A stretch of DNA of 64,000 nt from Planomonospora sp. ID67723 (lineage in GTDB: Bacteria; Actinomycetota; Actinomycetes; Streptosporangiales; Streptosporangiaceae): contig NZ_JABTEZ010000002.1 of NCBI RefSeq assembly GCF_015711605.1, forward strand, positions 1,178,001-1,242,000, given 5' to 3'. The notes beneath the pieces are model-generated. The model saw only the letters and a list, made by a program, of their open reading frames with translations. It ran no database searches and was not told where the DNA came from. The position numbers and the translations under genes were made by a program. Positions 1 to 64,000 of this stretch are shown one piece after another. Within the stretch, counting starts at the first letter, position 1. Each line of letters begins with the position of its first letter.

Positions 1-910
1 TCATCGGAGCGCCCGCCGTCACGTACTCGAAGCTCGCCAGCAGCGCCGGGCCGGCCGGGGTGGGCAGCAGCTGCGGGGAGTAGGCCGAGTTGCTGCCCAT
101 GAACGGCACCTTCATGCCGCCGGCCAGGGCGACGCCGACGAGGGAGGCGGTCTGCCGGGGGCCGACGGAGACGAGGATGGCCTTGACCCCGGCCTTCTTG
201 AACGCGGCGACCTGGGCGGTCATGTCCTGGTCGGTCGCCTTGATCTTCTGCTCCACGAGCTCGAGGCCGAGCTTCTCGGCGGCGAACTTGGAGCCGTTGA
301 GCGCGGTCTCGCCGTAGTCGCCCTCGAAGTACAGGTGCCCGATCTTGTCCCCGGACTTGATGCCCTTCTCCTTGGACAGATAGTCGACAGCGTTGATCAT
401 GTCGATGTCGTAGGTGGTCCCGGTGACCTGGATCGGCTTGCTGCCGAGCAGGTGCGTGGCCCACGCCTGCGGGATGGTGAGCATCTGGTCGGCCTCGATG
501 CGCTGCTTGACCGCGTTGACCATGGGGGAGCCGACGACGTGGGCGAGGGCGACCGACTTGGGGCCGATCTCGGTGTAGGCGGCGACGGCCTTCTGCACGT
601 CGTAGCCGTGGTCGCGGACGATGGACTCGATCTGCCGGCCGCACACGCCGCCGGCCTGGTTGACCTGCTCGAAGTAGAGCTGCTGGGCGTTGGTCAGGCT
701 CTTGCCGAACGAGGCGTAGGGGCCGGTCAGGTCGGTGATCATACCGATCGTGATCTTGTCGGCGGTCACGCCGGGGCCGGTCTTCACCCCGTCGCCGGAG
801 GCGGCGGCGTCACCCCCGCCTCCGGTGGCCTTCTCGCTGGCGCACGCGGTGACGGCCAGGGCCAGGACGGCGAGTGCCGCGACCCGCCTGGAGGTTCGTG
901 AGATTGCCAT
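1..910 (-). CDS. livK: Branched-chain amino-acid ABC transporter substrate-binding lipoprotein (3' end outside window)
   Basis: Extracytoplasmic solute-binding component of the liv-type importer encoded just upstream on the same strand. The ATG at 910 is followed by an n-region with three arginines (MAISRTSRR), a hydrophobic stretch and a lipobox (LAVTAC), so the mature protein should be a lipid-anchored lipoprotein. After a Gly/Ala-rich linker the sequence has the periplasmic-binding type I pattern of the LivK/amide-binding family (ITIGMITDLTGPYASFG, later GDKIGHLYFEGDYGE). The gene runs off the left edge with about 303 codons visible; the family is usually about 400 residues. It begins 3 bases after the livM stop, so it is the last gene of a five-gene operon. 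The ligand cannot be read from sequence: branched-chain amino acids are usual, but short amides, urea or aromatic acids are possible. Confidence 0.88.
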   Translation of the reverse strand, partial: MAISRTSRRVAALAVLALAVTACASEKATGGGGDAAASGDGVKTGPGVTADKITIGMITDLTGPYASFGKSLTNAQQLYFEQVNQAGGVCGRQIESIVRDHGYDVQKAVAAYTEIGPKSVALAHVVGSPMVNAVKQRIEADQMLTIPQAWATHLLGSKPIQVTGTTYDIDMINAVDYLSKEKGIKSGDKIGHLYFEGDYGETALNGSKFAAEKLGLELVEQKIKATDQDMTAQVAAFKKAGVKAILVSVGPRQTASLVGVALAGGMKVPFMGSNSAYSPQLLPTPAGPALLASFEYVTAGAPM

Positions 911-913
911 GGG

Positions 914-2032
914 TCAGTTCCTTGTCTCGGGTGTGGGGGTGAGGGAGTGCTTCACCGTGGGCGCGGATGCGACCCGGCGGTTGATACGGAGACGTAGCTG
1001 GGCGACGAGGCCGAGGAGCCCGCCGGGCAGGAAGAGGACGACCACGACGACGGCCAGGCCGTACAGGATCTGGGCGGCCTCCGCGGCCCCGACCCCCTCC
1101 TGCCCGGGTTGGACGATCAGGGGCAGGGCGTCGCTGTAGCGGGTGAGCAGTCGGGGCAGCATCGAGACGAAGACCGCGCCGATCACCGCCCCCGCCACCG
1201 AGCCGAGCCCGCCGATGATGATCATCGCGAGGTAGGCGAGGGCGAGCAGGAGGCCGAAGTAGTCGGGCACGGTCTGCTGGAAGACCAGCGCGACCAGCAC
1301 TCCGGCCAGCCCGCCGTACATGGACGAGAGAACGAACACGCCGGCGCGGTAGCGGGCCACCGGCACGCCCATCACCCCGGCCGCGATCTCGTGGTCGCGG
1401 ATGGTGTTCATGGCCCGTCCCGGACGGCCCCGCAGCACCCCGCGGGCGAACAGCCCCGCACCGAGCAGGAGCACGGCGCCGAGGAACCACAGCCGCTCCA
1501 GGGCGCCGAACGGCACCCCCGCGATCACCACGGGAGCCTCCGGGGTGTCGGCGAAGACGAACCCGAACAGCTCCATGGGCGGCACCGGCCGGCCGTTGTG
1601 GCCGCCGGTCACCGGGGTGGCGTTGGACATCACGAACTGACCGATGAAGATCAGCGCCAGGGTGGCGATGCCGAGGTAGGCGCCCTTCAGCCGGGCGGCG
1701 ATGGGGCTGAACAGGCCGCCCGCCACGCCCGCGAGGAGCACCGCGAGAACGGCCGCCAGGGGCGTGGGCAGCCCCAGCCCTCCGAGGGCGTGCGCGCCCT
1801 CGGAGGGGGCGGAGGCGAAGTAGACGTAGCCGAAGGCGCCGACCGCCAGGAAGAACGCGTGGCCCATGGAGAGCTGGCCGGTGGCGCCGGTCAGCAGGTT
1901 GAGACCGATCGCGCCGATCGCCGCGGCCATGGCGAACAGGCCGTCCTGCAGCCAGGAGGCGTCCAGGTAGAACGGTATGACGACGGCCGCCGCGGCGAGC
2001 GCGACCGACCACAGAAGGGTGCTCCTAGACAC
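914..2032 (-). CDS. livM: Branched-chain amino-acid ABC transporter permease LivM
   Basis: Second membrane-spanning subunit of the importer. The 372-residue product is very hydrophobic and carries LivM-family sequence (GAIGLNLLTGATGQLSMGHA near residue 40, and the cytoplasmic coupling segment RGRPGRAMNTIRDHEIAAGV, where an EAA-like loop contacts the ATPases). About 9 membrane helices can be recognised by eye, with a polar C-terminal tail. The start is GTG at 2032, inside the end of livH, giving an 8-base overlap that implies translational coupling. The length is normal for LivM. It follows livH and precedes livK in the order livF-livG-livH-livM-livK. Confidence 0.9.
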   Translation of the reverse strand: MSRSTLLWSVALAAAAVVIPFYLDASWLQDGLFAMAAAIGAIGLNLLTGATGQLSMGHAFFLAVGAFGYVYFASAPSEGAHALGGLGLPTPLAAVLAVLLAGVAGGLFSPIAARLKGAYLGIATLALIFIGQFVMSNATPVTGGHNGRPVPPMELFGFVFADTPEAPVVIAGVPFGALERLWFLGAVLLLGAGLFARGVLRGRPGRAMNTIRDHEIAAGVMGVPVARYRAGVFVLSSMYGGLAGVLVALVFQQTVPDYFGLLLALAYLAMIIIGGLGSVAGAVIGAVFVSMLPRLLTRYSDALPLIVQPGQEGVGAAEAAQILYGLAVVVVVLFLPGGLLGLVAQLRLRINRRVASAPTVKHSLTPTPETRN

Positions 2033-2915
2033 GGGCCAGCTCCCTTGTCCCGAACAGCCCCGCGGGGCGGATGAGCAGGACGATGATCATTACGAGGAAC
2101 GGCGCGACGTCGCCGAGCCCGCGGCCCAGGAAGACCAGCTCGCTCTGGTAGCCGCCCACCAGCGACTCGGTGACCCCGATGATGAGCCCGCCGGCCAGGG
2201 CTCCGGTGGTGGAGTCCAGGCCGCCGAGGATCGCGGCGGGGAAGGCCTTCATGGCGGTGGCCGTCACGGTGCGGTCCAGGCCGGGCGTCGGGAAGATGCA
2301 CATGAACAGCGCGGCGAGGGCGGCGAGCGCTCCGGCGACCGCCCAGGCCCCCATGGAGACCCGGCCGCGCCGCACGCCCATCAGGGCGGCGGTCTCGGCG
2401 TCCTCCGCGGTGGCGCGCATCGCCACGCCCCAGTTGGTGTACTTGAACGCGAGCAGGAACGCGGTGATCACGACGCTCGCGGTGAGCAGGGCGGCGATCC
2501 GGGCCATCGGGATGTTGACCGCTCCCAGCTGCAGCACCTCGCTGCCCCACGGGTCGCCGAGGGCGAGCACCTCGGTGCCGATCTGCCGGGTCAGCTCCGT
2601 GGTCAGCACGATGTCGACGCCGATCGTCACGATCGCCAGGACGCTGTGGGAGACGACGTTCGCCCGGCGGATGACCGCGAACTCGATCAGGGCGCCCAGA
2701 GCCGCCGCCCCGGCCAGGCCGAGCAGCAGGGCGGGCCAGAAGCCGACCGCGGCGTGCGTCTTGGCGACGATGAAGCCGCCGACCAGCAGCAGCGAGGCGT
2801 GTGCGAAGTTGACCACCTCGGTGGCCTTGAAGATGATGACGAATCCGAGGGCGATCAGTGCGTACACCGCCCCGATGGAGATCCCGTTCACCAGGAGCTC
2901 GAGAAAAGTGGTCAC
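2025..2915 (-). CDS. livH: Branched-chain amino-acid ABC transporter permease LivH
   Basis: First membrane-spanning subunit. I place the start at GTG 2915, which overlaps the livG stop in a GTGA quartet. A longer in-frame reading to 3200 only extends into livG and has non-membrane, Arg-rich sequence. From this start the protein is 296 residues and begins directly with a helix typical of LivH (TTFLELLVNGISIGAVYALI), followed by IIFKATEVVNFAHASLL and, near the C-terminus, AFPAAILGGLDSTTGALAGG, which is characteristic of the family. It should pair with LivM to form the translocation path for the solute delivered by LivK. Confidence 0.9.
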   Translation of the reverse strand: MTTFLELLVNGISIGAVYALIALGFVIIFKATEVVNFAHASLLLVGGFIVAKTHAAVGFWPALLLGLAGAAALGALIEFAVIRRANVVSHSVLAIVTIGVDIVLTTELTRQIGTEVLALGDPWGSEVLQLGAVNIPMARIAALLTASVVITAFLLAFKYTNWGVAMRATAEDAETAALMGVRRGRVSMGAWAVAGALAALAALFMCIFPTPGLDRTVTATAMKAFPAAILGGLDSTTGALAGGLIIGVTESLVGGYQSELVFLGRGLGDVAPFLVMIIVLLIRPAGLFGTRELARV

Positions 2916-3736
2916 GATGCGGCCTCCTCGGTCTCGCTCGTCGCACCCAGGTACGCCCGGATGACCTCGGGGTCGTTCTGCACCTGCTCGGGGGGGCCGT
3001 CCGCGATGCGCCTGCCGAAGTCCAGGACCGTCACCGCGTCGGCGAGCCGCATGACCATCCCCATGTCGTGCTCGACCAGCAGGATCGAGATGCCGAGGCT
3101 CTCCCGGACGGCGATGATCAGTTCGGCCATCTCGCGCCGCTCGCCGCCGTTCATGCCGGCCACCGGCTCGTCGAGCATCAGCAGCTTGGGCTCCATGCAC
3201 AGGGCCCGCGCCAGCTCGACCCGCTTCTGAACGCCGTACGGCAGCAGCCCGACCGGCATCGCCAGGTGGCCGGTGAGGCCGACGAAGGCGGCGATCTCCG
3301 CCACCCGTTCGCCGTGCCGGGCGGCCTCCCTGCGGGCCGACGGCAGCCGGAGCCCGGCGGAGAGGAACCCGGCTCGGGTCAGCCGGTGGCGCCCGAGCAT
3401 CATGTTGTCGCGCACCGACAGGTGCGGTGAGAGCGCGATGTTCTGGAAGGTACGCGCCATGCCGAGGGCCGCGATTCGGTGCGGCGGCAGGGTGGTCAGC
3501 TCGGCGCCGCCGAACCGCACGCTGCCGGAGGTGGCGCGGTAGACGCCCGACAGCACGTTGAAGCAGGTCGACTTGCCCGCGCCGTTGGGGCCGATGACCG
3601 CGTGCACGCTGCCCGGTTCGACGGTGAAGCCGATCGCGTCCAGCGCGGTGAGCCCGGCGAAGCGCACGGTGACGTCGCGGACCTCGAGGCGGGGGACGGA
3701 AGGCTCCATACCGTCCGGTTGGTATGTCTCGCTCAC
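2912..3736 (-). CDS. livG: Branched-chain amino-acid ABC transporter ATP-binding protein LivG
   Basis: Cytoplasmic ATPase of the importer, 274 residues. Walker A is GPNGAGKS (residues 49-56), the Q-loop lies in the segment ARTFQNIAL, the signature segment reads LPYGVQKRVELARAL (a common LivG variant of LSGGQ), Walker B is LLMLDEP, and the switch histidine is in VEHDMGMV. The GTG start at 3736 follows the livF stop after 37 bases. The long insertion after the Q-loop separates LivG from LivF and supports the assignment. The stop overlaps the livH start, so all five genes are probably one transcript. Confidence 0.92.
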   Translation of the reverse strand: MSETYQPDGMEPSVPRLEVRDVTVRFAGLTALDAIGFTVEPGSVHAVIGPNGAGKSTCFNVLSGVYRATSGSVRFGGAELTTLPPHRIAALGMARTFQNIALSPHLSVRDNMMLGRHRLTRAGFLSAGLRLPSARREAARHGERVAEIAAFVGLTGHLAMPVGLLPYGVQKRVELARALCMEPKLLMLDEPVAGMNGGERREMAELIIAVRESLGISILLVEHDMGMVMRLADAVTVLDFGRRIADGPPEQVQNDPEVIRAYLGATSETEEAAS

Positions 3737-3773
3737 GCGTGGCCTCCGGAGAGCGTCGTGCCTGTACAGGGCC

Positions 3774-4601
3774 TCACGCCGACCACCTGGTCAGCGTCGG
3801 GCGCGCCGCGGGCGCGCCGGCCGTCAGGGCCTCGTCGCGGTCGTCGCCGATTCCCAGGTAGCGCCGCCGGACCTCGTCGCTCTCGGCGAGCTCGGCGGCC
3901 GGGCCGGACAGCACCACCTCCCCGACCTCCAGCACGTAGGCGTGGGAGGCGAGGGAGAGGGCCAGTGCGGCGTTCTGCTCCACCAGCAGCACCGTCGTGC
4001 CCTGGGCGTTGATCTCCCGGACGGTCTCGGCGATCCTGGTCGCCATCATGGGTGCCAGGCCCAGGGTGGGCTCGTCGAGCAGGAGCATCCTGGGCCGGGC
4101 CATCAGCGCCCTTCCGATGGCGAGCATCTGCTGCTCGCCGCCGGAGAGCAGCCCCGCCCGCTGCCGGGCTCGCTCGGCGAGCACCGGGAAGAGCGTGAGC
4201 ACGCGTTCCCTGGCCTCGGCGGCGGCCCCGCGCCCCGGCGCGCCGAGCGCGCCGGCCCGCAGATTCTCCTCCACCGTCATCCGCGCGAAGACCTTGCGCC
4301 CCTCGGGCACCTGGACGACTCCGTGCGCGACCACCGCCGAGGTGCCGGCGCCCGAGAGCCTCTCCCCGCCGAAGGTGACGGTCCCGGCGGTGATCCCGCC
4401 CCGGTGGAACCGGAGCGTGCCGGATATGGCGCGCAGCAGCGTGGACTTGCCCGCGCCGTTGCCGCCGAGCACCGTGACGACGGCGCCGCGCGGAACGTCC
4501 AGGGAGACCCCGCGCAAAGCCGTCACGGGCCCGTAGTTCACCGCCAGATCCCTGACCGTCAGCCCGGGGCCTCCGGGCGGTCCGGGGTCGTGGACGTTCA
4601 T
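3774..4601 (-). CDS. livF: Branched-chain amino-acid ABC transporter ATP-binding protein LivF
   Basis: Second ATPase of the importer and first gene of the operon. The frame stays open upstream to 4904, but ATG 4601 has a strong AGGAGG ribosome site just before it and gives a normal LivF length of 275 residues. The upstream extension is not family-like and would overlap the divergent regulator. Walker A is GGNGAGKST (residues 46-54), the signature is LSGGEQQML, Walker B is LLLDEPTLGL and the H-loop lies in VLLVEQN. About 184 bases separate its start from the divergent PucR-type gene, which is the natural candidate for its control. Confidence 0.9.
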   Translation of the reverse strand: MNVHDPGPPGGPGLTVRDLAVNYGPVTALRGVSLDVPRGAVVTVLGGNGAGKSTLLRAISGTLRFHRGGITAGTVTFGGERLSGAGTSAVVAHGVVQVPEGRKVFARMTVEENLRAGALGAPGRGAAAEARERVLTLFPVLAERARQRAGLLSGGEQQMLAIGRALMARPRMLLLDEPTLGLAPMMATRIAETVREINAQGTTVLLVEQNAALALSLASHAYVLEVGEVVLSGPAAELAESDEVRRRYLGIGDDRDEALTAGAPAARPTLTRWSA

Positions 4602-4785
4602 GTGTGCCTCCTGACAACCGATGAACGCACCCAACCCAGGTGGTTCACCGTCAGTCCAGAGGGCTGGGAGAAGTCGGGACTGGTGCCCACAACGGGCCGG
4701 TGCCGGTTGTGCGTCAGCACAGCCGAGGGTCACGAAAGAGAACAGAACCTTGTTCCGCTCCAGGTGCACCTGACACCATTGGCCG

Positions 4786-5982
4786 ATGGGGATCCGGACC
4801 ACCACCGACGACGAGGTGCGCAGGATCATGCGCCTGGCCGCGAGCCGGCTGCTGCGGCGCCTTCCCGAGCTCACCGACGAACTGGTGGCCAGGACCCGCG
4901 ACACCGACGAGGCCTATCGCCGGATGGTGCCCACCGACGACCACTGGCAGAGCGTGTACGAGGCCATGCGGGAGGGCATCGGCGCGATCCTGGTCCCCCT
5001 GGCGGAGCGGCGGGACCTGCAGCAGGCCGAGAAGACCGCGCTTCGCCGCGCCGAGCAGGGGCTGCCCATGGACTCCCTGCTGCGCAGCTACCGGATCTCC
5101 GCCCAGGTGATGTGGGACGGGCTGGTCGGAGTGGTCGCCGAGGAGGAGCCGGACAGCCTGCCGCTGCTCATCCGCAGCGCCACCAAGGTCTGGAGCGCCG
5201 TGGACCGGCAGGCGGTCGCCGCGGCGGAGGCCTACCGCAGGAGGGAGGCCGAGATGTTCGGCCGCACCGCCGAGCGGGTCCAGGCCCTGCTCGACGCGCT
5301 GCTGGAGGACCGGGCCGACGCCACCCTGGTCCGCAGCGCCGCCGCCGCCCTGGACCTGCCGGAGCTCGGCCGCTACGCGGTCGTCATCACCCGGTTGCCC
5401 GGCCGCGACGGTCACGCCGCCGGCGCCCGCCCGGCGAGCCTGGGGACGATGCGGCTGCTGTGGCGGATGCGCCCCGACTACGAGGTGGCGGTGGTCCTGC
5501 TCCACGAGGAGGAGATGGACGGCCTGGCCCACGCCCTGCGCCCGCACGTCACCGGCTCCGCCGGGATCAGTCCGGTGGTCGAGGGCCTGGCCGAGCTGGG
5601 TCGTGCCCGCAGGCTCGCCGAGCTGGCGCTGCGGACCTGCGCGGGGGAGGGGCCCGAGATCGCCCGGCTGGAGGACCGGCTCCCCGCCGCGCTGGTGGTG
5701 AGCCAGCCCGAGCTCGCCGGACACCTGAGCGCCGCCGTGCTCCGGCCGGTCCTGGCCTTGGACGCGGCCGACCGCGAGGTGCTGCTGGGCACCCTGGAGG
5801 CGTGGTTGCGCTGCGAGGGATCGGCGATGCGCGCCGCCGGGCAGCTCTACTGCCACCGCAACACCGTCTTCAACCGCATGCGAAGGATCGAGCAGCTCAC
5901 CGGGCGCTCCCTGGCCCGCCCGCTGGACATCGTGGAGCTTTCCCTGGCCCTTGACGCGGTACGGCTGCTGCCTGTCAACTGA
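4786..5982 (+). CDS. PucR-family transcriptional regulator (RsbRD-like N-terminal region plus PucR C-terminal HTH)
   Basis: 398-residue cytoplasmic regulator, divergent from livFGHMK. The N-terminal 160 residues are all-helical (IRTTTDDEVRRIMRLAASRL onward) and resemble the RsbT co-antagonist/RsbRD N-terminal domain found in many actinobacterial PucR proteins. A GGDEF-like central part follows (about 165-300). The C-terminus carries the PucR helix-turn-helix: AMRAAGQLYCHRNTVFNRMR followed by a hydrophobic helix. In this family such proteins sense metabolites and control adjacent transport or catabolic genes, so control of the liv operon is likely but is inferred from position. The start codon has no strong Shine-Dalgarno sequence, so the exact start is somewhat uncertain. 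Confidence 0.82.
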   Translation: MGIRTTTDDEVRRIMRLAASRLLRRLPELTDELVARTRDTDEAYRRMVPTDDHWQSVYEAMREGIGAILVPLAERRDLQQAEKTALRRAEQGLPMDSLLRSYRISAQVMWDGLVGVVAEEEPDSLPLLIRSATKVWSAVDRQAVAAAEAYRRREAEMFGRTAERVQALLDALLEDRADATLVRSAAAALDLPELGRYAVVITRLPGRDGHAAGARPASLGTMRLLWRMRPDYEVAVVLLHEEEMDGLAHALRPHVTGSAGISPVVEGLAELGRARRLAELALRTCAGEGPEIARLEDRLPAALVVSQPELAGHLSAAVLRPVLALDAADREVLLGTLEAWLRCEGSAMRAAGQLYCHRNTVFNRMRRIEQLTGRSLARPLDIVELSLALDAVRLLPVN

Positions 5983-6067
5983 GGTTTGCCGCCGCAGGTG
6001 CTTAGAAGAGGCCAGGGCGGGGCAATGTAGGAATACACCTGAGCCTGGCTGAACCGAGGTGATGTCA

Positions 6068-6496
6068 ATGCGTATCGGGACGATTCTGCAGGGCAAGGGA
6101 ACGCGTGTCGCGACCGTCCGCCCCGATGCGACCGTCACCGAACTGCTGACCGTGCTGTCCGAGAACAACATCGGCGCCGTGGTGGTGTCCGAGGACGGCT
6201 CGTCGATCGCGGGGATCGTCTCCGAGCGCGACGTGGTGCGGCACCTCCACGACCGCGGCGCGGAGGTGCTGGGCGCCCCGGTCTCCTCCATCATGACGGC
6301 CGAGGTCCGCACCTGCCCGCCGGAGGCCAACGTCGACGACCTGCGCCAGGCCATGACCACCCACCGGATCCGGCACGTCCCGGTGGTGGCGGACGGCCGC
6401 CTGGCGGGGATCGTCAGCATCGGCGACGTCGTCAAGAGCTCCATCGACATCCTGGAGACCGAGAAGGCCTCCCTCGTGGACTACCTGCACCGCTGA
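6068..6496 (+). CDS. Tandem CBS-domain protein
   Basis: Small soluble protein made almost only of two CBS domains (about residues 5-60 and 72-130), the Bateman module that binds adenosyl nucleotides. Typical signatures are seen twice: GAVVVSEDGSSIAGIVSERD and HVPVVADGRLAGIVSIGD. I choose ATG 6068 because GAGG lies 8 bases upstream; a GTG at 6059 and an ATG at 6062 are in frame but sit too close to that site. Stand-alone CBS pairs of this size are common in actinobacteria and regulate partner enzymes or channels according to energy charge; no partner can be named here. It is monocistronic and ends in a strong hairpin shared with the convergent subtilase gene. Confidence 0.85.
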   Translation: MRIGTILQGKGTRVATVRPDATVTELLTVLSENNIGAVVVSEDGSSIAGIVSERDVVRHLHDRGAEVLGAPVSSIMTAEVRTCPPEANVDDLRQAMTTHRIRHVPVVADGRLAGIVSIGDVVKSSIDILETEKASLVDYLHR

Positions 6497-6535
6497 CAGC
6501 GCGCGTCCCGGCCGGTGGCGCGATGACCGGCGGTC

Positions 6536-6578
6536 CGCGCGGGACCCGGCGCCCATGACGGGTGCGGGGTCCCGCGCG
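6536..6578. terminator. Bidirectional hairpin between CBS gene and subtilase gene
   Basis: Perfect 12-base arms, CGCGCGGGACCC and GGGTCCCGCGCG, enclose a 19-base loop that can itself pair (GCGCCC with GGGTGC). It lies between two convergent stop codons, so it can serve both transcripts. There is no T-run, as is usual for actinomycete terminators. Confidence 0.65.
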
Positions 6579-6621
6579 TCCGGCGGTGCGCCGGGGCCGG
6601 GGCGGTCCCGGCCCCGCCGCC

Positions 6622-9600
6622 CTACTGCACGGTGATCCGGTCGACCTCGATGGTGATGCCCTTGACCTGCGGCGTCGACGTGCCCGTCGTCACCGTCCCG
6701 ACTCCGGGAGTGACTCCCTTGATCTTCATGGTGTAGGTCAGGGTGCCGCCGGGGGCGCCGGGAGTGCTGCTCACTCGCAGGTCCCCGGTGGGCGGGCCGT
6801 CGATCTGGCTGCCGGCCGTACCCTCGTCGTTCTCGGCGCCGACCGTGAGGCCGTACCCGGCCGGGGGCTCACCCGGCAGGTTGGCCGCGTCGTAGGCGTA
6901 GGTGACGTCCTCGGTCCCGTTCAGCCCGATCCACTGCTGGAAGACCTTCAGGTCGGTCGTTCCGTAGGCGTTGACCCGCCACTCGACCACCAGCCAGTCG
7001 CTGACGCCGTCGGTCAGCGTCGCGACGAACAGGCCCGGCGCGCCGGTGCCGTCCAGGTCGGTCCAGTAGGGGGCGAGCACGCCGTTCGGCCGCGCCGGGT
7101 CGGGCAGGTTCTGCGGCGCGTACGCGATGTCGGCCGAGCCCTCCGTCCCGCCGGCGACCGTGTAGCCGTTGGAGACGATGCCGATCCTGGTGTACGACTT
7201 ACCGGCGTACTTGAACTCGGGGACGGTGAAGTTCAGCGCCTGCTCGTCGCCGATCGGCGTCGGGGTGACGCCGATCGCGTCGAGCGGCAGGTACGGTGAG
7301 GGCCCGGTGCCCGGCGCGATGACCGGCCGGTCCGGCTCCCTGGCCGCCAGGGTCGTCTTCGCGGTGGCGATCTGGGAGCCGACCTTCGTGGCCCCGGTCA
7401 CGCTGTTCAGCCGGAGCCGCGCGTCGAGCGTGCTGACCGCCGTCACCTCGGCGTCCTGCAGGGTGGTGTTGGCCACGGTGACCGTGCAGGTCGACTCGCC
7501 GGTGTCGCGGGCGATGACGGCCGGTTCGCAGGTCTGCTCGACCGGGACCGCGCCTTCCTTGCGGAAGAACGCCACCGGCAGGTGCAGGTGCCGGTTGCCG
7601 CCGACCTGCTTGAGGTTCACCTGGCCGAAGTACTGCCCGTCGGGCAGCTCGGGGGCGGTGATCGCCACGGTGAGCTTGACGCTCTTGCCCGGCTTGACGC
7701 TGAACACCGGGGGCAGCACGGCGATCTTCGCGCCGTTCACGGTCGTGCCGGAGGCGGTGTAGGAGAGGGTCTTGTCCGTGACGTTGGTGACCGTCCGCTT
7801 GGCCGTGATGAGCCCCGGCATGGTGGGGGCGTTCACCGACGGCAGGTTCAGGTCGATGCGGTTCATCGGGTCGGCGGCGGAGGCGGCGAAGTTCGCCGCG
7901 GTCTCGTCCAGGGTCAGGCCGGGGTCGCCCGCCTTGGTCAGGTCGATCCGGCCGCCGCCGGTGTCGAACGGGTCGGCGGGGGTGACGCGGTCCTGCTTGG
8001 TGACCGACGTCTTGGCCGTCGTCTCCAGCGCGGACTTCACCTGGCCCGGCGTCCAGCCGGGATGCAGCGCGAACACCAGCGCCGCGGCGCCCGCGACGTG
8101 CGGCGCGGACATCGAGGTGCCCGCGATCGCCTGGTACAGGTTGCCCTGCGGCCCGCCGGCGGCATCCTCCAGCGTCGGTGTCTGGCCGGCCAGGATGTGC
8201 AGGCCCGGCGCGGTGACGTCCGGCTTGAGGAAGTCCCCGCCCGGCCCGCGGGAGGAGAAGGTGGTGATCGCGTCACCCTGCCAGGAGGCCTTCGCACCCT
8301 GGGTGAACGAGGCCGTCGCGCCAGGGTTGGCGGACAGGAAGGCCAGCAGGGCGTCGGTCTCCGGCTTGTCGATGTGGACGGTGGGGAGCCAGTGGTTGTC
8401 GGTCATCACATCCAGCGGCGTGGTGTTGTAGAGGATCATCCCGGCCGCGCCGCCCTGCCGTACGTTGAAACTCTTGAGCACCCGGCCGGGCCCGCGCTCG
8501 CAGGCGACGATCTTCCCGGTGAACAGGCCCGCGGGCGCCGGGGTCGTGCACAGCGCGTTGGAGTACGGCGGGGCCGAGGCGAGCACCACCGGGAGGGCGG
8601 AGGCGACACCCGCGGTGATGGAGGCGCCCTTGAGCGTGGCCGCGGCGCCGCCGGAGCCGGCCAGCGTGATCGTGGACTGGAACGTCCTGGTCTGCGTGGA
8701 GGCGGCCACGGTGGTCACCCACGGGCTGACGTGATTGACGGTGCCCGCGCCGGGACCGGCGTTGCCCGCGGAGGCCGACACCAGCACCCCCGCCGCGTAG
8801 GCGTCCAGGAAGGCCAGCTCGACCGGGTCGCTGTAGGGCGAGGTGCCGCCGGAGATCGAGTAGTTGATCACCTGGACACCGTCGAGGATGGCCCGGCCGA
8901 CCGCCTGGACGGAGTCGGAGTTGAAGCAGCCCTGCAGGCCGCAGACCTTGTAGATCGAGACGTGCGCGGCCGGCGCGATGCCGTGGATCGGGCCCCGGCT
9001 GATGCCCAGCGGGTTGGCGTCGGCCACCGGGCCGCCCGCCGAGGTGGTCGCGGTGTGCGTGCCGTGACCGTTGGAGTCACGGGCGCTGTCGGGGTAGACC
9101 TCGCCGCCGATGACGGCGTTGTAGGTCTCCAGGAACGGGCCGCCGCCGATCAGCTTGCGGTTGCAGGTGAAGGGGTCGGCGGCCGGGGTCAGCGGGTTGT
9201 CGCCGAAGTCGCAGATGCGGGGAGAGCCGTCCCGGGTGGGCGGCGCGGCGGGCAGGGTGCCGGGGTCGGCGAATTGAGGGTGCTCGGGCCAGGCGCCGGA
9301 GTCCAGGATGCCCACGACGACGCCCTTGCCCGAGGAGGCGCTGCCGCCGAGCTTGCTGTAGATCGCGGGAGCCCCGATGAAGGCGGGGCTGGAGTCGGTG
9401 AGCGGTTGCTCGCGCCGGTCCTCCTGGACGGCGGCCACGCCGGGCAGCTTCAGCAGCTCGGCGGCCTTGTCGGCGGGGACGCGCAGCGCCATGCCGCCGT
9501 AGACCGTGCGCAGTTTCTGCCCGGCCCGGGCGGCCGGCACGCGCTTGGCCAGCTCGGCGAGGAAGGTGTTCTCGATCTTCGAGATGTGCTCGCCGTACCT

Positions 9601-9969
9601 CCTGGCGTCGGCGCTCCTGGCGTCGAGGGCCTTGCCGGTCTTCGCCGGGCTCGTGGCGGGCAGCCCCTCGATCCCGCCCTGATAGGCGGCGAGGGAGTCG
9701 TAGTCGAGCTTGACCATGACGTCGACCGCCTCGCCGGAGGTGGACCGCAGCAGCGCCTCGTCACTGCGGGCCAGCTTGCCGGTGAGGGATTTCGCGCCCT
9801 GGACCGGCTCCCCCCCGGTGAGCGGGGTCGCCGTCCATTTGGCGGACGGCGAGGGGGACGGGGGAGCGGGGGTGGCGCTCGCCGGCGGCGCCATCGCAAC
9901 GACGAGCCCGGCGCCCGCGGCCAACATCACCACGCGTTTCGCACCGGATAAACGGGACTTCCTTGACAC
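6622..9969 (-). CDS. Secreted subtilisin-like serine protease (S8 family, large, with PA insertion)
   Basis: Extracellular endopeptidase of 1115 residues. The frame is open to 10104, but GTG 9969 is preceded by GGGAGG and begins a proper Sec signal peptide ([11 protein letters not shown], hydrophobic core, then MAPPASA), so I take that start. An inhibitor I9-like propeptide spans about 80-188. The catalytic domain has Asp223 (GILDSG), His302 (NGHGTH), the oxyanion Asn403 (AGNAG) and Ser619 ([11 protein letters not shown]). A PA-type insertion lies between His and Ser (about 450-560), as in lactocepin/cucumisin-like subtilases. After the catalytic domain come Fn3-like and other beta-rich regions of about 470 residues that probably bind substrate or wall. 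All triad residues are present, so it should be active. The leader can form several stems (listed separately). Confidence 0.9.
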
Positions 9970-10006
9970 GAGACCTCCCTGTGGGGATCCGCCCAGGAAG
10001 GCGCAA

Positions 10007-10081
10007 GGGTCACCCGCCTGCCCTGATCCGGGCAGGCCGGAAGGCCCTCGGCCCTCCCCGTTGGGTGACGAAGTGACCGGC
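10007..10081 (-). promoter_or_regulatory. Structured 5' leader of the subtilase gene
   Basis: The transcript between the promoter region and the subtilase start can fold well. There is an 8-bp hairpin with 6-base loop (arms GCCTGCCC and GGGCAGGC, 10016-10037), directly next to a heptamer GTCACCC (10009-10015) that pairs with GGGTGAC (10063-10069). A second segment (10074-10079) can pair with the same strand region instead, so two folds compete. The end of the structure is about 40 bases before the start codon. I could not match it to a known riboswitch consensus; the class is unknown and it may be a simple stability element. Confidence 0.35.
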
Positions 10082-10148
10082 TGCCCGGTAGGGCGGCCGA
10101 TCATGACAGGGACTCTAACTGGAGGTCAGTTGCCCGCCTAGATCAAGA

Positions 10149-10181
10149 AATTGACACAATTATCGGGGAAATTGGTCAATT
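10149..10181. promoter_or_regulatory. Two AATTG/CAATT palindromes in a divergent promoter region
   Basis: AATTGACACAATT (10149-10161) and AATTGGTCAATT (10170-10181) are two inverted repeats with the same AATTG...CAATT arms. Their centres lie 20.5 bases apart, close to two helical turns, so dimers bound at both would sit on the same face of the DNA. This AT-rich island stands out in a 70%-plus GC background and lies between the divergent subtilase and Smr genes, where promoters are expected. The binding protein is unknown. Confidence 0.5.
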
Positions 10182-10320
10182 GGCGCTCTGCGATCCGTCG
10201 ACCGGGTCGGGGACGCCGCCGTGGCCGCTGCTCGCTTCGTGAGCCCGTAATCTGGGGGTGCCGATCCCGTGCGGACTCTGACATGATCGGCTCTGTGAAC
10301 CGCCTGGTGGAGGGGACACC

Positions 10321-10575
10321 ATGAAGCTCAAGCTGGACCTGCACCCCATCTACAACCGCGGCGGCGAGATCGACAAGGCGCTGCGCGAGATCATCGACGA
10401 GGCGATCAGGAAGCGGGCCTCCGAGGTCGAGATCATCCCCGGGAAGGGCTCCGGCCAGCTCAAGAAGAAGGTCCTGCGCTTCCTGGACCAGAAAGAGATC
10501 AAGGCCCTCTACCACCGCATCGACAAGGACGCCAAGAACCACGGCCGCCTGTTCGTCTACTTCCGCCACAAGTAG
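10321..10575 (+). CDS. Small Smr-domain protein
   Basis: 84-residue stand-alone Smr domain, the nuclease-like module found at the C-terminus of MutS2. The signatures LDLHP near the N-terminus and IIPGKGSGQLKKKVLRFL in the middle are those of the family; the LDLHP and GKGSG elements form the putative active and nucleic-acid-binding surface. The start has GGAGG 8 bases upstream. Such single-domain Smr proteins in actinobacteria are annotated as DNA mismatch repair or RNA-cleaving proteins, but no pathway is shown by the context here. Base composition fits the core chromosome; the accessory island begins immediately downstream. Confidence 0.88.
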   Translation: MKLKLDLHPIYNRGGEIDKALREIIDEAIRKRASEVEIIPGKGSGQLKKKVLRFLDQKEIKALYHRIDKDAKNHGRLFVYFRHK

Positions 10576-10600
10576 CGCGCCGGGCCGAACGGGTGGCGCG
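10576..10600. terminator. Weak hairpin after the Smr gene
   Basis: CGCGCC and GGCGCG arms separated by 13 bases begin right after the Smr stop codon. The stem is short, so this is a tentative terminator. Confidence 0.3.
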
Positions 10601-10721
10601 TCAGAGCGCCGAGAACGAGCTGGGTCGCTGCCTTCCGGTGCTGTAAGCCCAGATCATCAGGGGTTTATTCAAGCTGGAAGGTCCGAGCCCAACGGCGGTG
10701 GGACTGTCAGACCCGGACCCC

Positions 10722-11429
10722 TCACCGGTCCTGGGCCGTCTGTGGGCCGTCAGAGCGTGATCTGGTGGCCTCATAGACCTTGTCCACGGCCTGTCGGGTC
10801 CGCCTCTCGCTGTTCGGCATGAGGTGGGTGTAGACCCGGAGAGTGAACCCCGGGTCGCTGTGCCCGAGGTACTGGCTGAGGGCCTTGATGTTCTCTCCGG
10901 CGTCCAGCAGGACCGAGGCGTAGAAGTGACGCAGCGCGTGCATGCCGTGCTCTCGCGCGGCCTGATGCCGCTCGCCGCTCTCCGGCTTCGAGATGACGCC
11001 GGCGCTCACGAGAGCGGGCTTCCAGGCGTACATGTTGAAGTCGTTCCGTCTGACCGCTCCCTCGCGCTCGCGGGTGAAAAGCAGCGGTTTCGTGAGCGGA
11101 GGACCATCAGGCACGCGCCAGGGAAGCATGACCTTAGCCGGAGGGAACCGCTCCATGTGCGCCTTGAGCGCGGCGGATACGTGCTCAGGAAGAGGTACGT
11201 CGCGCTCCTTTTCTCGCTTCGGAGGGGCGAAGACCAAGCGACCGTTGAGGACCTTCACCTGATAGGCCACCCGTAGCCAGCCGGTCTCGAAGTCCACCTC
11301 ATCGAGTGAAAGGCCGAAGGTCTCTCCCTGCCGGAGCCCGCATCCGCCACCAAGGCCGACCATGGCCTGGTAACGCTCAGGCAGTCCAGCGCGGACAGCG
11401 AAGACGCGCTCGGCCGTCCATGGCTGGAC
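10722..11429 (-). pseudogene. Tyrosine integrase remnant (catalytic domain only)
   Basis: The open frame, bounded upstream by TGA at 11430-11432, encodes the C-terminal catalytic domain of a phage/ICE-type tyrosine recombinase. The first residues are WTAERVFAVRAGLPERYQAM, where the domain normally begins. The active-site set is present: Arg in CGLRQGE, Lys in PPKREKERD, HALRH, LGHSD and the nucleophilic Tyr in RVYTHLMP. The core-binding and arm-binding N-terminal domains (about 150-200 residues) are missing and there is no good start, so I call it a truncated pseudogene. The C-terminus DGPQTAQDR is typical of actinomycete integrases. Part of the sequence encoding that tail recurs at 14589-14609. 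A site-specific element once sat here. Confidence 0.8.
10731..10751. repeat. 21-bp direct repeat, copy 1 (integrase 3' end)
   Basis: The sequence starting CTGGGCCGTCTGTGGGCC is identical over 21 bases to 14589-14609 in the same orientation. On the minus strand it encodes the GPQTAQ part of the integrase C-terminus. The two copies bracket about 3.8 kb. Confidence 0.75.
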
Positions 11430-11474
11430 TCATTCATCGTGGCCAGTGGCATCGGGACTGGAAGGCCCCGGTTC

Positions 11475-13031
11475 TCACTTCCGGGTGATGAGCATGTTTC
11501 GGTAGAGGCCGAGGTTCAGCAGGTCGACGTCGACCGTTCTGGCGTCCTTGGGCACGGTGCGGAAGACCGCGTGCAGGCGTACGGATTCACCGGCCTGGAT
11601 GGACGTGTCTGTGTTCCAACCAGAGCAGACGCACTTTCCTTTCTCCCACAAGGGAAAGGAGGGGAACTCCACCCCTGACGGGATGAGGTTCACTTTCTCG
11701 GCTCTGTCGGCGTTGCCCATGAGTTTGGAGACGATCACGTACTGGTCCCCGGAGCCGTCGTTGCGGATGGTCCACTGCAGTTTCACCCGGTCGCCCTGCC
11801 GGACGAGGGAGTCGATCTGCACGTGCAGCGGGACGCTCTGATCCCAGGGATTGATCACGCGGACGTCACCTGCTGCGGCTTCCGTCCCGGGCGTCGCCTT
11901 CACGGCCGGTTTCGGCGGTGACGCCGACACCGCGGACCGCGCCGCCGGAGCCGTCACCGTGGCGGTCACCGTGGCGGTCACCGTGGCGGTCACGGATTCG
12001 GCCGCGGCGGCCGAGCTCCCGCCCGGGATCTGCTCCGAGGCCGTCCACGGCCGCGTGATCGCGAGAAAGACGCCCGCGGTGGCTGCCGCGGAGAGTACGG
12101 CGGCGGCCAGCGGCACCCACAGCCGGTGCCACCGTGAGGCGCCGCCGACGTGGACCGAGGTCAGGAGCGGCGTCCAGGCGTCGCTGACGGCGCGGACCGC
12201 CTCCACCGCCGTGGCCTGGCCACGGCCGAGAAGCCAGTCGAGCAGTTCCTGTGCGGCGGGGCGGCGTTCAGGGTCCTTGTCCAGAGCCCGTTCCACCAGC
12301 GGCCGGATCCGCTCGTCGACCCCGTCGAGTCCCGGCACGTGGTTGACCACCCGGTAGAGAACCTCAGGCATGCCCCCCGTGCCGAAGGGCGGCCGTCCGG
12401 TGGCGGCGTAGATCACTACACCGGCCCAGGAGAACACATCGCTCGCCGCGGTGACGGACCCGCCGTTCACCTGCTCGGGCGACATGTAGGCAGGTGTGCC
12501 GACCACCGCTGCGGACCGTGTGGCGTCGGGGTCGGCCACCCGGGCGATCCCGAAGTCGATCACACGCGGGCCGGTCGGTCCGAGCAGGATGTTCGACGGT
12601 TTCAGGTCGCGGTGCACGACGCCGGCCTCGTGGATCGCGGTCAGCGCGGTCGCCACCCCGACGGCGAGTGCCTCCAGGTTGGCGCCGGTCAAGGGACCCT
12701 GAGCGTCGACGACGGACGACAGGTCGGGTCCCTCGACATACTCGGTGACGATGTAGGCTTGGTCGCCGTCGATGCCCGCGTCGAGCACGGGCGCGGTGCA
12801 GAACCTGGCCACCCTGCGCGCCGCCGCGGCCTCCTGTTCGAACCGGCGTCTGAAGTCCTCGCGCCCGGCCAGCTCGGGCCGCATCACCTTCAGCGCGACC
12901 AGGCCGCCCTGGTCGTCGTGGGCCAGGTAGACGATGCCCATCCCGCCTTCGCCCAGCCTGCGCACCAGGGTGTAGGAGCCGACCCGCCGGGGAGGGAGAT
13001 CGCTTCTATCGATCATACTTTGAATCATCAT
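11475..13031 (-). CDS. Membrane-anchored Ser/Thr protein kinase (Hanks type) with extracytoplasmic C-terminal domain
   Basis: 518 residues. The kinase domain (about 18-275) has the glycine loop LGEGGMGIVYLA, catalytic Lys in VALKVM, HRDLKPSN, DFGIARV and the activation-segment end GTPAYMSPEQ, so it should be active. One membrane helix follows (VPLAAAVLSAAATAGVFLAI, about 322-341), then a low-complexity linker with repeated VTAT, encoded by three 12-bp DNA repeats, and a beta-rich outside domain of about 120 residues with CVCSGW that could bind a ligand. The domain has a DUF4352-like composition but I cannot assign it firmly. Starts at 13031, 13028 or 13016 are possible and none has a clear ribosome site. 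It lies inside the decayed integrase/transposase island, so it may be cargo. Confidence 0.85.
   Translation of the reverse strand: MMIQSMIDRSDLPPRRVGSYTLVRRLGEGGMGIVYLAHDDQGGLVALKVMRPELAGREDFRRRFEQEAAAARRVARFCTAPVLDAGIDGDQAYIVTEYVEGPDLSSVVDAQGPLTGANLEALAVGVATALTAIHEAGVVHRDLKPSNILLGPTGPRVIDFGIARVADPDATRSAAVVGTPAYMSPEQVNGGSVTAASDVFSWAGVVIYAATGRPPFGTGGMPEVLYRVVNHVPGLDGVDERIRPLVERALDKDPERRPAAQELLDWLLGRGQATAVEAVRAVSDAWTPLLTSVHVGGASRWHRLWVPLAAAVLSAAATAGVFLAITRPWTASEQIPGGSSAAAAESVTATVTATVTATVTAPAARSAVSASPPKPAVKATPGTEAAAGDVRVINPWDQSVPLHVQIDSLVRQGDRVKLQWTIRNDGSGDQYVIVSKLMGNADRAEKVNLIPSGVEFPSFPLWEKGKCVCSGWNTDTSIQAGESVRLHAVFRTVPKDARTVDVDLLNLGLYRNMLITRK
11953..11988 (-). repeat. Three tandem 12-bp repeats inside the kinase linker
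   Basis: GTCACCGTGGCG occurs three times in direct tandem, followed by a partial fourth unit. On the minus strand it encodes the Val-Thr-Ala-Thr linker between the membrane helix and the outside domain. Such repeats are prone to change in number by slippage. Confidence 0.8.
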
Positions 13032-13512
13032 GATCTAGCTTGATACTTCCTGAGAAGTTTCCCGCCGAAATGGCGAATCGTAGATGAGTCAATCCTGCGT
13101 CCCACCGTGGAATCCCGCCAACAAATCCCGCCGACGGCATCAGGCGAGCAGTGGGACGATGCCTTCGTTCGGATCCGACCGGCCCTCCGGGCTTCATCTC
13201 GCATAACACTAATTCACCCGATGGGTGATTCCGTCGGACCACGGGTTGATCATGCGTCAACCTGATGGTGTAGCCCATGTCAACCTGATGCCGTAGCAAG
13301 CCGGTGAGAATGCCGTCAGTCGGGGGTGGGCACACCAGAGTCACGGGCCGCCCGCACGATGCAGGAGAAGGCGCACACCGATATCACCGTTCGGTACGCC
13401 GAGCATCCGGAGAGCGGCCGGCAAAGCCAACGTTCACTAGGAGGAAGGGCTCCTCCTAGGGGGGCACCTGTTTCGATTCCCCTGCCGGTCCGGTGAAGCG
13501 CAGGGCCGACAC
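13032..13512. other. Gene-poor stretch with several small repeats
   Basis: I see no gene in these 481 bases. They hold an inverted repeat TCACCC-gat-GGGTGA (13214-13228), two near-identical 18-mers TCAACCTGATGnnGTAGC 23 bases apart (13257-13274 and 13280-13297), and the 9-bp hairpin at 13437-13459. The GC content is lower than average and the sequence looks like decayed mobile DNA. Confidence 0.5.
13437..13459. terminator. 9-bp perfect hairpin
   Basis: CTAGGAGGA and TCCTCCTAG are separated by AGGGC, forming a perfect 9-bp stem with a 5-base loop. It lies just past the 3' end of the minus-strand hypothetical fragment at 13513-13779. A terminator role is plausible but it could also be a mobile-element end. 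Confidence 0.4.
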
Positions 13513-13779
13513 TCAGGGGCGGTGAAGGCCGCCAGCCGCCTGATGATGCAGTGGCTCCTCCGCCGTCAGGTCCGGGTGAGGCCGGTGCCAGGACGGCTCG
13601 TAGAAGCGCACGCTCGCGGCGTCGGTGACGGGATGGCACGGCTCGGCGTAGTAGTGCGCCCAGTACCTCTGCACGGCCGCCGTGTGCAGCAGGGAGAGGC
13701 GGGCCCGGGTCGTCTGGTCGCCGGTCTGCCCCGTCGTCTGCCACGCGTCCTGCCGGGGCTGTATCCACCCGTAGGCCTC
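13513..13779 (-). pseudogene. 3' fragment of a hypothetical protein
   Basis: The minus-strand frame gives about 85 residues with a balanced amino-acid composition unlike the Arg/Gly/Ala-rich shadow frames around it, for example QRYWAHYYAEP and DAASVRFYEPSWHRPHPDL. It reads like the C-terminal part of a real protein. Upstream, the reading meets a transposase remnant on the other strand at 13780, so the gene appears truncated at that junction. I do not recognise the family. The frame stays formally open to an ATG at 13959, but the added residues are antisense to the transposase remnant. Confidence 0.4.
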
Positions 13780-13925
13780 GTGCGCATCGCCGATCCGGCC
13801 GGCCGCCTGGTGTGGGCCTCTCCCGCGCTGCCCGGGGCGGTGCATGATCTGACCGCGGCCCGGCGGACCGGCCTGATCGATGCTCTGACCGGCGCCGGTG
13901 TCCCGGTCTTCGCCGACCACCGGCC
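13780..13925 (+). pseudogene. IS5-type DDE transposase remnant
   Basis: About 48 residues match the middle of actinomycete DDE-superfamily (IS5-like) transposases: RIADPAGRLVWASPALPGAV then HDLTAARRTGLIDALTGAGV and PVFADH. The pattern includes the conserved ASPALPGAVHD block near a catalytic Asp. Nothing recognisable of the transposase lies on either side and no terminal inverted repeats are visible, so it is a short internal fragment left after deletion. Confidence 0.65.
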
Positions 13926-13993
13926 CGCCACCGCAAGGCGCTTCGATCACCGGCCTCAACCGCCCTGCTCACCGCATCGCGCATTCTGAAAGC

Positions 13994-14374
13994 ATGCATA
14001 CGCAAGTCCAGCTCGAAGACCTGCCCGGCACCTTCGTCACCGAGATCGGCCAAGGTCAGGTGGAGTACTTCATCACCTTCTGCGACAACCGGACAACACC
14101 ATCCCGGCAAACCCGCCTCTACATGGACTGTGACTTCCAGATCGAAGCAGGGTCCAACCCCGAACTCTCAAGGCTGATCACAGAGCATCGTCATCCGCTA
14201 GCGCAGCTCTCCGCCCTCAGCAGCCTGACCGTCGAGGAAATCCAGGTGAACGCGTCCGGGGAGCTGATCATGCGGCTTGATGACGACGTGGTCTTCACCG
14301 TTCTCAACCAGGCCGCGCGAGACGATCCCCACAGCTATGCCGAATGGCGCCTGGGCTGGTGGCAAGACACATGA
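13994..14374 (+). CDS. Hypothetical protein, 126 residues
   Basis: The ATG at 13994 starts a product with normal protein composition (QLEDLPGTFVTEIGQGQVEY, LNQAARDDPHSYAEWRLGWW). There is no signal peptide or membrane helix. It alternates beta-prone and helical segments and is rich in Asp/Glu. The local base composition is less GC-rich than the neighbours, consistent with acquired DNA. The frame extends upstream to 13898 over the transposase remnant, but that part has no protein character. I do not recognise the family; immunity-like or DUF6188-like small proteins have a similar look, but that is only an impression. Confidence 0.6.
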   Translation: MHTQVQLEDLPGTFVTEIGQGQVEYFITFCDNRTTPSRQTRLYMDCDFQIEAGSNPELSRLITEHRHPLAQLSALSSLTVEEIQVNASGELIMRLDDDVVFTVLNQAARDDPHSYAEWRLGWWQDT

Positions 14375-14873
14375 GCCGGACGCAGCCCTCGCCTCCGGCG
14401 GGGCCCCGGCTCTGAGGTGATCGCCCGCGCATTGCCGAAGACCGCAAGTGGCTGATGCAGAGGCCTGATCATCCCGCCTCAATCCGGCCTTCTATACCTA
14501 CGCTGACCGGCGCCGCCGGGTTGGAAAGAGCTCAGCAGGGAGCTGATCATCTCGCCGCCCGACAACCTGGGACAAGCCGGGCAGGCCGCTGGGCCGTCTG
14601 TGGGCCGTCCGGGGCAGGCCAAGGATGACAATCGACGGCTAAAGCTGACGGTTCGGCAGCAAGCTCAACGTGGTGGCGGACGAGTGTCCGCAGGTTGCTT
14701 CAACCGGACATCTCTTCCGCCACAAGCAGGCCGGTGGGTGCGACGGCGACCGCGGTCAGGTCATCACAGGCCGGCGCGGGCATCCGGCGCCGGGATGTCT
14801 CAACCCGGTCGAGCCCGGGAAGAGCCCGACCGCGCCGGAGGTCGCCGTACAGCGATCACCAGAGGAAAAGGCT
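14375..14873. other. Non-coding remnant region with second integrase-tail copy
   Basis: About 500 bases without a convincing gene. The one recognisable item is the 21-bp copy at 14589-14609. On the minus strand it reads PDGPQTAQ in one frame, without the rest of an integrase catalytic domain upstream. The open frames here have the biased composition of shadows. Confidence 0.5.
14589..14609. repeat. 21-bp direct repeat, copy 2 (integrase-tail remnant)
   Basis: Identical to 10731-10751 and in the same orientation. On the minus strand it again encodes DGPQTAQ. It marks either a second integrase end or the far boundary of an element that carried a duplicated segment. Confidence 0.75.
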
Positions 14874-15428
14874 CTAGCGACGCCGGGCGGGTCTGCCGCC
14901 GAAGCGCCAGGGGTGGACCTCCGTGCGGCCGTTGTCGCCGGCCGGCAGCAGCCTCGCGGCGGCCTCTCGATCCGGCGCCTCCACCACGGCCGCCCGGCCG
15001 AGCCGCGCCTCGCAGTCGAGGGCGAGCAGCTCGCCGTACACGATCATGTGTTTCGACGTGACCGGTGCGGGGCCGGAGTCGCCCGTGGTGATCACCAGAA
15101 ACCGGCCGTAGCCGTCGACGGCCTCGGTGAAGTCCCACATGGTGCGGCCCAGGACGTTGCGAAAGCGGCACAGCAGCACCGACCCGAAGACGCCGGCCCG
15201 GTAGTACGGCTCTTCGTAGGCGAACGTGCGGGCGGCTTCCGCATCCGGGAGGCTGACGATGTGCAGGCTGCCCGTCGACTCGGCCTCGCCGTCGTCGCCG
15301 GTCAGCGTGGGGCCGCGGGCGATCAGCAGATCCCCGTACCCGTCCATGAAGGACCAGTGGTCGTCGTTCAGGCTCATCTTGAGCTCGAAGGCGCCGGGAC
15401 GGTCGCGGCCGTACACGAAATACTCCAC
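14874..15428 (-). CDS. YciI-family protein with two YciI-like halves
   Basis: 184 residues, about twice the usual YciI length (about 95). The N-terminal half (1-95) is a standard YciI domain: YFVYGRDRPGAFELKMSLND, HWSFMDGYGDLLIARGPTLT and a YEEPYYRAGVFGSVLLCRFR end. The C-terminal half repeats the same logic (RFLVITTGDSGP, then MIVYGELLALDCEARLGRAA, and HPWRFGGR at the end), so the protein looks like an internal duplication or fusion forming the dimeric fold in one chain. YciI proteins are small ferredoxin-fold proteins of mostly unknown catalytic role, with a conserved His/Asp pair. It stands alone, at the edge of the decayed island. Confidence 0.82.
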   Translation of the reverse strand: MEYFVYGRDRPGAFELKMSLNDDHWSFMDGYGDLLIARGPTLTGDDGEAESTGSLHIVSLPDAEAARTFAYEEPYYRAGVFGSVLLCRFRNVLGRTMWDFTEAVDGYGRFLVITTGDSGPAPVTSKHMIVYGELLALDCEARLGRAAVVEAPDREAAARLLPAGDNGRTEVHPWRFGGRPARRR

Positions 15429-15781
15429 GGTCGTTCAGCCTAGGCGATCATGGCGGCGGAACCCCTCCTGACCGGCTCCGGCCTCAGCGCCCCGGGTCGG
15501 ACGGTGAGCCTCTTTCCTTCTGAAGCCACGGCTCATGGCGGGTGAACGGGCGGGGGAGAGTCAGGTCGCCGGGCGGCCTCGATCCATCCGAGCCGCCCCA
15601 CGCCGACCGCTCCCGGGACGCCCGGCGAACGAGGATGGAAAGGGCTCACTGTCCAAACATATGTGCATTTTGGTGGGTTGTGCGCCTGAGTGTAATTCTC
15701 CGCGGAACGGTGGCGCCGATTCCGTGCAGTGTTCTCTCCGGGTTGACCGAATCCATTCAGAGAACAGAAAGGCGATCCGAA
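15429..15781. other. Intergenic region upstream of the lectin gene
   Basis: 353 bases without a convincing gene. An AT-rich patch (about 15655-15700) probably holds the promoter of the downstream secreted lectin, but I cannot define -35/-10 boxes with confidence. Confidence 0.5.
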
Positions 15782-16351
15782 ATGTCAATGAGGAAGAAGG
15801 CCCTCGGTTTCGCGGCCCTGGCCGGTGCCTCGGCGGCGCTGTTCGGCGGGCCGAGCCCGTCCGCGCAGGCGACGACCGCGGCTCCTCCGCTGGTCGAGAT
15901 CTTCCCGCAGCACGTGCCGCAGGCCGACGGGCTGAGAATGGCCCTCACCGCGGGACTCCCATCGGTGCCGGGAGCCACCGGCATCAAAGTGACCCAGGAA
16001 CCGGACCTCAGCCTGCAGCGGCAGAAGTGGGAACTGCGCTTCGCCCCCGGCGGCGCCGTCCTGCAGCTCGTCAACGTGCACACCGGCCTGTGCCTGAAGG
16101 GCGGCGGCGTGGCCGGTAACGTCGTGCGCCAGGTCACGTGCGTCCCGTCGGCGTCAACGGCCGAGCCTCGCCAGTTCTGGCGGGACCGCCAGACCCTGCT
16201 CAACGGCGTCGTCGTCCACCGGTACGAGAACGTGGACAACGGGCTGTACATGGGGATCAGGGCCAGCTCTCCGCAGAGCGGCGCCCTGCTGGAATCACAG
16301 GCCCTCAACAGCCTGCCCAGCCAGAAGTTCAAGCTGAAGGCCGTGAGCTGA
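15782..16351 (+). CDS. Secreted ricin-type beta-trefoil (RICIN) lectin-like protein
   Basis: 189 residues. An N-terminal Sec signal (MSMRKKALGFAALAGASAAL, cleavage probably after SAQA) leads into a single beta-trefoil domain. Its repeats are visible as LQLVNVHTGLCLKGGG, QVTC...PRQFWR, YENVDNGLYMGI and QKFKLKAVS. Two cysteines (in GLCLKG and QVTC) probably form the usual within-repeat disulfide. Such proteins bind sugars outside the cell, alone or as scaffolds. ATG 15782 is used; ATG 15788 is an equally possible start. There is no catalytic module. A strong hairpin follows the stop. Confidence 0.75.
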   Translation: MSMRKKALGFAALAGASAALFGGPSPSAQATTAAPPLVEIFPQHVPQADGLRMALTAGLPSVPGATGIKVTQEPDLSLQRQKWELRFAPGGAVLQLVNVHTGLCLKGGGVAGNVVRQVTCVPSASTAEPRQFWRDRQTLLNGVVVHRYENVDNGLYMGIRASSPQSGALLESQALNSLPSQKFKLKAVS

Positions 16352-16386
16352 AGCCGTCTGCGGAAACGGGACCATTCCGGGGTGCG

Positions 16387-16419
16387 GGATCCCGTCCGGC
16401 GAGTCGCCGGACGGGATCC
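16387..16419 (+). terminator. Terminator of the lectin gene
   Basis: A perfect 15-bp stem (arms GGATCCCGTCCGGCG and CGCCGGACGGGATCC) with loop AGT starts 36 bases after the lectin stop. No T-run follows, as is common in actinomycetes. Confidence 0.75.
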
Positions 16420-16648
16420 ATCGTCTTCGACAATGGGACGGCTCTTTCGCGGTGAGCCGGTCGGTCAGGCGGTGGAGGCGTACCGGTTCTGGTAGCGGGT
16501 TTGGCGGGTGCTCGCGGTCGAGGTGACGGCACCGCCGGTCTGTGAACCCTTTCCGTCCTTGACCGGCATGGCGGTTCCGAAGGACGACGCGGGGGTCACG
16601 GGCCGGCGAGCGGGCCCCAGATCCCCGCGCCCTCCCGGAGCGGCCGTG

Positions 16649-17026
16649 TCAGAGCTTGCGGAAGTTCCGGGACTCCTCCGCCGCGGCGAGCACGGCCTCC
16701 AGCGAGCCGCCCGCGCTCGCGGTGACGGCGGCGGCGACCGCGCCCTCCACGAACGGCACGTCGGCGACCACCACTCCCGGCCCCTCGAAGAGGCGGGCGG
16801 CCAGCACCGAGCCGCCCAGATCGGGGATGAGGAGCACCCCGTCGCCCCGGTCCGCGCTCCCGACCGCCGCCGCGATCAACTCGGCGCTGGTGCCGAGACC
16901 GCCGTCCTCGGTGCCTCCGGCCGCCGCCAGCGGGACGTCGGCGCCCACTCCGCAGATCCCCGCCGCCAGCGCCGCCACCTCGGCGGCCAGCGGACCGCTG
17001 TGGGAGATCAGCACGATGCCTACCAC
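16649..17026 (-). CDS. dhaM: Dihydroxyacetone kinase phosphotransfer subunit DhaM (IIA-Man type)
   Basis: 125-residue PTS EIIA-mannose-like protein that passes phosphate from PEP (through EI and HPr) to the ADP held on DhaL. The phospho-acceptor His lies in the N-terminal segment IVLISHSGPLA. It is a single-domain DhaM without the HPr and EI-like domains of the E. coli protein, so it depends on general PTS proteins encoded elsewhere. The GTG start at 17026 follows the dhaL stop by 85 bases. It is the last gene of a STAS-dhaK-dhaL-dhaM operon. Confidence 0.88.
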   Translation of the reverse strand: MVGIVLISHSGPLAAEVAALAAGICGVGADVPLAAAGGTEDGGLGTSAELIAAAVGSADRGDGVLLIPDLGGSVLAARLFEGPGVVVADVPFVEGAVAAAVTASAGGSLEAVLAAAEESRNFRKL

Positions 17027-17111
17027 CGCGGTGTCCTCGCCGTCGTGTCCGGGCCGGGACGCGACGGAGCGGGGCCTGCGTCACGTCGCGCCGGCGGCGC
17101 GGGAGAGGGCG

Positions 17112-17771
17112 TCATCGGGCCGCCACCGTGCAGAGCGCCCGGACGATGAGCGCGGCCGAGGCGGCACCGGGGTCCTGGTGGCCGACGCTGCGTGGGCCGA
17201 GGTAACTGGCCCGGCCCTTGCGCGCCTGCATCGGGATCGTGGCCTGCGCGCCCTTCAGTGCCGCCGCGGCCGCCGCCTCCAGCGCCCCGGCCGGTCCCCG
17301 CCCTTCCGCCACGGCCGCCCCCGGCGACTCCGGCGCTGCTCGTACGGCCTCCGCCAGCGCCTCGGCCGCCGGGGCGAGTGCGTCCACCATGGTCTTGTCG
17401 CCCTCGGCCGCCGACCCCAGCCTCCTGACCGCGTCCACCCCGGCCGCCAGCGCTCCGGCGAGATCGCCGGCCGACACCTCCGGCGCCTCGCCCAGCGCCT
17501 TGCCCGCCTCGCGGAAAGCCGTGCCGTACAGCGGCCCGGAGGCGCCGCCGACCTTGCGGATGAGCGTGTTCCCCACCAGGGCCAGTACCGCCCCGGGGGT
17601 ACCGGGGCGTCTGTCGCCCAGCGCTTTCACCGCCTCGGTGAAGCCCCGGTCGAGGTTGCTTCCGTGGTCGGCGTCGCCGATCGCGGCGTCGAGCCGGGTC
17701 AGCTCGTCCTTCCGGTCCCTGACGGACCGGGCCGCCTCCTCGATCCACGCGACGAAGAAGTCCGCGTCCAC
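17112..17771 (-). CDS. dhaL: Dihydroxyacetone kinase ADP-binding subunit DhaL
   Basis: 219-residue helical-barrel subunit that holds Mg-ADP as a fixed cofactor and transfers phosphate to dihydroxyacetone bound on DhaK. Characteristic motifs are IGDADHGSNLDRGF (Mg-binding Asp residues), the GGASGPLYGTAF loop and the C-terminal RKGRASYLGPRSVGHQDPGA segment. The GTG start at 17771 is one base beyond the dhaK stop, so translation is tightly coupled. Length and motifs are normal. Together with DhaM this indicates a PEP-dependent rather than ATP-dependent kinase. Confidence 0.92.
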   Translation of the reverse strand: MDADFFVAWIEEAARSVRDRKDELTRLDAAIGDADHGSNLDRGFTEAVKALGDRRPGTPGAVLALVGNTLIRKVGGASGPLYGTAFREAGKALGEAPEVSAGDLAGALAAGVDAVRRLGSAAEGDKTMVDALAPAAEALAEAVRAAPESPGAAVAEGRGPAGALEAAAAAALKGAQATIPMQARKGRASYLGPRSVGHQDPGAASAALIVRALCTVAAR

Positions 17772-17772
17772 C

Positions 17773-18765
17773 TCAGCGCCCCCAGCGCAGGGCCGGGGTC
17801 TCCACGGGGGCGTCCCACAGGCGGGTGAGCTCGTCGGTCAGATGGCAGACCGTGACCGAGAACCCCTGCATGTCGAGGCTGGTGACATAGTTGCCGACGA
17901 GACTGCGCACGACCCGCGCGCCCCTGTCCGCCAGGTGGCCGGCGACCTCGGCGAAGGCCACGTAGAGTTCGATCAGCGGCGTGCCGCCCATGCCGTTCAG
18001 CATGACCAGGACGTCGCCGGAGACCGGCTGGTCCTCGTCGATCGCCTCCACCGCGGCGCCCGCCAGTTCGCGGGCCCCGCGCATGGCCGAGCGGGAGCGG
18101 CCGGGCTCGCCGTGGATGCCGATGCCGAGTTCGACCTCGGCCTCGCTCAGCTCGAAGGTGGGCTTGCCGGCGGCCGGAGCGGTGCAGGCGCTCAGCGCGA
18201 CCCCGAAGGACCGGCTGCGGGCGTTGACCTCCCGCGCGACCCGCGCCACCTCGGCCAGCGGCGCGCCGGTCTCGGCGAGGGCTCCGGCGATCTTCTCCAC
18301 GAAGACCGTGGCCCCGGTGCCCCGGCGGCCGGCGGTGTGGAGGGAGTCGAGCACCGCCACGTCGTCGTCCACGAGCACGCTCGCCACCTCCAGGCCCTCT
18401 TCGGCGCAGAGCTCGGCGGCCATCCGGAAGTTGAGGACGTCACCGGTGTAGTTCTTCACCACGTGCAGCACTCCGGCCCCGCCGTGGGCGGCCGTGCTGG
18501 CCTCGATCACCTGGTCGGGGACGGGGGAGGTGAAGACCTCGCCCGGGCAGGCCGCATCGAGCATGCCGTACCCCACGAAGCCGCCGTGCAGCGGCTCGTG
18601 CCCGGAGCCCCCGCCGGAGACCAGGGCCACCTTGCCGGGGCGCGGCCCGGAGGCGCGCAGTACGATCCGGTTCTCCGGGTCCACCCTGAGCCCGGGATGC
18701 GCGGCGGCGATCCCGCGCAGCGCGTCGGTGACGACCGACCCGGCGCCGTTGATGAGCTTCTTCAC
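17773..18765 (-). CDS. dhaK: Dihydroxyacetone kinase substrate-binding subunit DhaK
   Basis: 330 residues. It binds dihydroxyacetone covalently through a His (the family's hemiaminal His is in the segment LGIGIHGEPG) and carries the phosphate-site signature SGGGSGHEPLHGGFVG. The start is GTG 18765, where VKKLINGAGSVVTDALRG matches family N-termini; a longer open frame to 19329 is out of phase with the STAS gene and not protein-like. The GTG overlaps the TGA of the upstream STAS gene (GTGA), which couples this metabolic enzyme to a partner-switch protein. Confidence 0.92.
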   Translation of the reverse strand: MKKLINGAGSVVTDALRGIAAAHPGLRVDPENRIVLRASGPRPGKVALVSGGGSGHEPLHGGFVGYGMLDAACPGEVFTSPVPDQVIEASTAAHGGAGVLHVVKNYTGDVLNFRMAAELCAEEGLEVASVLVDDDVAVLDSLHTAGRRGTGATVFVEKIAGALAETGAPLAEVARVAREVNARSRSFGVALSACTAPAAGKPTFELSEAEVELGIGIHGEPGRSRSAMRGARELAGAAVEAIDEDQPVSGDVLVMLNGMGGTPLIELYVAFAEVAGHLADRGARVVRSLVGNYVTSLDMQGFSVTVCHLTDELTRLWDAPVETPALRWGR

Positions 18766-19190
18766 AGCTCCAACCTGTGCCCATCGGAGACCGGAGGCAA
18801 GCCCGATCGGGCGAAACTCCCGGCTCGCGGCCCGGGTTCCCCGGCGCGGGCGAGACGGCCGAGTACGGTGCCGGTCCCCGGTGACATGGTGAAGCACTCG
18901 TCCAGGCCGGTCAGCAGGAGAAGCGAGCGGACGGCGGGGGAGACCGCGGAAAGCAGCAGCGGGGTGCCCCGGGTCGCCGCGCGGTTGCCGAGGGCGATGA
19001 GTGTGCCCAGCCCGCAGGCGTCGACGAAGGTGATCCCGCCGAGGTCGACGACCAGGGCGCCGGGCCGGGTGCGGAGGGCGCGGTCCGCGCAGGCGCACAG
19101 TTCGGGCCGGGTGGCGATGTCGAGCTCTCCGGCGACCGTGATCAGTACGCGGCCGTTCCCGTGCCGGGTCGTCACGCGAAATGTGTCCAT
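18762..19190 (-). CDS. STAS-domain anti-sigma-factor antagonist-like protein, without canonical phospho-Ser
   Basis: 142 residues from ATG 19190 (MDTFRVTTRHGNGRVLITVA), an SpoIIAA/RsbV-type STAS domain (about 1-110) plus a short Gly/Arg-rich tail. Such proteins release sigma factors by binding RsbW-type kinases when unphosphorylated. Here the acceptor region that normally reads DSxGL reads VDACGLGTL: Ala and Cys replace the Ser/Thr, so a kinase would find no usual target and the protein may be permanently active or have another role. The neighbour upstream is an RsbW-like ATPase. The stop overlaps the dhaK start by 4 bases. Confidence 0.85.
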   Translation of the reverse strand: MDTFRVTTRHGNGRVLITVAGELDIATRPELCACADRALRTRPGALVVDLGGITFVDACGLGTLIALGNRAATRGTPLLLSAVSPAVRSLLLLTGLDECFTMSPGTGTVLGRLARAGEPGPRAGSFARSGLPPVSDGHRLEL

Positions 19191-19504
19191 CACCCTGTCC
19201 TCGGATGTCACGGCTGGCGACGCGTGCGAAGAGAAGCCGCCGGGAACGCGTCCGGGTGGCGGCCTGACTCCGTGCACGCCGTTTGACTGCCGCAGGGTCT
19301 GGACGGCGGGGAAATAGTGGTGTCCGCAATACACCAAATAGAGCGAATTATCGCAATGCGTAATCAGCTAGCTCCGAAACGGAGTATAGGGAGGTGAGGG
19401 GCAATTAGCCACCGGTTCGGCGGAATGCCTCGGGGAGAACTCCGCCGGAGGCCGTCACGTGGAGGGCGGGGGCGTCCTGCGGTCCGGGTGTCTCGCCGGG
19501 GCCC
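19191..19504. promoter_or_regulatory. Intergenic region between RsbW-like gene and STAS gene
   Basis: This 314-base gap has an AT-richer patch (19315-19375), suitable for a promoter driving STAS-dhaKLM, and a small hairpin CTCCG-aaa-CGGAG (19372-19384) that may end the upstream RsbW-like transcript. No gene is seen. Confidence 0.4.
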
Positions 19505-19993
19505 TCACATGGCAGGAGGTTGCCCGGTCAGCCGGAACGTGATCCGGATCGTCGTTCCCTCCGGCCCGGTCGTGAAGCGGCAGGACTCGCTGAGGTTGCG
19601 GATCAGCCAGAGGCCCCGCCGGCCGGGTTCGCCGTCCGGCGGCAGGTCGTCCCCGGTGAGGGCCGTAACCGGTATGCCGGGCCCGTGGTCGGCGACCTCG
19701 CAGTTCAGGAGCCCGTCGCAGGTCCACAGGCGGACCCGGCCGCGACCGCCGCCGTATCTGATCGCGTTGGTCATGCCCTCGTACACGGCCAGCACGAAAT
19801 CGGAGCGTCGCATGCCCTCCAGTCCCCGGTGCGAGGCGTACTCCGCGACGGCCCGGCGTACGGCACCGGCGTGGCTCCGGCTGAACTCCCAGGTCGCGGA
19901 CGGATGAGTGGCCGTGCCGTCACGCTCGTCCCGGAACCCGGAGGGCGTCGCCGCCGGATGCCCGCCCCTGCGGGGTATCCGGTCCGATGTCAT
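19505..19993 (-). CDS. RsbW-like anti-sigma factor / ATP-binding protein (HATPase_c_2)
   Basis: 162 residues from ATG 19993. A GHKL-type ATPase domain (about 35-155) shows the N-box YEGMTNAIRYGG, G1 VADHGPGIP and G2 GRRGLWLIRNL, so it can bind ATP-Mg and act as a serine kinase on STAS antagonists, or sequester a sigma factor. There is no membrane segment. The start overlaps the stop of a 70-codon ORF (ATGA), indicating translational coupling. In Streptomyces-like genomes many such RsbW paralogues lack a known sigma partner; here the nearest STAS gene is 314 bases downstream. Confidence 0.85.
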   Translation of the reverse strand: MTSDRIPRRGGHPAATPSGFRDERDGTATHPSATWEFSRSHAGAVRRAVAEYASHRGLEGMRRSDFVLAVYEGMTNAIRYGGGRGRVRLWTCDGLLNCEVADHGPGIPVTALTGDDLPPDGEPGRRGLWLIRNLSESCRFTTGPEGTTIRITFRLTGQPPAM

Positions 19994-20202
19994 GTCGTGA
20001 GGTCGCCGGCCACGAGCCGCCCGGCGGAGGGTGCGGCCTTCTGCTCGGGTGCGCGGTCCGGCTGCTGGATCAGCGGCTCGCCGGCCATGGAAGCGCCACT
20101 CCTCGCCGGCATCGTCCGAAGGCCGGCGCCGGTCGTGGAGGTGCCGCCGAGGTGCCGCTGGGAGGTGCCGGTATTCCGGCTCGTGCCGGAGATTCCGTCC
20201 AT
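19990..20202 (-). CDS. Small hypothetical protein coupled to the RsbW-like gene
   Basis: A 70-codon ORF (MDGISGTSRNTGTSQRHLGG at the N-terminus), rich in Ser, Thr, Gly and Pro, with no hydrophobic segment. GAGG lies about 10 bases before the ATG, and the TGA overlaps the ATG of the RsbW-like gene. No homologue comes to mind; it looks disordered. It could be a real small protein, or an upstream ORF whose translation controls the ATPase gene. Confidence 0.45.
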   Translation of the reverse strand: MDGISGTSRNTGTSQRHLGGTSTTGAGLRTMPARSGASMAGEPLIQQPDRAPEQKAAPSAGRLVAGDLTT

Positions 20203-20404
20203 GACCGTATCGCCTCAATGCCGCGAGGTCTGGACGGCTCGTAGATCGCAGTGTTTGTGATGCTCTGGTTCGATGCGAATCATCGCTTATGTCTAAAATA
20301 CCATCAAAAAGTGTTCTATGTGCTTGACGCTGATGTCCGTCGTCGCCGGTGGCGCAAAATTAATCATGATTTCTGTCGTAAGCCGCTACATGTCGTTTCG
20401 ATAG

Positions 20405-20453
20405 GGTAGGCAGATAAGGTAGGCAGAGGGCATCTCTGCCCCCCTACCTGAGG
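20405..20453 (+). promoter_or_regulatory. Direct repeat and hairpin in the leader of the GAF-ANTAR gene
   Basis: GGTAGGCAGA occurs twice 13 bases apart (20405-20414, 20418-20427). The second copy also pairs with CTCTGCC and CTACC further on, making a hairpin with a GGCAT loop that ends just before the GAGGAG ribosome site. The loop is five bases and does not fit the hexaloop recognised by ANTAR proteins. Confidence 0.4.
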
Positions 20454-20460
20454 AGACGGA

Positions 20461-21198
20461 ATGAGCTCCTCCGGCCGGCGCTTGACGCGCACTCTCGTGG
20501 AGTTGGCCGACACGCTGTCGGACGACTTCGACATCGTCGGCTACCTGGACGCCCTCGCCCGCCACGGCGCCGGCCTTCCCGGCGTCGCCGCCTGCACGGT
20601 CCTGCTGGCCGGCCCCGACGGCCTGTTGAGCACGGTGGCCGCCTCCGGCGAGGAGGCCCGGCTTCTCGGGCTGGCCCAGGTCCGTCACGGGGAGGGGCCC
20701 TGCCTGGACTCCTATCGCGGCCGCAGGCCGGTGAGCTGCCCCGATCCGGCGAGCGCGGCACGCCGCTGGCCCCGCTTCGCCCCCGTCGCGGCGGCGGCCG
20801 GGTTCGCCGCGGTGCACACGCTGCCGATGCGCCTGCGCGTGGAGGCGGTCGGCGCGATGAGCCTGTTCCGCGTCGCCCCGGGCATGCCGGACGCGCAGAC
20901 GGCCAAGTCCGGCCAGGCTCTGGCCGACATGGCGGCCATCGGCATCCTGCACCAGCGCGCCGTCCGGCACCAGGAGTCGGTCACCGGACAGCTCCAGCTC
21001 GCCCTCAACAGCCGCATCCTGATCGAACAGGCCAAGGGCCTGCTGGCCGGACGGCTGAATCTGGCCCCGGAGCAGGCCTTCGTCATACTGCGCGGCTACG
21101 CCCGCGCGCACAACCTCAAGCTGACCACGGCGAGTCAGGCGCTCATCGGGGGAAAGCTCTCCATCCCGCTGCCCGGCGGGGCCCCGATCGGGCCCTGA
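20461..21198 (+). CDS. GAF-ANTAR domain protein (putative RNA-binding antiterminator)
   Basis: 245 residues: a GAF sensor domain (about 25-160) followed by an ANTAR RNA-binding three-helix domain (about 170-230), seen as QLQLALNSRILIEQAKGLLA, the segment LNLAPEQAFVILRGYARAHN and LKLTTASQALI. ANTAR proteins bind paired stem-loops in nascent RNA and prevent termination; the GAF domain supplies the signal. GAGGAG sits just before the ATG. It is divergent from the small-ORF/RsbW-like pair, an arrangement seen again at 57.4 kb where a second GAF-ANTAR gene lies beside partner-switch genes. Confidence 0.88.
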   Translation: MSSSGRRLTRTLVELADTLSDDFDIVGYLDALARHGAGLPGVAACTVLLAGPDGLLSTVAASGEEARLLGLAQVRHGEGPCLDSYRGRRPVSCPDPASAARRWPRFAPVAAAAGFAAVHTLPMRLRVEAVGAMSLFRVAPGMPDAQTAKSGQALADMAAIGILHQRAVRHQESVTGQLQLALNSRILIEQAKGLLAGRLNLAPEQAFVILRGYARAHNLKLTTASQALIGGKLSIPLPGGAPIGP

Positions 21199-21387
21199 CC
21201 GCCCGGCTGACGGCCGCAGGCATGCGGGGAGAGGGGGTCCGCAACCGTGGTCACTCCCCGCGGGGCGGCGTCCTCCGCGGACAGGGGGAAGAGGCCGGTC
21301 CCGAGCCGGAGCGGGCGGGGTGCGCCCACCCGGGCACCGGCCCGCCGCCGGTCAGGGCGGGCCGGTGCGCTGGGGTACGGTTCAGCC

Positions 21388-22131
21388 ATGGCTGAGATCG
21401 TGTACCCCCCGGTCATCGGGGCGGCGTTAACCATGTTCCGCGCGCTGGACATGAAGATCCGCGTCGAGGGCTCCGAGAACATCCCCAGGACCGGCGGAGC
21501 GGTGCTGGTCAGCAACCACATCAGCTACCTCGACTTCATCTTCGCCGGGCTCGCCGCCCGTCCCGCCGGGCGGCTGGTGCGCTTCATGGCCAAGAAGGAG
21601 GTCTTCGACCACCGGATCTCCGGCCCGCTGATGCGCGGCATGCACCACATCCCGGTCGACCGGTCGGCGGGGGCCTCGGCGTTCGGCGCGGCGCTGAAGT
21701 CGCTCAAGGGCGGAGAGGTCGTGGGCGTCTTCGCCGAGGCCACGATCAGCCGCTCCTTCACCGTCAAGGACATCAAGAACGGCGCCGTCCGGATGGCCGT
21801 CGCCGCGGGCGTGCCGATGATCCCGATCTCGCTCTGGGGCACCCAGCGCCTGTGGACCAAGGGCCGTCCGCGGAAGCTGCTCCAGCGCCACGTGCCGATC
21901 ACCATCCTGGTCGGCGAGGCGATGAACCCCAAGCGCGGCGACGACTACGACGCCGTCACCGCCGACCTGCGCGGGCGGATGGCGCAGCTGCTGGACCGGG
22001 CGCAGCGGACCTATCCGGAGATCCCGCAGGGCGTCTGGTGGCAGCCCCGTCACCTGGGCGGCACCGCCCCCACCCCGGAGGAGGCCGCTGAGCTGGACGC
22101 CGCCGAGGCCGAGGCCCGGCGCAAGCCGTAG
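21388..22131 (+). CDS. 1-acyl-glycerol-3-phosphate acyltransferase family protein (PlsC-like)
   Basis: 247 residues from ATG 21388; the frame is open upstream to 21247 but that part is Arg/Pro-rich. The acyltransferase block NHISYLD (the HX4D catalytic pair) is at about residues 48-54, FAEATISRSF replaces the usual EGTRS phosphate-binding motif, and VPMIPISLWG is the conserved strand following. It should acylate lysophospholipid or a related acceptor at the inner membrane face. The N-terminus is moderately hydrophobic. Substrate preference cannot be told. Confidence 0.85.
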   Translation: MAEIVYPPVIGAALTMFRALDMKIRVEGSENIPRTGGAVLVSNHISYLDFIFAGLAARPAGRLVRFMAKKEVFDHRISGPLMRGMHHIPVDRSAGASAFGAALKSLKGGEVVGVFAEATISRSFTVKDIKNGAVRMAVAAGVPMIPISLWGTQRLWTKGRPRKLLQRHVPITILVGEAMNPKRGDDYDAVTADLRGRMAQLLDRAQRTYPEIPQGVWWQPRHLGGTAPTPEEAAELDAAEAEARRKP

Positions 22132-22179
22132 GCGGGCGTCGCGCGGCCGCAAGCCGTCGGCAGGTGAACTGCAAGCGAC

Positions 22180-22749
22180 ATGGTGCACCATATGTCCATG
22201 AGTGACTCATTTACGGACATTGTGGACGCCATCCAGCCCGGAGTGAAGCCGCAGCCCGGCAACCTGCCGGGGCCCTTCGTCCGGGTGTTCCTGGTGCTGT
22301 GCTGGCTCTCGGTCGGCCTGCTCCCGGTCGTGTTCGCGGTGGGCGACATCGAGCTGGCGGCGGGCCGTACCGGCACGCCCGGCACCCTCACGGTCGTCTC
22401 GTGCGAGGCGCTGGGCAAGGGCCGCTACGACTGCAAGGGCAGCTTCGCCCCCGACGGGGGCGGCGCGGCGATCCCGGTGGCGGCCTCCCCGGACTCCGAG
22501 GCGGGTGACGTCACCCGGGCCCAGCTCACCCCCGAGGGGGACCGCGCGGTGAAGGCCGGGACGACCGGCGTGGTCGCCGCGCTCACCCTGCCCTTCCTCG
22601 GCGTCGGCCTGCTGGGCTTCCTGCCCTACGTGATCATGTACTTCCTCGGTGCACGGCGCGGCCGCCGGGCCGCGGTTGCCGCCGGAGTCGCGATCACTGT
22701 GATCGGCGCGGCGGGGACGCTCGTCGGCATGGTCGCCGCGTACTCCTGA
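22180..22749 (+). CDS. Small membrane protein of unknown function
   Basis: 189 residues with three likely membrane helices: FVRVFLVLCWLSVGLLPVVF (about 33-52), VVAALTLPFLGVGLLGFLPYVIMYFLG and AAVAAGVAITVIGAAGTLVGMV near the C-terminus. Between the first and second is a soluble loop with two cysteines (VVSCEALGKGRYDCKG) likely outside the cell and able to form a disulfide. The start region holds a perfect palindrome ATGGTGCACCAT (22180-22191) spanning the first ATG; in-frame ATGs at 22192 and 22198 are alternative starts. I do not recognise the family. Confidence 0.65.
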   Translation: MVHHMSMSDSFTDIVDAIQPGVKPQPGNLPGPFVRVFLVLCWLSVGLLPVVFAVGDIELAAGRTGTPGTLTVVSCEALGKGRYDCKGSFAPDGGGAAIPVAASPDSEAGDVTRAQLTPEGDRAVKAGTTGVVAALTLPFLGVGLLGFLPYVIMYFLGARRGRRAAVAAGVAITVIGAAGTLVGMVAAYS

Positions 22750-22756
22750 CGACCCG

Positions 22757-22779
22757 CCCCGCACGGCGCCCGTGCGGGG
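22757..22779. terminator. Bidirectional hairpin between convergent genes
   Basis: A perfect 10-bp stem CCCCGCACGG / CCGTGCGGGG with loop CGC lies between the membrane-protein stop and the glnH-like stop. It can end both transcripts. Confidence 0.7.
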
Positions 22780-22811
22780 CCGCCCCGGAGGCGGGGCTCA
22801 CAGCCGGGCCG

Positions 22812-23708
22812 TCAGGCGCAGCCCTCGAACTGGGGGACGGTGAAGGTGAGCGCCAGGCTCGAGGCGCCGAACCACTTCTTCAGCAGCTTCTCGGCGGTGC
22901 CGTCCTGGTACATGGCGGTGAGCGCCCGGTTGACGGCCTCGCAACCGTCGAGGTCGCCCTTGCGCAGGCCGATCCCGAGCCGCTCGTCGGTGAACGGTGC
23001 GTTGATGATCCTGAGCGCGGACCCGGCGCGGGCGGAGAACCCGGCCAGGATCAGGTCGTCGGTGGAGACGGCGTCGACCGCGCCGTCGCGCAGTTTGGCC
23101 ACGCACTCGCCGTAGGTCGCGGCGGGGACGAGCTCGACGGCGATCTGCCGCTCCTCCTTGACCCGGCGCCAGGAGTTCGATCCGGCGGCCTGGCAGAGGC
23201 GCCGGCCCTTCAGGTCCCGCACGTTGTCGATCTCCATCCGGTCCTCCGCCCGGACGAGGGTGTCCTGGTGCGCGACATAGTACGGTCCGGCGAAGGTCAC
23301 GTGGGACCTGCTCACCGGAGTGATCGAGTAGGTCGCGACGACCATGCCCACCTTCCCGGACTGGATGAAGTCCTGGCGGTTGGAGGACAGCACGGTGACG
23401 AACTCGACCTTGGGCGCCCCGATCCGCCGGGCCACCTCGGTGGCGATGTCCACGTCGAAACCCTCGTAGCGGCCCTCGCCGACCTTCAGCCCCAGACCGG
23501 GCTGGTCGGGCTTGACGCCGATCACCAGCGTCTCCTGGTCCAGGATCGAGGTGAAGGGGCGCTGGCTCCCGCACGCCCCGGTCACCAGGAGCGCCAACGC
23601 CGCGAGCACCGCCCCGGCGCGCCTGGCGCCGGGGACTCCGGCCCCGGTGCGGAGCACGGCGGGTCTCGTGGTGGGCGCGGTCCCCGCCCGCGGGCCCAGA
23701 GGTCGCAT
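22812..23708 (-). CDS. glnH: GlnH-like amino-acid-binding lipoprotein (last gene of the PknG cluster)
   Basis: 298 residues from ATG 23708, chosen for its GGGAGGG ribosome site. A signal with lipobox VTGAC places the lipid-modified Cys at residue 46. The rest is a polar amino-acid-binding (SBP family 3) domain: LVIGVKPDQPGLGLKVGEGR, the ligand-site segment YEGFDVDIATEVARRIG and the strand GKVGMVVATYSITPVSRS. In mycobacteria, GlnH is the aspartate/glutamate sensor that signals through GlnX to PknG; no ABC permease or ATPase is encoded here, which supports a sensory rather than transport role. It starts 11 bases after the GlnX-like gene. Confidence 0.85.
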   Translation of the reverse strand: MRPLGPRAGTAPTTRPAVLRTGAGVPGARRAGAVLAALALLVTGACGSQRPFTSILDQETLVIGVKPDQPGLGLKVGEGRYEGFDVDIATEVARRIGAPKVEFVTVLSSNRQDFIQSGKVGMVVATYSITPVSRSHVTFAGPYYVAHQDTLVRAEDRMEIDNVRDLKGRRLCQAAGSNSWRRVKEERQIAVELVPAATYGECVAKLRDGAVDAVSTDDLILAGFSARAGSALRIINAPFTDERLGIGLRKGDLDGCEAVNRALTAMYQDGTAEKLLKKWFGASSLALTFTVPQFEGCA

Positions 23709-23719
23709 GATCCCTCCCG

Positions 23720-25231
23720 TCATCGGTATTCCGAGAGCCGGGGCCAGACCCCGGCGACGATCAGCACGGCGGTGGAGATCATGGCCACCGGCAGCAGGAA
23801 CCACAGCTCCTCCACCTGTTCCTCGCCACTGCGCACCGCCCGGTCGAACGCGGTCTTGTGCAGCCCGGCGAGCTTCACCAGAGCGGCGTCGTAGGCCCCG
23901 AACCTCGTCTCCAGCCGTCCCACCAGTTCCTCGACGGCCTCGCGCGGGCCCGCCTTGCGCATCAGGTAGTCGCCCTGCTGGAACTCCTGGTATCGCCGGA
24001 GCACCTCGATGATCGCCGCCTCGCTGCCGGGGAGGCGGGCGAGATCCGCCTCCTGGCCGACGAGACCGAGGAAGGCGTTCTTGGCCGGGTAGGCGTCCAC
24101 CCCCGCGTCCACCGCCTTGTAGTACGCGGCGAGGTTGCCGCTCGGCGTGTAGAGCACCGACTGGGACTTGTCGAGGTAGGTCTGCTCGTAGGTGTCGGCA
24201 CGCTCGGGGTCGAGCAGGTAGCGGCTCTGGTCGCCGTGCATGCTGTTGCCGACGGCGCGGGCGCGGGCGAGGGCGAGGACGGAGTCGAACCCGTCCCGCT
24301 TGGCGGTATGCAGGACGTCCGCCTCGTTCCCGAGGACCGTGAAACCGGTCAGCGTGTACGTCCCGGCGATCGCCGTCGCCACCAGCAGGGCCGGGTTGAA
24401 CACCCGGCGGAACCGGCGGGCGAGGAACACCTGGAGCCAGGCCAGGCCGCCGACGGCGAGGATCCCCGTCCCGGCCACGAGCACCTGCCCCGTCCGCAGG
24501 GCCGAGCTCTGCTCCTCGTGGGCGCGGCGCACGACGGTCCCGCTCTCCAGGGTGAGGTTGTAGGCCATGGGCAGCAGTTCCAGCCGCATCAGGTCGGTCG
24601 CCTGCCGGTAGAGCTCCAGGACCGGCCGGGGCGGCGGACCCGCGGCGTGCCCGGCCTGCTCGTCCAGGAGCATGGCGCGGGCGGCCAGCCGCTCGTAGCG
24701 GCCCAGGCCGTCCAGCACGGCCTGGACGGTCCGCCGCTCGGCCGGGTCGCCGCCGGCCAGCGCCGAGGCCTGCAGCACCGCCCGCCCGGCGTCGCTCCTG
24801 CGCCGCTCGTACACCTCCAGCGCGCGCTTGCGCCCCTTGCCGAGCCCGTGCTCGTCGCCGATCAGCAGGACGTCGGCGACCTGGGTGTCCATGTCGCTGA
24901 GCGCGAAGTAGAGGTCGGCCGTGGCCACCACCTGCGGACCGGCGTCGTGGCCGATGACGTCCAGGCCGTTCCTGACGGTCCGGAAGGACGACGACAGGGC
25001 GCCGAAGAGCAGGACGAGGGCGAGGGCGGCGGCGCCCGTGATGACCAGGACCCGGCCGGGCACGCTTCGCAGGCGGGACGGCCCGGCCCCGCGGGGGGCG
25101 GCGGAGGGGGGGACGGCCGGGGGAGCGCCGTGATCCGCCCCGGGAACCGGTGGGGTCGCGGACGGGACCGGGGCCGCCCCCGGCGCGGAGACGGAGCCCG
25201 GGGCCGCGGCGGTCTGGTGGACAGGTGTCAT
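23720..25231 (-). CDS. glnX: GlnX-like four-helix membrane sensor protein
   Basis: 503 residues from ATG 25231, overlapping the FHA gene stop (ATGA). A Pro/Ala-rich cytoplasmic N-terminus is followed by four membrane helices: VLVITGAAALALVLLFGALS (about 61-80), a segment near 258-278, NPALLVATAIAGTYTLTGF (about 288) and WFLLPVAMISTAVLIVAGVW near the C-terminus. Two large helical outside domains lie between helices 1-2 and 3-4, like the sensor parts of chemoreceptors. This matches the GlnX pattern of mycobacteria, where GlnX links the binding protein GlnH to PknG. The assignment rests on topology and context. Confidence 0.75.
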   Translation of the reverse strand: MTPVHQTAAAPGSVSAPGAAPVPSATPPVPGADHGAPPAVPPSAAPRGAGPSRLRSVPGRVLVITGAAALALVLLFGALSSSFRTVRNGLDVIGHDAGPQVVATADLYFALSDMDTQVADVLLIGDEHGLGKGRKRALEVYERRRSDAGRAVLQASALAGGDPAERRTVQAVLDGLGRYERLAARAMLLDEQAGHAAGPPPRPVLELYRQATDLMRLELLPMAYNLTLESGTVVRRAHEEQSSALRTGQVLVAGTGILAVGGLAWLQVFLARRFRRVFNPALLVATAIAGTYTLTGFTVLGNEADVLHTAKRDGFDSVLALARARAVGNSMHGDQSRYLLDPERADTYEQTYLDKSQSVLYTPSGNLAAYYKAVDAGVDAYPAKNAFLGLVGQEADLARLPGSEAAIIEVLRRYQEFQQGDYLMRKAGPREAVEELVGRLETRFGAYDAALVKLAGLHKTAFDRAVRSGEEQVEELWFLLPVAMISTAVLIVAGVWPRLSEYR

Positions 25232-26109
25232 GTCTCTCTCCTGCGCCGCAGTGTGATGAGGGTCCACGCGCCGAGGTGGATGCGGTCGCCGTCGCCCACC
25301 GGCACCGGCTCGTTGATCCCGATCTGCCTGCCGTTGACCGCGGTGCCGTTGGCGGAACCCGGATCGATCAGCGTCCACCCGTCACCGGGGCCGGAGAGCA
25401 GGACCGCGTGCAGGTGGGAGACGCCGGGATCTTCGGGCGGGCCGCTCAGGTCGATCTCCGGCACCAGGTTCCTGGACCGGCTGGGCCGTCCGATCCGGAC
25501 CTCCGTGCCCGCCAGCGGGATGTCGCGCCGGGGACAGTACGGGGGGAACAGCACCCGCTCGGAGTCCGGGCCGCCCTGCGCGATCATCCGGTCGTAGTGG
25601 GCCCGGTCGGCCTGGACCGTCGCCTCCCACGCGGCGGCCGGCCCGCTCCCGGCGCCGTTCCCGCCCGGCCGTCCGGACACCGCGCCGCTCTCCGGCCGGC
25701 CTCCCTCCGGCCCGGTGCCGCCCGGCTGTCCGGGCGCCGGCACGCCCGCGGGACCGTTTCCGCCCGCCGGTCCGGAGCCCGGCCCGCTCCCGGAGGCGTG
25801 CCAGGCCGTGGCGGACGCCCCGGCCTGACCGGGAGCGGCCGTCTGGTCGTGGCCGCAGTCCTCGCAGAACCGCCCGGTGACCGGCGCGCGGCAGGCGGCG
25901 CACTCCTCCGGCGGCCCGGAACCGGCCGGTGACGCGAACGGCGCGGACGGCGGCGGGGACGACGACGCGGAGCCTCCCGCGGCGCTCGCCGGGGCCACCC
26001 CCGCGGAAGCGGCTCCGGCCGTGCCGGTCAGGCGGTTGCCGCAGACGTCGCAGTATCCGTCGGCGAGACCGCTCTCGCTCGGGGCGTGCCCCTCGGGACA
26101 GGTGACCAT
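25228..26109 (-). CDS. Zinc-ribbon and FHA-domain protein (putative PknG-pathway effector)
   Basis: 293 residues from ATG 26109 with GAGGGG upstream. Two zinc-ribbon-like pairs are visible at the N-terminus (C4/C20/C23 in GYCDVCG and C70/C73/C82/C85). A Gly/Pro/Ala-rich linker follows, then a C-terminal FHA domain (about 200-290) with VRIGRPS, DPGVSHLHA and IDPGSANGTAVNG, the residues that bind phosphothreonine. GarA of mycobacteria is the FHA substrate of PknG and controls 2-oxoglutarate enzymes; this protein may play that part. A threonine in WEATVQADRAH before the FHA domain is a possible phosphosite (inference). Confidence 0.82.
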   Translation of the reverse strand: MVTCPEGHAPSESGLADGYCDVCGNRLTGTAGAASAGVAPASAAGGSASSSPPPSAPFASPAGSGPPEECAACRAPVTGRFCEDCGHDQTAAPGQAGASATAWHASGSGPGSGPAGGNGPAGVPAPGQPGGTGPEGGRPESGAVSGRPGGNGAGSGPAAAWEATVQADRAHYDRMIAQGGPDSERVLFPPYCPRRDIPLAGTEVRIGRPSRSRNLVPEIDLSGPPEDPGVSHLHAVLLSGPGDGWTLIDPGSANGTAVNGRQIGINEPVPVGDGDRIHLGAWTLITLRRRRET

Positions 26110-26123
26110 GGCGTTCCCCTCTC

Positions 26124-27443
26124 TCAGCCCGCAGTGCCCAGGCCGCCGGAGGGGTCGGGCTCGCCGGGGTCCCTCCGCATGCGCGCCGTGCGGACCGAGC
26201 CGGTGTCGAGCGCGATCTCGTCGGCCTTGTCGACGGCGCGGCGGAGCCGGGCGGTGCCGGTTCCCGGGTCTATCTCCACGACCTTGGCCAGCAGCCTGGC
26301 GGTGTCGTCGTTGCCGGACTCCTCGGCCAGCCGCCTGGCCTGGCCGAGGCGCGCGGTCGCGGTGTCCAGATCGCCCGCGGCTCGCGCGCCCAGACCCTCC
26401 TGGATGAGGTCGAACAGCTCCGCCTGCCCGGTGTAGTGGGCCACACCGGGGCTGACGCGGGTGGACAGCGCGAGGTCGTCGGTCCACTGGGCCAGGACGT
26501 TGCCCCGCGCGACGACCTCCCCGCTGTCGGCGCGCACCAGCCGCACCCAGGCCGCCCGGACCTCCTGGCCGATCGCGCCGGCGGGGATCTCGGCGCAGAG
26601 GTGGTAGACCCGTGTCTCGGCGCCCCACGCCCCGGTCGGGTAGTCGCCGGTCAGCGGGTCGACCGGGACGCGCAGGCCGGTCAGGTCCGTCAGGGTCGGC
26701 GACACCTGCTTGAGGTACTTCACCCTGCCGTGCTGGGGGGTCCAGACCCGCAGCGCGACGTCCGCCACCGCCTTGCCCATCGTGCCCTCGACCATCGCCC
26801 GGAAGTCGGCGGTCAGGTCCTTGGCGTCCCGGATGAACCCGGAGGTGCCCAGCAGCGCGTCGGAGACCTTCCGCAGCTCGGCGGGAACCCAGTCGGTCCC
26901 GACCCCCCGGCTGTCGCAGACGAACCGGCCCGCGCAGTGGGTCAGGGCGGCGTCGAACACCTGGGCGCTCTCGTTGTTCTGCCCGTCGGTGAGCAGGATG
27001 GCGTGCCGGACCGCCCGGGGATGACCGTCCAGCAGCTCGGCGGCGAGCCGCAGCCACTTGCCGATCGTGGTGCCCCCGTCGGCGCGGAGCCTGCGCAGGG
27101 CCTCGGCGGCCTGTTTCCTGGTCTGCGCGCCCGCTCTGACCAGACCGGCGCGCGGAGGGTAGATCTTGGTCGCCTCATGGGTCCCGGCGACGATGGCGAA
27201 GTACACGCCGTCGCGCAGCGCCTCCACCGCGGCCTGAGCCGCCTGGCGAGCTTCGGTGATCTTGTAGCCTCCCATCGACCCGGAGGCGTCGACGATGATC
27301 ACTTCGGCGGCCTCGACGGCTTCGGCCGCCGTCTCCGCCGGGCCGGCGGCCTCGACGGTGAGGACGGCGTGGACCTCTCCGCCGCCTGTAGGCAGGTACT
27401 TGTTCTGGTCGATGTCCAGCGTGAACAGGGGCTGGTCGCTCAC
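26124..27443 (-). CDS. VWA-domain protein of the PknG cluster
   Basis: 439 residues from GTG 27443 (GGGAGAG upstream); a longer open frame to 28817 is out of phase with the phosphatase gene. The VWA domain (about 45-230) has the MIDAS motif DASGSMGG (residues 52-59), a conserved Thr in GGTTIGK and the Asp in LLTDGQ, so it should bind a divalent metal and a partner protein. A beta-sandwich-like region and a helical repeat-like C-terminus follow. There is no signal peptide, so it acts inside the cell. VWA proteins next to PP2C/kinase/FHA genes occur in several bacterial phospho-signalling clusters, usually as scaffolds. Confidence 0.82.
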   Translation of the reverse strand: MSDQPLFTLDIDQNKYLPTGGGEVHAVLTVEAAGPAETAAEAVEAAEVIIVDASGSMGGYKITEARQAAQAAVEALRDGVYFAIVAGTHEATKIYPPRAGLVRAGAQTRKQAAEALRRLRADGGTTIGKWLRLAAELLDGHPRAVRHAILLTDGQNNESAQVFDAALTHCAGRFVCDSRGVGTDWVPAELRKVSDALLGTSGFIRDAKDLTADFRAMVEGTMGKAVADVALRVWTPQHGRVKYLKQVSPTLTDLTGLRVPVDPLTGDYPTGAWGAETRVYHLCAEIPAGAIGQEVRAAWVRLVRADSGEVVARGNVLAQWTDDLALSTRVSPGVAHYTGQAELFDLIQEGLGARAAGDLDTATARLGQARRLAEESGNDDTARLLAKVVEIDPGTGTARLRRAVDKADEIALDTGSVRTARMRRDPGEPDPSGGLGTAG

Positions 27444-27475
27444 ACGTCTCTCCCGGGGGTCAGGTGGGCGCCGAT

Positions 27476-28531
27476 CTACGATGGCGGTGGACAGAACGGG
27501 ATCACCAGGACGGTGATGTTGTCGCGGCCCCCCGCCGCGAGCGCGTGCCGTACCAGGGCGCGGGCCGCGTCCAGCGGGCTGTCCCGGGCGGTGAAGGGGG
27601 CCAGGTCGCCGGCGTCCTCCAGATAGCCCCACAGGCCGTCGCTGCAGACCAGGACCGCTCCCGGCTCCTCGGGGGCGAAGACCCTGACGTGCGGGGCGAT
27701 CTCGCCCGCGTCGGCCCCGAGCCAGGCGGACAGCACGCTGGGCGCGGCGACGTCGTCCTCGGTGAGGAGGGCGGAGTCGTGCAGCGGCACGGGGCCGGCG
27801 CAGGAGGAGCCGGGCGGGGGCATGGGGCCGGTGGACGCGGTGGGACCGGTGCCCGGTGCGGGGGCGGAAGGGGCGACGGGGGCGGTCGGCGTGGTGGAGT
27901 CGTCGGACGGCATGGGCGGGGGTTCGGCACGGAGCCAGTAGGCACGGCTGTCGCCGGTCCAGCCGACCGTCACGGTCTCCGGTCCCACGACGGCGGAGAC
28001 ATAGGTGCAGGCGGGTGCGTCGTCCATCGAGGAGCCCAGCGCGGCCACGACGGCGGCGGCCCGCACGGCGGCCGCACGGGTGGCGGCCGCCGGACCGGCC
28101 CCCGCGCGGAGCTCCGCCAGGAGCACGGCGGAGCCGGTCTCCGCGGCGGCGGTGGAGGCGCTCTCCGGCCGGGGCGAGGAGGAAACGCCGTCGCAGACCA
28201 CGCCGATCACCAGGCCGTCCGCCGCGACCAGAGCCATGGCGTCCTCGTTGCGGCTGTGCCGCAGGCCGCGGTCGCTCACCCCCGCCGCACCGCCCGCCTC
28301 GGTCTCGGCGTGGTCGGTCTCCGAGGGCTGTTTCAGCCCGCAGCGCTCGCAGTATCCCTCCGGATCCACGGGCGCGGGCCCGCAGCGCTCGCACCCGGCC
28401 GACCGGAGCGGCTGCCCGCAGCACTCGCAGAACAGCTCCCCGGGATGCACGCTCGAACCGCACCGCGGGCACGCGCCCGGATCCGCGGCGCCGCCCGTCC
28501 CGCCCGGGCCCGCCGCGGGCGCCGCCGTCAC
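27476..28531 (-). CDS. PP2C-family Ser/Thr protein phosphatase with N-terminal zinc ribbons
   Basis: 351 residues. Two N-terminal Cys clusters (C21/C24/C35/C38 and C47/C50/C61/C64, the latter with GYCERCG) precede a PP2C domain: SDRGLRHSRNEDAM, VCDGVSS, VGWTGDSRAYW, LVCSDGLW and GGRDNITVLV supply the metal-binding Asp residues, all present. A Pro/Thr-rich insertion of about 60 residues interrupts the phosphatase fold after GDSRAYW. No membrane segment is seen, unlike PstP. The GTG start overlaps the kinase stop (GTGA), so kinase and opposing phosphatase are made together. Likely targets are the PknG-like kinase, the FHA protein and the VWA protein. Confidence 0.88.
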   Translation of the reverse strand: MTAAPAAGPGGTGGAADPGACPRCGSSVHPGELFCECCGQPLRSAGCERCGPAPVDPEGYCERCGLKQPSETDHAETEAGGAAGVSDRGLRHSRNEDAMALVAADGLVIGVVCDGVSSSPRPESASTAAAETGSAVLLAELRAGAGPAAATRAAAVRAAAVVAALGSSMDDAPACTYVSAVVGPETVTVGWTGDSRAYWLRAEPPPMPSDDSTTPTAPVAPSAPAPGTGPTASTGPMPPPGSSCAGPVPLHDSALLTEDDVAAPSVLSAWLGADAGEIAPHVRVFAPEEPGAVLVCSDGLWGYLEDAGDLAPFTARDSPLDAARALVRHALAAGGRDNITVLVIPFCPPPS

Positions 28532-30900
28532 AGCAGCGTCCTGGGACGGGTGGCGTTGGCCCGGTCGATGAGCGCGTGCCGCTCGGCGGGGGTGGCCGCC
28601 GAGCGGGCGAGCCTCCGGTAGAGGCGCTCCAGCTCCCGGCGGATCGAGCGCTCGGTGAACGGCGTCCCGAGGAGCAGCCCGTTCCCGGCTTCCCGGCCGG
28701 AACCGGTGCCGGGACTCGCCCCGGAGCCCAGCCAGCCGAGCGCTCCCTCCAGGATCTCGGCCGCCATCTCCGTCCGCCGCCGGGGATCGAGGTCGTCGAG
28801 GTCGGCCAGGCGCTCACCCGTCTCGGCCAGCGCGGCGGCGCTCAGAGAGGGTGGGGGCCGCTCCCGTACGGCCACCGCCACGGTGGCCAGCTGCGCCGCC
28901 ACGAAATGGCTGGAGCTCGGCGGCACCTGGTCGAGGACCGTGACCGCGCCGTCCGGGTCGTCGGTCGCGAGCAGGGCTCTGGCCAGGCCGAACGCGGCGC
29001 TCACGTAGGAGCGGTCGGTGCGCCACACCGTTCCGTACCGCCACGCGGCGGCCGCCGGGTCCGCGGAGCACTCCAGGCAGAACGCGAGCGCCAGGCGGGG
29101 TGCGCACTCGCCGGGCATCAGGTCGTAGCAGCGGTCGAAGATCCGGGCGGCCTCCGTCAGGTCGCCCGAGACGAACTCGTGGACGCCCCGGCACCACAGG
29201 ACCCGCCAGTCACCCGGCAGCTCCCCGGCGGCCCTGGCCAGCAGCGCACCCGTGTCCTCGGCGCCCTGCTCGGCGCTCATCCGGGTGAGCGCGAGCAGGG
29301 TCTCCGGCGTGTGCGGCGCGGATCCGAGCATGGCGACCAGTTCGCCGGGGGTGCGGGCGGTGAGACCGGACAGGAACGCGGTGGCCGGATCGGCGGGGTC
29401 GGCCAGCGGCACCGGCAGGGCGGCCGCGGCGGCGGCGCGGCCGAGCGGTTCGAGGATCCGCCCGCTGCCGCGCTCGGCCAGGACGGTTCCGGCGGCGATC
29501 CGCTCGGGGCCGAACAGGGCCGACGGCGCGGGGTAGGGGACGCCGTCCTCCGCGGCACGCACCTCCCGGAGCACTCCCAGGAGCTGGTCGGCCATCTCCT
29601 CCGCGCCGGCGAACCGGGCGGCGGGGGAGGGGTCGGTCGCCCGGCGCAGGAAGCGGTGGAAGGACTCGTACCTGGCCTGCGGCGGCAGGTCGGCGAGGTC
29701 GGGCAGCGGGGCCTCGACACCGCCGCGCACCGGGCTGAACGGGAAGCTCAGCACCGCCAGCGTCCGTCCCACGGTGTAGAGGTCGGAGGAGACCGAGGGA
29801 CCGTGGGAGGCGATCTCCGGCGCCTGGTACCCGACCGTGCCGTAGATGGCGCTGTCCTGGTCGCTGGCCATCCGGACCGCTCCCAGGTCGATGAGCTTGA
29901 GCTCCCGCCCGACCTGGATCACGTTGGCGGGCTTGAGGTCGCAGTAGAGCATGCCCCGCTCGTGCAGGTACGCGAAGGCGCGCAGGATCTCCAGCGCGTA
30001 CGGGATCGCCTGGCGCAGCGGCAGCGCCTCCGCGCCCCCGGTCTCCCGCAGCCGGCTGCGGAGCTGGTCGTGCAGGGACTCGCCGCCGATGTACTCCATG
30101 ACGAGGTAACCGGCCATCCGCCCGGCCTCTGCGCCGGGCTCCCGGTGCCGGACGAAGTTGAAGATCTTGACGATGTTGGCGTGGTCCACGCCGGTCAGGA
30201 AGCGGCGCTCGGCCTCCGCGATGGCCAGCGCCTCGGCGTCGGCGGTGTTGAGCAACCCCTTGAGGACCACCCAGCGGCCGTCGAGGTTGCGGTCGGCGGC
30301 AAGGTAGATCCAGCCGAGCCCGCCGTGCGCCAGGCAGCCCTTCACCTCGTACTGCCCGGCGACCAGGTCGCCCTCGCGCAGCTTGGGGGTGAAGGAGAAC
30401 CGGGTGCCGTCGTGCGGGCAGAACCCCTCTGCGCGCCCGGGCCGGCCGTCCCGGCTGCGGCCCACCGGGCGGCCGCAGTCGGACCTGCTGCAGAATCGCT
30501 TCTCCTCGGGGACCTGGGGGTCCTTCAGCACCACCGTCACCGGGTCCCGGTAGACCACGGGCGGCACCTCGGCCAGTCCCGAGCCGAGCAGCCCGGGCCG
30601 GGAGCCTCCGGTGCCCCGGGTTCCCCGGCTCGGCGTGGTGCCGGGCCCCCGGCCGCCGGACGGAGTCGTGACGAGTACGGAGTGGGGCACGGACGCCGGC
30701 CCGGAGGCCGGCCCAGGCGGTGAGGCGGACTGCGGCATGGACGGCAGAGCCGGTCCGGACGCGGAACGGGGCGCCGAGGAAGGAGCGGAGACGGGGGCGG
30801 AGACGTGCGGGGGCCGCGGCGGTTGCGCGGCGTGACCGCACAGGTCGCAGTAGCCGTCCTCGACGGTTCCCGTGCAGTTCGGCTGTGCGCAGTGGGTCAT
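28528..30900 (-). CDS. pknG: PknG-like Ser/Thr protein kinase with zinc ribbons and TPR-like C-terminus
   Basis: 790 residues from ATG 30900, overlapping the upstream gene stop (ATGA). Order: N-terminal Cys cluster (C4, C9, C18, C21 in GYCDLCG), a disordered Pro/Ser-rich stretch, a second Cys-rich rubredoxin-like part (FCSRSDCGRP, FCPHDG), the kinase domain (about 185-450) and a helical TPR-type C-terminus. The kinase has LAHGGLGWIYLAAD, VVLKGL, YCDLKPANV instead of HRD, and LIDLGAV instead of DFG. The YCD and DLG features and the domain order match mycobacterial PknG, a soluble kinase that phosphorylates the FHA protein GarA in response to amino acids. Confidence 0.88.
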   Translation of the reverse strand: MTHCAQPNCTGTVEDGYCDLCGHAAQPPRPPHVSAPVSAPSSAPRSASGPALPSMPQSASPPGPASGPASVPHSVLVTTPSGGRGPGTTPSRGTRGTGGSRPGLLGSGLAEVPPVVYRDPVTVVLKDPQVPEEKRFCSRSDCGRPVGRSRDGRPGRAEGFCPHDGTRFSFTPKLREGDLVAGQYEVKGCLAHGGLGWIYLAADRNLDGRWVVLKGLLNTADAEALAIAEAERRFLTGVDHANIVKIFNFVRHREPGAEAGRMAGYLVMEYIGGESLHDQLRSRLRETGGAEALPLRQAIPYALEILRAFAYLHERGMLYCDLKPANVIQVGRELKLIDLGAVRMASDQDSAIYGTVGYQAPEIASHGPSVSSDLYTVGRTLAVLSFPFSPVRGGVEAPLPDLADLPPQARYESFHRFLRRATDPSPAARFAGAEEMADQLLGVLREVRAAEDGVPYPAPSALFGPERIAAGTVLAERGSGRILEPLGRAAAAAALPVPLADPADPATAFLSGLTARTPGELVAMLGSAPHTPETLLALTRMSAEQGAEDTGALLARAAGELPGDWRVLWCRGVHEFVSGDLTEAARIFDRCYDLMPGECAPRLALAFCLECSADPAAAAWRYGTVWRTDRSYVSAAFGLARALLATDDPDGAVTVLDQVPPSSSHFVAAQLATVAVAVRERPPPSLSAAALAETGERLADLDDLDPRRRTEMAAEILEGALGWLGSGASPGTGSGREAGNGLLLGTPFTERSIRRELERLYRRLARSAATPAERHALIDRANATRPRTLL

Positions 30901-32144
30901 CCGGTGGCTCCCTCGGTGGCGCGTTGGTATCCGGTGACGGCCACCGTCGCCCTGCGCAGGTCGCACGGGGCCGTCCAGAGCAGATCGTGCGCGTGCCGGT
31001 ACAGCCGGGCGGTCTCGGCGTCCTCGGCCCGGCCCAGCCGTACGGCCTTCGCGCGGAAGGCCTCCAGCCGCCCGCGGAGCTCGTCGCGGCGCGCCATGAG
31101 CTCGCGCAGCGCCGCGGTGGCCTGCTCCGCCCGCCGCAGCGCCTCCTCGGCACCGCGCTCCACCTCGGCGAGGAGCTCCGCGCGCTCCAGCCATCGGCCG
31201 CCTCCGCCGCCCGGCGCGGCCTCGCCGTTCCCGCCGCCCGCCGCTCCCGCGTCTCCGGCCGCGCCCAGGCCGTCCAGTGCGGCCAGGCGCTCGCGCAGGA
31301 GCGGAGCGCTGTCCCCGAGGACGGGCAGCGCCGGAGAGGCGATCTTCACCAGGACGAGGTCGCGGACCAGCCGGGACTCCTCCTCGGCCGCCGCCACCCG
31401 GCCCAGCCGCCGCTCGGCCGCCGTCCGCCGCTCGCCGTACGCCCGACGCAGCGCCGCGGCCCGCCGCAGTCTCTCGTGCAGGCGGTCGGCGGCTTCGGCG
31501 ACCCGGTCCACGTCCCGGCCGCCGTCGCCGAGAGGGTCGTGGCGCAGCTCCTCGCGGATCCGCTCGATCTCCCGCTCGCACGCCTCCAGACCGCTGTCGC
31601 CCCCGCTCCCGTCCCCACCCTCGCCGAGCTCGCGCAGCAGCCCCCGAGCCGCGCCCGCCGCGGCGGCGGCGTCGTCGAGCCGGGGCAGCACCGTGCTCCA
31701 GACCGCGTCGACATCCGTGATCACGCCGGTGATGTCGCGGAAGGCCAGATCCATCGCGGCCACCGCCTCGTCGAGGGTGAAGCGCTGCTCGCCGGTCCCG
31801 AGCAGCGACCGCCGCTCCACCGGCCCGGCCTCGGGCACCAGCCGTACGGCGGCCTCGGTGAGCAGCCCGGTCAGCTCGGCGAGCTCGGCGGGCCCCGGCC
31901 GGCGCCGGCGATCCCAGACCTCCCCGGCCCGGGCGAGCACGGAGCGGTAGGCGTCCAGCAGGGCCCAGAGCAGGGCCACGCGCCCCCTGATCTCCTCCCA
32001 CCTGCGCGCGCTCTCCCCGCGCAGCGGAGAGCTTCTCAGCAGCCGGAAGACGGTGTGCGCCTCCAGGTCTAGGACGTCACCGGAGATGCGGTCCCGCTCC
32101 TCCCGGCGGACCCGGAGGGCGTGCTCGACCCCCTCGGCGCTCAT
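30897..32144 (-). CDS. Coiled-coil protein heading the PknG cluster
   Basis: 415 residues from ATG 32144; a TTG at 32177 in the same frame has a GGGAAG site and is a possible longer start. The sequence is nearly all helical, rich in Arg, Glu, Leu and Ala, with long heptad-like stretches (for example ERRLGRVAAAEEESRLVRDL, and the C-terminal LRELMARRDELRGRLEAFRA). There are no cysteines of note, signal peptide or membrane segment. I do not recognise a named family. As first gene of the operon and coupled to the kinase start, it may be a scaffold or docking subunit for the kinase/phosphatase pair. Confidence 0.65.
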   Translation of the reverse strand: MSAEGVEHALRVRREERDRISGDVLDLEAHTVFRLLRSSPLRGESARRWEEIRGRVALLWALLDAYRSVLARAGEVWDRRRRPGPAELAELTGLLTEAAVRLVPEAGPVERRSLLGTGEQRFTLDEAVAAMDLAFRDITGVITDVDAVWSTVLPRLDDAAAAAGAARGLLRELGEGGDGSGGDSGLEACEREIERIREELRHDPLGDGGRDVDRVAEAADRLHERLRRAAALRRAYGERRTAAERRLGRVAAAEEESRLVRDLVLVKIASPALPVLGDSAPLLRERLAALDGLGAAGDAGAAGGGNGEAAPGGGGGRWLERAELLAEVERGAEEALRRAEQATAALRELMARRDELRGRLEAFRAKAVRLGRAEDAETARLYRHAHDLLWTAPCDLRRATVAVTGYQRATEGATG

Positions 32145-32264
32145 CGGCGGCCCCGCCGCCCCCGGGCTCCCCGTCAACGCTTCCCGTGCCTCCCCGCGTG
32201 TGCTCCGACCCCCGTGGAGATGTGGCTCTTTATTTGCTCTTTACCCTTTGACGACGGGCTGGGG

Positions 32265-32277
32265 CGGAAAGTTTCCG
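32265..32277. promoter_or_regulatory. Inverted repeat upstream of the serine hydrolase gene
   Basis: CGGAAA-G-TTTCCG is a perfect 13-base inverted repeat in the gap between the PknG cluster and the divergent hydrolase gene. A TTGACG box (32248-32253) lies upstream. It resembles operators used by LacI-type and similar dimeric repressors; the regulator is unknown. Confidence 0.4.
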
Positions 32278-32383
32278 GGGAAGTCCGTCAATGCGGGTGG
32301 CGTGCCGAGATTGTGGTGGATGTTCATTAAAAGGGATGGAAGGCTCTGTTGCCGAGACGCCCACCGGACCTGGAGGAAGCAGT

Positions 32384-33379
32384 ATGTGGCAGCAGACCGC
32401 CCCCGAGAAGGCGGGGTTCGCCCCGGATCTGGCCGACCGGCTCGACGCCCTCGTCCGGGAGGGGCGGGCACCGGGCCTGCACGGCGTCGTGGTGGCCCGC
32501 CGCGGCGAGCTGGTTGCGGAGTACTACGGCAGCGGCCCGGACTTCTCCTGGGGCGTTCCGCACGGCACGGTCGACTTCGGGCCGGAGACGCTGCACGACC
32601 TCCGCTCGGTCACCAAGAGCGTCACCGGCCTGCTGTACGGCATCGCGCTCGCCGACGGCCTGGTGCCCGAGCCCGGTGAGCCGATCCTGCCCCGTTTCCC
32701 CGAATACTCCGACCTGGCCGCCGACCCCCGGCGGGCGCGGCTGACCGTCGAGCACGCGCTGACCATGACGCTCGGCCTGGAATGGGACGAGAGCGCCCCG
32801 TACACCGGCCCGGAGAACAGCGAGATCGCCATGGAGATGGCCGAGGACCGCTACCGGTTCGTGCTGGAACGCCCGATCGTCGAGGAGCCGGGCACCCGGT
32901 GGCACTACAACGGGGGCGCCACGGCGCTGATCGGCGCCCTCATCGCCCGAGGCGCCGGGCGACCGCTGGAGGAGTTCGCGCGCAGCGCGCTCTTCGAGCC
33001 GCTCGGCATCGACTCCTTCGAATGGATGGCGGGGGACGACGGGATCGCCTCGCCCGCCGCCGGGCTCCGGCTGACCCCGCGAGGCATGGCCAGGATCGGC
33101 CGGGCCGTACTGGAGCGCGAGGTGATCCCCGCGGACTGGGTCGACGCCATGCTCCGGCCGCGCGTGCCGAGCACGTGGAACAGGTTCTACGGCTACCTGT
33201 GGTACGTCGGCCCCGACGGGCGGGCCAGCGCGACGGGCAACGGCGGGCAGCGGCTCTTCCTCCTGCCCGACCTCGACCTCGTCGTGGCCGTCACCGCCGG
33301 CGACTACGACGGGCCCGTCCAGGACGTCGCGCCCCGGGCGGTCCTGGAGGAGGTCGTCCTGCCCGCGCTGGTCCCCTGA
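32384..33379 (+). CDS. Serine hydrolase, beta-lactamase / class C family
   Basis: 331 residues from ATG 32384, set by a textbook TGGAGGAAG ribosome site. The SxxK motif is SVTK in LRSVTKSVTGLLYG (about residue 78), the YxN motif is YNG in WHYNGGATALIGA, and GNGGQRLF replaces the KTG/HxG box. No signal peptide is seen, so this is a cytoplasmic member (esterase EstB or 6-aminohexanoate-dimer hydrolase-like) rather than a secreted beta-lactamase. Substrate unknown. It is divergent from the PknG cluster and stands alone. Confidence 0.88.
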   Translation: MWQQTAPEKAGFAPDLADRLDALVREGRAPGLHGVVVARRGELVAEYYGSGPDFSWGVPHGTVDFGPETLHDLRSVTKSVTGLLYGIALADGLVPEPGEPILPRFPEYSDLAADPRRARLTVEHALTMTLGLEWDESAPYTGPENSEIAMEMAEDRYRFVLERPIVEEPGTRWHYNGGATALIGALIARGAGRPLEEFARSALFEPLGIDSFEWMAGDDGIASPAAGLRLTPRGMARIGRAVLEREVIPADWVDAMLRPRVPSTWNRFYGYLWYVGPDGRASATGNGGQRLFLLPDLDLVVAVTAGDYDGPVQDVAPRAVLEEVVLPALVP

Positions 33380-33425
33380 CCTCGCCGCGGCCCTGATCCC
33401 GATCCTCCGGCCGCCGCGGGGAACC

Positions 33426-34022
33426 TCACCGGGAGAGCGGGCCGGAGGCCGGTGACGGCCGCAGGGCATGGCGGTTGCGGTACAGGTCGCGCAGGAGCAG
33501 GACCTCGGCGCCGTGGTGGAGCACCTCGCGGTTGATGTGCAGCACGAGGGCGGCCAGGGGCTCCTCGGCGTACGGGCCCTCGGCCGGGCCGCAGGGCCGG
33601 GCGAGGCCCTCCGCGCCGAGAGCGCGCACGCCGTCACGCCACGCCGCGTACGTCTCGTCGAGCTGGCGCAGTGCCCCGGCGGCCGTGCCGGAGTAGGCGA
33701 ACCCCTCGTAGTCCACGGGGGGCCCGCCGAAGTGCGAGGCGGTGCGCAGGCCCAGTACGCCGACGATGATGTGCCCGAGCCGCCAGGCGATCGTGGTCAC
33801 CGGCGCCGGATCCGGTTCGGGGAGGGCGAACTCGATGACGAAGTCACCGCTCCCCGCGGCGATCGGGGCGCTCGCGGTGCCGCGCGGGCGCACGCTCCAG
33901 CAGCCGTCCACCGGCTCCCAGAGGTACTCGTCGTCGGTGAGTCCGTCGAGCCCCGGGCGCAGGTGGTGCTGCCAGTGCCAGTCCAGCTGGTCGGCGAGCA
34001 GTGGATTCCAGTCGATGCTCAT
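33426..34022 (-). CDS. DinB-family protein
   Basis: 198 residues with the four-helix DinB/YfiT arrangement: WNPLLADQLDWHWQHHLRPG at the N-terminus, AWRLGHIIVGVLGLR in the middle and LVLHINREVLHHGAEVLLLR at the end. The conserved histidines (in HWQHH, GHI and LHHG) form the metal site seen in this family, whose members act as thiol-dependent S-transferases in some cases. No substrate can be assigned. It is divergent from the degraded WYL regulator region; such pairings are common because WYL regulators often neighbour DinB genes. Confidence 0.85.
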   Translation of the reverse strand: MSIDWNPLLADQLDWHWQHHLRPGLDGLTDDEYLWEPVDGCWSVRPRGTASAPIAAGSGDFVIEFALPEPDPAPVTTIAWRLGHIIVGVLGLRTASHFGGPPVDYEGFAYSGTAAGALRQLDETYAAWRDGVRALGAEGLARPCGPAEGPYAEEPLAALVLHINREVLHHGAEVLLLRDLYRNRHALRPSPASGPLSR

Positions 34023-34139
34023 GCATACGACCGTAGGCGCGATCGAGGACGGCTTGGGTCCTCATTCTGTGAGACTCACGGATCCGTGGTCCACGCACCG
34101 GCGGAAGACACCGCGGCCCGCCTGCTGAACCTGCTGCTC

Positions 34140-34299
34140 GGCGACGACGAGCAGCGACCCTCCCGACGCCATCGCCGTCCACCTGGCACTCGTCGGCGTC
34201 GGCTTCGAGATACTCGAACCACCTGAACTGTCCGATCACGTCCGCGCGATGGCGCAGCGCCTCGCCGGGGCCGCCCATCCGCCGAAGGAATGCCAATGA
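34140..34299 (+). pseudogene. Remnant of a WYL-type transcriptional regulator (C-terminal end)
   Basis: In this frame about 45 residues read DAIAVHLALVGVGFEILEPP then ELSDHVRAMAQRLAGAA, the usual C-terminal end of WYL-domain regulators (EPPEL followed by a helix). Just upstream, in another frame, AARLLNLLLGDDEQ resembles the beginning of the N-terminal helix-turn-helix. The some 250 residues between are gone, so this looks like an internally deleted and frameshifted regulator. Its TGA overlaps the ATG of the next gene (ATGA), a coupling that may have outlived the gene's function. Confidence 0.5.
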
Positions 34300-34628
34300 T
34301 CTTCATTACCGCGAAGTTTCGCGTGCTGCCGGAGTCCGCCGACCGCTGGCCCGAGATCACAGGGGAGTTCACCCGGGCGACCCGCGCCGAGCCGGGCTGC
34401 CTGTGGTTCGACTGGTCCCGCAGTGTCGAGGATCCGGACGAGTACGTCCTGGTCGAGGCGTTCCGTGACGGTGACGCGGGGGCGGCCCACGTCCGGTCGG
34501 AACATTTCAGGCAGGCGCAGCGGACGCTCCCGCCGCACCTGGCGGAGACGCCCCGGATCGTGAACGCGACGGTCCCGCAGGACGACTGGTCCCCCCTCGG
34601 CGAGATGGCCGTGCCCGGACGCGACTGA
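34296..34628 (+). CDS. Antibiotic biosynthesis monooxygenase (ABM) family protein
   Basis: 110 residues with the dimeric ferredoxin-like ABM/YgiN fold: MIFITAKFRVLPESADRWPE, TRAEPGCLWFDWSRSVEDPD and EYVLVEAFRDGDAGAAHVRS followed by HFRQA are typical. ATG 34296 fits the AAGGA site better than ATG 34290. ABM proteins are cofactor-free quinol or heme oxygenases, or simply of unknown role. The gene probably was part of a unit with the WYL regulator whose remnant it overlaps. Confidence 0.82.
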   Translation: MIFITAKFRVLPESADRWPEITGEFTRATRAEPGCLWFDWSRSVEDPDEYVLVEAFRDGDAGAAHVRSEHFRQAQRTLPPHLAETPRIVNATVPQDDWSPLGEMAVPGRD

Positions 34629-34650
34629 GCGCCGTGACGGGGAGGAGGCG

Positions 34651-35313
34651 TCAGGAACCGCCCGGGGTCACCAGGCCGGATTCGTAGGCGAGGACGACGA
34701 GCTGAGCGCGGTCGCGGGCGCGGAGCTTGGTCATGGCCCGGTTGACGTGGGTTTTCGCGGTCAGCGGGCTGATCACCATGCGGTCCGCGATCTGGTCGTT
34801 GGACAGGCCCTGCGCGACCAGGACGACGGCCTCGCGTTCGCGGTTGGTCAGTTCTTCCAGCCCCGTGCCGATGCCGGTCGTGAGCGGCTGGGTGACGTAC
34901 CTGTTGATGAGCTTGCGGGTGATCGACGGGGCGAGCAGCGCGTCGCCGCGCGCGGCGACGCGTACGGCGTGCAGGAAGTCTTCGGGCACGATGTCCTTGA
35001 CGAGGAATCCGGCCGCGCCGGCGCGCAGCGCGTGGAAGACGTATTCGTCGAGGCCGTAGTTGGTCAGGATGACGACGTGCACTCCGGCCAGGGCCGGGTC
35101 CGCGGCGATGCGCCGGGTCGTCTCGATGCCGTCGACGACCGGCATCTGGATGTCGATGAGGGCGATGTCGGGCAGATGCTCCTTGACCAGAGCCAGGCCC
35201 TCCATCCCGTCGCCGGCCTCGCCCACCACCTCGATGTCGTCTTCGAGATCGAGGAGCGCGCGGAATCCGCTGCGCAGGAGCGGCTGGTCGTCGACCAGCA
35301 GGACACGGATCAC
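34651..35313 (-). CDS. Two-component response regulator, NarL/LuxR family
   Basis: 220 residues. The receiver domain (1-120) has the acidic pair VDDQ, phospho-acceptor Asp54 (ALIDIQMP), a Thr in the VILTNYG position and Lys in LVKDI. The C-terminal GerE helix-turn-helix (about 150-210) reads LTNREREAVVLVAQGLSNDQ and KTHVNRAMTKLRARDRAQLV. The GTG start overlaps the histidine kinase stop by 4 bases. Target genes are unknown; nearest candidates are the adjacent ABM gene and the operon itself. Confidence 0.93.
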   Translation of the reverse strand: MIRVLLVDDQPLLRSGFRALLDLEDDIEVVGEAGDGMEGLALVKEHLPDIALIDIQMPVVDGIETTRRIAADPALAGVHVVILTNYGLDEYVFHALRAGAAGFLVKDIVPEDFLHAVRVAARGDALLAPSITRKLINRYVTQPLTTGIGTGLEELTNREREAVVLVAQGLSNDQIADRMVISPLTAKTHVNRAMTKLRARDRAQLVVLAYESGLVTPGGS

Positions 35314-36437
35314 GACGTCCGCTCCACAGGGAGCTCGGCCTGGACGGTGAAGCCTCCCCCGCTGCGCGGCTCCGCGCGCAGGCGACCACCGAGGGCGGTG
35401 ACCCGCTCGCGCATCCCGAGCAGCCCGACGCCGGGCACCGGGGCGGTGTCCGGCGTGGCCTCGCCGTCGTCATCGATGTGTATCGCGAGGGCGTCGGGAC
35501 GGTAGTCGATCCGGACCGACGCGGTGGCGGCGGCGGCGTGACGGGCGATGTTGGTCAGGGACTCCTGAACGATCCGGTAGACGGTCCGGCTCACCGCGGC
35601 CGGCACGTCGTGCCGTCGCCCCTCGATCGTCAGCGTCGCGTCCAGGCCGATGGCACGGGCCCGTTCCACCAGTTCCGGGACGTGGTCGAGCCCACGAGGC
35701 GGCGTCATGTCGTCGTCGCGCAGCGCCTGCAGGGTCGCGCGCAGCTCCCGGGTGGCCTCACGTCCGGCCTCCTGAATCGCCAGCAGGGCCTCCGGCACCT
35801 GTTCGCCGCGCCTGCGGGCCACGTGGACGGCGACTTCGGCCTGCACCTTGATGATCGAGATCTGGTGGGTGAGCGAATCGTGCAGCTCCCGCGCGATGTG
35901 CAGCCGCTCCTCGTCGGCACGACGCCGCGCGGTCTCCTCCCGGGTGCGCTCGGCTTCCTCGGCCCGCCGCTCGGCCTGCCGCAGCGCCTCACCCGCAGCA
36001 CCGGCCGCGATCAGCCAGGCCAGCTCGAGGGCGCCCCGGGCCTGTGCGAACGCCTCGCCCGTGTCGTGCAGACCCGAGGCCAGGGCCGCGAGGGGGAGAG
36101 CGGCCAGCACGGTCACGCTCGCCGCCACCGTGGCGGTGCGGTGTCCCGCCCGCACGGCGGCGTACACCGCGAACAGGTATGCGACGGCAGGCACGTCGAA
36201 ACCGGCCGTCTGGTATCCCACCGCGCACAGCCCGGTGACGGCCAGGACGGGAACCGGAGCCCGGCGGCGCGCGGCCAGCGCCAGGCCGCCGGCCGCCAGC
36301 AGCGCGTAGCCGAACAGGTCGAGGCCGGTGGCGGAGTTCTGCTCGGACAGCGCGGTGACCAGCAGCGTCGCCGCCACGCAGACGGCGATCGCCCAGTCCC
36401 TGACACCGGCCCGGACACCGGACCGTCCTGTGCTCAT
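35310..36437 (-). CDS. Two-component sensor histidine kinase (HisKA_3 type)
   Basis: 375 residues. The N-terminal 150 residues contain about five membrane helices (first: WAIAVCVAATLLVTALSEQ) with little outside sequence, so the signal is probably felt in or at the membrane. A linker coiled coil leads to the phospho-acceptor helix IARELHDSLTHQISIIKVQA (His in ELHDS), then a GHKL ATPase with N-box VQESLTNIARHAA, and DDDGEATPD and VGLLGMRERV as G1/G2. It is the cognate kinase of the coupled NarL-type regulator. The signal is not deducible. Confidence 0.92.
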   Translation of the reverse strand: MSTGRSGVRAGVRDWAIAVCVAATLLVTALSEQNSATGLDLFGYALLAAGGLALAARRRAPVPVLAVTGLCAVGYQTAGFDVPAVAYLFAVYAAVRAGHRTATVAASVTVLAALPLAALASGLHDTGEAFAQARGALELAWLIAAGAAGEALRQAERRAEEAERTREETARRRADEERLHIARELHDSLTHQISIIKVQAEVAVHVARRRGEQVPEALLAIQEAGREATRELRATLQALRDDDMTPPRGLDHVPELVERARAIGLDATLTIEGRRHDVPAAVSRTVYRIVQESLTNIARHAAAATASVRIDYRPDALAIHIDDDGEATPDTAPVPGVGLLGMRERVTALGGRLRAEPRSGGGFTVQAELPVERTS

Positions 36438-36652
36438 GCGCGCACCTTAGCCGGATGTCCGCGCGGGCGGCTCCTGCGCGCGGATGATCGGCGGGCTACC
36501 GCACACGCGGTACTTCCGCGGCTCCTGCGGCATCCGCAGCAACCGGGTGTGCCATCGGCGGCAGCGTGGATTGCCTGCGTCCGCCGGACGACCGGCGGTG
36601 GGGCGGGCGGACATGATCAGGTCACGTCCAGTCGCAGGAGAAGGAGCGCCTC

Positions 36653-37075
36653 ATGCCAGTCCGATCCGTGCTCGCCGCCGCCGGAGCCGCCCTGCCCGGG
36701 ATCTCCGGGCTCGCCGCACCGGCGGCCGCCCATGTCTTGGCCGAGCCGGCCGTCACCAGTGCCTACACCTTGACCGCCGGGCGTCTGTGGTCCTTGGCGG
36801 CCGCGCTGCTGGGGCTGGCCGGCGTGGTCGCCGGCGGGCTGGCTCTGGCCCGCTCCGCCGGTCGCGCCGGCAACGGCACCGGGAGAAGGGGGGCCGTCGC
36901 GGCCCTGGCGGCCGGGCTGGCCGGCGCGCTCGGCGGCGGGCTGGTCGTGGCCGCCGCCGAGGGTGGCCCCGGCACCGGCTACGGAATAGTCGGGGGCTTC
37001 GTGGCCCTGGTGGTCGGGCTGGTCGCCGTGGTCCTCGGCGGGCTGGCTTTGGCCCGCTCCCGCCGTACCGGCTGA
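36653..37075 (+). CDS. DUF6223-like small membrane protein
   Basis: 140 residues with an N-terminal signal-like helix (SVLAAAGAALPGISGLAAPA) and three Ala/Gly/Val/Leu-rich membrane helices separated by RSAGRAGNGTGRR and AEGGPGTGYG loops. Two of the helices end in near-identical GGLALARS, suggesting an internal repeat. Such proteins, called DUF6223 in actinobacteria as far as I recall, have no known function. AGGAG lies close upstream of the ATG. It is divergent from the two-component system and convergent with the proline genes. Confidence 0.7.
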   Translation: MPVRSVLAAAGAALPGISGLAAPAAAHVLAEPAVTSAYTLTAGRLWSLAAALLGLAGVVAGGLALARSAGRAGNGTGRRGAVAALAAGLAGALGGGLVVAAAEGGPGTGYGIVGGFVALVVGLVAVVLGGLALARSRRTG

Positions 37076-37186
37076 CCGCGCCGACCGGGAGGATCCGATG
37101 GGGGACGACCCCGCGTCGGGCCGGTACGCGGCGGCGCGGACCCTGCGGGCCGCGCCGCGGCTGTGACGGGAAGCGGAGACGGCGGG

Positions 37187-37222
37187 TGATGCCCGGGTCC
37201 CGGATCCGGGACCCGCGCATCA
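37187..37222. terminator. Bidirectional terminator with 20-bp palindrome
   Basis: The perfect palindrome GGGTCCCGGATCCGGGACCC (37195-37214) is extended by TGATGC and GCATCA outer arms with one mismatch between. It lies between the small membrane gene and the convergent P5C dehydrogenase gene, and can terminate both. Confidence 0.75.
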
Positions 37223-37305
37223 ACCGTCTTTCCGTTGCCGTTCGGCGCCGGTGTTCCCGGCGGCGAGGTTCTTCACCTCGGGCGACGCCACCCGCCTGCG
37301 GGCGG

Positions 37306-38931
<1,626 letters not shown>

Positions 38932-38933
38932 GA

Positions 38934-39878
38934 CTACTTGCCTCCAAGGGCACGGAGAAAGAAGGCGACGTTGGCGGGGCGTTCGGCGAGGCGGCGCATG
39001 AAGTAGCCGTACCAGTCGTCGCCGTAGGGGAGGTAGACGCGCATCGTGTGCCCGGCCCCGGCCAGGGCCTGCTGCTTGTCGGTGCGGATGCCGTACAGCA
39101 TCTGGTACTCGTAGTCGCCCCGGGCGCGCGAGAAGCGGTCGGCGAGGGTCTCGGTGATCGAGATCAGCCGGTCGTCGTGCGTGGCCACCATGGGGTAGCC
39201 CTTCCCCGCCATGAGGATCCGCAGGCATCGGACGTAGGCCTTGTCGACCTCGGTCTTCTTCTGGTGCGCGACCGAGGCGGGTTCGGCGTAGGCGCCCTTG
39301 ACCAGGCGGACCCGGGAACCCTCGTGCGACAGGTCGCGGCAGTCGGCCTCGCTCCGGAACAGGTAGGCCTGGACGGCGACGCCGGTACCGGGGAAGTCGG
39401 CGCGCAGCGCGCGCAGGATGCCGAGGGTGGAGTCGACCGTGGTGTGGTCCTCCATGTCGAGGGTGACGCCGGCGCCGGCGGAGTGGGCGGCCTCGCAGAT
39501 CGTGCGGGCGTTCTCCAGAGCGATCTTGTCGCCGTCGGCGCCCAGCGCCTGGCCGACCGCCGAGAGCTTCACGGAGACTTCGATGGGACCGGCGAATCCG
39601 GCGCGGTCGCCGAGCTCCAGCTCGCGCAGGGCGCCGAGCAGCTCGGTGTAGGCCGAGGCCGTCTGGGTGGCGGCCTCGGCGTCGCGGGTCTCCTCTCCCA
39701 GATGGTCGATGGTGACGGTGAGGCCTGCACCGGTCAGGCGGCGGACGGCCTCGACGGCGTCCCGGGTGGTCTCGCCCGCGACGAAGCGGTCGACGACCTT
39801 GCGCGTCAGCGGAACGCCGGAGACCGCGCGCCGCACGAGCGGCACCCGCGACCCGGCGAGGAGAAGTTGACCGAACAT
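38934..39878 (-). CDS. Proline dehydrogenase (monofunctional)
   Basis: 314-residue FAD enzyme that oxidises proline to pyrroline-5-carboxylate at the membrane. TIM-barrel signatures: TVTIDHLGEETRD, GVTLDMEDHTTVDSTL, VRLVKGAYAEPASVAHQKK (FAD and substrate loop) and the C-terminal RVYLPYGDDWYGYFMRRLAE, where the two Arg residues bind the substrate carboxylate. ATG 39878 gives the usual N-terminus (MFGQLLLAGSRVPLVRRAVS). It is the first gene of the two-gene put operon and divergent from a PucR-type regulator 78 bases away. Confidence 0.94.
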   Translation of the reverse strand: MFGQLLLAGSRVPLVRRAVSGVPLTRKVVDRFVAGETTRDAVEAVRRLTGAGLTVTIDHLGEETRDAEAATQTASAYTELLGALRELELGDRAGFAGPIEVSVKLSAVGQALGADGDKIALENARTICEAAHSAGAGVTLDMEDHTTVDSTLGILRALRADFPGTGVAVQAYLFRSEADCRDLSHEGSRVRLVKGAYAEPASVAHQKKTEVDKAYVRCLRILMAGKGYPMVATHDDRLISITETLADRFSRARGDYEYQMLYGIRTDKQQALAGAGHTMRVYLPYGDDWYGYFMRRLAERPANVAFFLRALGGK

Positions 39879-39955
39879 GTCTTCCAGCCTAAAACTCCAG
39901 CTCAGGACGGCCTCATGTGCATCTGCCACGATCGCGGCGAGCAGGCTTCATACAG

Positions 39956-41071
39956 ATGTACAACAATGGCGGGGTGCTCCAGGAGACCGTCGACGAAATC
40001 GCCGCCAGGCTGGGCGCCTCCGCCACCCTGGAGGACCGCTCGTTCCGGCTCCTGGCCTACGCCGCGCAGAGCGGTGACATCGACACCGTGCGCCAGGAGT
40101 CCATCCTCCGCCGCCGGGCCTCCGACGAGGTCCGGGCCTACTTCGAGGGGTACGGCATCGCCACGGCGCGCGGCCGGGTCCGCATCCCCGCCGACGCCGA
40201 GCTGGGCGTGCTCGCCCGCGTCTGCGTCCCGCTGCGGCACCAGGGCGTGACCTACGGCTACCTGTGGCTGCTGGACGACGGAACCCTGAGCGATGAGCGG
40301 CTCGACTCCGTCGCCGAACCGGTCGCGACAGCGGCCACGGTCCTCGCCCAGGAGGCCCGCCGCCGCCAGGACCTGGGCGCCCACCTGCGGGAGTTGTTCT
40401 CCTCCGACGCCGAGGAGCGCTCCCGGGCGCTGTCCCGGCTCGGCCTGCGCGGCCCCCTGACGGCGATCGCCGTACGTCCCTCGGCCGACCGGGTCGCCGC
40501 GCTGTGGACCCTCCCGCGCGACGTGCTCGCCGACCCCGCGCTCCCCGACCCCGCGTTCCCCGACGGAAGCCTCCCGGAGCGGGGCGGGCCGCCGGTCGCG
40601 GTGCTCGCCCCGGCGGCCCACGCGTGGGAGCTGGCCGGGCGGATCCAGGCCATGTACGGCACGGCGGCCGGGGTCGGCGACGCCAGGGCCGAGCCCGGGC
40701 AGACCTGGCGGAGCTGGCGGGAGGCGGTCCACGCGCTGCGGGTCGCCGAGCGGGTCCCCGAGCTCGCCCCGGTCGCCGCCTGGTCCGACCTGGGCGTCTA
40801 CCGGACGCTCGTACGGCTGGCCCCGGAGTCCCTGCGCGAGCTGGCGGCGGAGAGCGGGGGGCTGGCCGCCGACCCGGAGCTGGCCAGGACCGTGGAGGGC
40901 TACCTCGACCGCGCCGGACACGTCCAGGAGACCGCCGCCGCGCTGGGAGTGCACCGCCAGACGCTCTACTACCGGCTGGGCAAGGCCGCGCGGCTCACCG
41001 GCCGCGACCTGGCCGACGGCGAGGACCGCCTGGTGGTCCACCTCGCGCTCAAGGCCGCCCGGCTGCTGTAG
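39956..41071 (+). CDS. PucR-family regulator of the proline genes
   Basis: 371 residues from ATG 39956 (MYNNGGVLQETVDEIAARLG). The N-terminal 130 residues look like a small sensor of the GAF/CdaR kind, a linker follows, and the C-terminal PucR helix-turn-helix reads HVQETAAALGVHRQTLYYRL. In Streptomyces and related genera a PucR-type protein (PutR) next to put genes activates them in response to proline; the divergent position 78 bases from the proline dehydrogenase start makes the same role likely here. It differs in N-terminal domain from the PucR-type protein beside the liv operon. Confidence 0.85.
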   Translation: MYNNGGVLQETVDEIAARLGASATLEDRSFRLLAYAAQSGDIDTVRQESILRRRASDEVRAYFEGYGIATARGRVRIPADAELGVLARVCVPLRHQGVTYGYLWLLDDGTLSDERLDSVAEPVATAATVLAQEARRRQDLGAHLRELFSSDAEERSRALSRLGLRGPLTAIAVRPSADRVAALWTLPRDVLADPALPDPAFPDGSLPERGGPPVAVLAPAAHAWELAGRIQAMYGTAAGVGDARAEPGQTWRSWREAVHALRVAERVPELAPVAAWSDLGVYRTLVRLAPESLRELAAESGGLAADPELARTVEGYLDRAGHVQETAAALGVHRQTLYYRLGKAARLTGRDLADGEDRLVVHLALKAARLL

Positions 41072-41133
41072 CGCGCCCTCTGCTCCCCGCCGTCACCGCG
41101 GTTCGGTTCGGTGCGGCCGCGGCCCCCGCGCCG

Positions 41134-42567
41134 TCATCCCGCCCGCAGCGCCCGCGCGCGGGCCAGAAACGCCTCGGCCTCGGCCCAGCGGGCGCCGTCA
41201 CCGGCGGGCTCGTAGCGCGTCAGCGGCTGCGTGCGCGCCAGGGCGCGCATCTCGGCGAGGCCGGAGACCTGCCCGGCCGCGCGGGCCTGGACCAGGACGT
41301 TGCCCAGGGCCGTGGCCTCGACGGGACCGGCGACGACCGGCAGGCCGCAGGCGTCGGCGGTGAGCCGGCACAGCAGGGCGTTCCTGCTGCCGCCGCCCAC
41401 CAGGTGGATCACCTCGATCTCCCGTCCGGACAGGGCGACCGCCTGCCGGATGGCCGAGCGGTGTCCCAGGGCCAGGCTCTCCAGGATGCACCGGACGAAC
41501 GCGGGGGGGTCGGCCGGAGGCTCCTGCCCGGTACGGCGGCACTCCTCGGCGATCCTGGCGGGCATGTCGCCGGGCGGCAGGAAGGCGGGGGTGCCGGGGT
41601 CGACGACCGCGGCGAACGGGCGGGCGGATCCGGCCGCGGCCAGCAGCGGGCCGAGCTCGGGCTCGCCCCAGGCGCGCAGCGACTCCTGCAGCAGCCACAG
41701 TCCCATGACGTTGCGCAGGTACCTGACGGTCCCGTCGACGCCCGCCTCGTTGGTGAAGCCCGCCGCCCGGCTCTCCTCGGTGAGCACCGGAGCCTCCAGC
41801 TCGACCCCGGCCAGCGACCAGGTGCCGCAGGAGACGTAGGCGAAGTTCCGCCCGGTGGCCGGCACCGCCGCGACCGCGGAGGCGGTGTCGTGCGAGGCGA
41901 CCGCCACGACGCCGGCCGCGTGGCCGATCTCGTCGGCGACGTCGGGGCGCAGCCGCCCCACCGCCTCGCCCGGCGCGCGCAGCGGGGGGAACAGCCGGGC
42001 GGGAAGGCCGAGGCGCTCGATCAGCGGCCAGGCCCAGTCACGGGTGCGCACGTCCAGCAGGCCCGTGGTGGAGGCGTTGGTGAGCTCCGCGCCGATCTCG
42101 CCGGTGAGCCAGTAGGCGAGCAGGTCGGGGATGAGCAGCATGCGCTCGGCGTGCTCCAGCCGATCGGCCGCGAGTTGGTAGACGGTGTTGAAGGGCAGGA
42201 ACTGCAGGCCGCACACGTCGTACAGCTCGGCGTCGGAGATGTGGGCGGCCACGCGTCCGGCCGCCCCGGCGGTGCGGCCGTCGCGGTAGTGCACCGGGTT
42301 GCCCAGCAGGGCTCCGGCGGAGTCCACGAGCCCGTAGTCGACCGCCCAGGAGTCGATCCCGATCGAGTGCACCCGTCCCGCCCGGCGCAGGCCGTACAGG
42401 GCCTCGCGGTGGAGACCGAGGATGTCCCAGTGCAGCGTGCCGGCCACCCGGACCGGCCGGTTGGGAAAGCGGTGCGCCTCGGACAGGCCCAGGCCGTCCG
42501 GGGACAGCTCGCCGACCATGACGCGGCCGCTGGAGGCTCCGAGGTCGACGGCGGCGAAGCGGTTCAC
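41134..42567 (-). CDS. rhaB: L-rhamnulokinase
   Basis: 477-residue FGGY-family kinase that phosphorylates L-rhamnulose at O1. Signatures: FAAVDLGASSGRVM (phosphate loop 1), WAVDYGLVD, HDTASAVAAVP (catalytic Asp region), SCGTWSLAGVE and GGGSRNALLCRLTAD. The start is GTG 42567, which overlaps the LacI regulator stop (GTGA); the long upstream open reading is out of phase. Regulator and kinase thus form a two-gene unit divergent from the isomerase gene, and all belong to rhamnose catabolism. Confidence 0.92.
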   Translation of the reverse strand: MNRFAAVDLGASSGRVMVGELSPDGLGLSEAHRFPNRPVRVAGTLHWDILGLHREALYGLRRAGRVHSIGIDSWAVDYGLVDSAGALLGNPVHYRDGRTAGAAGRVAAHISDAELYDVCGLQFLPFNTVYQLAADRLEHAERMLLIPDLLAYWLTGEIGAELTNASTTGLLDVRTRDWAWPLIERLGLPARLFPPLRAPGEAVGRLRPDVADEIGHAAGVVAVASHDTASAVAAVPATGRNFAYVSCGTWSLAGVELEAPVLTEESRAAGFTNEAGVDGTVRYLRNVMGLWLLQESLRAWGEPELGPLLAAAGSARPFAAVVDPGTPAFLPPGDMPARIAEECRRTGQEPPADPPAFVRCILESLALGHRSAIRQAVALSGREIEVIHLVGGGSRNALLCRLTADACGLPVVAGPVEATALGNVLVQARAAGQVSGLAEMRALARTQPLTRYEPAGDGARWAEAEAFLARARALRAG

Positions 42568-43553
42568 CGGGTGGACTCCCTGACGACGAGTTCGGGCTGG
42601 AACATGATCTGCTGGTGGGCGTGGGTGCCGGGGTTGTCGCACTCGTCGAGCAGGAGCTCGGCGGCCGTCCTGCCGAGCTGGTAGGTGGGCTGCCGGATCG
42701 AGGTGAGCGAGACGGCCGAGGCCGCGGCGAAGTCGATGTCGTCGTAGCCGATCAGCGCGACGTCGTCCGGCACCCGGACCCCCGCGTGCATCAGGCCGCG
42801 CAGCATGCCGAGCGCGAGCAGGTCGTTGGCGCAGAAGACGGCGTCGGGAAGGTCTCCCTCGGACAGGAGCTTCTCCGCGGCCTGCTGGCCGGCCCGCGGC
42901 GTCATCGCGGGCATCTCGACGACGCGCAGCGGCCGGCCGCGCAGCGCCCGCCCGGCGCCGGCCCTGCGGTCCAGGCACTGCCGCATGGTCAGCGGTCCCG
43001 TCACGTAGGCGATGTCGCGGGCGCCCCCGGACAGCAGGTGGGCGACGGCGGTCTGGCCGCCGACGACGTCGTTGACGGCGACGGAGCACTGGTCGGGCCG
43101 GTGGGCGGGATGGTCGACGAGCACGACGTGGATCCCGCGCTCGCGCAACCGGTCGAGCGGCTCGGGGCTGTCGTCGGAGGGGGTGATCAGCACACCGCGG
43201 ACCCGCTGCTCGGCGAGGACGAGAAGGTTGCGCTCCTCCTTGCTCCGGGAGCCGGCGGAGTTGCTGAGGATCACCGCGTAGCCGCGGTCGCTGGCCACGT
43301 CCTCGACGCCGGCCGTGACGTCGGTGAAGAACGGGTTGCCGATGTCGATGACCGACAGCCCGATGGTCGTGCTGTGCCCGGCGCGCAGCGTCGAGGCCGA
43401 GCCGTGCCTGACGAACCCCAGCTCCCGGATCGAGGCCTCGACGCGGGCCCGGGTCGAGGGCGAGACCTTCTCCGGCCGGTTCAGCACGTTCGACACCGTG
43501 CCGGGGGACACCCCGGCGTGCTCGGCGACCTGCCTGATGCCTGCAGCGCTCAT
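42564..43553 (-). CDS. LacI-family repressor of the rhamnose genes
   Basis: 329 residues. The N-terminal helix-turn-helix plus hinge reads IRQVAEHAGVSPGTVSNVLN then RPEKVSPSTRARVEASIREL, typical LacI. The effector domain has the periplasmic-binding-like fold (TTIGLSVIDIGNPFFTDVTA, AVFCANDLLALGMLRGL, LIGYDDIDFAAAS). Its position at the head of the rhaB unit, and operator-like sites on both sides of the divergent promoter region, make it the likely rhamnose-responsive repressor. It also controls its own unit if the 43589-43600 site is used. Confidence 0.92.
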   Translation of the reverse strand: MSAAGIRQVAEHAGVSPGTVSNVLNRPEKVSPSTRARVEASIRELGFVRHGSASTLRAGHSTTIGLSVIDIGNPFFTDVTAGVEDVASDRGYAVILSNSAGSRSKEERNLLVLAEQRVRGVLITPSDDSPEPLDRLRERGIHVVLVDHPAHRPDQCSVAVNDVVGGQTAVAHLLSGGARDIAYVTGPLTMRQCLDRRAGAGRALRGRPLRVVEMPAMTPRAGQQAAEKLLSEGDLPDAVFCANDLLALGMLRGLMHAGVRVPDDVALIGYDDIDFAAASAVSLTSIRQPTYQLGRTAAELLLDECDNPGTHAHQQIMFQPELVVRESTR

Positions 43554-43588
43554 CGGGCCTCACTGTCGTCTGACCATGGACCCCCAGA

Positions 43589-43600
43589 TTAAAACGTAAC
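43589..43600. promoter_or_regulatory. Possible LacI half-matched operator near the regulator start
   Basis: TTAAAACGTAAC resembles the better site at 43720-43731 around the central AAACGT but is a poor palindrome. It lies 36-47 bases upstream of the regulator start, suiting autoregulation. Confidence 0.4.
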
Positions 43601-43678
43601 AACCATCGTTCGGCAAGATGGCCTCGGATGCAGGCCGACCGGAAGATCATGCCTCTGTCGCGTCCGGGAAATTCGCTA

Positions 43679-43707
43679 TTGACGTGCCATATCCCCTGAC
43701 CTACTGT
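43679..43707 (+). promoter_or_regulatory. Sigma-70-type promoter of the rhaI operon
   Basis: TTGACG (43679-43684) and TACTGT (43702-43707) are separated by exactly 17 bases. Transcription would start near 43714, just before the LacI-type operator, the classical layout for a repressed catabolic promoter. Confidence 0.65.
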
Positions 43708-43719
43708 CCAGGTCTCGAT

Positions 43720-43731
43720 TGAAACGTTTTA
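43720..43731. promoter_or_regulatory. LacI-type operator of the rhaI operon
   Basis: TGAAACGTTTTA is a near-perfect palindrome around CG, like the classical LacI-family sites with a central AAACGTTT. It sits a few bases past the predicted transcription start, so bound repressor would block the polymerase. Confidence 0.65.
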
Positions 43732-43751
43732 GAAGCTTCTGGAGGGAGCTC

Positions 43752-43880
43752 ATGCCAGCACCCCCTGTCCCCGTCCTGGCCCCGCGTCAGGTGAGCACGT
43801 CGTTCGGCGCCGTTCATCACCGGTCTCGACGGACGCCCGGACGAGGGCATGCGGCCGCTGGCAGAGGTTTTCCACCTTGA
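43752..43880 (+). CDS. Small upstream ORF before rhaI
   Basis: A 42-codon ORF starts at ATG 43752 directly after GGAGGGAG, the strongest ribosome site in the leader, and its TGA overlaps a TTG at 43877 that is in frame with rhaI. The product (MPAPPVPVLAPRQVSTSFGA at the start) has no recognisable domain. It could be a leader peptide coupling translation into rhaI, or the remnant of a lost gene. Confidence 0.35.
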   Translation: MPAPPVPVLAPRQVSTSFGAVHHRSRRTPGRGHAAAGRGFPP

Positions 43881-43897
43881 CCGAATCGGGGACAGAA

Positions 43898-45052
43898 ATG
43901 GACATAACAGTCCAGCTGCGGGCGCAGCGCATCGAGACGCCGTCGTGGGCGTACGGCAACTCCGGCACCCGCTTCAAGGTGTTCGCCCAGCCGGGCGTGC
44001 CGCGCGATCCGTACGAGAAGCTCGCCGACGCCGCCCAGGTGCACCGCTACACCGGTATCGCGCCGACGGTGGCGCTGCACATCCCGTGGGACCGGGTGGA
44101 CGACTACGCCGGCCTCGCCCGGCACGCCCGGGAGCTGGGCGTGGGAATCGGCGCGATCAACTCCAACGTCTTCCAGGACGACGACTACAAGCTGGGCAGC
44201 GTCACCCACCCGGACGCCCGGGTACGCCGCAAGGCCACCGACCACCTGCTCGAATGCGTCGACATCATGGACGCCACCGGCTCCGGCACGCTCAAGCTCT
44301 GGTTCTCCGACGGCCTGAACTACCCCGGCCAGGACGACATCCGCGCCCGCCAGGACCGGCTGGCCGAGGCCCTGTCGGAGGTCTACGGCCGGCTCGGCGA
44401 GGGGCAGCGCCTCCTGCTGGAGTACAAGCTGTTCGAGCCGGCCTTCTACGCCACCGACGTGCCCGACTGGGGCACCGCCTACGCCCACTGCCTCAGGCTC
44501 GGCGACAGAGCGCAGGTCGTGGTGGACACCGGGCACCACGCGCCGGGGACCAACATCGAGTTCATCGTGGCGTTCCTGCTGCGCGAGGGCAAGCTCGGCG
44601 GCTTCGACTTCAACTCCCGCTTCTACGCCGACGACGACCTGATGGTGGGCGCGGCCGACCCGTTCCAGCTGTTCCGGATCATGTGCGAGGTGGTGCGCGG
44701 CGGCGGGCTGGACCCGCGGTCGGGCGTGGCGTTCATGCTCGACCAGTGCCACAACATCGAGCCGAAGATCCCCGGCCAGATCCGCTCGGTGATGAACGTG
44801 CAGGAGGCCACCGCCAAGGCGCTGCTGGTCGACCGCGCGGCGCTGGCGGTGGCGCAGTCCTCCGGGGACGTGCTGGGCGCCAACGCGGTGCTGATGGACG
44901 CCTACAACACCGACGTGCGGCCGCTGCTGGCCTCGCTGCGCGAGGAGACGGGTCTGGACCCCGACCCGATGGCGGCCTACGCCCGGTCGGGCTATTTCGA
45001 GACGATCGCGGCCGAGCGTGTCGGCGGGGCGCAGGCGGGCTGGGGGGCGTGA
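43898..45052 (+). CDS. rhaI: L-rhamnose isomerase
   Basis: 384 residues from ATG 43898; a TTG at 43877 would add seven residues and overlaps the upstream small ORF. It converts L-rhamnose to L-rhamnulose in the cytoplasm. The sequence is of the xylose-isomerase-like TIM-barrel RhaI type: QRIETPSWAYGNSGTRFKVF, APTVALHIPWDRVDDYAGLA, LLLEYKLFEPAFYATDVPDW (metal-binding Glu), VVVDTGHHAPGTNIEF and the FDFNSRFYADDDL segment (metal Asp residues). All metal ligands appear present. It differs from the E. coli RhaA family in length. Confidence 0.9.
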   Translation: MDITVQLRAQRIETPSWAYGNSGTRFKVFAQPGVPRDPYEKLADAAQVHRYTGIAPTVALHIPWDRVDDYAGLARHARELGVGIGAINSNVFQDDDYKLGSVTHPDARVRRKATDHLLECVDIMDATGSGTLKLWFSDGLNYPGQDDIRARQDRLAEALSEVYGRLGEGQRLLLEYKLFEPAFYATDVPDWGTAYAHCLRLGDRAQVVVDTGHHAPGTNIEFIVAFLLREGKLGGFDFNSRFYADDDLMVGAADPFQLFRIMCEVVRGGGLDPRSGVAFMLDQCHNIEPKIPGQIRSVMNVQEATAKALLVDRAALAVAQSSGDVLGANAVLMDAYNTDVRPLLASLREETGLDPDPMAAYARSGYFETIAAERVGGAQAGWGA

Positions 45053-45164
45053 CGGGTACCCGCCCGCCCCGGGTGCGCATCCCGGGGGCACGCAACCACC
45101 GGGTCCCGGGATCGGGACTGCAGAGAGCACGTCAAACCACTGTGAATCTATTAGGGGATATGTA

Positions 45165-47210
45165 ATGACATCGCCGGTTGAGCAACTGCTGCGGCGCTCG
45201 CACGCGCTGGGTGCCGACCCGCGCAACACCAACTACGCCGGCGGGAACGCCTCCGCCAAGGGGACGGAGACGGACCCGGCGACCGGCGGCGACGTCGAGC
45301 TGATGTGGGTGAAGGGCTCGGGCGGTGACCTGGGCACGCTCACCGCGGCGGGCCTGGCCGTACTCCGGCTGGACCGGCTGCGCGCCCTGGCCGAGGTCTA
45401 CCCGGGGGTGGAGCGCGAGGACGAGATGGTCGCCGCCTTCGACTACTGCCTGCACGGCCGGGGCGGTGCCGCCCCCAGCATCGACACCGCCATGCACGGC
45501 CTGGTCGAGGCCGCGCACGTGGACCACCTGCACCCGGACGCGGGCATCGCGATCGCCACGGCCGCCGACGGGCCCGAGCTCACCCGGCGGATCTTCGGGG
45601 ACCGGGTGCTGTGGGTGCCCTGGCGCCGGCCGGGATTCCAGCTCGGCCTCGACATCGCGGCCGTCGCCGCCGCCAACCCCCAGGCGATCGGGGTGATCCT
45701 CGGCGGGCACGGCATCACCGCCTGGGGCGCCACGTCGGACGAGTGCCGGGCGCGCTCCCTGGAGATCATCCGTACGGCCGAGGCGCACATCGCCGAGCAC
45801 GGCCGCCCCGAGCCGTTCGGCGCCGTGCTGCCCGGCTACGAGCCGCTGGAGGAGCAGGCCCGCCACGAGCGCGCCGCCGCCCTCTTCCCCCTGGTACGCG
45901 GCCTGGCCTCCACCGACCACCCGGTGGTCGGCCACTACACCGACACGCCCGAGGTGCTGGACTTCCTGGCCCGCGCCGAGCATCCGCGCCTGGCCGCGCT
46001 GGGCACCTCCTGCCCCGACCACTTCCTGCGCACCAAGGTCGCCCCGCTCGTGCTCGACCTGCCCGCCGACGCGCCGGTGGAGCGGGCCGCCGCGCGGCTG
46101 CGCGAGCTGCACGCCGCCTACCGCGAGGAGTACGCGGCCTACTACGCCCGGCACGCCGATCCGGACTCGCCGCCCATGCGCGGCGCCGACCCGGCGATCG
46201 TGCTGGTTCCCGGGGTGGGCATGTTCTCCTTCGGCAAGGACAAGCAGACCGCCCGGGTGGCGGGAGAGTTCTACGTCAACGCGGTCAACGTGATGCGCGG
46301 GGCGGAGGCGCTGTCGTCGTACGCGCCGATCCCGGAGGCGGAGAAGTTCCGCATCGAGTACTGGGAACTGGAGGAGGCCAAGCTCCGCCGCATGCCCGCG
46401 CCCAGGCCGCTGGCCGCCCGCGTCGCGCTGGTCACCGGCGGCGGCTCCGGCATCGGCGCGGCCACCGCCCGCCGACTGGCGGCCGAGGGCGCCTGCGTGG
46501 TGGTGGCCGACCGCGACCCGGCCGCCGAGAAGGTCGCCGCCGAGATCGGGGCCGGGGCGCCGCGGGCACGGGACGCGGCGATCGCCGTACGGGCCGACGT
46601 CACCTCCGAGGAGGAGGTCGTCTCGGCCCTGCGGCAGGCCGTGCTGGCCTTCGGCGGCGTCGACCTCGTGGTCAACAACGCCGGGCTGTCGTTGTCGCGC
46701 TCGCTGCTGGAGACCAGCCTGGACGACTGGGATCTGCAGCACGACGTGATGGCCCGCGGTTCTTTCCTGGTCTCCCGGGAGAGCGCCCGCGTCATGATCA
46801 CCCAGGGGATGGGCGGGGACATCGTCTACGTCTCCTCCAAGAACGCGGTCTTCGCCGGGCCGAACAACGTCGCCTACGGCGCGGCCAAGGCCGACCAGGC
46901 CCACCAGGTGCGGCTGCTGGCGGCCGAGCTGGGCGAGCACGGCATCCGCGTCAACGGCGTCAACCCCGACGGGGTGGTGCGCGGCTCGGGCATCTTCGCC
47001 TCCGGCTGGGGTGCCAACCGGGCCGCCGTCTACGGGGTGGAAGAGGACAGGCTCGGAGAGTTCTACGCCCAGCGCACCCTGCTCAAGCGCGAGGTGCTGC
47101 CCGAGCACATCGCCGCCGCGATCTTCGCGCTCACCGGCGGGGACCTGTCGCTCACCACGGGCCTGCACATTCCGGTGGACGCAGGCGTCGCCGCCGCCTT
47201 CCTGCGCTGA
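45165..47210 (+). CDS. rhaD: Bifunctional L-rhamnulose-1-phosphate aldolase / L-lactaldehyde dehydrogenase
   Basis: 681 residues, a natural fusion. Residues 1-415 are a class II aldolase/adducin domain that splits rhamnulose-1-phosphate into dihydroxyacetone phosphate and L-lactaldehyde; Zn ligands are in HVDHLHPD and GGHG. Residues 420-681 are a short-chain dehydrogenase with TGGGSGIGAATARR, NNAGLS, catalytic Ser in YVSSKN and YGAAKAD, which oxidises lactaldehyde. This RhaEW/RhaDE-type enzyme is common in actinobacteria and rhizobia. The start is ATG 45165 with AGGGGA upstream. It completes the pathway from rhamnose together with rhaI and rhaB. Confidence 0.92.
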   Translation: MTSPVEQLLRRSHALGADPRNTNYAGGNASAKGTETDPATGGDVELMWVKGSGGDLGTLTAAGLAVLRLDRLRALAEVYPGVEREDEMVAAFDYCLHGRGGAAPSIDTAMHGLVEAAHVDHLHPDAGIAIATAADGPELTRRIFGDRVLWVPWRRPGFQLGLDIAAVAAANPQAIGVILGGHGITAWGATSDECRARSLEIIRTAEAHIAEHGRPEPFGAVLPGYEPLEEQARHERAAALFPLVRGLASTDHPVVGHYTDTPEVLDFLARAEHPRLAALGTSCPDHFLRTKVAPLVLDLPADAPVERAAARLRELHAAYREEYAAYYARHADPDSPPMRGADPAIVLVPGVGMFSFGKDKQTARVAGEFYVNAVNVMRGAEALSSYAPIPEAEKFRIEYWELEEAKLRRMPAPRPLAARVALVTGGGSGIGAATARRLAAEGACVVVADRDPAAEKVAAEIGAGAPRARDAAIAVRADVTSEEEVVSALRQAVLAFGGVDLVVNNAGLSLSRSLLETSLDDWDLQHDVMARGSFLVSRESARVMITQGMGGDIVYVSSKNAVFAGPNNVAYGAAKADQAHQVRLLAAELGEHGIRVNGVNPDGVVRGSGIFASGWGANRAAVYGVEEDRLGEFYAQRTLLKREVLPEHIAAAIFALTGGDLSLTTGLHIPVDAGVAAAFLR

Positions 47211-47214
47211 GGCC

Positions 47215-47262
47215 GTCCCGCCCGGCCCCCGGTACGGCGCCGTACCGGGGGCCGGGCGGGAC
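47215..47262. terminator. Bidirectional terminator, 48-bp perfect palindrome
   Basis: Two 24-base arms meet without a spacer at 47238/47239 (left arm GTCCCGCCCGGCCCCCGGTA plus CGGC). It begins 5 bases past the aldolase/dehydrogenase stop and separates it from the convergent GH16 gene. In RNA it folds with a 4-base loop. Confidence 0.85.
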
Positions 47263-47331
47263 GGGGACCGGGAAGGCCACCACCGCCGGTCTCCGGCGCC
47301 GCCTGGGCCGTCTCCCGCCGTCACAAGGACG

Positions 47332-48075
47332 CTAGTAGCCCTTCAACCGGTAGATCTTCACCCAGTCGACGTACATGCTCACCGTGGACGGGGTGGAGGC
47401 GTTGCGGCACGGCGACCACTCGTTGCACGTCACGTCGTTCTGCAGGGCCAGGTGCATGGAGTGCCCGCGGGGCACGTTGGCTCCCCGGTAGTCCCACACC
47501 TTCTCACCGTCCAGCCAGAAGGTCAGCCGCCCCGGCAGCCAGTCGACCGCGACCGTGTGCCAGCGGGTGAAGTCGGTCCTGACGGTGCGCTGGGCCTGCC
47601 GCCGCTCGCCCCGGTGCACGAAGATCCCGCCCGACCGGCGGCTCGGATCGATGATCTCGGCGAAGTCGACCTCGGCGTAGTCGGGCTTGCCCTGGACGTC
47701 CGGCCACAGCAGGGCCAGCGGGGTGTACCCGGCGCCGCGTTCGGCCCTCATGCGCACCTCCCAGCGTCCGTACTGCTGCGACAGGTGGCTGGCGATGCCG
47801 CCGGAGAGGTCGGTGCCGCCGTACATCCCGCCCTTGAGCCGGAGGGTGCCGCCGCTGACGCTGGCGGCCCTGCGGGTCCGGGGATTGGTCTGCGCACCGG
47901 GGGAGTGGTAGACGGCCCACGTGCGGCCGTCGACCCGGGTGCCGTCGAAGTGCTCCTCCAGGACCGGCTCGCCCCAGCCGGGATCGGCGAGCGCTTCCTG
48001 CACGGGGAGGAGGGAGAGGGACAGGGCCGTTGCGGCAATGCCAAGGGACATCCTGCGAATCGACATGCGCCCCAT
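47332..48075 (-). CDS. Secreted glycoside hydrolase family 16 protein
   Basis: 247 residues from ATG 48075 (ATG 48066 is also possible). A Sec signal (SIRRMSLGIAATALSLSLLP, cleavage near EALA-DP) precedes a single GH16 jelly-roll domain. The catalytic segment is AEVDFAEI with the nucleophile and acid/base Glu in the expected ExDxxE spacing. WHTVAVDWLPGRLTFWLDGE is the conserved strand pair after it. The enzyme should cleave beta-glucans or related beta-linked polysaccharides; the exact substrate is not readable. No carbohydrate-binding module is present. Confidence 0.88.
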   Translation of the reverse strand: MGRMSIRRMSLGIAATALSLSLLPVQEALADPGWGEPVLEEHFDGTRVDGRTWAVYHSPGAQTNPRTRRAASVSGGTLRLKGGMYGGTDLSGGIASHLSQQYGRWEVRMRAERGAGYTPLALLWPDVQGKPDYAEVDFAEIIDPSRRSGGIFVHRGERRQAQRTVRTDFTRWHTVAVDWLPGRLTFWLDGEKVWDYRGANVPRGHSMHLALQNDVTCNEWSPCRNASTPSTVSMYVDWVKIYRLKGY

Positions 48076-48208
48076 CAAAGCAGTGATCTACCGCCGATAA
48101 CGGACTTATTGTGATTTCGCGGTTGTCTCGCAGCCGGACATCGTGACCGCGCTCCGGAGGCCCGCCGGGCCCGCCCCTTCCCGGAGGAAGGGCGCAAGCC
48201 GCGAACGG

Positions 48209-49669
48209 TCAGCCGGCGCCGAAGCACTCCGCCAGCAGCCGCAGCCCCTCGTCGATCCGCTCCGGCCGCACCGCGCCGTAGCCGAGCACGAGACCCGCCT
48301 GCGCAGGCTCCTCGCCGCAGTAGCCCGCCAGGCTCTCCACGCCGACCCCCGCGCCGCGGGCGCGCGCGACGACCTGCTCCAGATCGATCGCGGCGTCCGG
48401 CGCGAGCCTCGCGCACAGGTGCAGGCCCGCGGCCGAGGGCACCGGCCGCAACCGGTCCGCGAAGCGCTCCCGGAGCACCGTCGTGATCTTCGCGTGGCGT
48501 GCCGCGTACTCCCGGGTCGTCTTGCGGATGTGGCGCGACAGCAGCCCTTCGTCGATGAAGCGCGCCAGGGCCCCCTGGGCGATCAGGTCACCGTGCCAGT
48601 CGGCGAGTCGTTTGGCGCTGAGCAGCGCGGGCCGCAGCGAAGCCGGGGCGACCAGGAAACCGAGCCGCAGCATGGGCAGCAGCGTCTTGGAGAAGGACCC
48701 GACGTAGACGACGCGACCGCACCGGTCGAGGCTCTGCAGCGATTCGAGCGGGCGGCCCCCGAAGCGGTACTCGCTGTCGTAGTCGTCCTCGATCACCACG
48801 GCGTCGTGCCGCTGCGCCCAGGCGAGCAGCGCGGCGCGGCGCGGAAGGGACATCGGCGTGCCCAGCGGGAACTGGTGGGAGGGCGTGACGTAGACCAGCC
48901 GGGTGTCATCCGGCAGGGCCGCCACGTCCAGCCCCTCCGCGTCGACCGGGACGCCGGTCACGCGAGCGCCCAGTGACCGGAACAGCAGCCGGGCGGGCGG
49001 GTATCCCGGTTCCTCGACCGCCACGCGGTCGCCCGGCTCGATCAGCACGCGGCCGACGAGGTCGAGCGCCTGCTGCGCGCCCTGGGTGACCAGGACGTCG
49101 CCGGCGCCGGCGTGCACCGAGCGGGAAACGCCCACGTACCGCGCGATCGCCTCCCGGAGGCCGGCGTGCCCGGCGGGCTGGGCGTACTCCGGGAGCCCGA
49201 CGGTCGAGCGGCTGAGCTCGCGGGCGACGAGCCGCCGCCACGTCTCCAGCGGGAACAGCGCCGGATCGGGGGTGCCGACCCGGAAGTCGTACAGCGGCCT
49301 GCCGTCACCGGCCGTGCTGCTCCCGGGCGCGGCGTGCCCGGGGCCGTCCGGGGCCGGTATGGACCGCCACACCGGCCGGGGCCGCACGTCGCCGCCCGCC
49401 GGGGCGTTCCGCGGCCGCGCGCGGGCGAGCGGCTGCGCGCACACGAACGTGCCCGCACCGACCTTGCCGGTGAGGAAACCCTCGGCCGTGAGGCGGTCGT
49501 AGGCCACCGTCACCGTGTTGCGCGCGACGCCCAGCCGCCCGGCCAGCTCGCGCGTGGGCGGCAGACGCTCCCCGGGCTGCAGGCGGCCGTCGAGGACGGC
49601 CTCGCGCAGTTGCCGGTAGATCCGCGCGGCCAGGTCGCCGCGTCCGGCGAGCCCGATGTGGAACTCCAT
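48209..49669 (-). CDS. MocR/PdxR-type regulator (GntR HTH plus aminotransferase domain)
   Basis: 486 residues. The N-terminal GntR winged helix (about 12-75: AARIYRQLREAVLDGRLQPG, TRELAGRLGVARNTVTVAYD) is fused to a fold-type I PLP aminotransferase-like domain with the Lys in YVGSFSKTLLPMLRLGF and the Asp/Tyr region VIEDDYDSEYRF. MocR proteins bind PLP or amino compounds and usually regulate their divergent neighbour, here an EamA exporter. Repeated ATTGG/CCAAT sites lie between the two genes. Confidence 0.92.
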   Translation of the reverse strand: MEFHIGLAGRGDLAARIYRQLREAVLDGRLQPGERLPPTRELAGRLGVARNTVTVAYDRLTAEGFLTGKVGAGTFVCAQPLARARPRNAPAGGDVRPRPVWRSIPAPDGPGHAAPGSSTAGDGRPLYDFRVGTPDPALFPLETWRRLVARELSRSTVGLPEYAQPAGHAGLREAIARYVGVSRSVHAGAGDVLVTQGAQQALDLVGRVLIEPGDRVAVEEPGYPPARLLFRSLGARVTGVPVDAEGLDVAALPDDTRLVYVTPSHQFPLGTPMSLPRRAALLAWAQRHDAVVIEDDYDSEYRFGGRPLESLQSLDRCGRVVYVGSFSKTLLPMLRLGFLVAPASLRPALLSAKRLADWHGDLIAQGALARFIDEGLLSRHIRKTTREYAARHAKITTVLRERFADRLRPVPSAAGLHLCARLAPDAAIDLEQVVARARGAGVGVESLAGYCGEEPAQAGLVLGYGAVRPERIDEGLRLLAECFGAG

Positions 49670-49680
49670 CCGCCTCCCTC

Positions 49681-49727
49681 ATTGGCCCAATCATTATGGT
49701 CGATATTGGTTCTTACATATGGCCAAT
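49681..49727. promoter_or_regulatory. Candidate MocR operator array
   Basis: ATTGG at 49681 and 49705, and CCAAT at 49687 and 49723, form an 11-base inverted repeat ATTGGCCCAAT followed by further half-sites, all in an AT-rich gap between regulator and exporter. The spacing between equally oriented half-sites (24 and 36 bases) suits the multi-site binding known for MocR regulators. Confidence 0.55.
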
Positions 49728-49894
49728 CACATTTCTAGGATCCTCATCGACGCGATTGCGAGGAAACGAGGTCGGGAAGTGGAGACGGTGGCCGACACAC
49801 GGTCCGTCCGGGGGCGTGGGTCACGCGGCGCCGGTGCCGGGAGGCGGGGCCGGGCCGGAGGGCGGGCCGCCGGCCCGGCCCGGGGCGTGATCCT

Positions 49895-50824
49895 GTGAGC
49901 GGGCGCGGCTGGGTCCTGTTCGCCCTGATGAGCGTCATCTGGGGTATCCCGTACCTGCTGATCAAAGTGGCGGTGGACGGTGTCTCCGTTCCGGTGCTGG
50001 TGTTCGCGAGGACCGCGGTGGGCGCCGCCGTACTGCTTCCGCTGGCGCTGGGCGGGGGCCGGTTGCGGGGCCTCCTCCGCCACTGGCGGCCGCTGGCCGC
50101 CTTCGCGGCGATAGAGATCATCGTGCCGTGGTGGTTGCTGTCGGACGCCGAGCGCCACCTCACCAGCTCGATGACCGGCCTGCTCATCGCGGCCTCGCCC
50201 GTCATGGCGGCGGTGGCCGGACGGCTGGCCGGCGACACCGAACGGCTCGGCGCCACCCGGTGGGCCGGCCTGGCCGTGGGGCTGGCCGGGGTGGCCGTCC
50301 TGGCGGCGCCGGAGCTGCGCGGCGGGGACCCCTGGGCGATCACCGAGGTGCTGCTGGCCGCGGCCTGCTACGCCGTCGCCCCGATGATCGCGGCGCGACG
50401 GCTGCGGGACGTCCCGGCCCTGCCCATGACCGTCGCCTGCCTGGGGCTGGCGGCACTGGTCTACACACCTCCGGCGATCATGACCTGGCCGGACGCGCTG
50501 CCCGCCGGCCGGGTGCTCGCCGCGCTCGCCGGCCTCGCCGTCGTCTGCACGGCGCTGGCGTTCGTCGTGTTCTTCGCCCTCATCCGGGAGGCCGGCGCCT
50601 CCCGGGCGCTGGTGTTCACCTACGTCAACCCGGCCGTCGCCGTCACCGCGGGCGTGGCCGTGCTCGCGGAGCCGCTCACCGTGCCGGTCCTCGTCTCGTT
50701 CGCGCTGATCCTCGGCGGCTCGGTGCTGGCGACCGCGTCCCGGGGCCGCGGCAGCCGCGGCGGCCGGGGACGGGCCGCCACCGCGGGCGGCGGGGTCCGC
50801 GAGATCAGCGGTCGCGGCCGATGA
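49895..50824 (+). CDS. EamA/DMT-family transporter
   Basis: 309 residues with about ten membrane helices in two EamA repeats (first: WVLFALMSVIWGIPYLLIKV; second half begins ITEVLLAAACYAVAPMIAAR), plus an Arg/Gly-rich tail. The family exports amino acids and other small metabolites. GTG 49895 overlaps the end of a short upstream open frame, but there is no other good start. Divergent from a MocR regulator, a pairing often seen for exporter genes. Its 3' end overlaps the end of the convergent AAA gene by 20 bases, so the Arg-rich tail may be a late extension. Confidence 0.88.
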   Translation: MSGRGWVLFALMSVIWGIPYLLIKVAVDGVSVPVLVFARTAVGAAVLLPLALGGGRLRGLLRHWRPLAAFAAIEIIVPWWLLSDAERHLTSSMTGLLIAASPVMAAVAGRLAGDTERLGATRWAGLAVGLAGVAVLAAPELRGGDPWAITEVLLAAACYAVAPMIAARRLRDVPALPMTVACLGLAALVYTPPAIMTWPDALPAGRVLAALAGLAVVCTALAFVVFFALIREAGASRALVFTYVNPAVAVTAGVAVLAEPLTVPVLVSFALILGGSVLATASRGRGSRGGRGRAATAGGGVREISGRGR

Positions 50825-52304
50825 ACATGGTGAAGCCCTCGCCGCCGTGGTCGCCGGGATACGCCTCGCCGGAGACCGTCACGGGCGGGTCCTCGTCCGC
50901 GTCGTGCTCTCCCGACCCGAGGAGGGCCCGGGTCAGCGTCTCGCGCTCGCCGAGCATCTCCTCCAGCGCGGTGCCCAGGTGCGCGTCCGTGAGCGTGGAG
51001 ACGGCGTTCCCGGTTCCGGCGGCGTTGCCGCGCAGGGCGATCAGCACCGCGCGGCGCAGCAGTTCCTTGAAGAACGAGGCGGTCGCGCCCTCGGTCTTCG
51101 CGACGACCGGGCCGAGATCGGCCTCCAGGCGCAGGTCGCGGGCGTAGAGGCGGAGCAGTGCGGCCCGGCCGGCCGCGTCCGGCTTGGGGATCTCCACCGC
51201 CAGGTCCACCCGGCCCGGCCGGTCGGCCAGCGCCCGCTCCAGGACCCCCGCCCGGTTGGTGGTCAGCACGAACGTCACATCCGAGTCGGCGCCCACCCCG
51301 TCCATGGCGTCGAGCAGCGCGAACAGCAGGGGGTTGCCCTCGGGATGGAACGAGCGGTCCATGGCGACCAGGTCCACGTCCTCCAGGATGACCAGGGCGG
51401 GCTGGAGCCGCCGCGCCAGCCCGGCGGCCTCGCTGACGAACCTGATCGCCGACCCGGTCATCACGATCACAGTGGAGCCGGCCAGCCGGCCCATCAGGTA
51501 ACGGACCGTGTGGGTCTTGCCGGTTCCGGGCGGGCCGTGCAGCAGCAGGCCGCGCTTGAGGTGCTGGCCGTGCTCGCGCAGCCGTGCGGCCAGCTCGCCG
51601 ATGCCGACGATGTGCCGCTCCACCGTGTCGAGCACGCCCTCGGGCAGCACCACCTGGTCGGCGGAGACGGCCGGCCGGGGCAGGAAGCTCACCAGGTCGT
51701 TGCCCCGGTGCTCGCTCCACGCGAACGACAGCACCTGCCCCCGGTAGACGTCGTGCTCGCGCATCAGCCGCCCGATCTCGTCGCGGACGGCGACGGCGTC
51801 GCGCCGCTCGGCGGCCAGCACGGTGACCTCCGCCTGCGGCGCCCCGTGCTCCTGGGGGCCGCGCAGGCCGACCACCACGGGAGACCCGCCGGGGGAGCGG
51901 GTCAGGACCAGCCCGAGCGCGATGACCTCCATGGTCTCGTCGGGGCCGACCGCCGCCGTGGCGTAGTCGACCGCGCCGATCTCGAACCACTCGAAGCCGC
52001 GCGCCGAGCCAGCCAGCATGTTCACGTAGTCGTTGTGCTCGCGGCCCTGCCCGGAGATCCCGAACCACTCGGCCTGCGGGCTGTGGCGGGCCAGATAGGC
52101 GTCCACGCCGCGCTGGAGGTTGGCGTGCTCCCAGGCCGCGAAGGACTCGGTGATCGAGACCACGTTTTTGAGGTCGCAGCCGAGATGGCCGGTGACCCTG
52201 GCCACCAGCTCGGGTGTCCCCTTCGCCTCGGCCAGGACCGTGTGGGCCTCCTGCATGAGGGCGCCGAGCGCTCTGGACAACTCCTTGGCGTCACCGAGAT
52301 CCAT
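50805..52304 (-). CDS. AAA+ ATPase (Cdc48/FtsH-like core) with unique N-terminal domain
   Basis: 499 residues. The N-terminal 240 residues form an uncharacterised domain (MDLGDAKELSRALGALMQEA onward). The AAA core (about 245-430) has GPPGTGKT, a Walker B of LVILEDVD, sensor-1 in VLTTNR and the Arg finger in DRPGRVDLAVE. The C-terminus is helical with an acidic tail. It belongs with soluble AAA ATPases that remodel proteins; ILEDVD is also the Bcs1-style Walker B. No protease or partner gene lies beside it. The 3' end overlaps the convergent EamA gene. Confidence 0.85.
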   Translation of the reverse strand: MDLGDAKELSRALGALMQEAHTVLAEAKGTPELVARVTGHLGCDLKNVVSITESFAAWEHANLQRGVDAYLARHSPQAEWFGISGQGREHNDYVNMLAGSARGFEWFEIGAVDYATAAVGPDETMEVIALGLVLTRSPGGSPVVVGLRGPQEHGAPQAEVTVLAAERRDAVAVRDEIGRLMREHDVYRGQVLSFAWSEHRGNDLVSFLPRPAVSADQVVLPEGVLDTVERHIVGIGELAARLREHGQHLKRGLLLHGPPGTGKTHTVRYLMGRLAGSTVIVMTGSAIRFVSEAAGLARRLQPALVILEDVDLVAMDRSFHPEGNPLLFALLDAMDGVGADSDVTFVLTTNRAGVLERALADRPGRVDLAVEIPKPDAAGRAALLRLYARDLRLEADLGPVVAKTEGATASFFKELLRRAVLIALRGNAAGTGNAVSTLTDAHLGTALEEMLGERETLTRALLGSGEHDADEDPPVTVSGEAYPGDHGGEGFTMFIGRDR

Positions 52305-52386
52305 GATTCATCGCCTCCCGTACCCTGACCCTGGCAGAGGGGTACGGCGGGCGCACGGGATTTTCCCCCCAATCCTCGCGTGGGGG

Positions 52387-53004
52387 TCATCCCTCCGATC
52401 TCCGCATGAGATGCGCGAGGGCGGCGGCGTCGCCCGGTCCGCCGCGTTCGGCGAGCCGCCCGGCGACATGCCGCCGGTGCTCGGCGTCGGCGTTGCCGCC
52501 GTACTTGAACTTGCCGTCGACCTTCCGGACCGTCAGCCGCAGGCCCCGGATCCCGGCGAAGCGCCGTTCGTGCTCGGCGGGGTCGACCAGGGCGCCCTCC
52601 GGCTCCAGCCGGCCGATCTGCGCGCGGAGGATCTCCGCCTTGCCCTCGGCGTCGGTGACGACCTCGGCGTGGCAGAGGAGCTGGACCGCCGCGTAGTAGG
52701 TGGTCGGTATGCCCCGGCGCGGGTCGTCCTCGCCGGGCAGGATCTTCCACGCGCCCGGGACGTAGGCCCAGTCGCCCGCGACGGACAGCAGCACGGCCGG
52801 GTTCTCCTCGATCGCGGCCCAGATCGGATTGGGCCGGGCGAGGTGGAGCAGGACCATGCGGTCGCCGGTGAGCAGGAACTGGGTCGGGACGACGACCGGG
52901 ACCTCGCGATCCCGTCCGGCGGCGACCAGGTGGCCGAACTCGTTGGCCCGGACGAAGGCCAGTGCCTCGTCCTCGGTCGCGGCGTCCCAGGGATGAATCA
53001 ACAT
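52387..53004 (-). CDS. PaiB-like FMN-binding protein
   Basis: 205 residues with the PaiB/split-barrel FMN-binding pattern: MLIHPWDAATEDEALAFVRA, FGHLVAAGRDREVPVVVPTQ, LHLARPNPIWAAI, AYVPGAWK and IPTTYYAAVQL are all family hallmarks. B. subtilis PaiB is annotated as a negative regulator of sporulation and protease genes, but most members are simple flavin or heme-binding proteins. No operon partner is present. The C-terminal 25 residues are Arg/Gly-rich. Confidence 0.88.
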   Translation of the reverse strand: MLIHPWDAATEDEALAFVRANEFGHLVAAGRDREVPVVVPTQFLLTGDRMVLLHLARPNPIWAAIEENPAVLLSVAGDWAYVPGAWKILPGEDDPRRGIPTTYYAAVQLLCHAEVVTDAEGKAEILRAQIGRLEPEGALVDPAEHERRFAGIRGLRLTVRKVDGKFKYGGNADAEHRRHVAGRLAERGGPGDAAALAHLMRRSEG

Positions 53005-53131
53005 GCGGTAAAAGGTATATCCATCCAGAAGCGCCGATCAACGCGGGCGTGGAGCGGCCCCCGCACGGGCCCGGAGGAGGCCGTACGGGGGCCGGAGTGT
53101 GAGCCGAGGCGGACGGTCCGGAGCGGCGGGG

Positions 53132-54289
53132 TCAGTGCTGGGCGGCGAGGGCGTCCTCGTACACGCGGACGAGCTCCTGGCTGATCCGCTCCCAGGAGTA
53201 GCGGGAGCGGACGCGGTCGGCGGCCGCGAAGCCCAGCGCCGTGCGCCGGGTGGGGTCGGCGAGCAGCTCGCGGGTGAGCCGGGCGGTCTGCGCGGGACGG
53301 TCCGGCGCGACCAGCAGGCCGGTGACCCCGTCCACGATGGAGTCCAGGTGCGCGCCCACCGCAGAGGCGATGACCGGCACGCCGCAGGCCATGGCCTCCA
53401 GTGCGACGACGCCCCCCGCGGCCTCACGGGGCAGCGAGACCACCACGTCGGCGCTGCGCATCAGCTTGGGCATCGAGGCGTGCGGAACCTGCCCGAGGAA
53501 GGTGACGCGGTCGTCGACATCGAGCTCCTTGGCCAGCAGCCGGGCACGGTAGGCGTCGGGGTCGTTGTCCAGGTCCGCCGCGGCGGGCCCGCCGGCGATG
53601 AGCAGTTCCGCCTCGGGGATGCCGCCCAGCGCCCGGATCGCCGTCCGCACGCCCCTGGCGTCGGACAGCGGCCCCACGTGCAGCAGCCGCGGCCGGGTGC
53701 CGCGCGGTGCGGACGGTCCCTGGCGCCGGAAGCGCTCGACGTCGACGCCGCAGGGGACCACGGCGATGTTGCGGCGCGGCACGCCCAGCCGGATCAGCTC
53801 CGACTCCTCGTCGCCGCATCCGGCGATCACCGCGCTGGCCCGGCGGCCGAGTGCGCGCTGCAGCCGGATCTTCCTGGCGTCGTCGGTGCTCTCGCTCTGC
53901 CGGGTGAAGGTCTGGGTGACCGGTACGTGCAGGCCGCTCGCGCCGGCGATGGCGGCCAGGCCTCCGGTCCAGGAGTGGGCGTGGATGACGTCCGGCCGGT
54001 CCTGACCCCAGCGGCGCATCAGCTCACCGCCCAGGTCCGGGAGGTAGGGCAGCACCCCGTCCTCGGGCAGGTCCTGGGCGGGTCCCGCGGGCAGATGCTC
54101 CAAGGTGACGCCGTGGGCCACCCGCACGCGCGCCTTGCCGGAGTCGGAGCCCCTGCGCGTGTAGATCGTGACCTTGTGCTCCCTGCCCAGTTCGCGGGCG
54201 ACGGCCATGATCTGGTTCCGCTGCGCGGAGAGGCCGGACTGGTCCTGAGTGGCAGACAGGGCGTCAGAAGAGACAAATGCAATATTCAC
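53132..54289 (-). CDS. GT4-family glycosyltransferase
   Basis: 385 residues from GTG 54289 with GAGGTG upstream (NIAFVSSDALSATQDQSGLS as N-terminus). The first Rossmann half has VIHAHSWTGGLAAIAG, and the second half contains LLHVGPLSDARGVRTAIRAL, the donor-sugar segment and the EX7E pair PREAAGGVVALEAMACGVPV of retaining GT-B enzymes. It probably transfers a sugar from a nucleotide-sugar to a cell-envelope or secondary-metabolite acceptor. It is monocistronic in a region of otherwise unrelated genes. Confidence 0.88.
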   Translation of the reverse strand: MNIAFVSSDALSATQDQSGLSAQRNQIMAVARELGREHKVTIYTRRGSDSGKARVRVAHGVTLEHLPAGPAQDLPEDGVLPYLPDLGGELMRRWGQDRPDVIHAHSWTGGLAAIAGASGLHVPVTQTFTRQSESTDDARKIRLQRALGRRASAVIAGCGDEESELIRLGVPRRNIAVVPCGVDVERFRRQGPSAPRGTRPRLLHVGPLSDARGVRTAIRALGGIPEAELLIAGGPAAADLDNDPDAYRARLLAKELDVDDRVTFLGQVPHASMPKLMRSADVVVSLPREAAGGVVALEAMACGVPVIASAVGAHLDSIVDGVTGLLVAPDRPAQTARLTRELLADPTRRTALGFAAADRVRSRYSWERISQELVRVYEDALAAQH

Positions 54290-54403
54290 GGCACACCTCT
54301 GGGGGAGATAGGCATGGAAAGCCTGGACTTCCAGGGGTGCCTGCGTCTTAGGCACTCATCTGTATGCCTGAGACCATACCCGGATCGTCGCCGCGTGCAA
54401 ACC

Positions 54404-55354
54404 TCAGTATTTCCGACTCTGTCGCAATTCTTCCGCACGGGCGCTCGGCACGTGCAGTTGGACCGCGCATCCGCCCTGGTCGTGGTGGATGTCCAGCCGG
54501 TCGCAGAGCTGCCGGGCGATCCAGAGCCCGTCACCCGGGCCGGAGCTGGGGCTCGGCGGGACGAAACCGGCGAGCGGATCGGTCAGGCCCCCCGCGGGAC
54601 GGTGGATCTGACAGGTGATCGCGCCGAACCTCTCCCACAGATGGGCGGTGACCGGCGGGTCCAGATGCGTGGCCACCTCGTTGACGGCCACCGCGAGCAG
54701 GGTCGCCCGATCGCGGGTCAGCCCGAGGAAGGACGCCTGGTCGGAGACGAAGGAACGCAGCGCCTGCAGGCTCTCCGCGCGAAGGGAGACCGCCTCCGCC
54801 GGAGGCTGCGGCAGCGGTACGGCGTCGCACTCGCGGACGAAGTCCACCGGGGCGGTGTACTCGGGACAGGGCACCGTGGCGCCGTCCTCCAGCAGCACGG
54901 GGTGCGTGCGCCGTGCGGCCGTCATCAGGCGCGGTTCCAGGACCCGCGCGTCGTACGGGCAGATCATCCAGAGGTTGGTGCCCTCCATCAGGAGGTTCAA
55001 AACCGACTCCATGCGCTGCCAGGACAGCATGTCCCGGGGGGAACGGCCGATCCACATCGGCTCGGCGATCACCCGGACGTGCCCGCCGTACGGCGCCTCG
55101 GGCCCGCGCCGCCGCCAGTAGCGGTGGAAGGCGGTGGTGCGCTGCACCGGCCGGCGCCCCAGGAAGGCGGTCTCCGCGTAGTCCACCCGCCGGCCGTCGC
55201 GGCCCAGGGCGTCGCTGAGCAGATCGAGGTTGGCCGAGGTGGTCACGACCAGCACCGGATCACCCTTGGCCAGCCCGTCGGAGATGAACGGCAGAGCCAT
55301 CGCCAGGAACCGCTCGTCGGAGTCGTAGACCGCCGCTTGGTGGATGGAAGTCAT
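54404..55354 (-). CDS. MEDS-domain / RsbW-like ATPase fusion, degenerate N-box
   Basis: 316 residues. The N-terminal MEDS domain (about 1-170; MTSIHQAAVYDSDERFLAMA, then VLLEDGATVPCPEY at its end) is a DcmR-type sensory module common in actinobacteria. The C-terminal part (about 195-310) is an anti-sigma GHKL ATPase, but the N-box reads AVNEVATHLDPP, with His where the metal-binding Asn of NxxxH normally follows, and the G2 loop is SSGPGDGLWIARQL. ATP binding is therefore doubtful. It is the first of a set of stress-signalling genes and just downstream of a SpoIIE-like gene on the same strand. Confidence 0.82.
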   Translation of the reverse strand: MTSIHQAAVYDSDERFLAMALPFISDGLAKGDPVLVVTTSANLDLLSDALGRDGRRVDYAETAFLGRRPVQRTTAFHRYWRRRGPEAPYGGHVRVIAEPMWIGRSPRDMLSWQRMESVLNLLMEGTNLWMICPYDARVLEPRLMTAARRTHPVLLEDGATVPCPEYTAPVDFVRECDAVPLPQPPAEAVSLRAESLQALRSFVSDQASFLGLTRDRATLLAVAVNEVATHLDPPVTAHLWERFGAITCQIHRPAGGLTDPLAGFVPPSPSSGPGDGLWIARQLCDRLDIHHDQGGCAVQLHVPSARAEELRQSRKY

Positions 55355-55487
55355 CGCGTTCCTGTCAGGCGCGGGCCGGGGCGCCGGGACCCGGCCGGTG
55401 ATCTCGTCGTCTCGCCTGCACTACCTCGTCTCCGCGTCGCTCGACCCTGGCGCACACCGGGCGGTGAAACGCTAAGTTATACGATCC

Positions 55488-57347
55488 TTACACAACGCGT
55501 AGGGCAAGTATCACGATCTCGTCCCACACTCTTCCTCCGGAGAACGCGTGGCGGTCCTCCTCGACGGTCTTGACCACGGCGGCCGGCGCCTGCGAGACGC
55601 ACCGCGCCAGGACGTCGGCCAGCCGGCCCTCGCCGTAGGCCTCGCCCCGGTCGTTGCGCGAGGTGACCAGCCCGTCGGAGTAGAAGAGCAGGGTCTGGCC
55701 GGAGGCCATCGTGATCTCCTCGCCGAACGTCTCGCTGTCGGGCGAGATGCCCAGCGGCACGCCGCCTCCGGCGGTGAAACGCACCGTGCCGTCGGGCTGC
55801 AGCAGCGCGGCGGGATGGTGGCCCGCGCTGGCCAGCCTGATCCGGCGCCCCTTGACGAACCCGGCCACCGCCATCACGAACATGCCGGTGCGCTGGGCGG
55901 TCAGGGCATGGTTGAGCTTGCCCAGGGCCTCGCCGGGGTCGCTCTCCCAGACGCTGAGCACGCGCAGCCCGTTGCGCACCATGGCGCTGACCGAGGCGGC
56001 CTCCTCGCCCTTGCCCGCCGCCCCGCCGAGCGCGAAACCCCACCCGCCCGCGACCGGGAAGACGTCGTAGAACTCGGCGCCGACCGGGCTGGAGCCCGCA
56101 TGGTAGATGGCCGCGGCCTCGAACCCGGGGATGTCGGGCAGCGCACGGGGCACCACGCTGGTGCGCAGCGCTTCGGCGGCCTGGGAGCGGTCCTGGAAGC
56201 TGCGCCGGGCCCGCAACGCCAGCCCGAGGTGGACGCCGATCTCCTCCATGAGGCCCAGATCGGCCAGGGTGAACGGCTCGCGGTCGCGTGACCGCAACAG
56301 GGTCAGGGAGCCCGCGGGGCCGTCCTCTCCCTGGATCGGCACGCACAGCACGGAGGCGGCGCCCATCACCCGCAGCAGCGGCGGCCCGTCGGGGACGCCG
56401 CCGAGCAGCGTCTCCTCCTCCAGCATCTCGTGGACCACGCCGGAGCCGCCCGACAGCACGTGGGCGACGAGCGGTGCGGCCAGCGGGTTGAGGCTCTCGA
56501 CCAGCCGGACCAGCTCGCCCACCGGCCTGTCGGCGGGACCGAGCACGCAGGCACGCCGGGGCGAGCCGTCGCGGACCACGTCGGCGATCACCCAGTCGGC
56601 GAGCTCGGAGGCCAGCAACCTGGCGGCCCGGGTGACGGTCACCGGCTGGCGCAGGCTGTCCTCGTCCAGCAGCAGGCGGGTCATGCGGGACAGCAGTTCC
56701 TGGCGGCGCGCCGCGGCGAGCACCAGGGCGGCGTCCGAGCGGTCGACCGGCCCCACGGGCGTCTCGGTGACCTGCGCCTCCACCGGAAGGACCAGGACCG
56801 CGGTCATCTCGTGCGGCTCGCCCGGCATGGTCAGCCGGGTCAGGGCGAGCTGCACGGTGTGCGCCCGGCCCTGGTGGGCCAGCCGGGTCTGGAAGGTCAC
56901 CGTCCGGCCGCCCTGGCGCACGGCGGTGAGGTGGGAGCGGAACGCCGCCCGCCGGGAGACGTCGACGAACAGCGCGAACGAGCGGCCGATCAGGTAGCCC
57001 GCCGGGCTGCCCAGCATCCGGGAGGTCTCCGCGCTGATCCGCCGGACCACTCCCGAGCCGTCCAGCACCGCCACCGGGACCGGGAACGTCTTGAACACCT
57101 GGCGCAGCAGCTTCAGCTCCCGCTGCGAGCCGCTCTCCCGCCCCCCCGACCGCCTGGGCGCCCTGCGCAGCTCGTGCAGGGCGGAGTCCAGCAGCTCGCG
57201 GGCGGTGTCCAGCTCCGCGAGAGCCGCATCGAGTGTGGACCGCGGATCGGCTGGGTAGGCGGAGCGGGTCTCGCGCAGCGAGGAGACCCTGGCGGCCAGC
57301 GCGCTCAGCGCCTGTTCCAGGGCCGGAAGGCCAAGGGCTTCGGTCAA
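55488..57347 (-). CDS. SpoIIE-like PP2C protein with PAS and GAF domains, metal ligands altered
   Basis: 619 residues from TTG 57347 (AGGACGAG upstream). A PAS domain (about 85-200; FKTFPVPVAVLDGSGVVRRI), a GAF domain (about 225-385) and a C-terminal SpoIIE phosphatase-like domain (about 410-619) follow an N-terminal helix. Metal-coordinating positions are changed: GDFYDVF reads GAEFYDVF, the DVxGKG Asp is Gly in ALGGAAGKGEEAA, and the final DDITVL reads WDEIVIL. Family members dephosphorylate STAS antagonists; this one may be a weak or non-catalytic relative. It heads a pair with the MEDS-ATPase gene. Confidence 0.85.
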   Translation of the reverse strand: MTEALGLPALEQALSALAARVSSLRETRSAYPADPRSTLDAALAELDTARELLDSALHELRRAPRRSGGRESGSQRELKLLRQVFKTFPVPVAVLDGSGVVRRISAETSRMLGSPAGYLIGRSFALFVDVSRRAAFRSHLTAVRQGGRTVTFQTRLAHQGRAHTVQLALTRLTMPGEPHEMTAVLVLPVEAQVTETPVGPVDRSDAALVLAAARRQELLSRMTRLLLDEDSLRQPVTVTRAARLLASELADWVIADVVRDGSPRRACVLGPADRPVGELVRLVESLNPLAAPLVAHVLSGGSGVVHEMLEEETLLGGVPDGPPLLRVMGAASVLCVPIQGEDGPAGSLTLLRSRDREPFTLADLGLMEEIGVHLGLALRARRSFQDRSQAAEALRTSVVPRALPDIPGFEAAAIYHAGSSPVGAEFYDVFPVAGGWGFALGGAAGKGEEAASVSAMVRNGLRVLSVWESDPGEALGKLNHALTAQRTGMFVMAVAGFVKGRRIRLASAGHHPAALLQPDGTVRFTAGGGVPLGISPDSETFGEEITMASGQTLLFYSDGLVTSRNDRGEAYGEGRLADVLARCVSQAPAAVVKTVEEDRHAFSGGRVWDEIVILALRVV

Positions 57348-57473
57348 TGCTCGTCCTAGTCGCCGGCCGGGAGGAGGCTCGTCCCGTCGTAGACGCTACG
57401 CCACCCGGTGAAGCTTATCGATGTGCGGTCAGATAGTGATTAAGTTATCCATACGGGGAAGGGGTCGCACGAC

Positions 57474-58190
57474 ATGGATATGGTGACGCCCGTTCTCGCC
57501 CGTGACCTTGCCGCCCTCGGCAGGGTCAGTGAAGAGACGTCGAGCGAGAGCGTACTCCGCGGGCTGACGGCCACCCTCGCCGGCGGCGTGCCCGGCTGCG
57601 CGGGCGGCACCGCCGAGCTCTGGCAGCAGGAGCGGCTGGTGGTCTCGGCCTCCCACAGCGAGCTCGTCATCCTCGTCGACAGCGAGAGCGAGCTGGGCGA
57701 GGGCCCCTCGGCCGAGGCCCGGGTCACCGGCGGCCACGTGATCGTCCCGGACGTGCTGCGGGACTTCCGCTGGCCGGACTACTCGGCCATGGCGGTCCGG
57801 TGCGGGGTCCGCTCGGTCCTGACGGTGCCGATCAACGTCGAGCGCGCGGTCCTGGTCCTCGGCCTGTACGGCGTCCGCCCCGACGTCTTCGCCCCCCGGG
57901 GCGTGCCCTCGCTGGCCGGCATGCTGGCCGAGCAGGTGACCGTGGCCCTGGCGAACATGTGGGACTACGACGAGGTGCGCACCGACGCCGCCCAGATGCA
58001 GGAGGCGCTGGCCGGCCGGGCCGTCATCGACCAGGCCAAGGGCATCATCATGAAGTCCAGCGGATGCTCGGCCGAGGCCGCCTTCGACGAGCTGCGCCGG
58101 GTCTCCCAGCACCACCAGGTGAAGGTGGCGGACCTGGCCAGGCTCCTGGTCGACGAGCACCAGCGCAACCGGGGCGCCAAGCGGGACTGA
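57474..58190 (+). CDS. GAF-ANTAR domain protein
   Basis: 238 residues. The GAF domain (about 20-160) includes RSVLTVPINVERAVLVLGLY and the ANTAR domain (about 175-235) reads QMQEALAGRAVIDQAKGIIM, then SGCSAEAAFDELRRVSQHHQ and VKVADLARLLVDE. It is a predicted RNA-binding antiterminator with a small-molecule sensor. It is divergent from the SpoIIE-like gene and convergent with a STAS gene, so it belongs to the same signalling block. A second GAF-ANTAR gene occurs at 20.5 kb beside another partner-switch set. Confidence 0.88.
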   Translation: MDMVTPVLARDLAALGRVSEETSSESVLRGLTATLAGGVPGCAGGTAELWQQERLVVSASHSELVILVDSESELGEGPSAEARVTGGHVIVPDVLRDFRWPDYSAMAVRCGVRSVLTVPINVERAVLVLGLYGVRPDVFAPRGVPSLAGMLAEQVTVALANMWDYDEVRTDAAQMQEALAGRAVIDQAKGIIMKSSGCSAEAAFDELRRVSQHHQVKVADLARLLVDEHQRNRGAKRD

Positions 58191-58238
58191 CCCGCCGCGC
58201 CACCCGGGGGAGAGCGGCGCCGGACGGACCGGCCGAGG

Positions 58239-58619
58239 TCAGGCGGACCGGCCGAACGCGGCCAGGGCGTCGTCGATCGTGTCGTAGAGCGGCAGCCGCT
58301 GCGCCAGCCCCGTGATCCACATCACCCTGGTCTTGGCGTACTCCACCCCGATGAGGGCGAACCTGCCGCCTTCCGCGGTGCTGACCTGCCACTGGTGGAC
58401 GATGAGCCCGAGCGCCCGGGAGTCCATGAAGGTCACCCCGCTCAGGTCGAGGACCATGTCGGCGCCGTGCTCGGCGGCCTCCGCCGCCAGGTAGTCGGCG
58501 AACTGATCCCTGGTGGTGGCGTCGAGCAGACCCGTCACCCGGATCACGTTGACCCCGCCGACCGCCGCCGACTCCAAGGTCAGGGCAGCCGAGCCATCGC
58601 CGTTCTCCGACACCGTCAC
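58239..58619 (-). CDS. STAS-domain anti-sigma-factor antagonist
   Basis: 126 residues from GTG 58619, whose AGGAGG site lies exactly 6 bases upstream; ATG 58643 in the same frame has no such site. The STAS domain includes GVNVIRVTGLLDATTRDQFA, and the acceptor segment GVTFMDSRALGLIVHQW keeps the phosphorylatable Ser, unlike the STAS protein at 18.8 kb. It is divergent from a sigma-factor gene, with the RsbW-like gene just beyond; the three form a likely partner-switch set (antagonist, sigma, anti-sigma). Confidence 0.85.
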   Translation of the reverse strand: MTVSENGDGSAALTLESAAVGGVNVIRVTGLLDATTRDQFADYLAAEAAEHGADMVLDLSGVTFMDSRALGLIVHQWQVSTAEGGRFALIGVEYAKTRVMWITGLAQRLPLYDTIDDALAAFGRSA

Positions 58620-58666
58620 CCAAATCCTCCTCGCCGTTCGCATAGCAACCTTACTGTTACCTGGCG

Positions 58667-58699
58667 GGGAGTAATACTCCCGCAATCGGGGGAATACTC
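58667..58699. promoter_or_regulatory. Inverted repeat and half-site between STAS and sigma genes
   Basis: GGGAGTA-A-TACTCCC (58667-58681) is a perfect inverted repeat, and its AATACTC half recurs 20 bases downstream (58693-58699), two helical turns away. The position between divergent regulator genes suggests an operator or an unusual sigma promoter. No known consensus is matched with certainty. Confidence 0.5.
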
Positions 58700-58813
58700 G
58701 ATCCGAGGTCCAGCAGAGGGCCTCGCCTCGAAAAGTGGTCGAGGCGATGCCGTCTGCCCGGAAACTGCTCCGCTGGCGTCGGCGCCGCTCGACAGTCATA
58801 GCAGGGAGCAGCA

Positions 58814-59590
58814 ATGTCTGTTCAGGCAATCGAACTCAACGACATGACCGCCGAGGAACTCCTCGCAGAGATGGTCCTGCCTGAGGTCTCCGAATACCGC
58901 GCAGAGCGCCTGCGTGAGCGCATCGTCGAGATGCACCGGCCCCTGGCCATGGAGATCGCCCGCCGTTACCGCTACCGGGGCGAACCCCTGGAGGACCTCC
59001 TCCAGGCCGCGTACGTCGGACTGATGAAGGCCATCAACGGGTACGACCCGACCCTCGGCCACGCCTTCCGCGGCTATGCCGTCGTCACCATGACCGGCGA
59101 GGTCAAGCGCCACTTCCGCGACCGCACCTGGGCCATCCGGGTGCCGCGCGTCTACCAGGAGCGCAGGGCCGAGCTGAACCGGCTGGTCGCCGACCTCAGC
59201 CAGGAGCTCGGCCGCGCCCCCACGGTCGCGGAGCTCGCGGTGAAGATGAACATCTCCGAGGAGGACGTCCTGCTCACCCTCGACGCCTCGGCCGCCTACA
59301 GCGCGCTCTCGCTCGACGCGCCGCTCGGCACCGAGGAGGACGCGGCCGCGCTGGGCGACGTCATCCCCGACGAGGACGACACGCTGTCCGTGCTGGTGGA
59401 CCGCGAGGCGGTCAAGCCGCTGATCGACAAGCTGCCGTCGCGGGAGAAGAACATCCTGCTGCTGCGTTTCTTCGGCAACATGACCCAGGCCGAGATCGCG
59501 GCCGAGTTCGGCATCTCCCAGATGCACGTCTCCCGGATCCTTCGCAAGGTGCTCGACCAGCTCCGCGAAGAACTCGTCGCGGAATGCTGA
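58814..59590 (+). CDS. SigB/SigF/SigG-family RNA polymerase sigma factor
   Basis: 258 residues. Region 2: PLAMEIARRYRYRGEPLEDL, QAAYVGLMKAINGYDPT and FRGYAVVTMTGEVKRHFRDR (RpoD-like box). Region 3: RVPRVYQERRAELNRLVADL with an AELAVKMNISEEDV helix pair. Region 4: LPSREKNILLLRFFGNMTQA and EIAAEFGISQMHVSRILRKV. This is the stress/development-type sigma class controlled by partner switching. GGGAGCAG precedes the ATG. It lies between the STAS gene and the RsbW-like gene, so its anti-sigma factor is probably the next gene. Confidence 0.93.
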   Translation: MSVQAIELNDMTAEELLAEMVLPEVSEYRAERLRERIVEMHRPLAMEIARRYRYRGEPLEDLLQAAYVGLMKAINGYDPTLGHAFRGYAVVTMTGEVKRHFRDRTWAIRVPRVYQERRAELNRLVADLSQELGRAPTVAELAVKMNISEEDVLLTLDASAAYSALSLDAPLGTEEDAAALGDVIPDEDDTLSVLVDREAVKPLIDKLPSREKNILLLRFFGNMTQAEIAAEFGISQMHVSRILRKVLDQLREELVAEC

Positions 59591-59709
59591 ATATGCCCTC
59601 CGTTACGGGGCACCGGAATCGGCGGGGTCTGAGGTGGAATAGAGTGCGTTTCGGTGAACCCCAGGCACTCAGGGCGGCGCTGCCGCGGTACAGGGGAGGC
59701 GGATCACGA

Positions 59710-60165
59710 GTGAACGAGGACGATACTCGTTCGATTCGCTCCACGGCGGGCGACGACGCGCCGCCGACCTCCCCCGTTCGCGGATTCCTGGCCGAACTCA
59801 CCTTCTGCCTGCCCGACCTGCCCGACGTGCGTGACTTCGCGGCCGTCCACGCCCTCCGGGGCGGGATGGCCCAGGAGCGCCTGGCCGACTTCCTCGTCGC
59901 GGTCAACGAGGTGGCGACCAACGCCGTCACCCACGGGCACGCCACCGCCAAGGCGCTGCTGCGCATGTGGACCACCAGCGACTCCCTCGTCGTGGAAGTA
60001 CGCGACGAGGGGCGCTGGGCCCTCCCGGCGGCTCCCGGGCAGACGCCCCCCGCGGCCTACGCCACCAGCGGCATGGGGCTGTGGGTGGCGCGGATGGTCA
60101 GCTCCGCCATCGACTTCAAGACCGGCCTCGACGGGACGGTCGTCACCATGTCCTTCGCGGTCTGA
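59710..60165 (+). CDS. RsbW-like anti-sigma factor
   Basis: 151 residues from GTG 59710 (GGAGG 10 bases upstream; the frame is open further upstream but without protein character). The GHKL ATPase domain has the N-box VAVNEVATNAVTHGH, G1 VRDEGRW and G2 ATSGMGLWVARMV, so it should bind ATP and be able to phosphorylate STAS partners. It follows the sigma-factor gene by about 120 bases, the usual arrangement for a cognate anti-sigma factor. Compared with the MEDS-ATPase fusion, its N-box is intact. Confidence 0.87.
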   Translation: MNEDDTRSIRSTAGDDAPPTSPVRGFLAELTFCLPDLPDVRDFAAVHALRGGMAQERLADFLVAVNEVATNAVTHGHATAKALLRMWTTSDSLVVEVRDEGRWALPAAPGQTPPAAYATSGMGLWVARMVSSAIDFKTGLDGTVVTMSFAV

Positions 60166-60334
60166 CGCTCCGGGGTCCTTCGCGGTCCGGCGTCCCGGGG
60201 TACGGCATCCGCCGCGACCGGCTTCCAGCGCTCTCGGGCCCCCGGAGCGCCGGGCTCCGGCGTGCCGGGCGACCGGAACCCCGCCGCCGGAAACAGAGCG
60301 ATCCGAGGCGGTTTTTCCGGGTAGAGGCGCCTCC

Positions 60335-61660
60335 ATGACCAATCCTCCCCGCATCCTGATCGTCGGCGGCGGCTACGTCGGCATGTACACCGCCCTGCGA
60401 CTCCAGCGCGGCCTCCGCCGCGGCGAAGCCCACGTCACCGTCGTGGACGCCGACTCGTACATGACCTACCAGCCGTTCCTCCCCGAGGCGGCGGCGGGCA
60501 ACGTCGAGCCCCGCCACGTCGTCGTCCCCCTGCGCAAGGTCCTGAACAGGTGCGAGATCCTCAACGGCTGGGTGATCGGCGTCGACCCCCAGGGCCGCAC
60601 CGTCGAGATGCGTCCCCACGACGGCCCCCCGCGCATCCTCGGCTACGACCTCCTCGTCCTCGCCCCCGGCTCCGTCTCGCGGACTCTGCCCATCCCCGGC
60701 CTGGCCGAGTGCGGCATCGGCTTCAAAACCGTCGAGGAGGCCATCCACCTGCGCAACCACGTCCTCGCCCAGCTCGACCTCGCCGCCTCCACCACCGACG
60801 GGACGGTCCGCGCCAAGGCCCTCACCTTCGTCTTCGTCGGCGGCGGCTACGCCGGAGTCGAGGCCCTGGCCGAACTGGAGGACATGGCCCGCGACGCCTG
60901 CCGCTACTTCCCCTCCATCGACCCCGGCGACATGCGCTGGCTCCTGGTCGAGGCCACCGACCGGATCCTGCCGGAGGTGGGCCCCGAGATGGGCCGCTGG
61001 ACGCTGGAGCAGCTGCGCGCCCGGGGGATCGAGGTCCGCCTCGGCACCCGCCTCAAGTCGGCCGAGGACGGCCGGATCGTCCTCGACGACGGCACCGAGC
61101 TCGACTCCTCGACCTTGGTGTGGACCGCCGGGGTCAAACCGCACCCCCTGGTGCGGGCCAGCGGCCTCCCTCTGGACGACAAGGGCCGGGTCAAGGCCAC
61201 CGCCGAACTCCTCGCCGAGGGCTCCTCCACCGTGTTCACGGCCGGGGACTGCGCCGCCGTACCCGACCTGACCCGGCCCGGCGAGATGTGCACGCCCAAC
61301 GCCCAGCACGCCGTACGGCAGGCCCGCACGCTGGCCGCCAACGTGCTGGCCACGCTCAGGGGCACCGAGCGGAAGCCGTACCGGCACGCCTACGCCGGTT
61401 CGGTCGCCAGCCTCGGCCTGCACCGGGGCGTCGCGCAGATCTACGGCCGCAAACTGCGCGGGCCGCTGGCCTGGTTCATGCACCGGACCTACCACCTGTC
61501 GCGGGTGCCGACCTTCAACCGGAAGGTCCGCGTGCTGGTCGACTGGACCCTCGCGCTGCTCTTCCGCCGCGACATCACCTCGCTCGGCGCGCTCGCCAAC
61601 CCCCGCCAGGAGTTCGAGTTCGCGGCACGCCCGGACCCGGCCCGCCCCGACGCCGGGTGA
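60335..61660 (+). CDS. ndh: Type II NADH dehydrogenase
   Basis: 441 residues. FAD-binding Rossmann motif ILIVGGGYVGMYTALRLQRG at the start and the NADH motif VFVGGGYAGVEALAELEDM near residue 165. The quinone/FAD segment TPNAQHAVRQARTLAANVLA and the C-terminal amphipathic region with RVPTFNRKVRVLVDWTLALL place it at the membrane as a single-subunit, non-proton-pumping NADH:quinone oxidoreductase. The start is ATG 60335; the long upstream open reading is a shadow of the RsbW-like gene. It ends before a strong hairpin. Confidence 0.9.
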   Translation: MTNPPRILIVGGGYVGMYTALRLQRGLRRGEAHVTVVDADSYMTYQPFLPEAAAGNVEPRHVVVPLRKVLNRCEILNGWVIGVDPQGRTVEMRPHDGPPRILGYDLLVLAPGSVSRTLPIPGLAECGIGFKTVEEAIHLRNHVLAQLDLAASTTDGTVRAKALTFVFVGGGYAGVEALAELEDMARDACRYFPSIDPGDMRWLLVEATDRILPEVGPEMGRWTLEQLRARGIEVRLGTRLKSAEDGRIVLDDGTELDSSTLVWTAGVKPHPLVRASGLPLDDKGRVKATAELLAEGSSTVFTAGDCAAVPDLTRPGEMCTPNAQHAVRQARTLAANVLATLRGTERKPYRHAYAGSVASLGLHRGVAQIYGRKLRGPLAWFMHRTYHLSRVPTFNRKVRVLVDWTLALLFRRDITSLGALANPRQEFEFAARPDPARPDAG

Positions 61661-61722
61661 ACCGGACGCCTCAGAACCGCGAAACTCCGCCGCGGACGCC
61701 CGACCGCCCGGAAAGCACGGAC

Positions 61723-61750
61723 AGGGGGCGCCGCCCGGGCGGCGCCCCCT
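61723..61750. terminator. Bidirectional terminator after ndh
   Basis: The 28-base perfect palindrome with arms AGGGGGCGCCGCCC and GGGCGGCGCCCCCT lies between ndh and the convergent small membrane gene. Confidence 0.8.
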
Positions 61751-61783
61751 GAGATCCCGAGGAGGTTCTCCTCCGGGGAACGG

Positions 61784-61969
61784 TCACCTCCTGCGGCGCC
61801 AGTTCCCCCCGCGCCACCCGGCCGTGCCGATCCCCGCCTGGTGCAGGGCGAGCAGCAGCAGGCCGAGCAGCAGGAAGGTCGTGGCCGAGACGCCCGCCCC
61901 GAGGCTGGCGTCCAGAAGGTCGAGCAGCAGGCCGAGGCCGAACACGATGGCGGCGGCGATGGCGAGCAT
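61784..61969 (-). CDS. Small membrane protein, 61 residues
   Basis: Starts at ATG 61969 with GAGGTG just before it. Two short hydrophobic helices (IAAAIVFGLGLLLDLL and TTFLLLGLLLLALHQAG) and a basic tail GGNWRRRR. Such small two-helix proteins are frequent in actinomycetes and mostly unnamed. It begins 4 bases after the stop of the preceding hypothetical gene, so it is co-transcribed with the two genes upstream. Confidence 0.72.
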   Translation of the reverse strand: MLAIAAAIVFGLGLLLDLLDASLGAGVSATTFLLLGLLLLALHQAGIGTAGWRGGNWRRRR

Positions 61970-61973
61970 GGGA

Positions 61974-62615
61974 TCACCTCTTCCCGGTTGACGTGATGGG
62001 CAGGCCCAGCAGCTCCTCCAACGTCGACCGGTAGTCGCGCAGGGCCGTACGGAGCCGCTCGGTGTCGTTGTCGCCGTCCTCCTTCCAGAGCGCCTGGAGA
62101 TCGGTGGCCCGGGTCTCCAGCGCCGTCCGGATCGAGGTCACCAGCTCGTCGAGGAGGGAGTGGGCGCGCTCCACCGCGTCACGGGGATCGTCCACGAACC
62201 CCACCTGGACCTCCTGCCAGCGCCGCCGTACATCCTCGGGGTCCCGGTCGAACAGCGAGGCACGCGGAGTCCGCCGGGGCGCCGGGTCCGCGCCCGAGGG
62301 CTCCGGCCGGTCGTCGAGGTCCGCGTGCTCCAGGGCGGAGGGGTCCTGATCCGCGTGGACCGGGTCCGGGGACTGCGGCCGGTCGCCGGGGCCGGCGTCC
62401 TCCGGGACGGGACGGCCGGTCCCGGCGCGGTCCGCACCGGTCGGAGGCGTGTCACGGTCCGGCACGTCACCGGGCCCGCTGTGCGGCTCCTCCGGCCTGG
62501 GGGGCACCGTGTCGCCGCGCTGCGGCGGGATGTGCGGCTGCGTGTCCTCGCCCGGGACGCCGTCGTCCGGACGGGTCGGGCGGCCGTGCACCAGCCGGTC
62601 GGGTCGGTCATTCAT
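61974..62615 (-). CDS. Hypothetical protein with disordered N-terminus; paralogue of the next gene upstream
   Basis: 213 residues. The first 120 are Pro/Asp/Arg-rich and likely unstructured. The C-terminal 95 residues form a helical domain starting RWQEVQVGFVDDPRDAVERA, followed by HSLLDELVTSIRTAL and ending in RLRTALRDYRSTLEELLGL. The domain matches that in the protein encoded 7 bases upstream (WTEVQERFVDAPGFAVTEAD), so the pair arose by duplication. I know this pattern only as a conserved actinobacterial hypothetical. Confidence 0.72.
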   Translation of the reverse strand: MNDRPDRLVHGRPTRPDDGVPGEDTQPHIPPQRGDTVPPRPEEPHSGPGDVPDRDTPPTGADRAGTGRPVPEDAGPGDRPQSPDPVHADQDPSALEHADLDDRPEPSGADPAPRRTPRASLFDRDPEDVRRRWQEVQVGFVDDPRDAVERAHSLLDELVTSIRTALETRATDLQALWKEDGDNDTERLRTALRDYRSTLEELLGLPITSTGKR

Positions 62616-62622
62616 GATCGGG

Positions 62623-63297
62623 TCACCGTCCTCGGGGGTCGCGGGGGGTGTTCCGCTCGCTTTCGCCGGTCAGTTCGTCCCCGTCCCGTACGGGACGGGC
62701 CTCCTGGCGGCGCTGACCGGCGTGCCGCGGGGCGTGGTCACCGTTCACCGCGCGGGACTCCTCGGCCTCCAGCAGCTCCTGGAACAGGGCGCGGTAGTGC
62801 ACCATGGCCTGCCGGAGCTCCTCGGTGGAGGCCTGCTTGCGCGCGGCCCGGCCGCTGATCTCGTGGGCACGCCGGTAGTGGTCGAGCGTGCGGCCGTGCG
62901 CCACCGACAGGTCGGCGATCCGCTGCTCGAAGTCGTCGGTCGGGTAACCCCGCTCGGCCATCACCGAGGTCACCAGATGATCGGCCTCCGTCACCGCGAA
63001 CCCGGGGGCGTCCACGAAGCGTTCCTGGACCTCGGTCCATTTCTTCGCGTACGACTCGCGCGTCCCGGCGTCGAGCGGGCGGATGTCAAGGGAGCTGAAA
63101 CGCTCCTCGCGGGCGAGGAGCTCCTGCTCGGCCTCGCGCCGGCTCTCGCGTTCCTGAAGGGTGCGTTCGTACTCGGGGCCGAATCGTTCGCGGAGCCGGT
63201 GCCGGCGTCGCTGTTGCAGTACGACGTAGCCGACTGCGATGATCGCCGCCACCGCCACCACGATGACGACCACCCAGATCAGAGTCTCGGCGGACAT
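62623..63297 (-). CDS. Membrane-anchored hypothetical protein, paralogue of the next gene
   Basis: 224 residues. An N-terminal membrane helix (TLIWVVVIVVAVAAIIAVGY) is followed by a charged linker (RRRHRLRERFGPEYERTLQE) and a helical domain beginning KWTEVQERFVDAPGFAVTEA, which aligns with the domain of the downstream protein, then a polar tail. The topology suggests a cytoplasmic domain held at the membrane. Function unknown; the FGPEYERTL phrase is common in actinobacterial membrane-anchored hypothetical proteins. Confidence 0.75.
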   Translation of the reverse strand: MSAETLIWVVVIVVAVAAIIAVGYVVLQQRRRHRLRERFGPEYERTLQERESRREAEQELLAREERFSSLDIRPLDAGTRESYAKKWTEVQERFVDAPGFAVTEADHLVTSVMAERGYPTDDFEQRIADLSVAHGRTLDHYRRAHEISGRAARKQASTEELRQAMVHYRALFQELLEAEESRAVNGDHAPRHAGQRRQEARPVRDGDELTGESERNTPRDPRGR

Positions 63298-63366
63298 GTG
63301 CGCCTCCGGTCGTGTCAGCGGTTGTCACCGCCCGCTGCCCCGTAGAGGCGTTCCGAAACCGCCCGC

Positions 63367-63828
63367 TTACTCCGGTATTACCTGGTCGTTGTCCGCGGGC
63401 CCCTCCCGGCCGGTGACGGCCCCCCGCGCCGCCGCGAGAACCGCCTCGACCAGCGATCCGCCCTCGGCCGCGGGAACCTCGCGGAACCCGTGCCCGGGGT
63501 CGTAGGCGATGTCCAGCCCCGCAGCGACCAGCCGGTCGGCCCAGCGCAGCGCGGTGTTGAGCTTCTCCACGGGAATCGCCCGCCCCTGGGCGACGGACGA
63601 CAGGTTGCGCAGGTTCGTGGCCGGGCCGGACTGGCTGTGCGCGCGGTCGAGCTTCCACGGGATCGCCCGGGAGTGGTCGAGCATCGGCTTGGACAGCCCC
63701 GCGGCGCGTTTGGCCTGCAGGATCCCCGACTCGCTCACCCCGAACCTGGCGGCCAGCTCCGCGTTCGACAGCCCCTGGCCTGCCAGCCGCCGCAGCTCCT
63801 CCTGGTCGATCAGCGCCTTGCGCCCCAC
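63367..63828 (-). CDS. Helix-turn-helix protein of unknown target
   Basis: 153 residues from GTG 63828 (GAGGGGCAT upstream). The N-terminal part KALIDQEELRRLAGQGLSNA and ELAARFGVSESGILQAKRAA form a clear helix-turn-helix of the resolvase/Trp-repressor sort. The rest (about 50-153) is not recognised. It could be a DNA-binding regulator or a decayed recombinase-like protein, and lies near a tRNA gene, a common integration site. Confidence 0.68.
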   Translation of the reverse strand: MGRKALIDQEELRRLAGQGLSNAELAARFGVSESGILQAKRAAGLSKPMLDHSRAIPWKLDRAHSQSGPATNLRNLSSVAQGRAIPVEKLNTALRWADRLVAAGLDIAYDPGHGFREVPAAEGGSLVEAVLAAARGAVTGREGPADNDQVIPE

Positions 63829-63955
63829 ATGCCCCTCGCTTTCATATGATCACGATCTCCCGGCGGACGCCTCGGCGTGCACATGCCCGCCGGATCTGCG
63901 CTAAGGTTATGACGTCCGCCCGAGAGGGGCGGCCCGCAAGGGCCAACGGACAAAC

Positions 63956-64000
<45 letters not shown>

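Follow-up and report, generated by a model that had tools for sequence, protein, structure and literature searches.

Gene content and domain architecture

The window analysed here, a stretch of 64,000 nucleotides from the genome of Planomonospora sp. ID67723 (8.3 Mb, 9 contigs), encodes a 619 aa protein at 55488..57347 on the reverse strand (-); the gene has a TTG start, and its coordinates and frame are exact. Its nearest named relative is found in Planomonospora venezuelensis (locus L014; 94% identity). The protein comprises a PAS domain (residues 81-179; 56811..57107, -; Pfam PAS and PAS_4), a GAF domain (residues ~266-379; 56211..56552, -) and a C-terminal, degenerate PP2C/SpoIIE domain (residues 407-619; 55491..56129, -). 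Within the GAF part, Pfam GAF (308-378) lies above its cut-off, and GAF_2 (266-378) and GAF_3 (292-379) lie below theirs; the PAS and GAF domains listed in an earlier note on this DNA, made from the sequence alone, are both found by Pfam.

The C-terminal domain belongs to the SpoIIE/PPM (PP2C) family: PF07228 aligns with residues 434-618 at 114 bits (cut-off 25), and the corresponding part of an AlphaFold model adopts the PP2C fold. The model, for which members of the clade described below were the only input, reaches a whole-model pLDDT of 69.8, a middling value. The highest-ranked solved fold for its C-terminal part is that of Mycobacterium tuberculosis Rv1364c (3ke6_B; Z 25.0, 2.5 A, 212 residues; VIA), and Bacillus subtilis SpoIIE is also matched (5ucg_A; Z 23.5, 2.6 A, 210 residues). 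Two switch-region helices are predicted at residues 448-467 and 471-485. When the whole chain was compared to the PDB with Foldseek, phytochromes were also among the matches, which we take as matches to the PAS-GAF part.

Read along the forward strand, the locus consists of genes for an RsbA-type MEDS-HATPase protein (-), the PAS-GAF-SpoIIE protein (-), a GAF-ANTAR protein (+), a STAS protein (-), a SigB-type sigma factor (+) and an RsbW-like HATPase (+). The GAF-ANTAR gene (57474..58190, +; Pfam) is divergent from its PAS-GAF-SpoIIE neighbour. The STAS protein (58239..58619, -) was recognised by Pfam and NCBIfam as an anti-sigma factor antagonist, and its translation displays an MDSRALG motif whose Ser (codon 58419..58421, -) is the putative phosphorylation site. 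It is followed by a sigma factor of the SigB/SigF/SigG type (58814..59590, +; TIGR02980, 275 bits for a cut-off of 234.35) and by the RsbW-like anti-sigma kinase (59710..60165, +; Pfam HATPase_c_2), with an intact N-box, NEVATNAVTHG. With a SigB-type sigma factor, a HATPase kinase with its N-box and a STAS protein with its Ser, this is a partner-switch locus of the Rsb type. A further frame, 59831-61660 (+), matches NDH2-like pyridine nucleotide-disulphide oxidoreductases and, as listed among the open reading frames, starts before the RsbW-like HATPase gene has ended.

Metal-site residues

In B. subtilis SpoIIE, Mn1 is bound by D628, D746 and D795 and the Mn2 site is formed by D628, G629 and D610, D628 being common to both sites (PMC3517971, in its available text); the accessible portion of PMC5468089 names D628, D746, D795 and the carbonyl of G629 as members of the metal site. 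The register between SpoIIE and our protein was taken from a profile alignment with 5mqh, counted by hand, in which a constant offset of 579 fits D610, D628, D746 and D795. Their respective counterparts are E425 (56073..56075, -), which is changed but still acidic, G442 (56022..56024, -), where the acid is lost, D558 (55674..55676, -) and D609 (55521..55523, -), the latter two being kept. The protein thus departs at two positions from the four aspartates that mark an active SpoIIE-type phosphatase.

According to the earlier note, three metal-ligand motifs of the domain deviate, and for two of them the alignment agrees. The GAEFYD string carries E425 at the position of D610, where a ligand has changed to Glu, and the GGAAGKG string carries G442 at the position of D628, where the ligand Asp is gone. 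The supposed loss of a ligand from the C-terminal DD pair had to be rejected: the WDEI string is present, but D795 corresponds to the kept first Asp of the pair, D609, and the change from DD to DE falls on the next residue. That residue matches D796, which is not among the ligands named in the available text of PMC3517971.

The columns of 95 altered proteins were compared with those of their canonical relatives, and no new acid fixed near the D628 site was seen. E448 and E449 lie beside that site, but their positions hold E, D or Q in the canonical relatives too.

Distribution of the altered site

Homologues were collected from 204 loci, one of them without an anchor, and the remaining 203 were collapsed by their last 500 residues into 168 unique proteins; the residue counts leave aside the paralogue loci L002-L013 and L157-L172, as well as loci L233-L248, which stem from a class-wide genome search. 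The set falls into two parts. In 96 of the 168 proteins, PAS-GAF identity to the window protein is at least 51.5%, and all of these are altered at D610 and, where it can be read (95), at D628; in the other 72, identity does not exceed 47.4% and the altered pattern does not occur. The 95 complete clade members all have E at D610 and G or S at D628, with D (79) or E (16) at D746 and D throughout at D795. Written in the order D610, D628, D746 and D795, their states are EGDD (49), ESDD (30) and EGED (16); one further protein is cut by a contig end (loci L058/L218, state E---) and is not part of the 95. Among the rest of the 168, 55 are DDDD, three show other patterns (DNHE, DEDD and DDND) and 14 have no SpoIIE domain, a group that is undersampled, only part of its matches having been collected. 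The DEDD and DDND patterns are single cases (L221 and L227), and the DNHE protein (L097; G062:C8:407000-423000, frame 7019-8950, +) has a SpoIIE domain altered in a different manner.

Within the Planomonospora sp. ID67723 genome, the 15 other SpoIIE proteins all keep D610, D628 and D746, and D795 is kept in the 12 where it is readable. The named loci lie in the altered clade in 50 of 54 cases, the remaining four being Streptomyces loci without a SpoIIE domain. Nine genera are represented in the clade (Planomonospora, Planobispora, Streptosporangium, Nonomuraea, Planotetraspora, Microbispora, Acrocarpospora, Microtetraspora and Sphaerimonospora), together with one named record that carries a family-level name only. 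When 296 genomes across the class were searched, 28 gave a match at E 1e-50, all within the window's own family. A literature search of titles and abstract openings, in which subscription journals were thinly covered, returned no paper that we recognised as describing the clade.

Phylogenetic analysis of the PAS-GAF part is in agreement with this division. In a FastTree analysis of the 168 unique proteins, a branch with a support of 100 separates the 96 altered ones from all others, and in a tree of 106 PAS-GAF regions, built by a quick method with the PP2C part excluded, 46 altered proteins form one clade, again with a support of 100. In the latter tree the DNHE protein is sister to the altered clade (support 87), on a long branch and with a placement flagged as unsure; its position in the FastTree analysis is likewise flagged as a long-branch join. 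The tree of 106 contains several long branches, the grouping of L099 with L140 being flagged as well.

Homologues consisting of PAS and GAF domains only, without a SpoIIE domain, were found at loci L127-L136 and L064-L067; at some of L127-L135, a second frame nearby resembles the query. That such proteins are offspring of the altered clade is unsupported, as the 10 SpoIIE-less proteins of the window's family form a clade of their own in the tree of 106, with the canonical L098 as nearest relative (support 98). The alteration of the SpoIIE domain and its loss therefore appear to have taken place on separate branches, as judged from these sequences. In the FastTree analysis, the 14 SpoIIE-less proteins require two changes.

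Conservation of the altered domain and of its neighbourhood

The altered SpoIIE domain is kept under purifying selection, judging from sequence divergence among clade members. Over pairs of 80-97% identity, its median dN/dS is 0.187 (331 non-independent pairs from 66 proteins), and that of the canonical domain is 0.238 (25 pairs, 24 proteins); elsewhere in the altered proteins the medians are 0.194 for the N-terminal/PAS part and 0.349 for GAF. The mean identity over all pairs is also highest in the SpoIIE domain (0.711, versus 0.674 for PAS and 0.657 for GAF). Sequencing error and decay of a single gene were rejected as causes of the change, given that 95 complete unique clade members carry it and that the domain is under constraint.

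Seven columns distinguish the two groups almost completely (one residue in at least 95% of the altered group and another in at least 85% of the canonical group), the altered residues being V398, E425, V457, M492, G496, H511 and E610. Q485, G488, R582, K593 and D598 are among the residues that show no variation in the altered group but do vary among canonical proteins. The flap argues against STAS docking having merely been retained: at the position that matches I723 of SpoIIE (hand mapping), a docking residue according to the available text of PMC11418112, Phe is present in 98% of the 55 canonical proteins, whereas the 95 altered ones mostly have E, A, S or D. Because this position varies throughout the altered clade, STAS may be docked in another way or no longer at all.

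The genes of the partner switch are retained alongside. All 73 altered loci whose upstream flank exceeds 3 kb have STAS, sigma factor and HATPase genes within 6 kb, and the altered SpoIIE protein therefore sits beside a complete encoded partner switch. All 94 STAS matches from altered loci possess the motif F M/L DSRALG, Ser included, and all 75 HATPase matches have the intact N-box of the RsbW-like kinase. Around canonical proteins with a comparable flank (n = 51), STAS was detected in 10 loci, a sigma factor in 14 and a HATPase in one, the searches being less sensitive in these distant loci as their queries were the window proteins.

In each of the 95 altered loci, the GAF-ANTAR gene is the neighbour of the altered gene and lies on the other strand. 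It also lies beside the PAS-GAF protein in 42 of 55 canonical loci, 10 of 10 SpoIIE-less loci of the family and three of the four Streptomyces loci; as the adjacency spans all these groups, the PAS-GAF and GAF-ANTAR proteins may represent an older functional unit.

The sixth gene, on the other side of the altered gene (54404..55354, -), encodes an RsbA-type anti-sigma factor with MEDS and HATPase domains (NF041045, 288.5 bits for a cut-off of 210) and a SpoIIAB/RsbW fold (1l0o_A; Z 13.4, 3.0 A, 122 residues). The N-box Asn of GHKL ATPases holds Mg; in the RsbA-type protein of the window this residue is replaced by His230. None of the 23 unique, near full-length RsbA copies of the altered clade keeps the Asn (Y in nine, H in seven, L in four, and Q, M and F in one each), and all 18 copies from other loci with the gene do (8/8 canonical, 10/10 SpoIIE-less). 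In many loci the gene has degenerated, is broken up or is missing: near full-length copies were found in 15 of the 50 named altered ones, a count that requires such a copy within collected stretches of varying length and treats split copies (L020/L074) as absent, the gene of L020 being divided over two frames. The altered phosphatase and the RsbA N-box loss are associated between clades, which is in effect one event and no proof of a functional link.

A putative pseudophosphatase in a sigma partner switch

The loss of a metal residue from a domain that is nonetheless preserved next to an intact sigma switch suggests that the altered SpoIIE domain probably works by binding and not by catalysis. 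We consider it fairly probable, on this comparative evidence, that the 55488-57347 protein is a PAS/GAF-gated pseudophosphatase that serves as a binding module in a SigB-type partner-switch locus. The altered domain would be unable to dephosphorylate the STAS phosphate at a useful rate and, D628 being absent, the expected output is binding instead of hydrolysis. Signals received by PAS and GAF would determine how the linker and the PP2C switch helices are arranged, as has been proposed for RsbU and RssB (PMC12143880 and PMC5468089, in the portions available), and the retained PP2C scaffold with its two switch helices would couple these signals to the binding of a partner. The most likely partner would be the STAS protein encoded ~0.9 kb away, either as such or phosphorylated. 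Holding it would alter the amount of free STAS available for displacing the RsbW-like anti-sigma kinase from the sigma factor, in a direction that we can only infer, and dephosphorylation proper would fall to another of the cell's SpoIIE phosphatases.

Two options had been put forward in the earlier note, a sensor with a non-catalytic STAS-binding domain and a different metal mode, and in our comparison the former appears better supported. The clade-wide loss of the Asp, the purifying selection and the presence in the locus of a STAS protein with its Ser all speak for it; the flap Phe, which is not kept, speaks against its STAS-binding part. As E425, D558 and D609 remain acidic, the site might bind a single metal weakly and act slowly. 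It is, however, quite unlikely that the domain still acts as a phosphatase of this kind, with Glu for D610 and nothing for D628: the acids at the D610, D746 and D795 positions across the clade and the strong constraint on the domain would fit such an enzyme, but the residue that all 95 proteins lack, with Gly or Ser in its place, is the one that contributes to both metal sites (PMC3517971, available text), and the acids next to it are neither new nor peculiar to the clade.

Something other than STAS could be bound, for instance one of the two ATPases (RsbW-like or RsbA-like), the sigma factor or GAF-ANTAR, and the invariable adjacency of GAF-ANTAR, the abandoned flap docking position and the precedent of RssB, whose PP2C domain binds a sigma factor (PMC5468089, available portion), are all compatible with this. 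We regard such a partner as unlikely given that STAS with its Ser accompanies the altered gene in all 73 loci with enough flank, and that SpoIIE domains usually have STAS proteins as their substrates (PMC11418112, available text). The SpoIIE domain might also be a passive leftover on its way out, the selected part being PAS-GAF with GAF-ANTAR. The family can do without the domain, since the PAS-GAF protein of a neighbouring clade lacks it; there are at least 10 SpoIIE-less homologues in the window's family and at least four in Streptomyces, 13 of these 14 lying beside GAF-ANTAR, and the adjacent RsbA gene is itself decaying in many loci. Against this, the domain is the most conserved part of the altered proteins, with a low dN/dS and residues fixed in this group only, and the SpoIIE-less clade is nearest to a canonical protein and not to the altered ones, making the leftover reading very unlikely.

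A PAS/GAF-gated pseudophosphatase could moreover be part of a larger, phosphorylation-free branch of the switch. The dead SpoIIE domain and a dead RsbA-type kinase, without its N-box Asn, would have been retained together beside the intact sigma/kinase/STAS core, PAS/GAF and MEDS signals reaching the sigma factor purely through competitive binding, with RsbA lost later in many lineages and the pseudophosphatase left as sole sensor. This extension is speculative, and we hold it to be somewhat unlikely.

Relation to known systems

The closest parallel is RssB, a pseudo-PP2C adaptor for sigma S that uses its switch helices for adaptor function (PMC5468089, available portion) and, as is proposed for the protein described here, places a PP2C domain in sigma control without the need for phosphatase activity. 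The likeness is limited: the match to the RssB family NF045505 is weak (25.7 bits for a cut-off of 700), the receiver domain of RssB is replaced by PAS-GAF, no receiver family being among the Pfam matches of our protein, and RssB feeds sigma S to ClpXP whereas the locus studied here holds a STAS/RsbW partner switch. RssB of Pseudomonas aeruginosa has apparently been described with an active phosphatase domain (PMC12143880, available portion). RsbP, RsbU and SpoIIE of B. subtilis share with our protein the combination of a sensor or regulatory domain and PP2C in a sigma partner switch (PMC12143880 and PMC5468089, as far as available); they are active phosphatases, SpoIIE having D610, D628, D746 and D795 where our protein has E and G at the first two. 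Rv1364c of M. tuberculosis, which has RsbU and RsbW domains and shares the fold, differs in keeping the GGD and GDV motifs in the profile alignment and, according to its entry title, in joining phosphatase and kinase in one chain. Eukaryotic PP2C scaffolds have also been described as pseudophosphatases, namely TAB1 (PMC5468089, available portion) and PHLPP (PMC13358185, available portion), in other pathways that do not include a sigma switch.

Since RssB and TAB1 already exemplify PP2C scaffolds without catalysis, at least as presented in the available portion of PMC5468089, the kind is known and the altered SpoIIE protein is not categorically new. Bradshaw and colleagues suggested, with RssB as example, that pseudoenzymes in which the allosteric switch persists could be intermediates in PP2C evolution (PMC5468089, available portion). 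A single family comprises active-looking DDDD relatives, the DNHE protein, the altered clade with its well-preserved domain and, next to it, a clade without the domain, and the step from enzyme to binder is therefore open to study with relatives. For at least 95 unique proteins of the altered clade, any label that implies a functional SpoIIE phosphatase is questionable.
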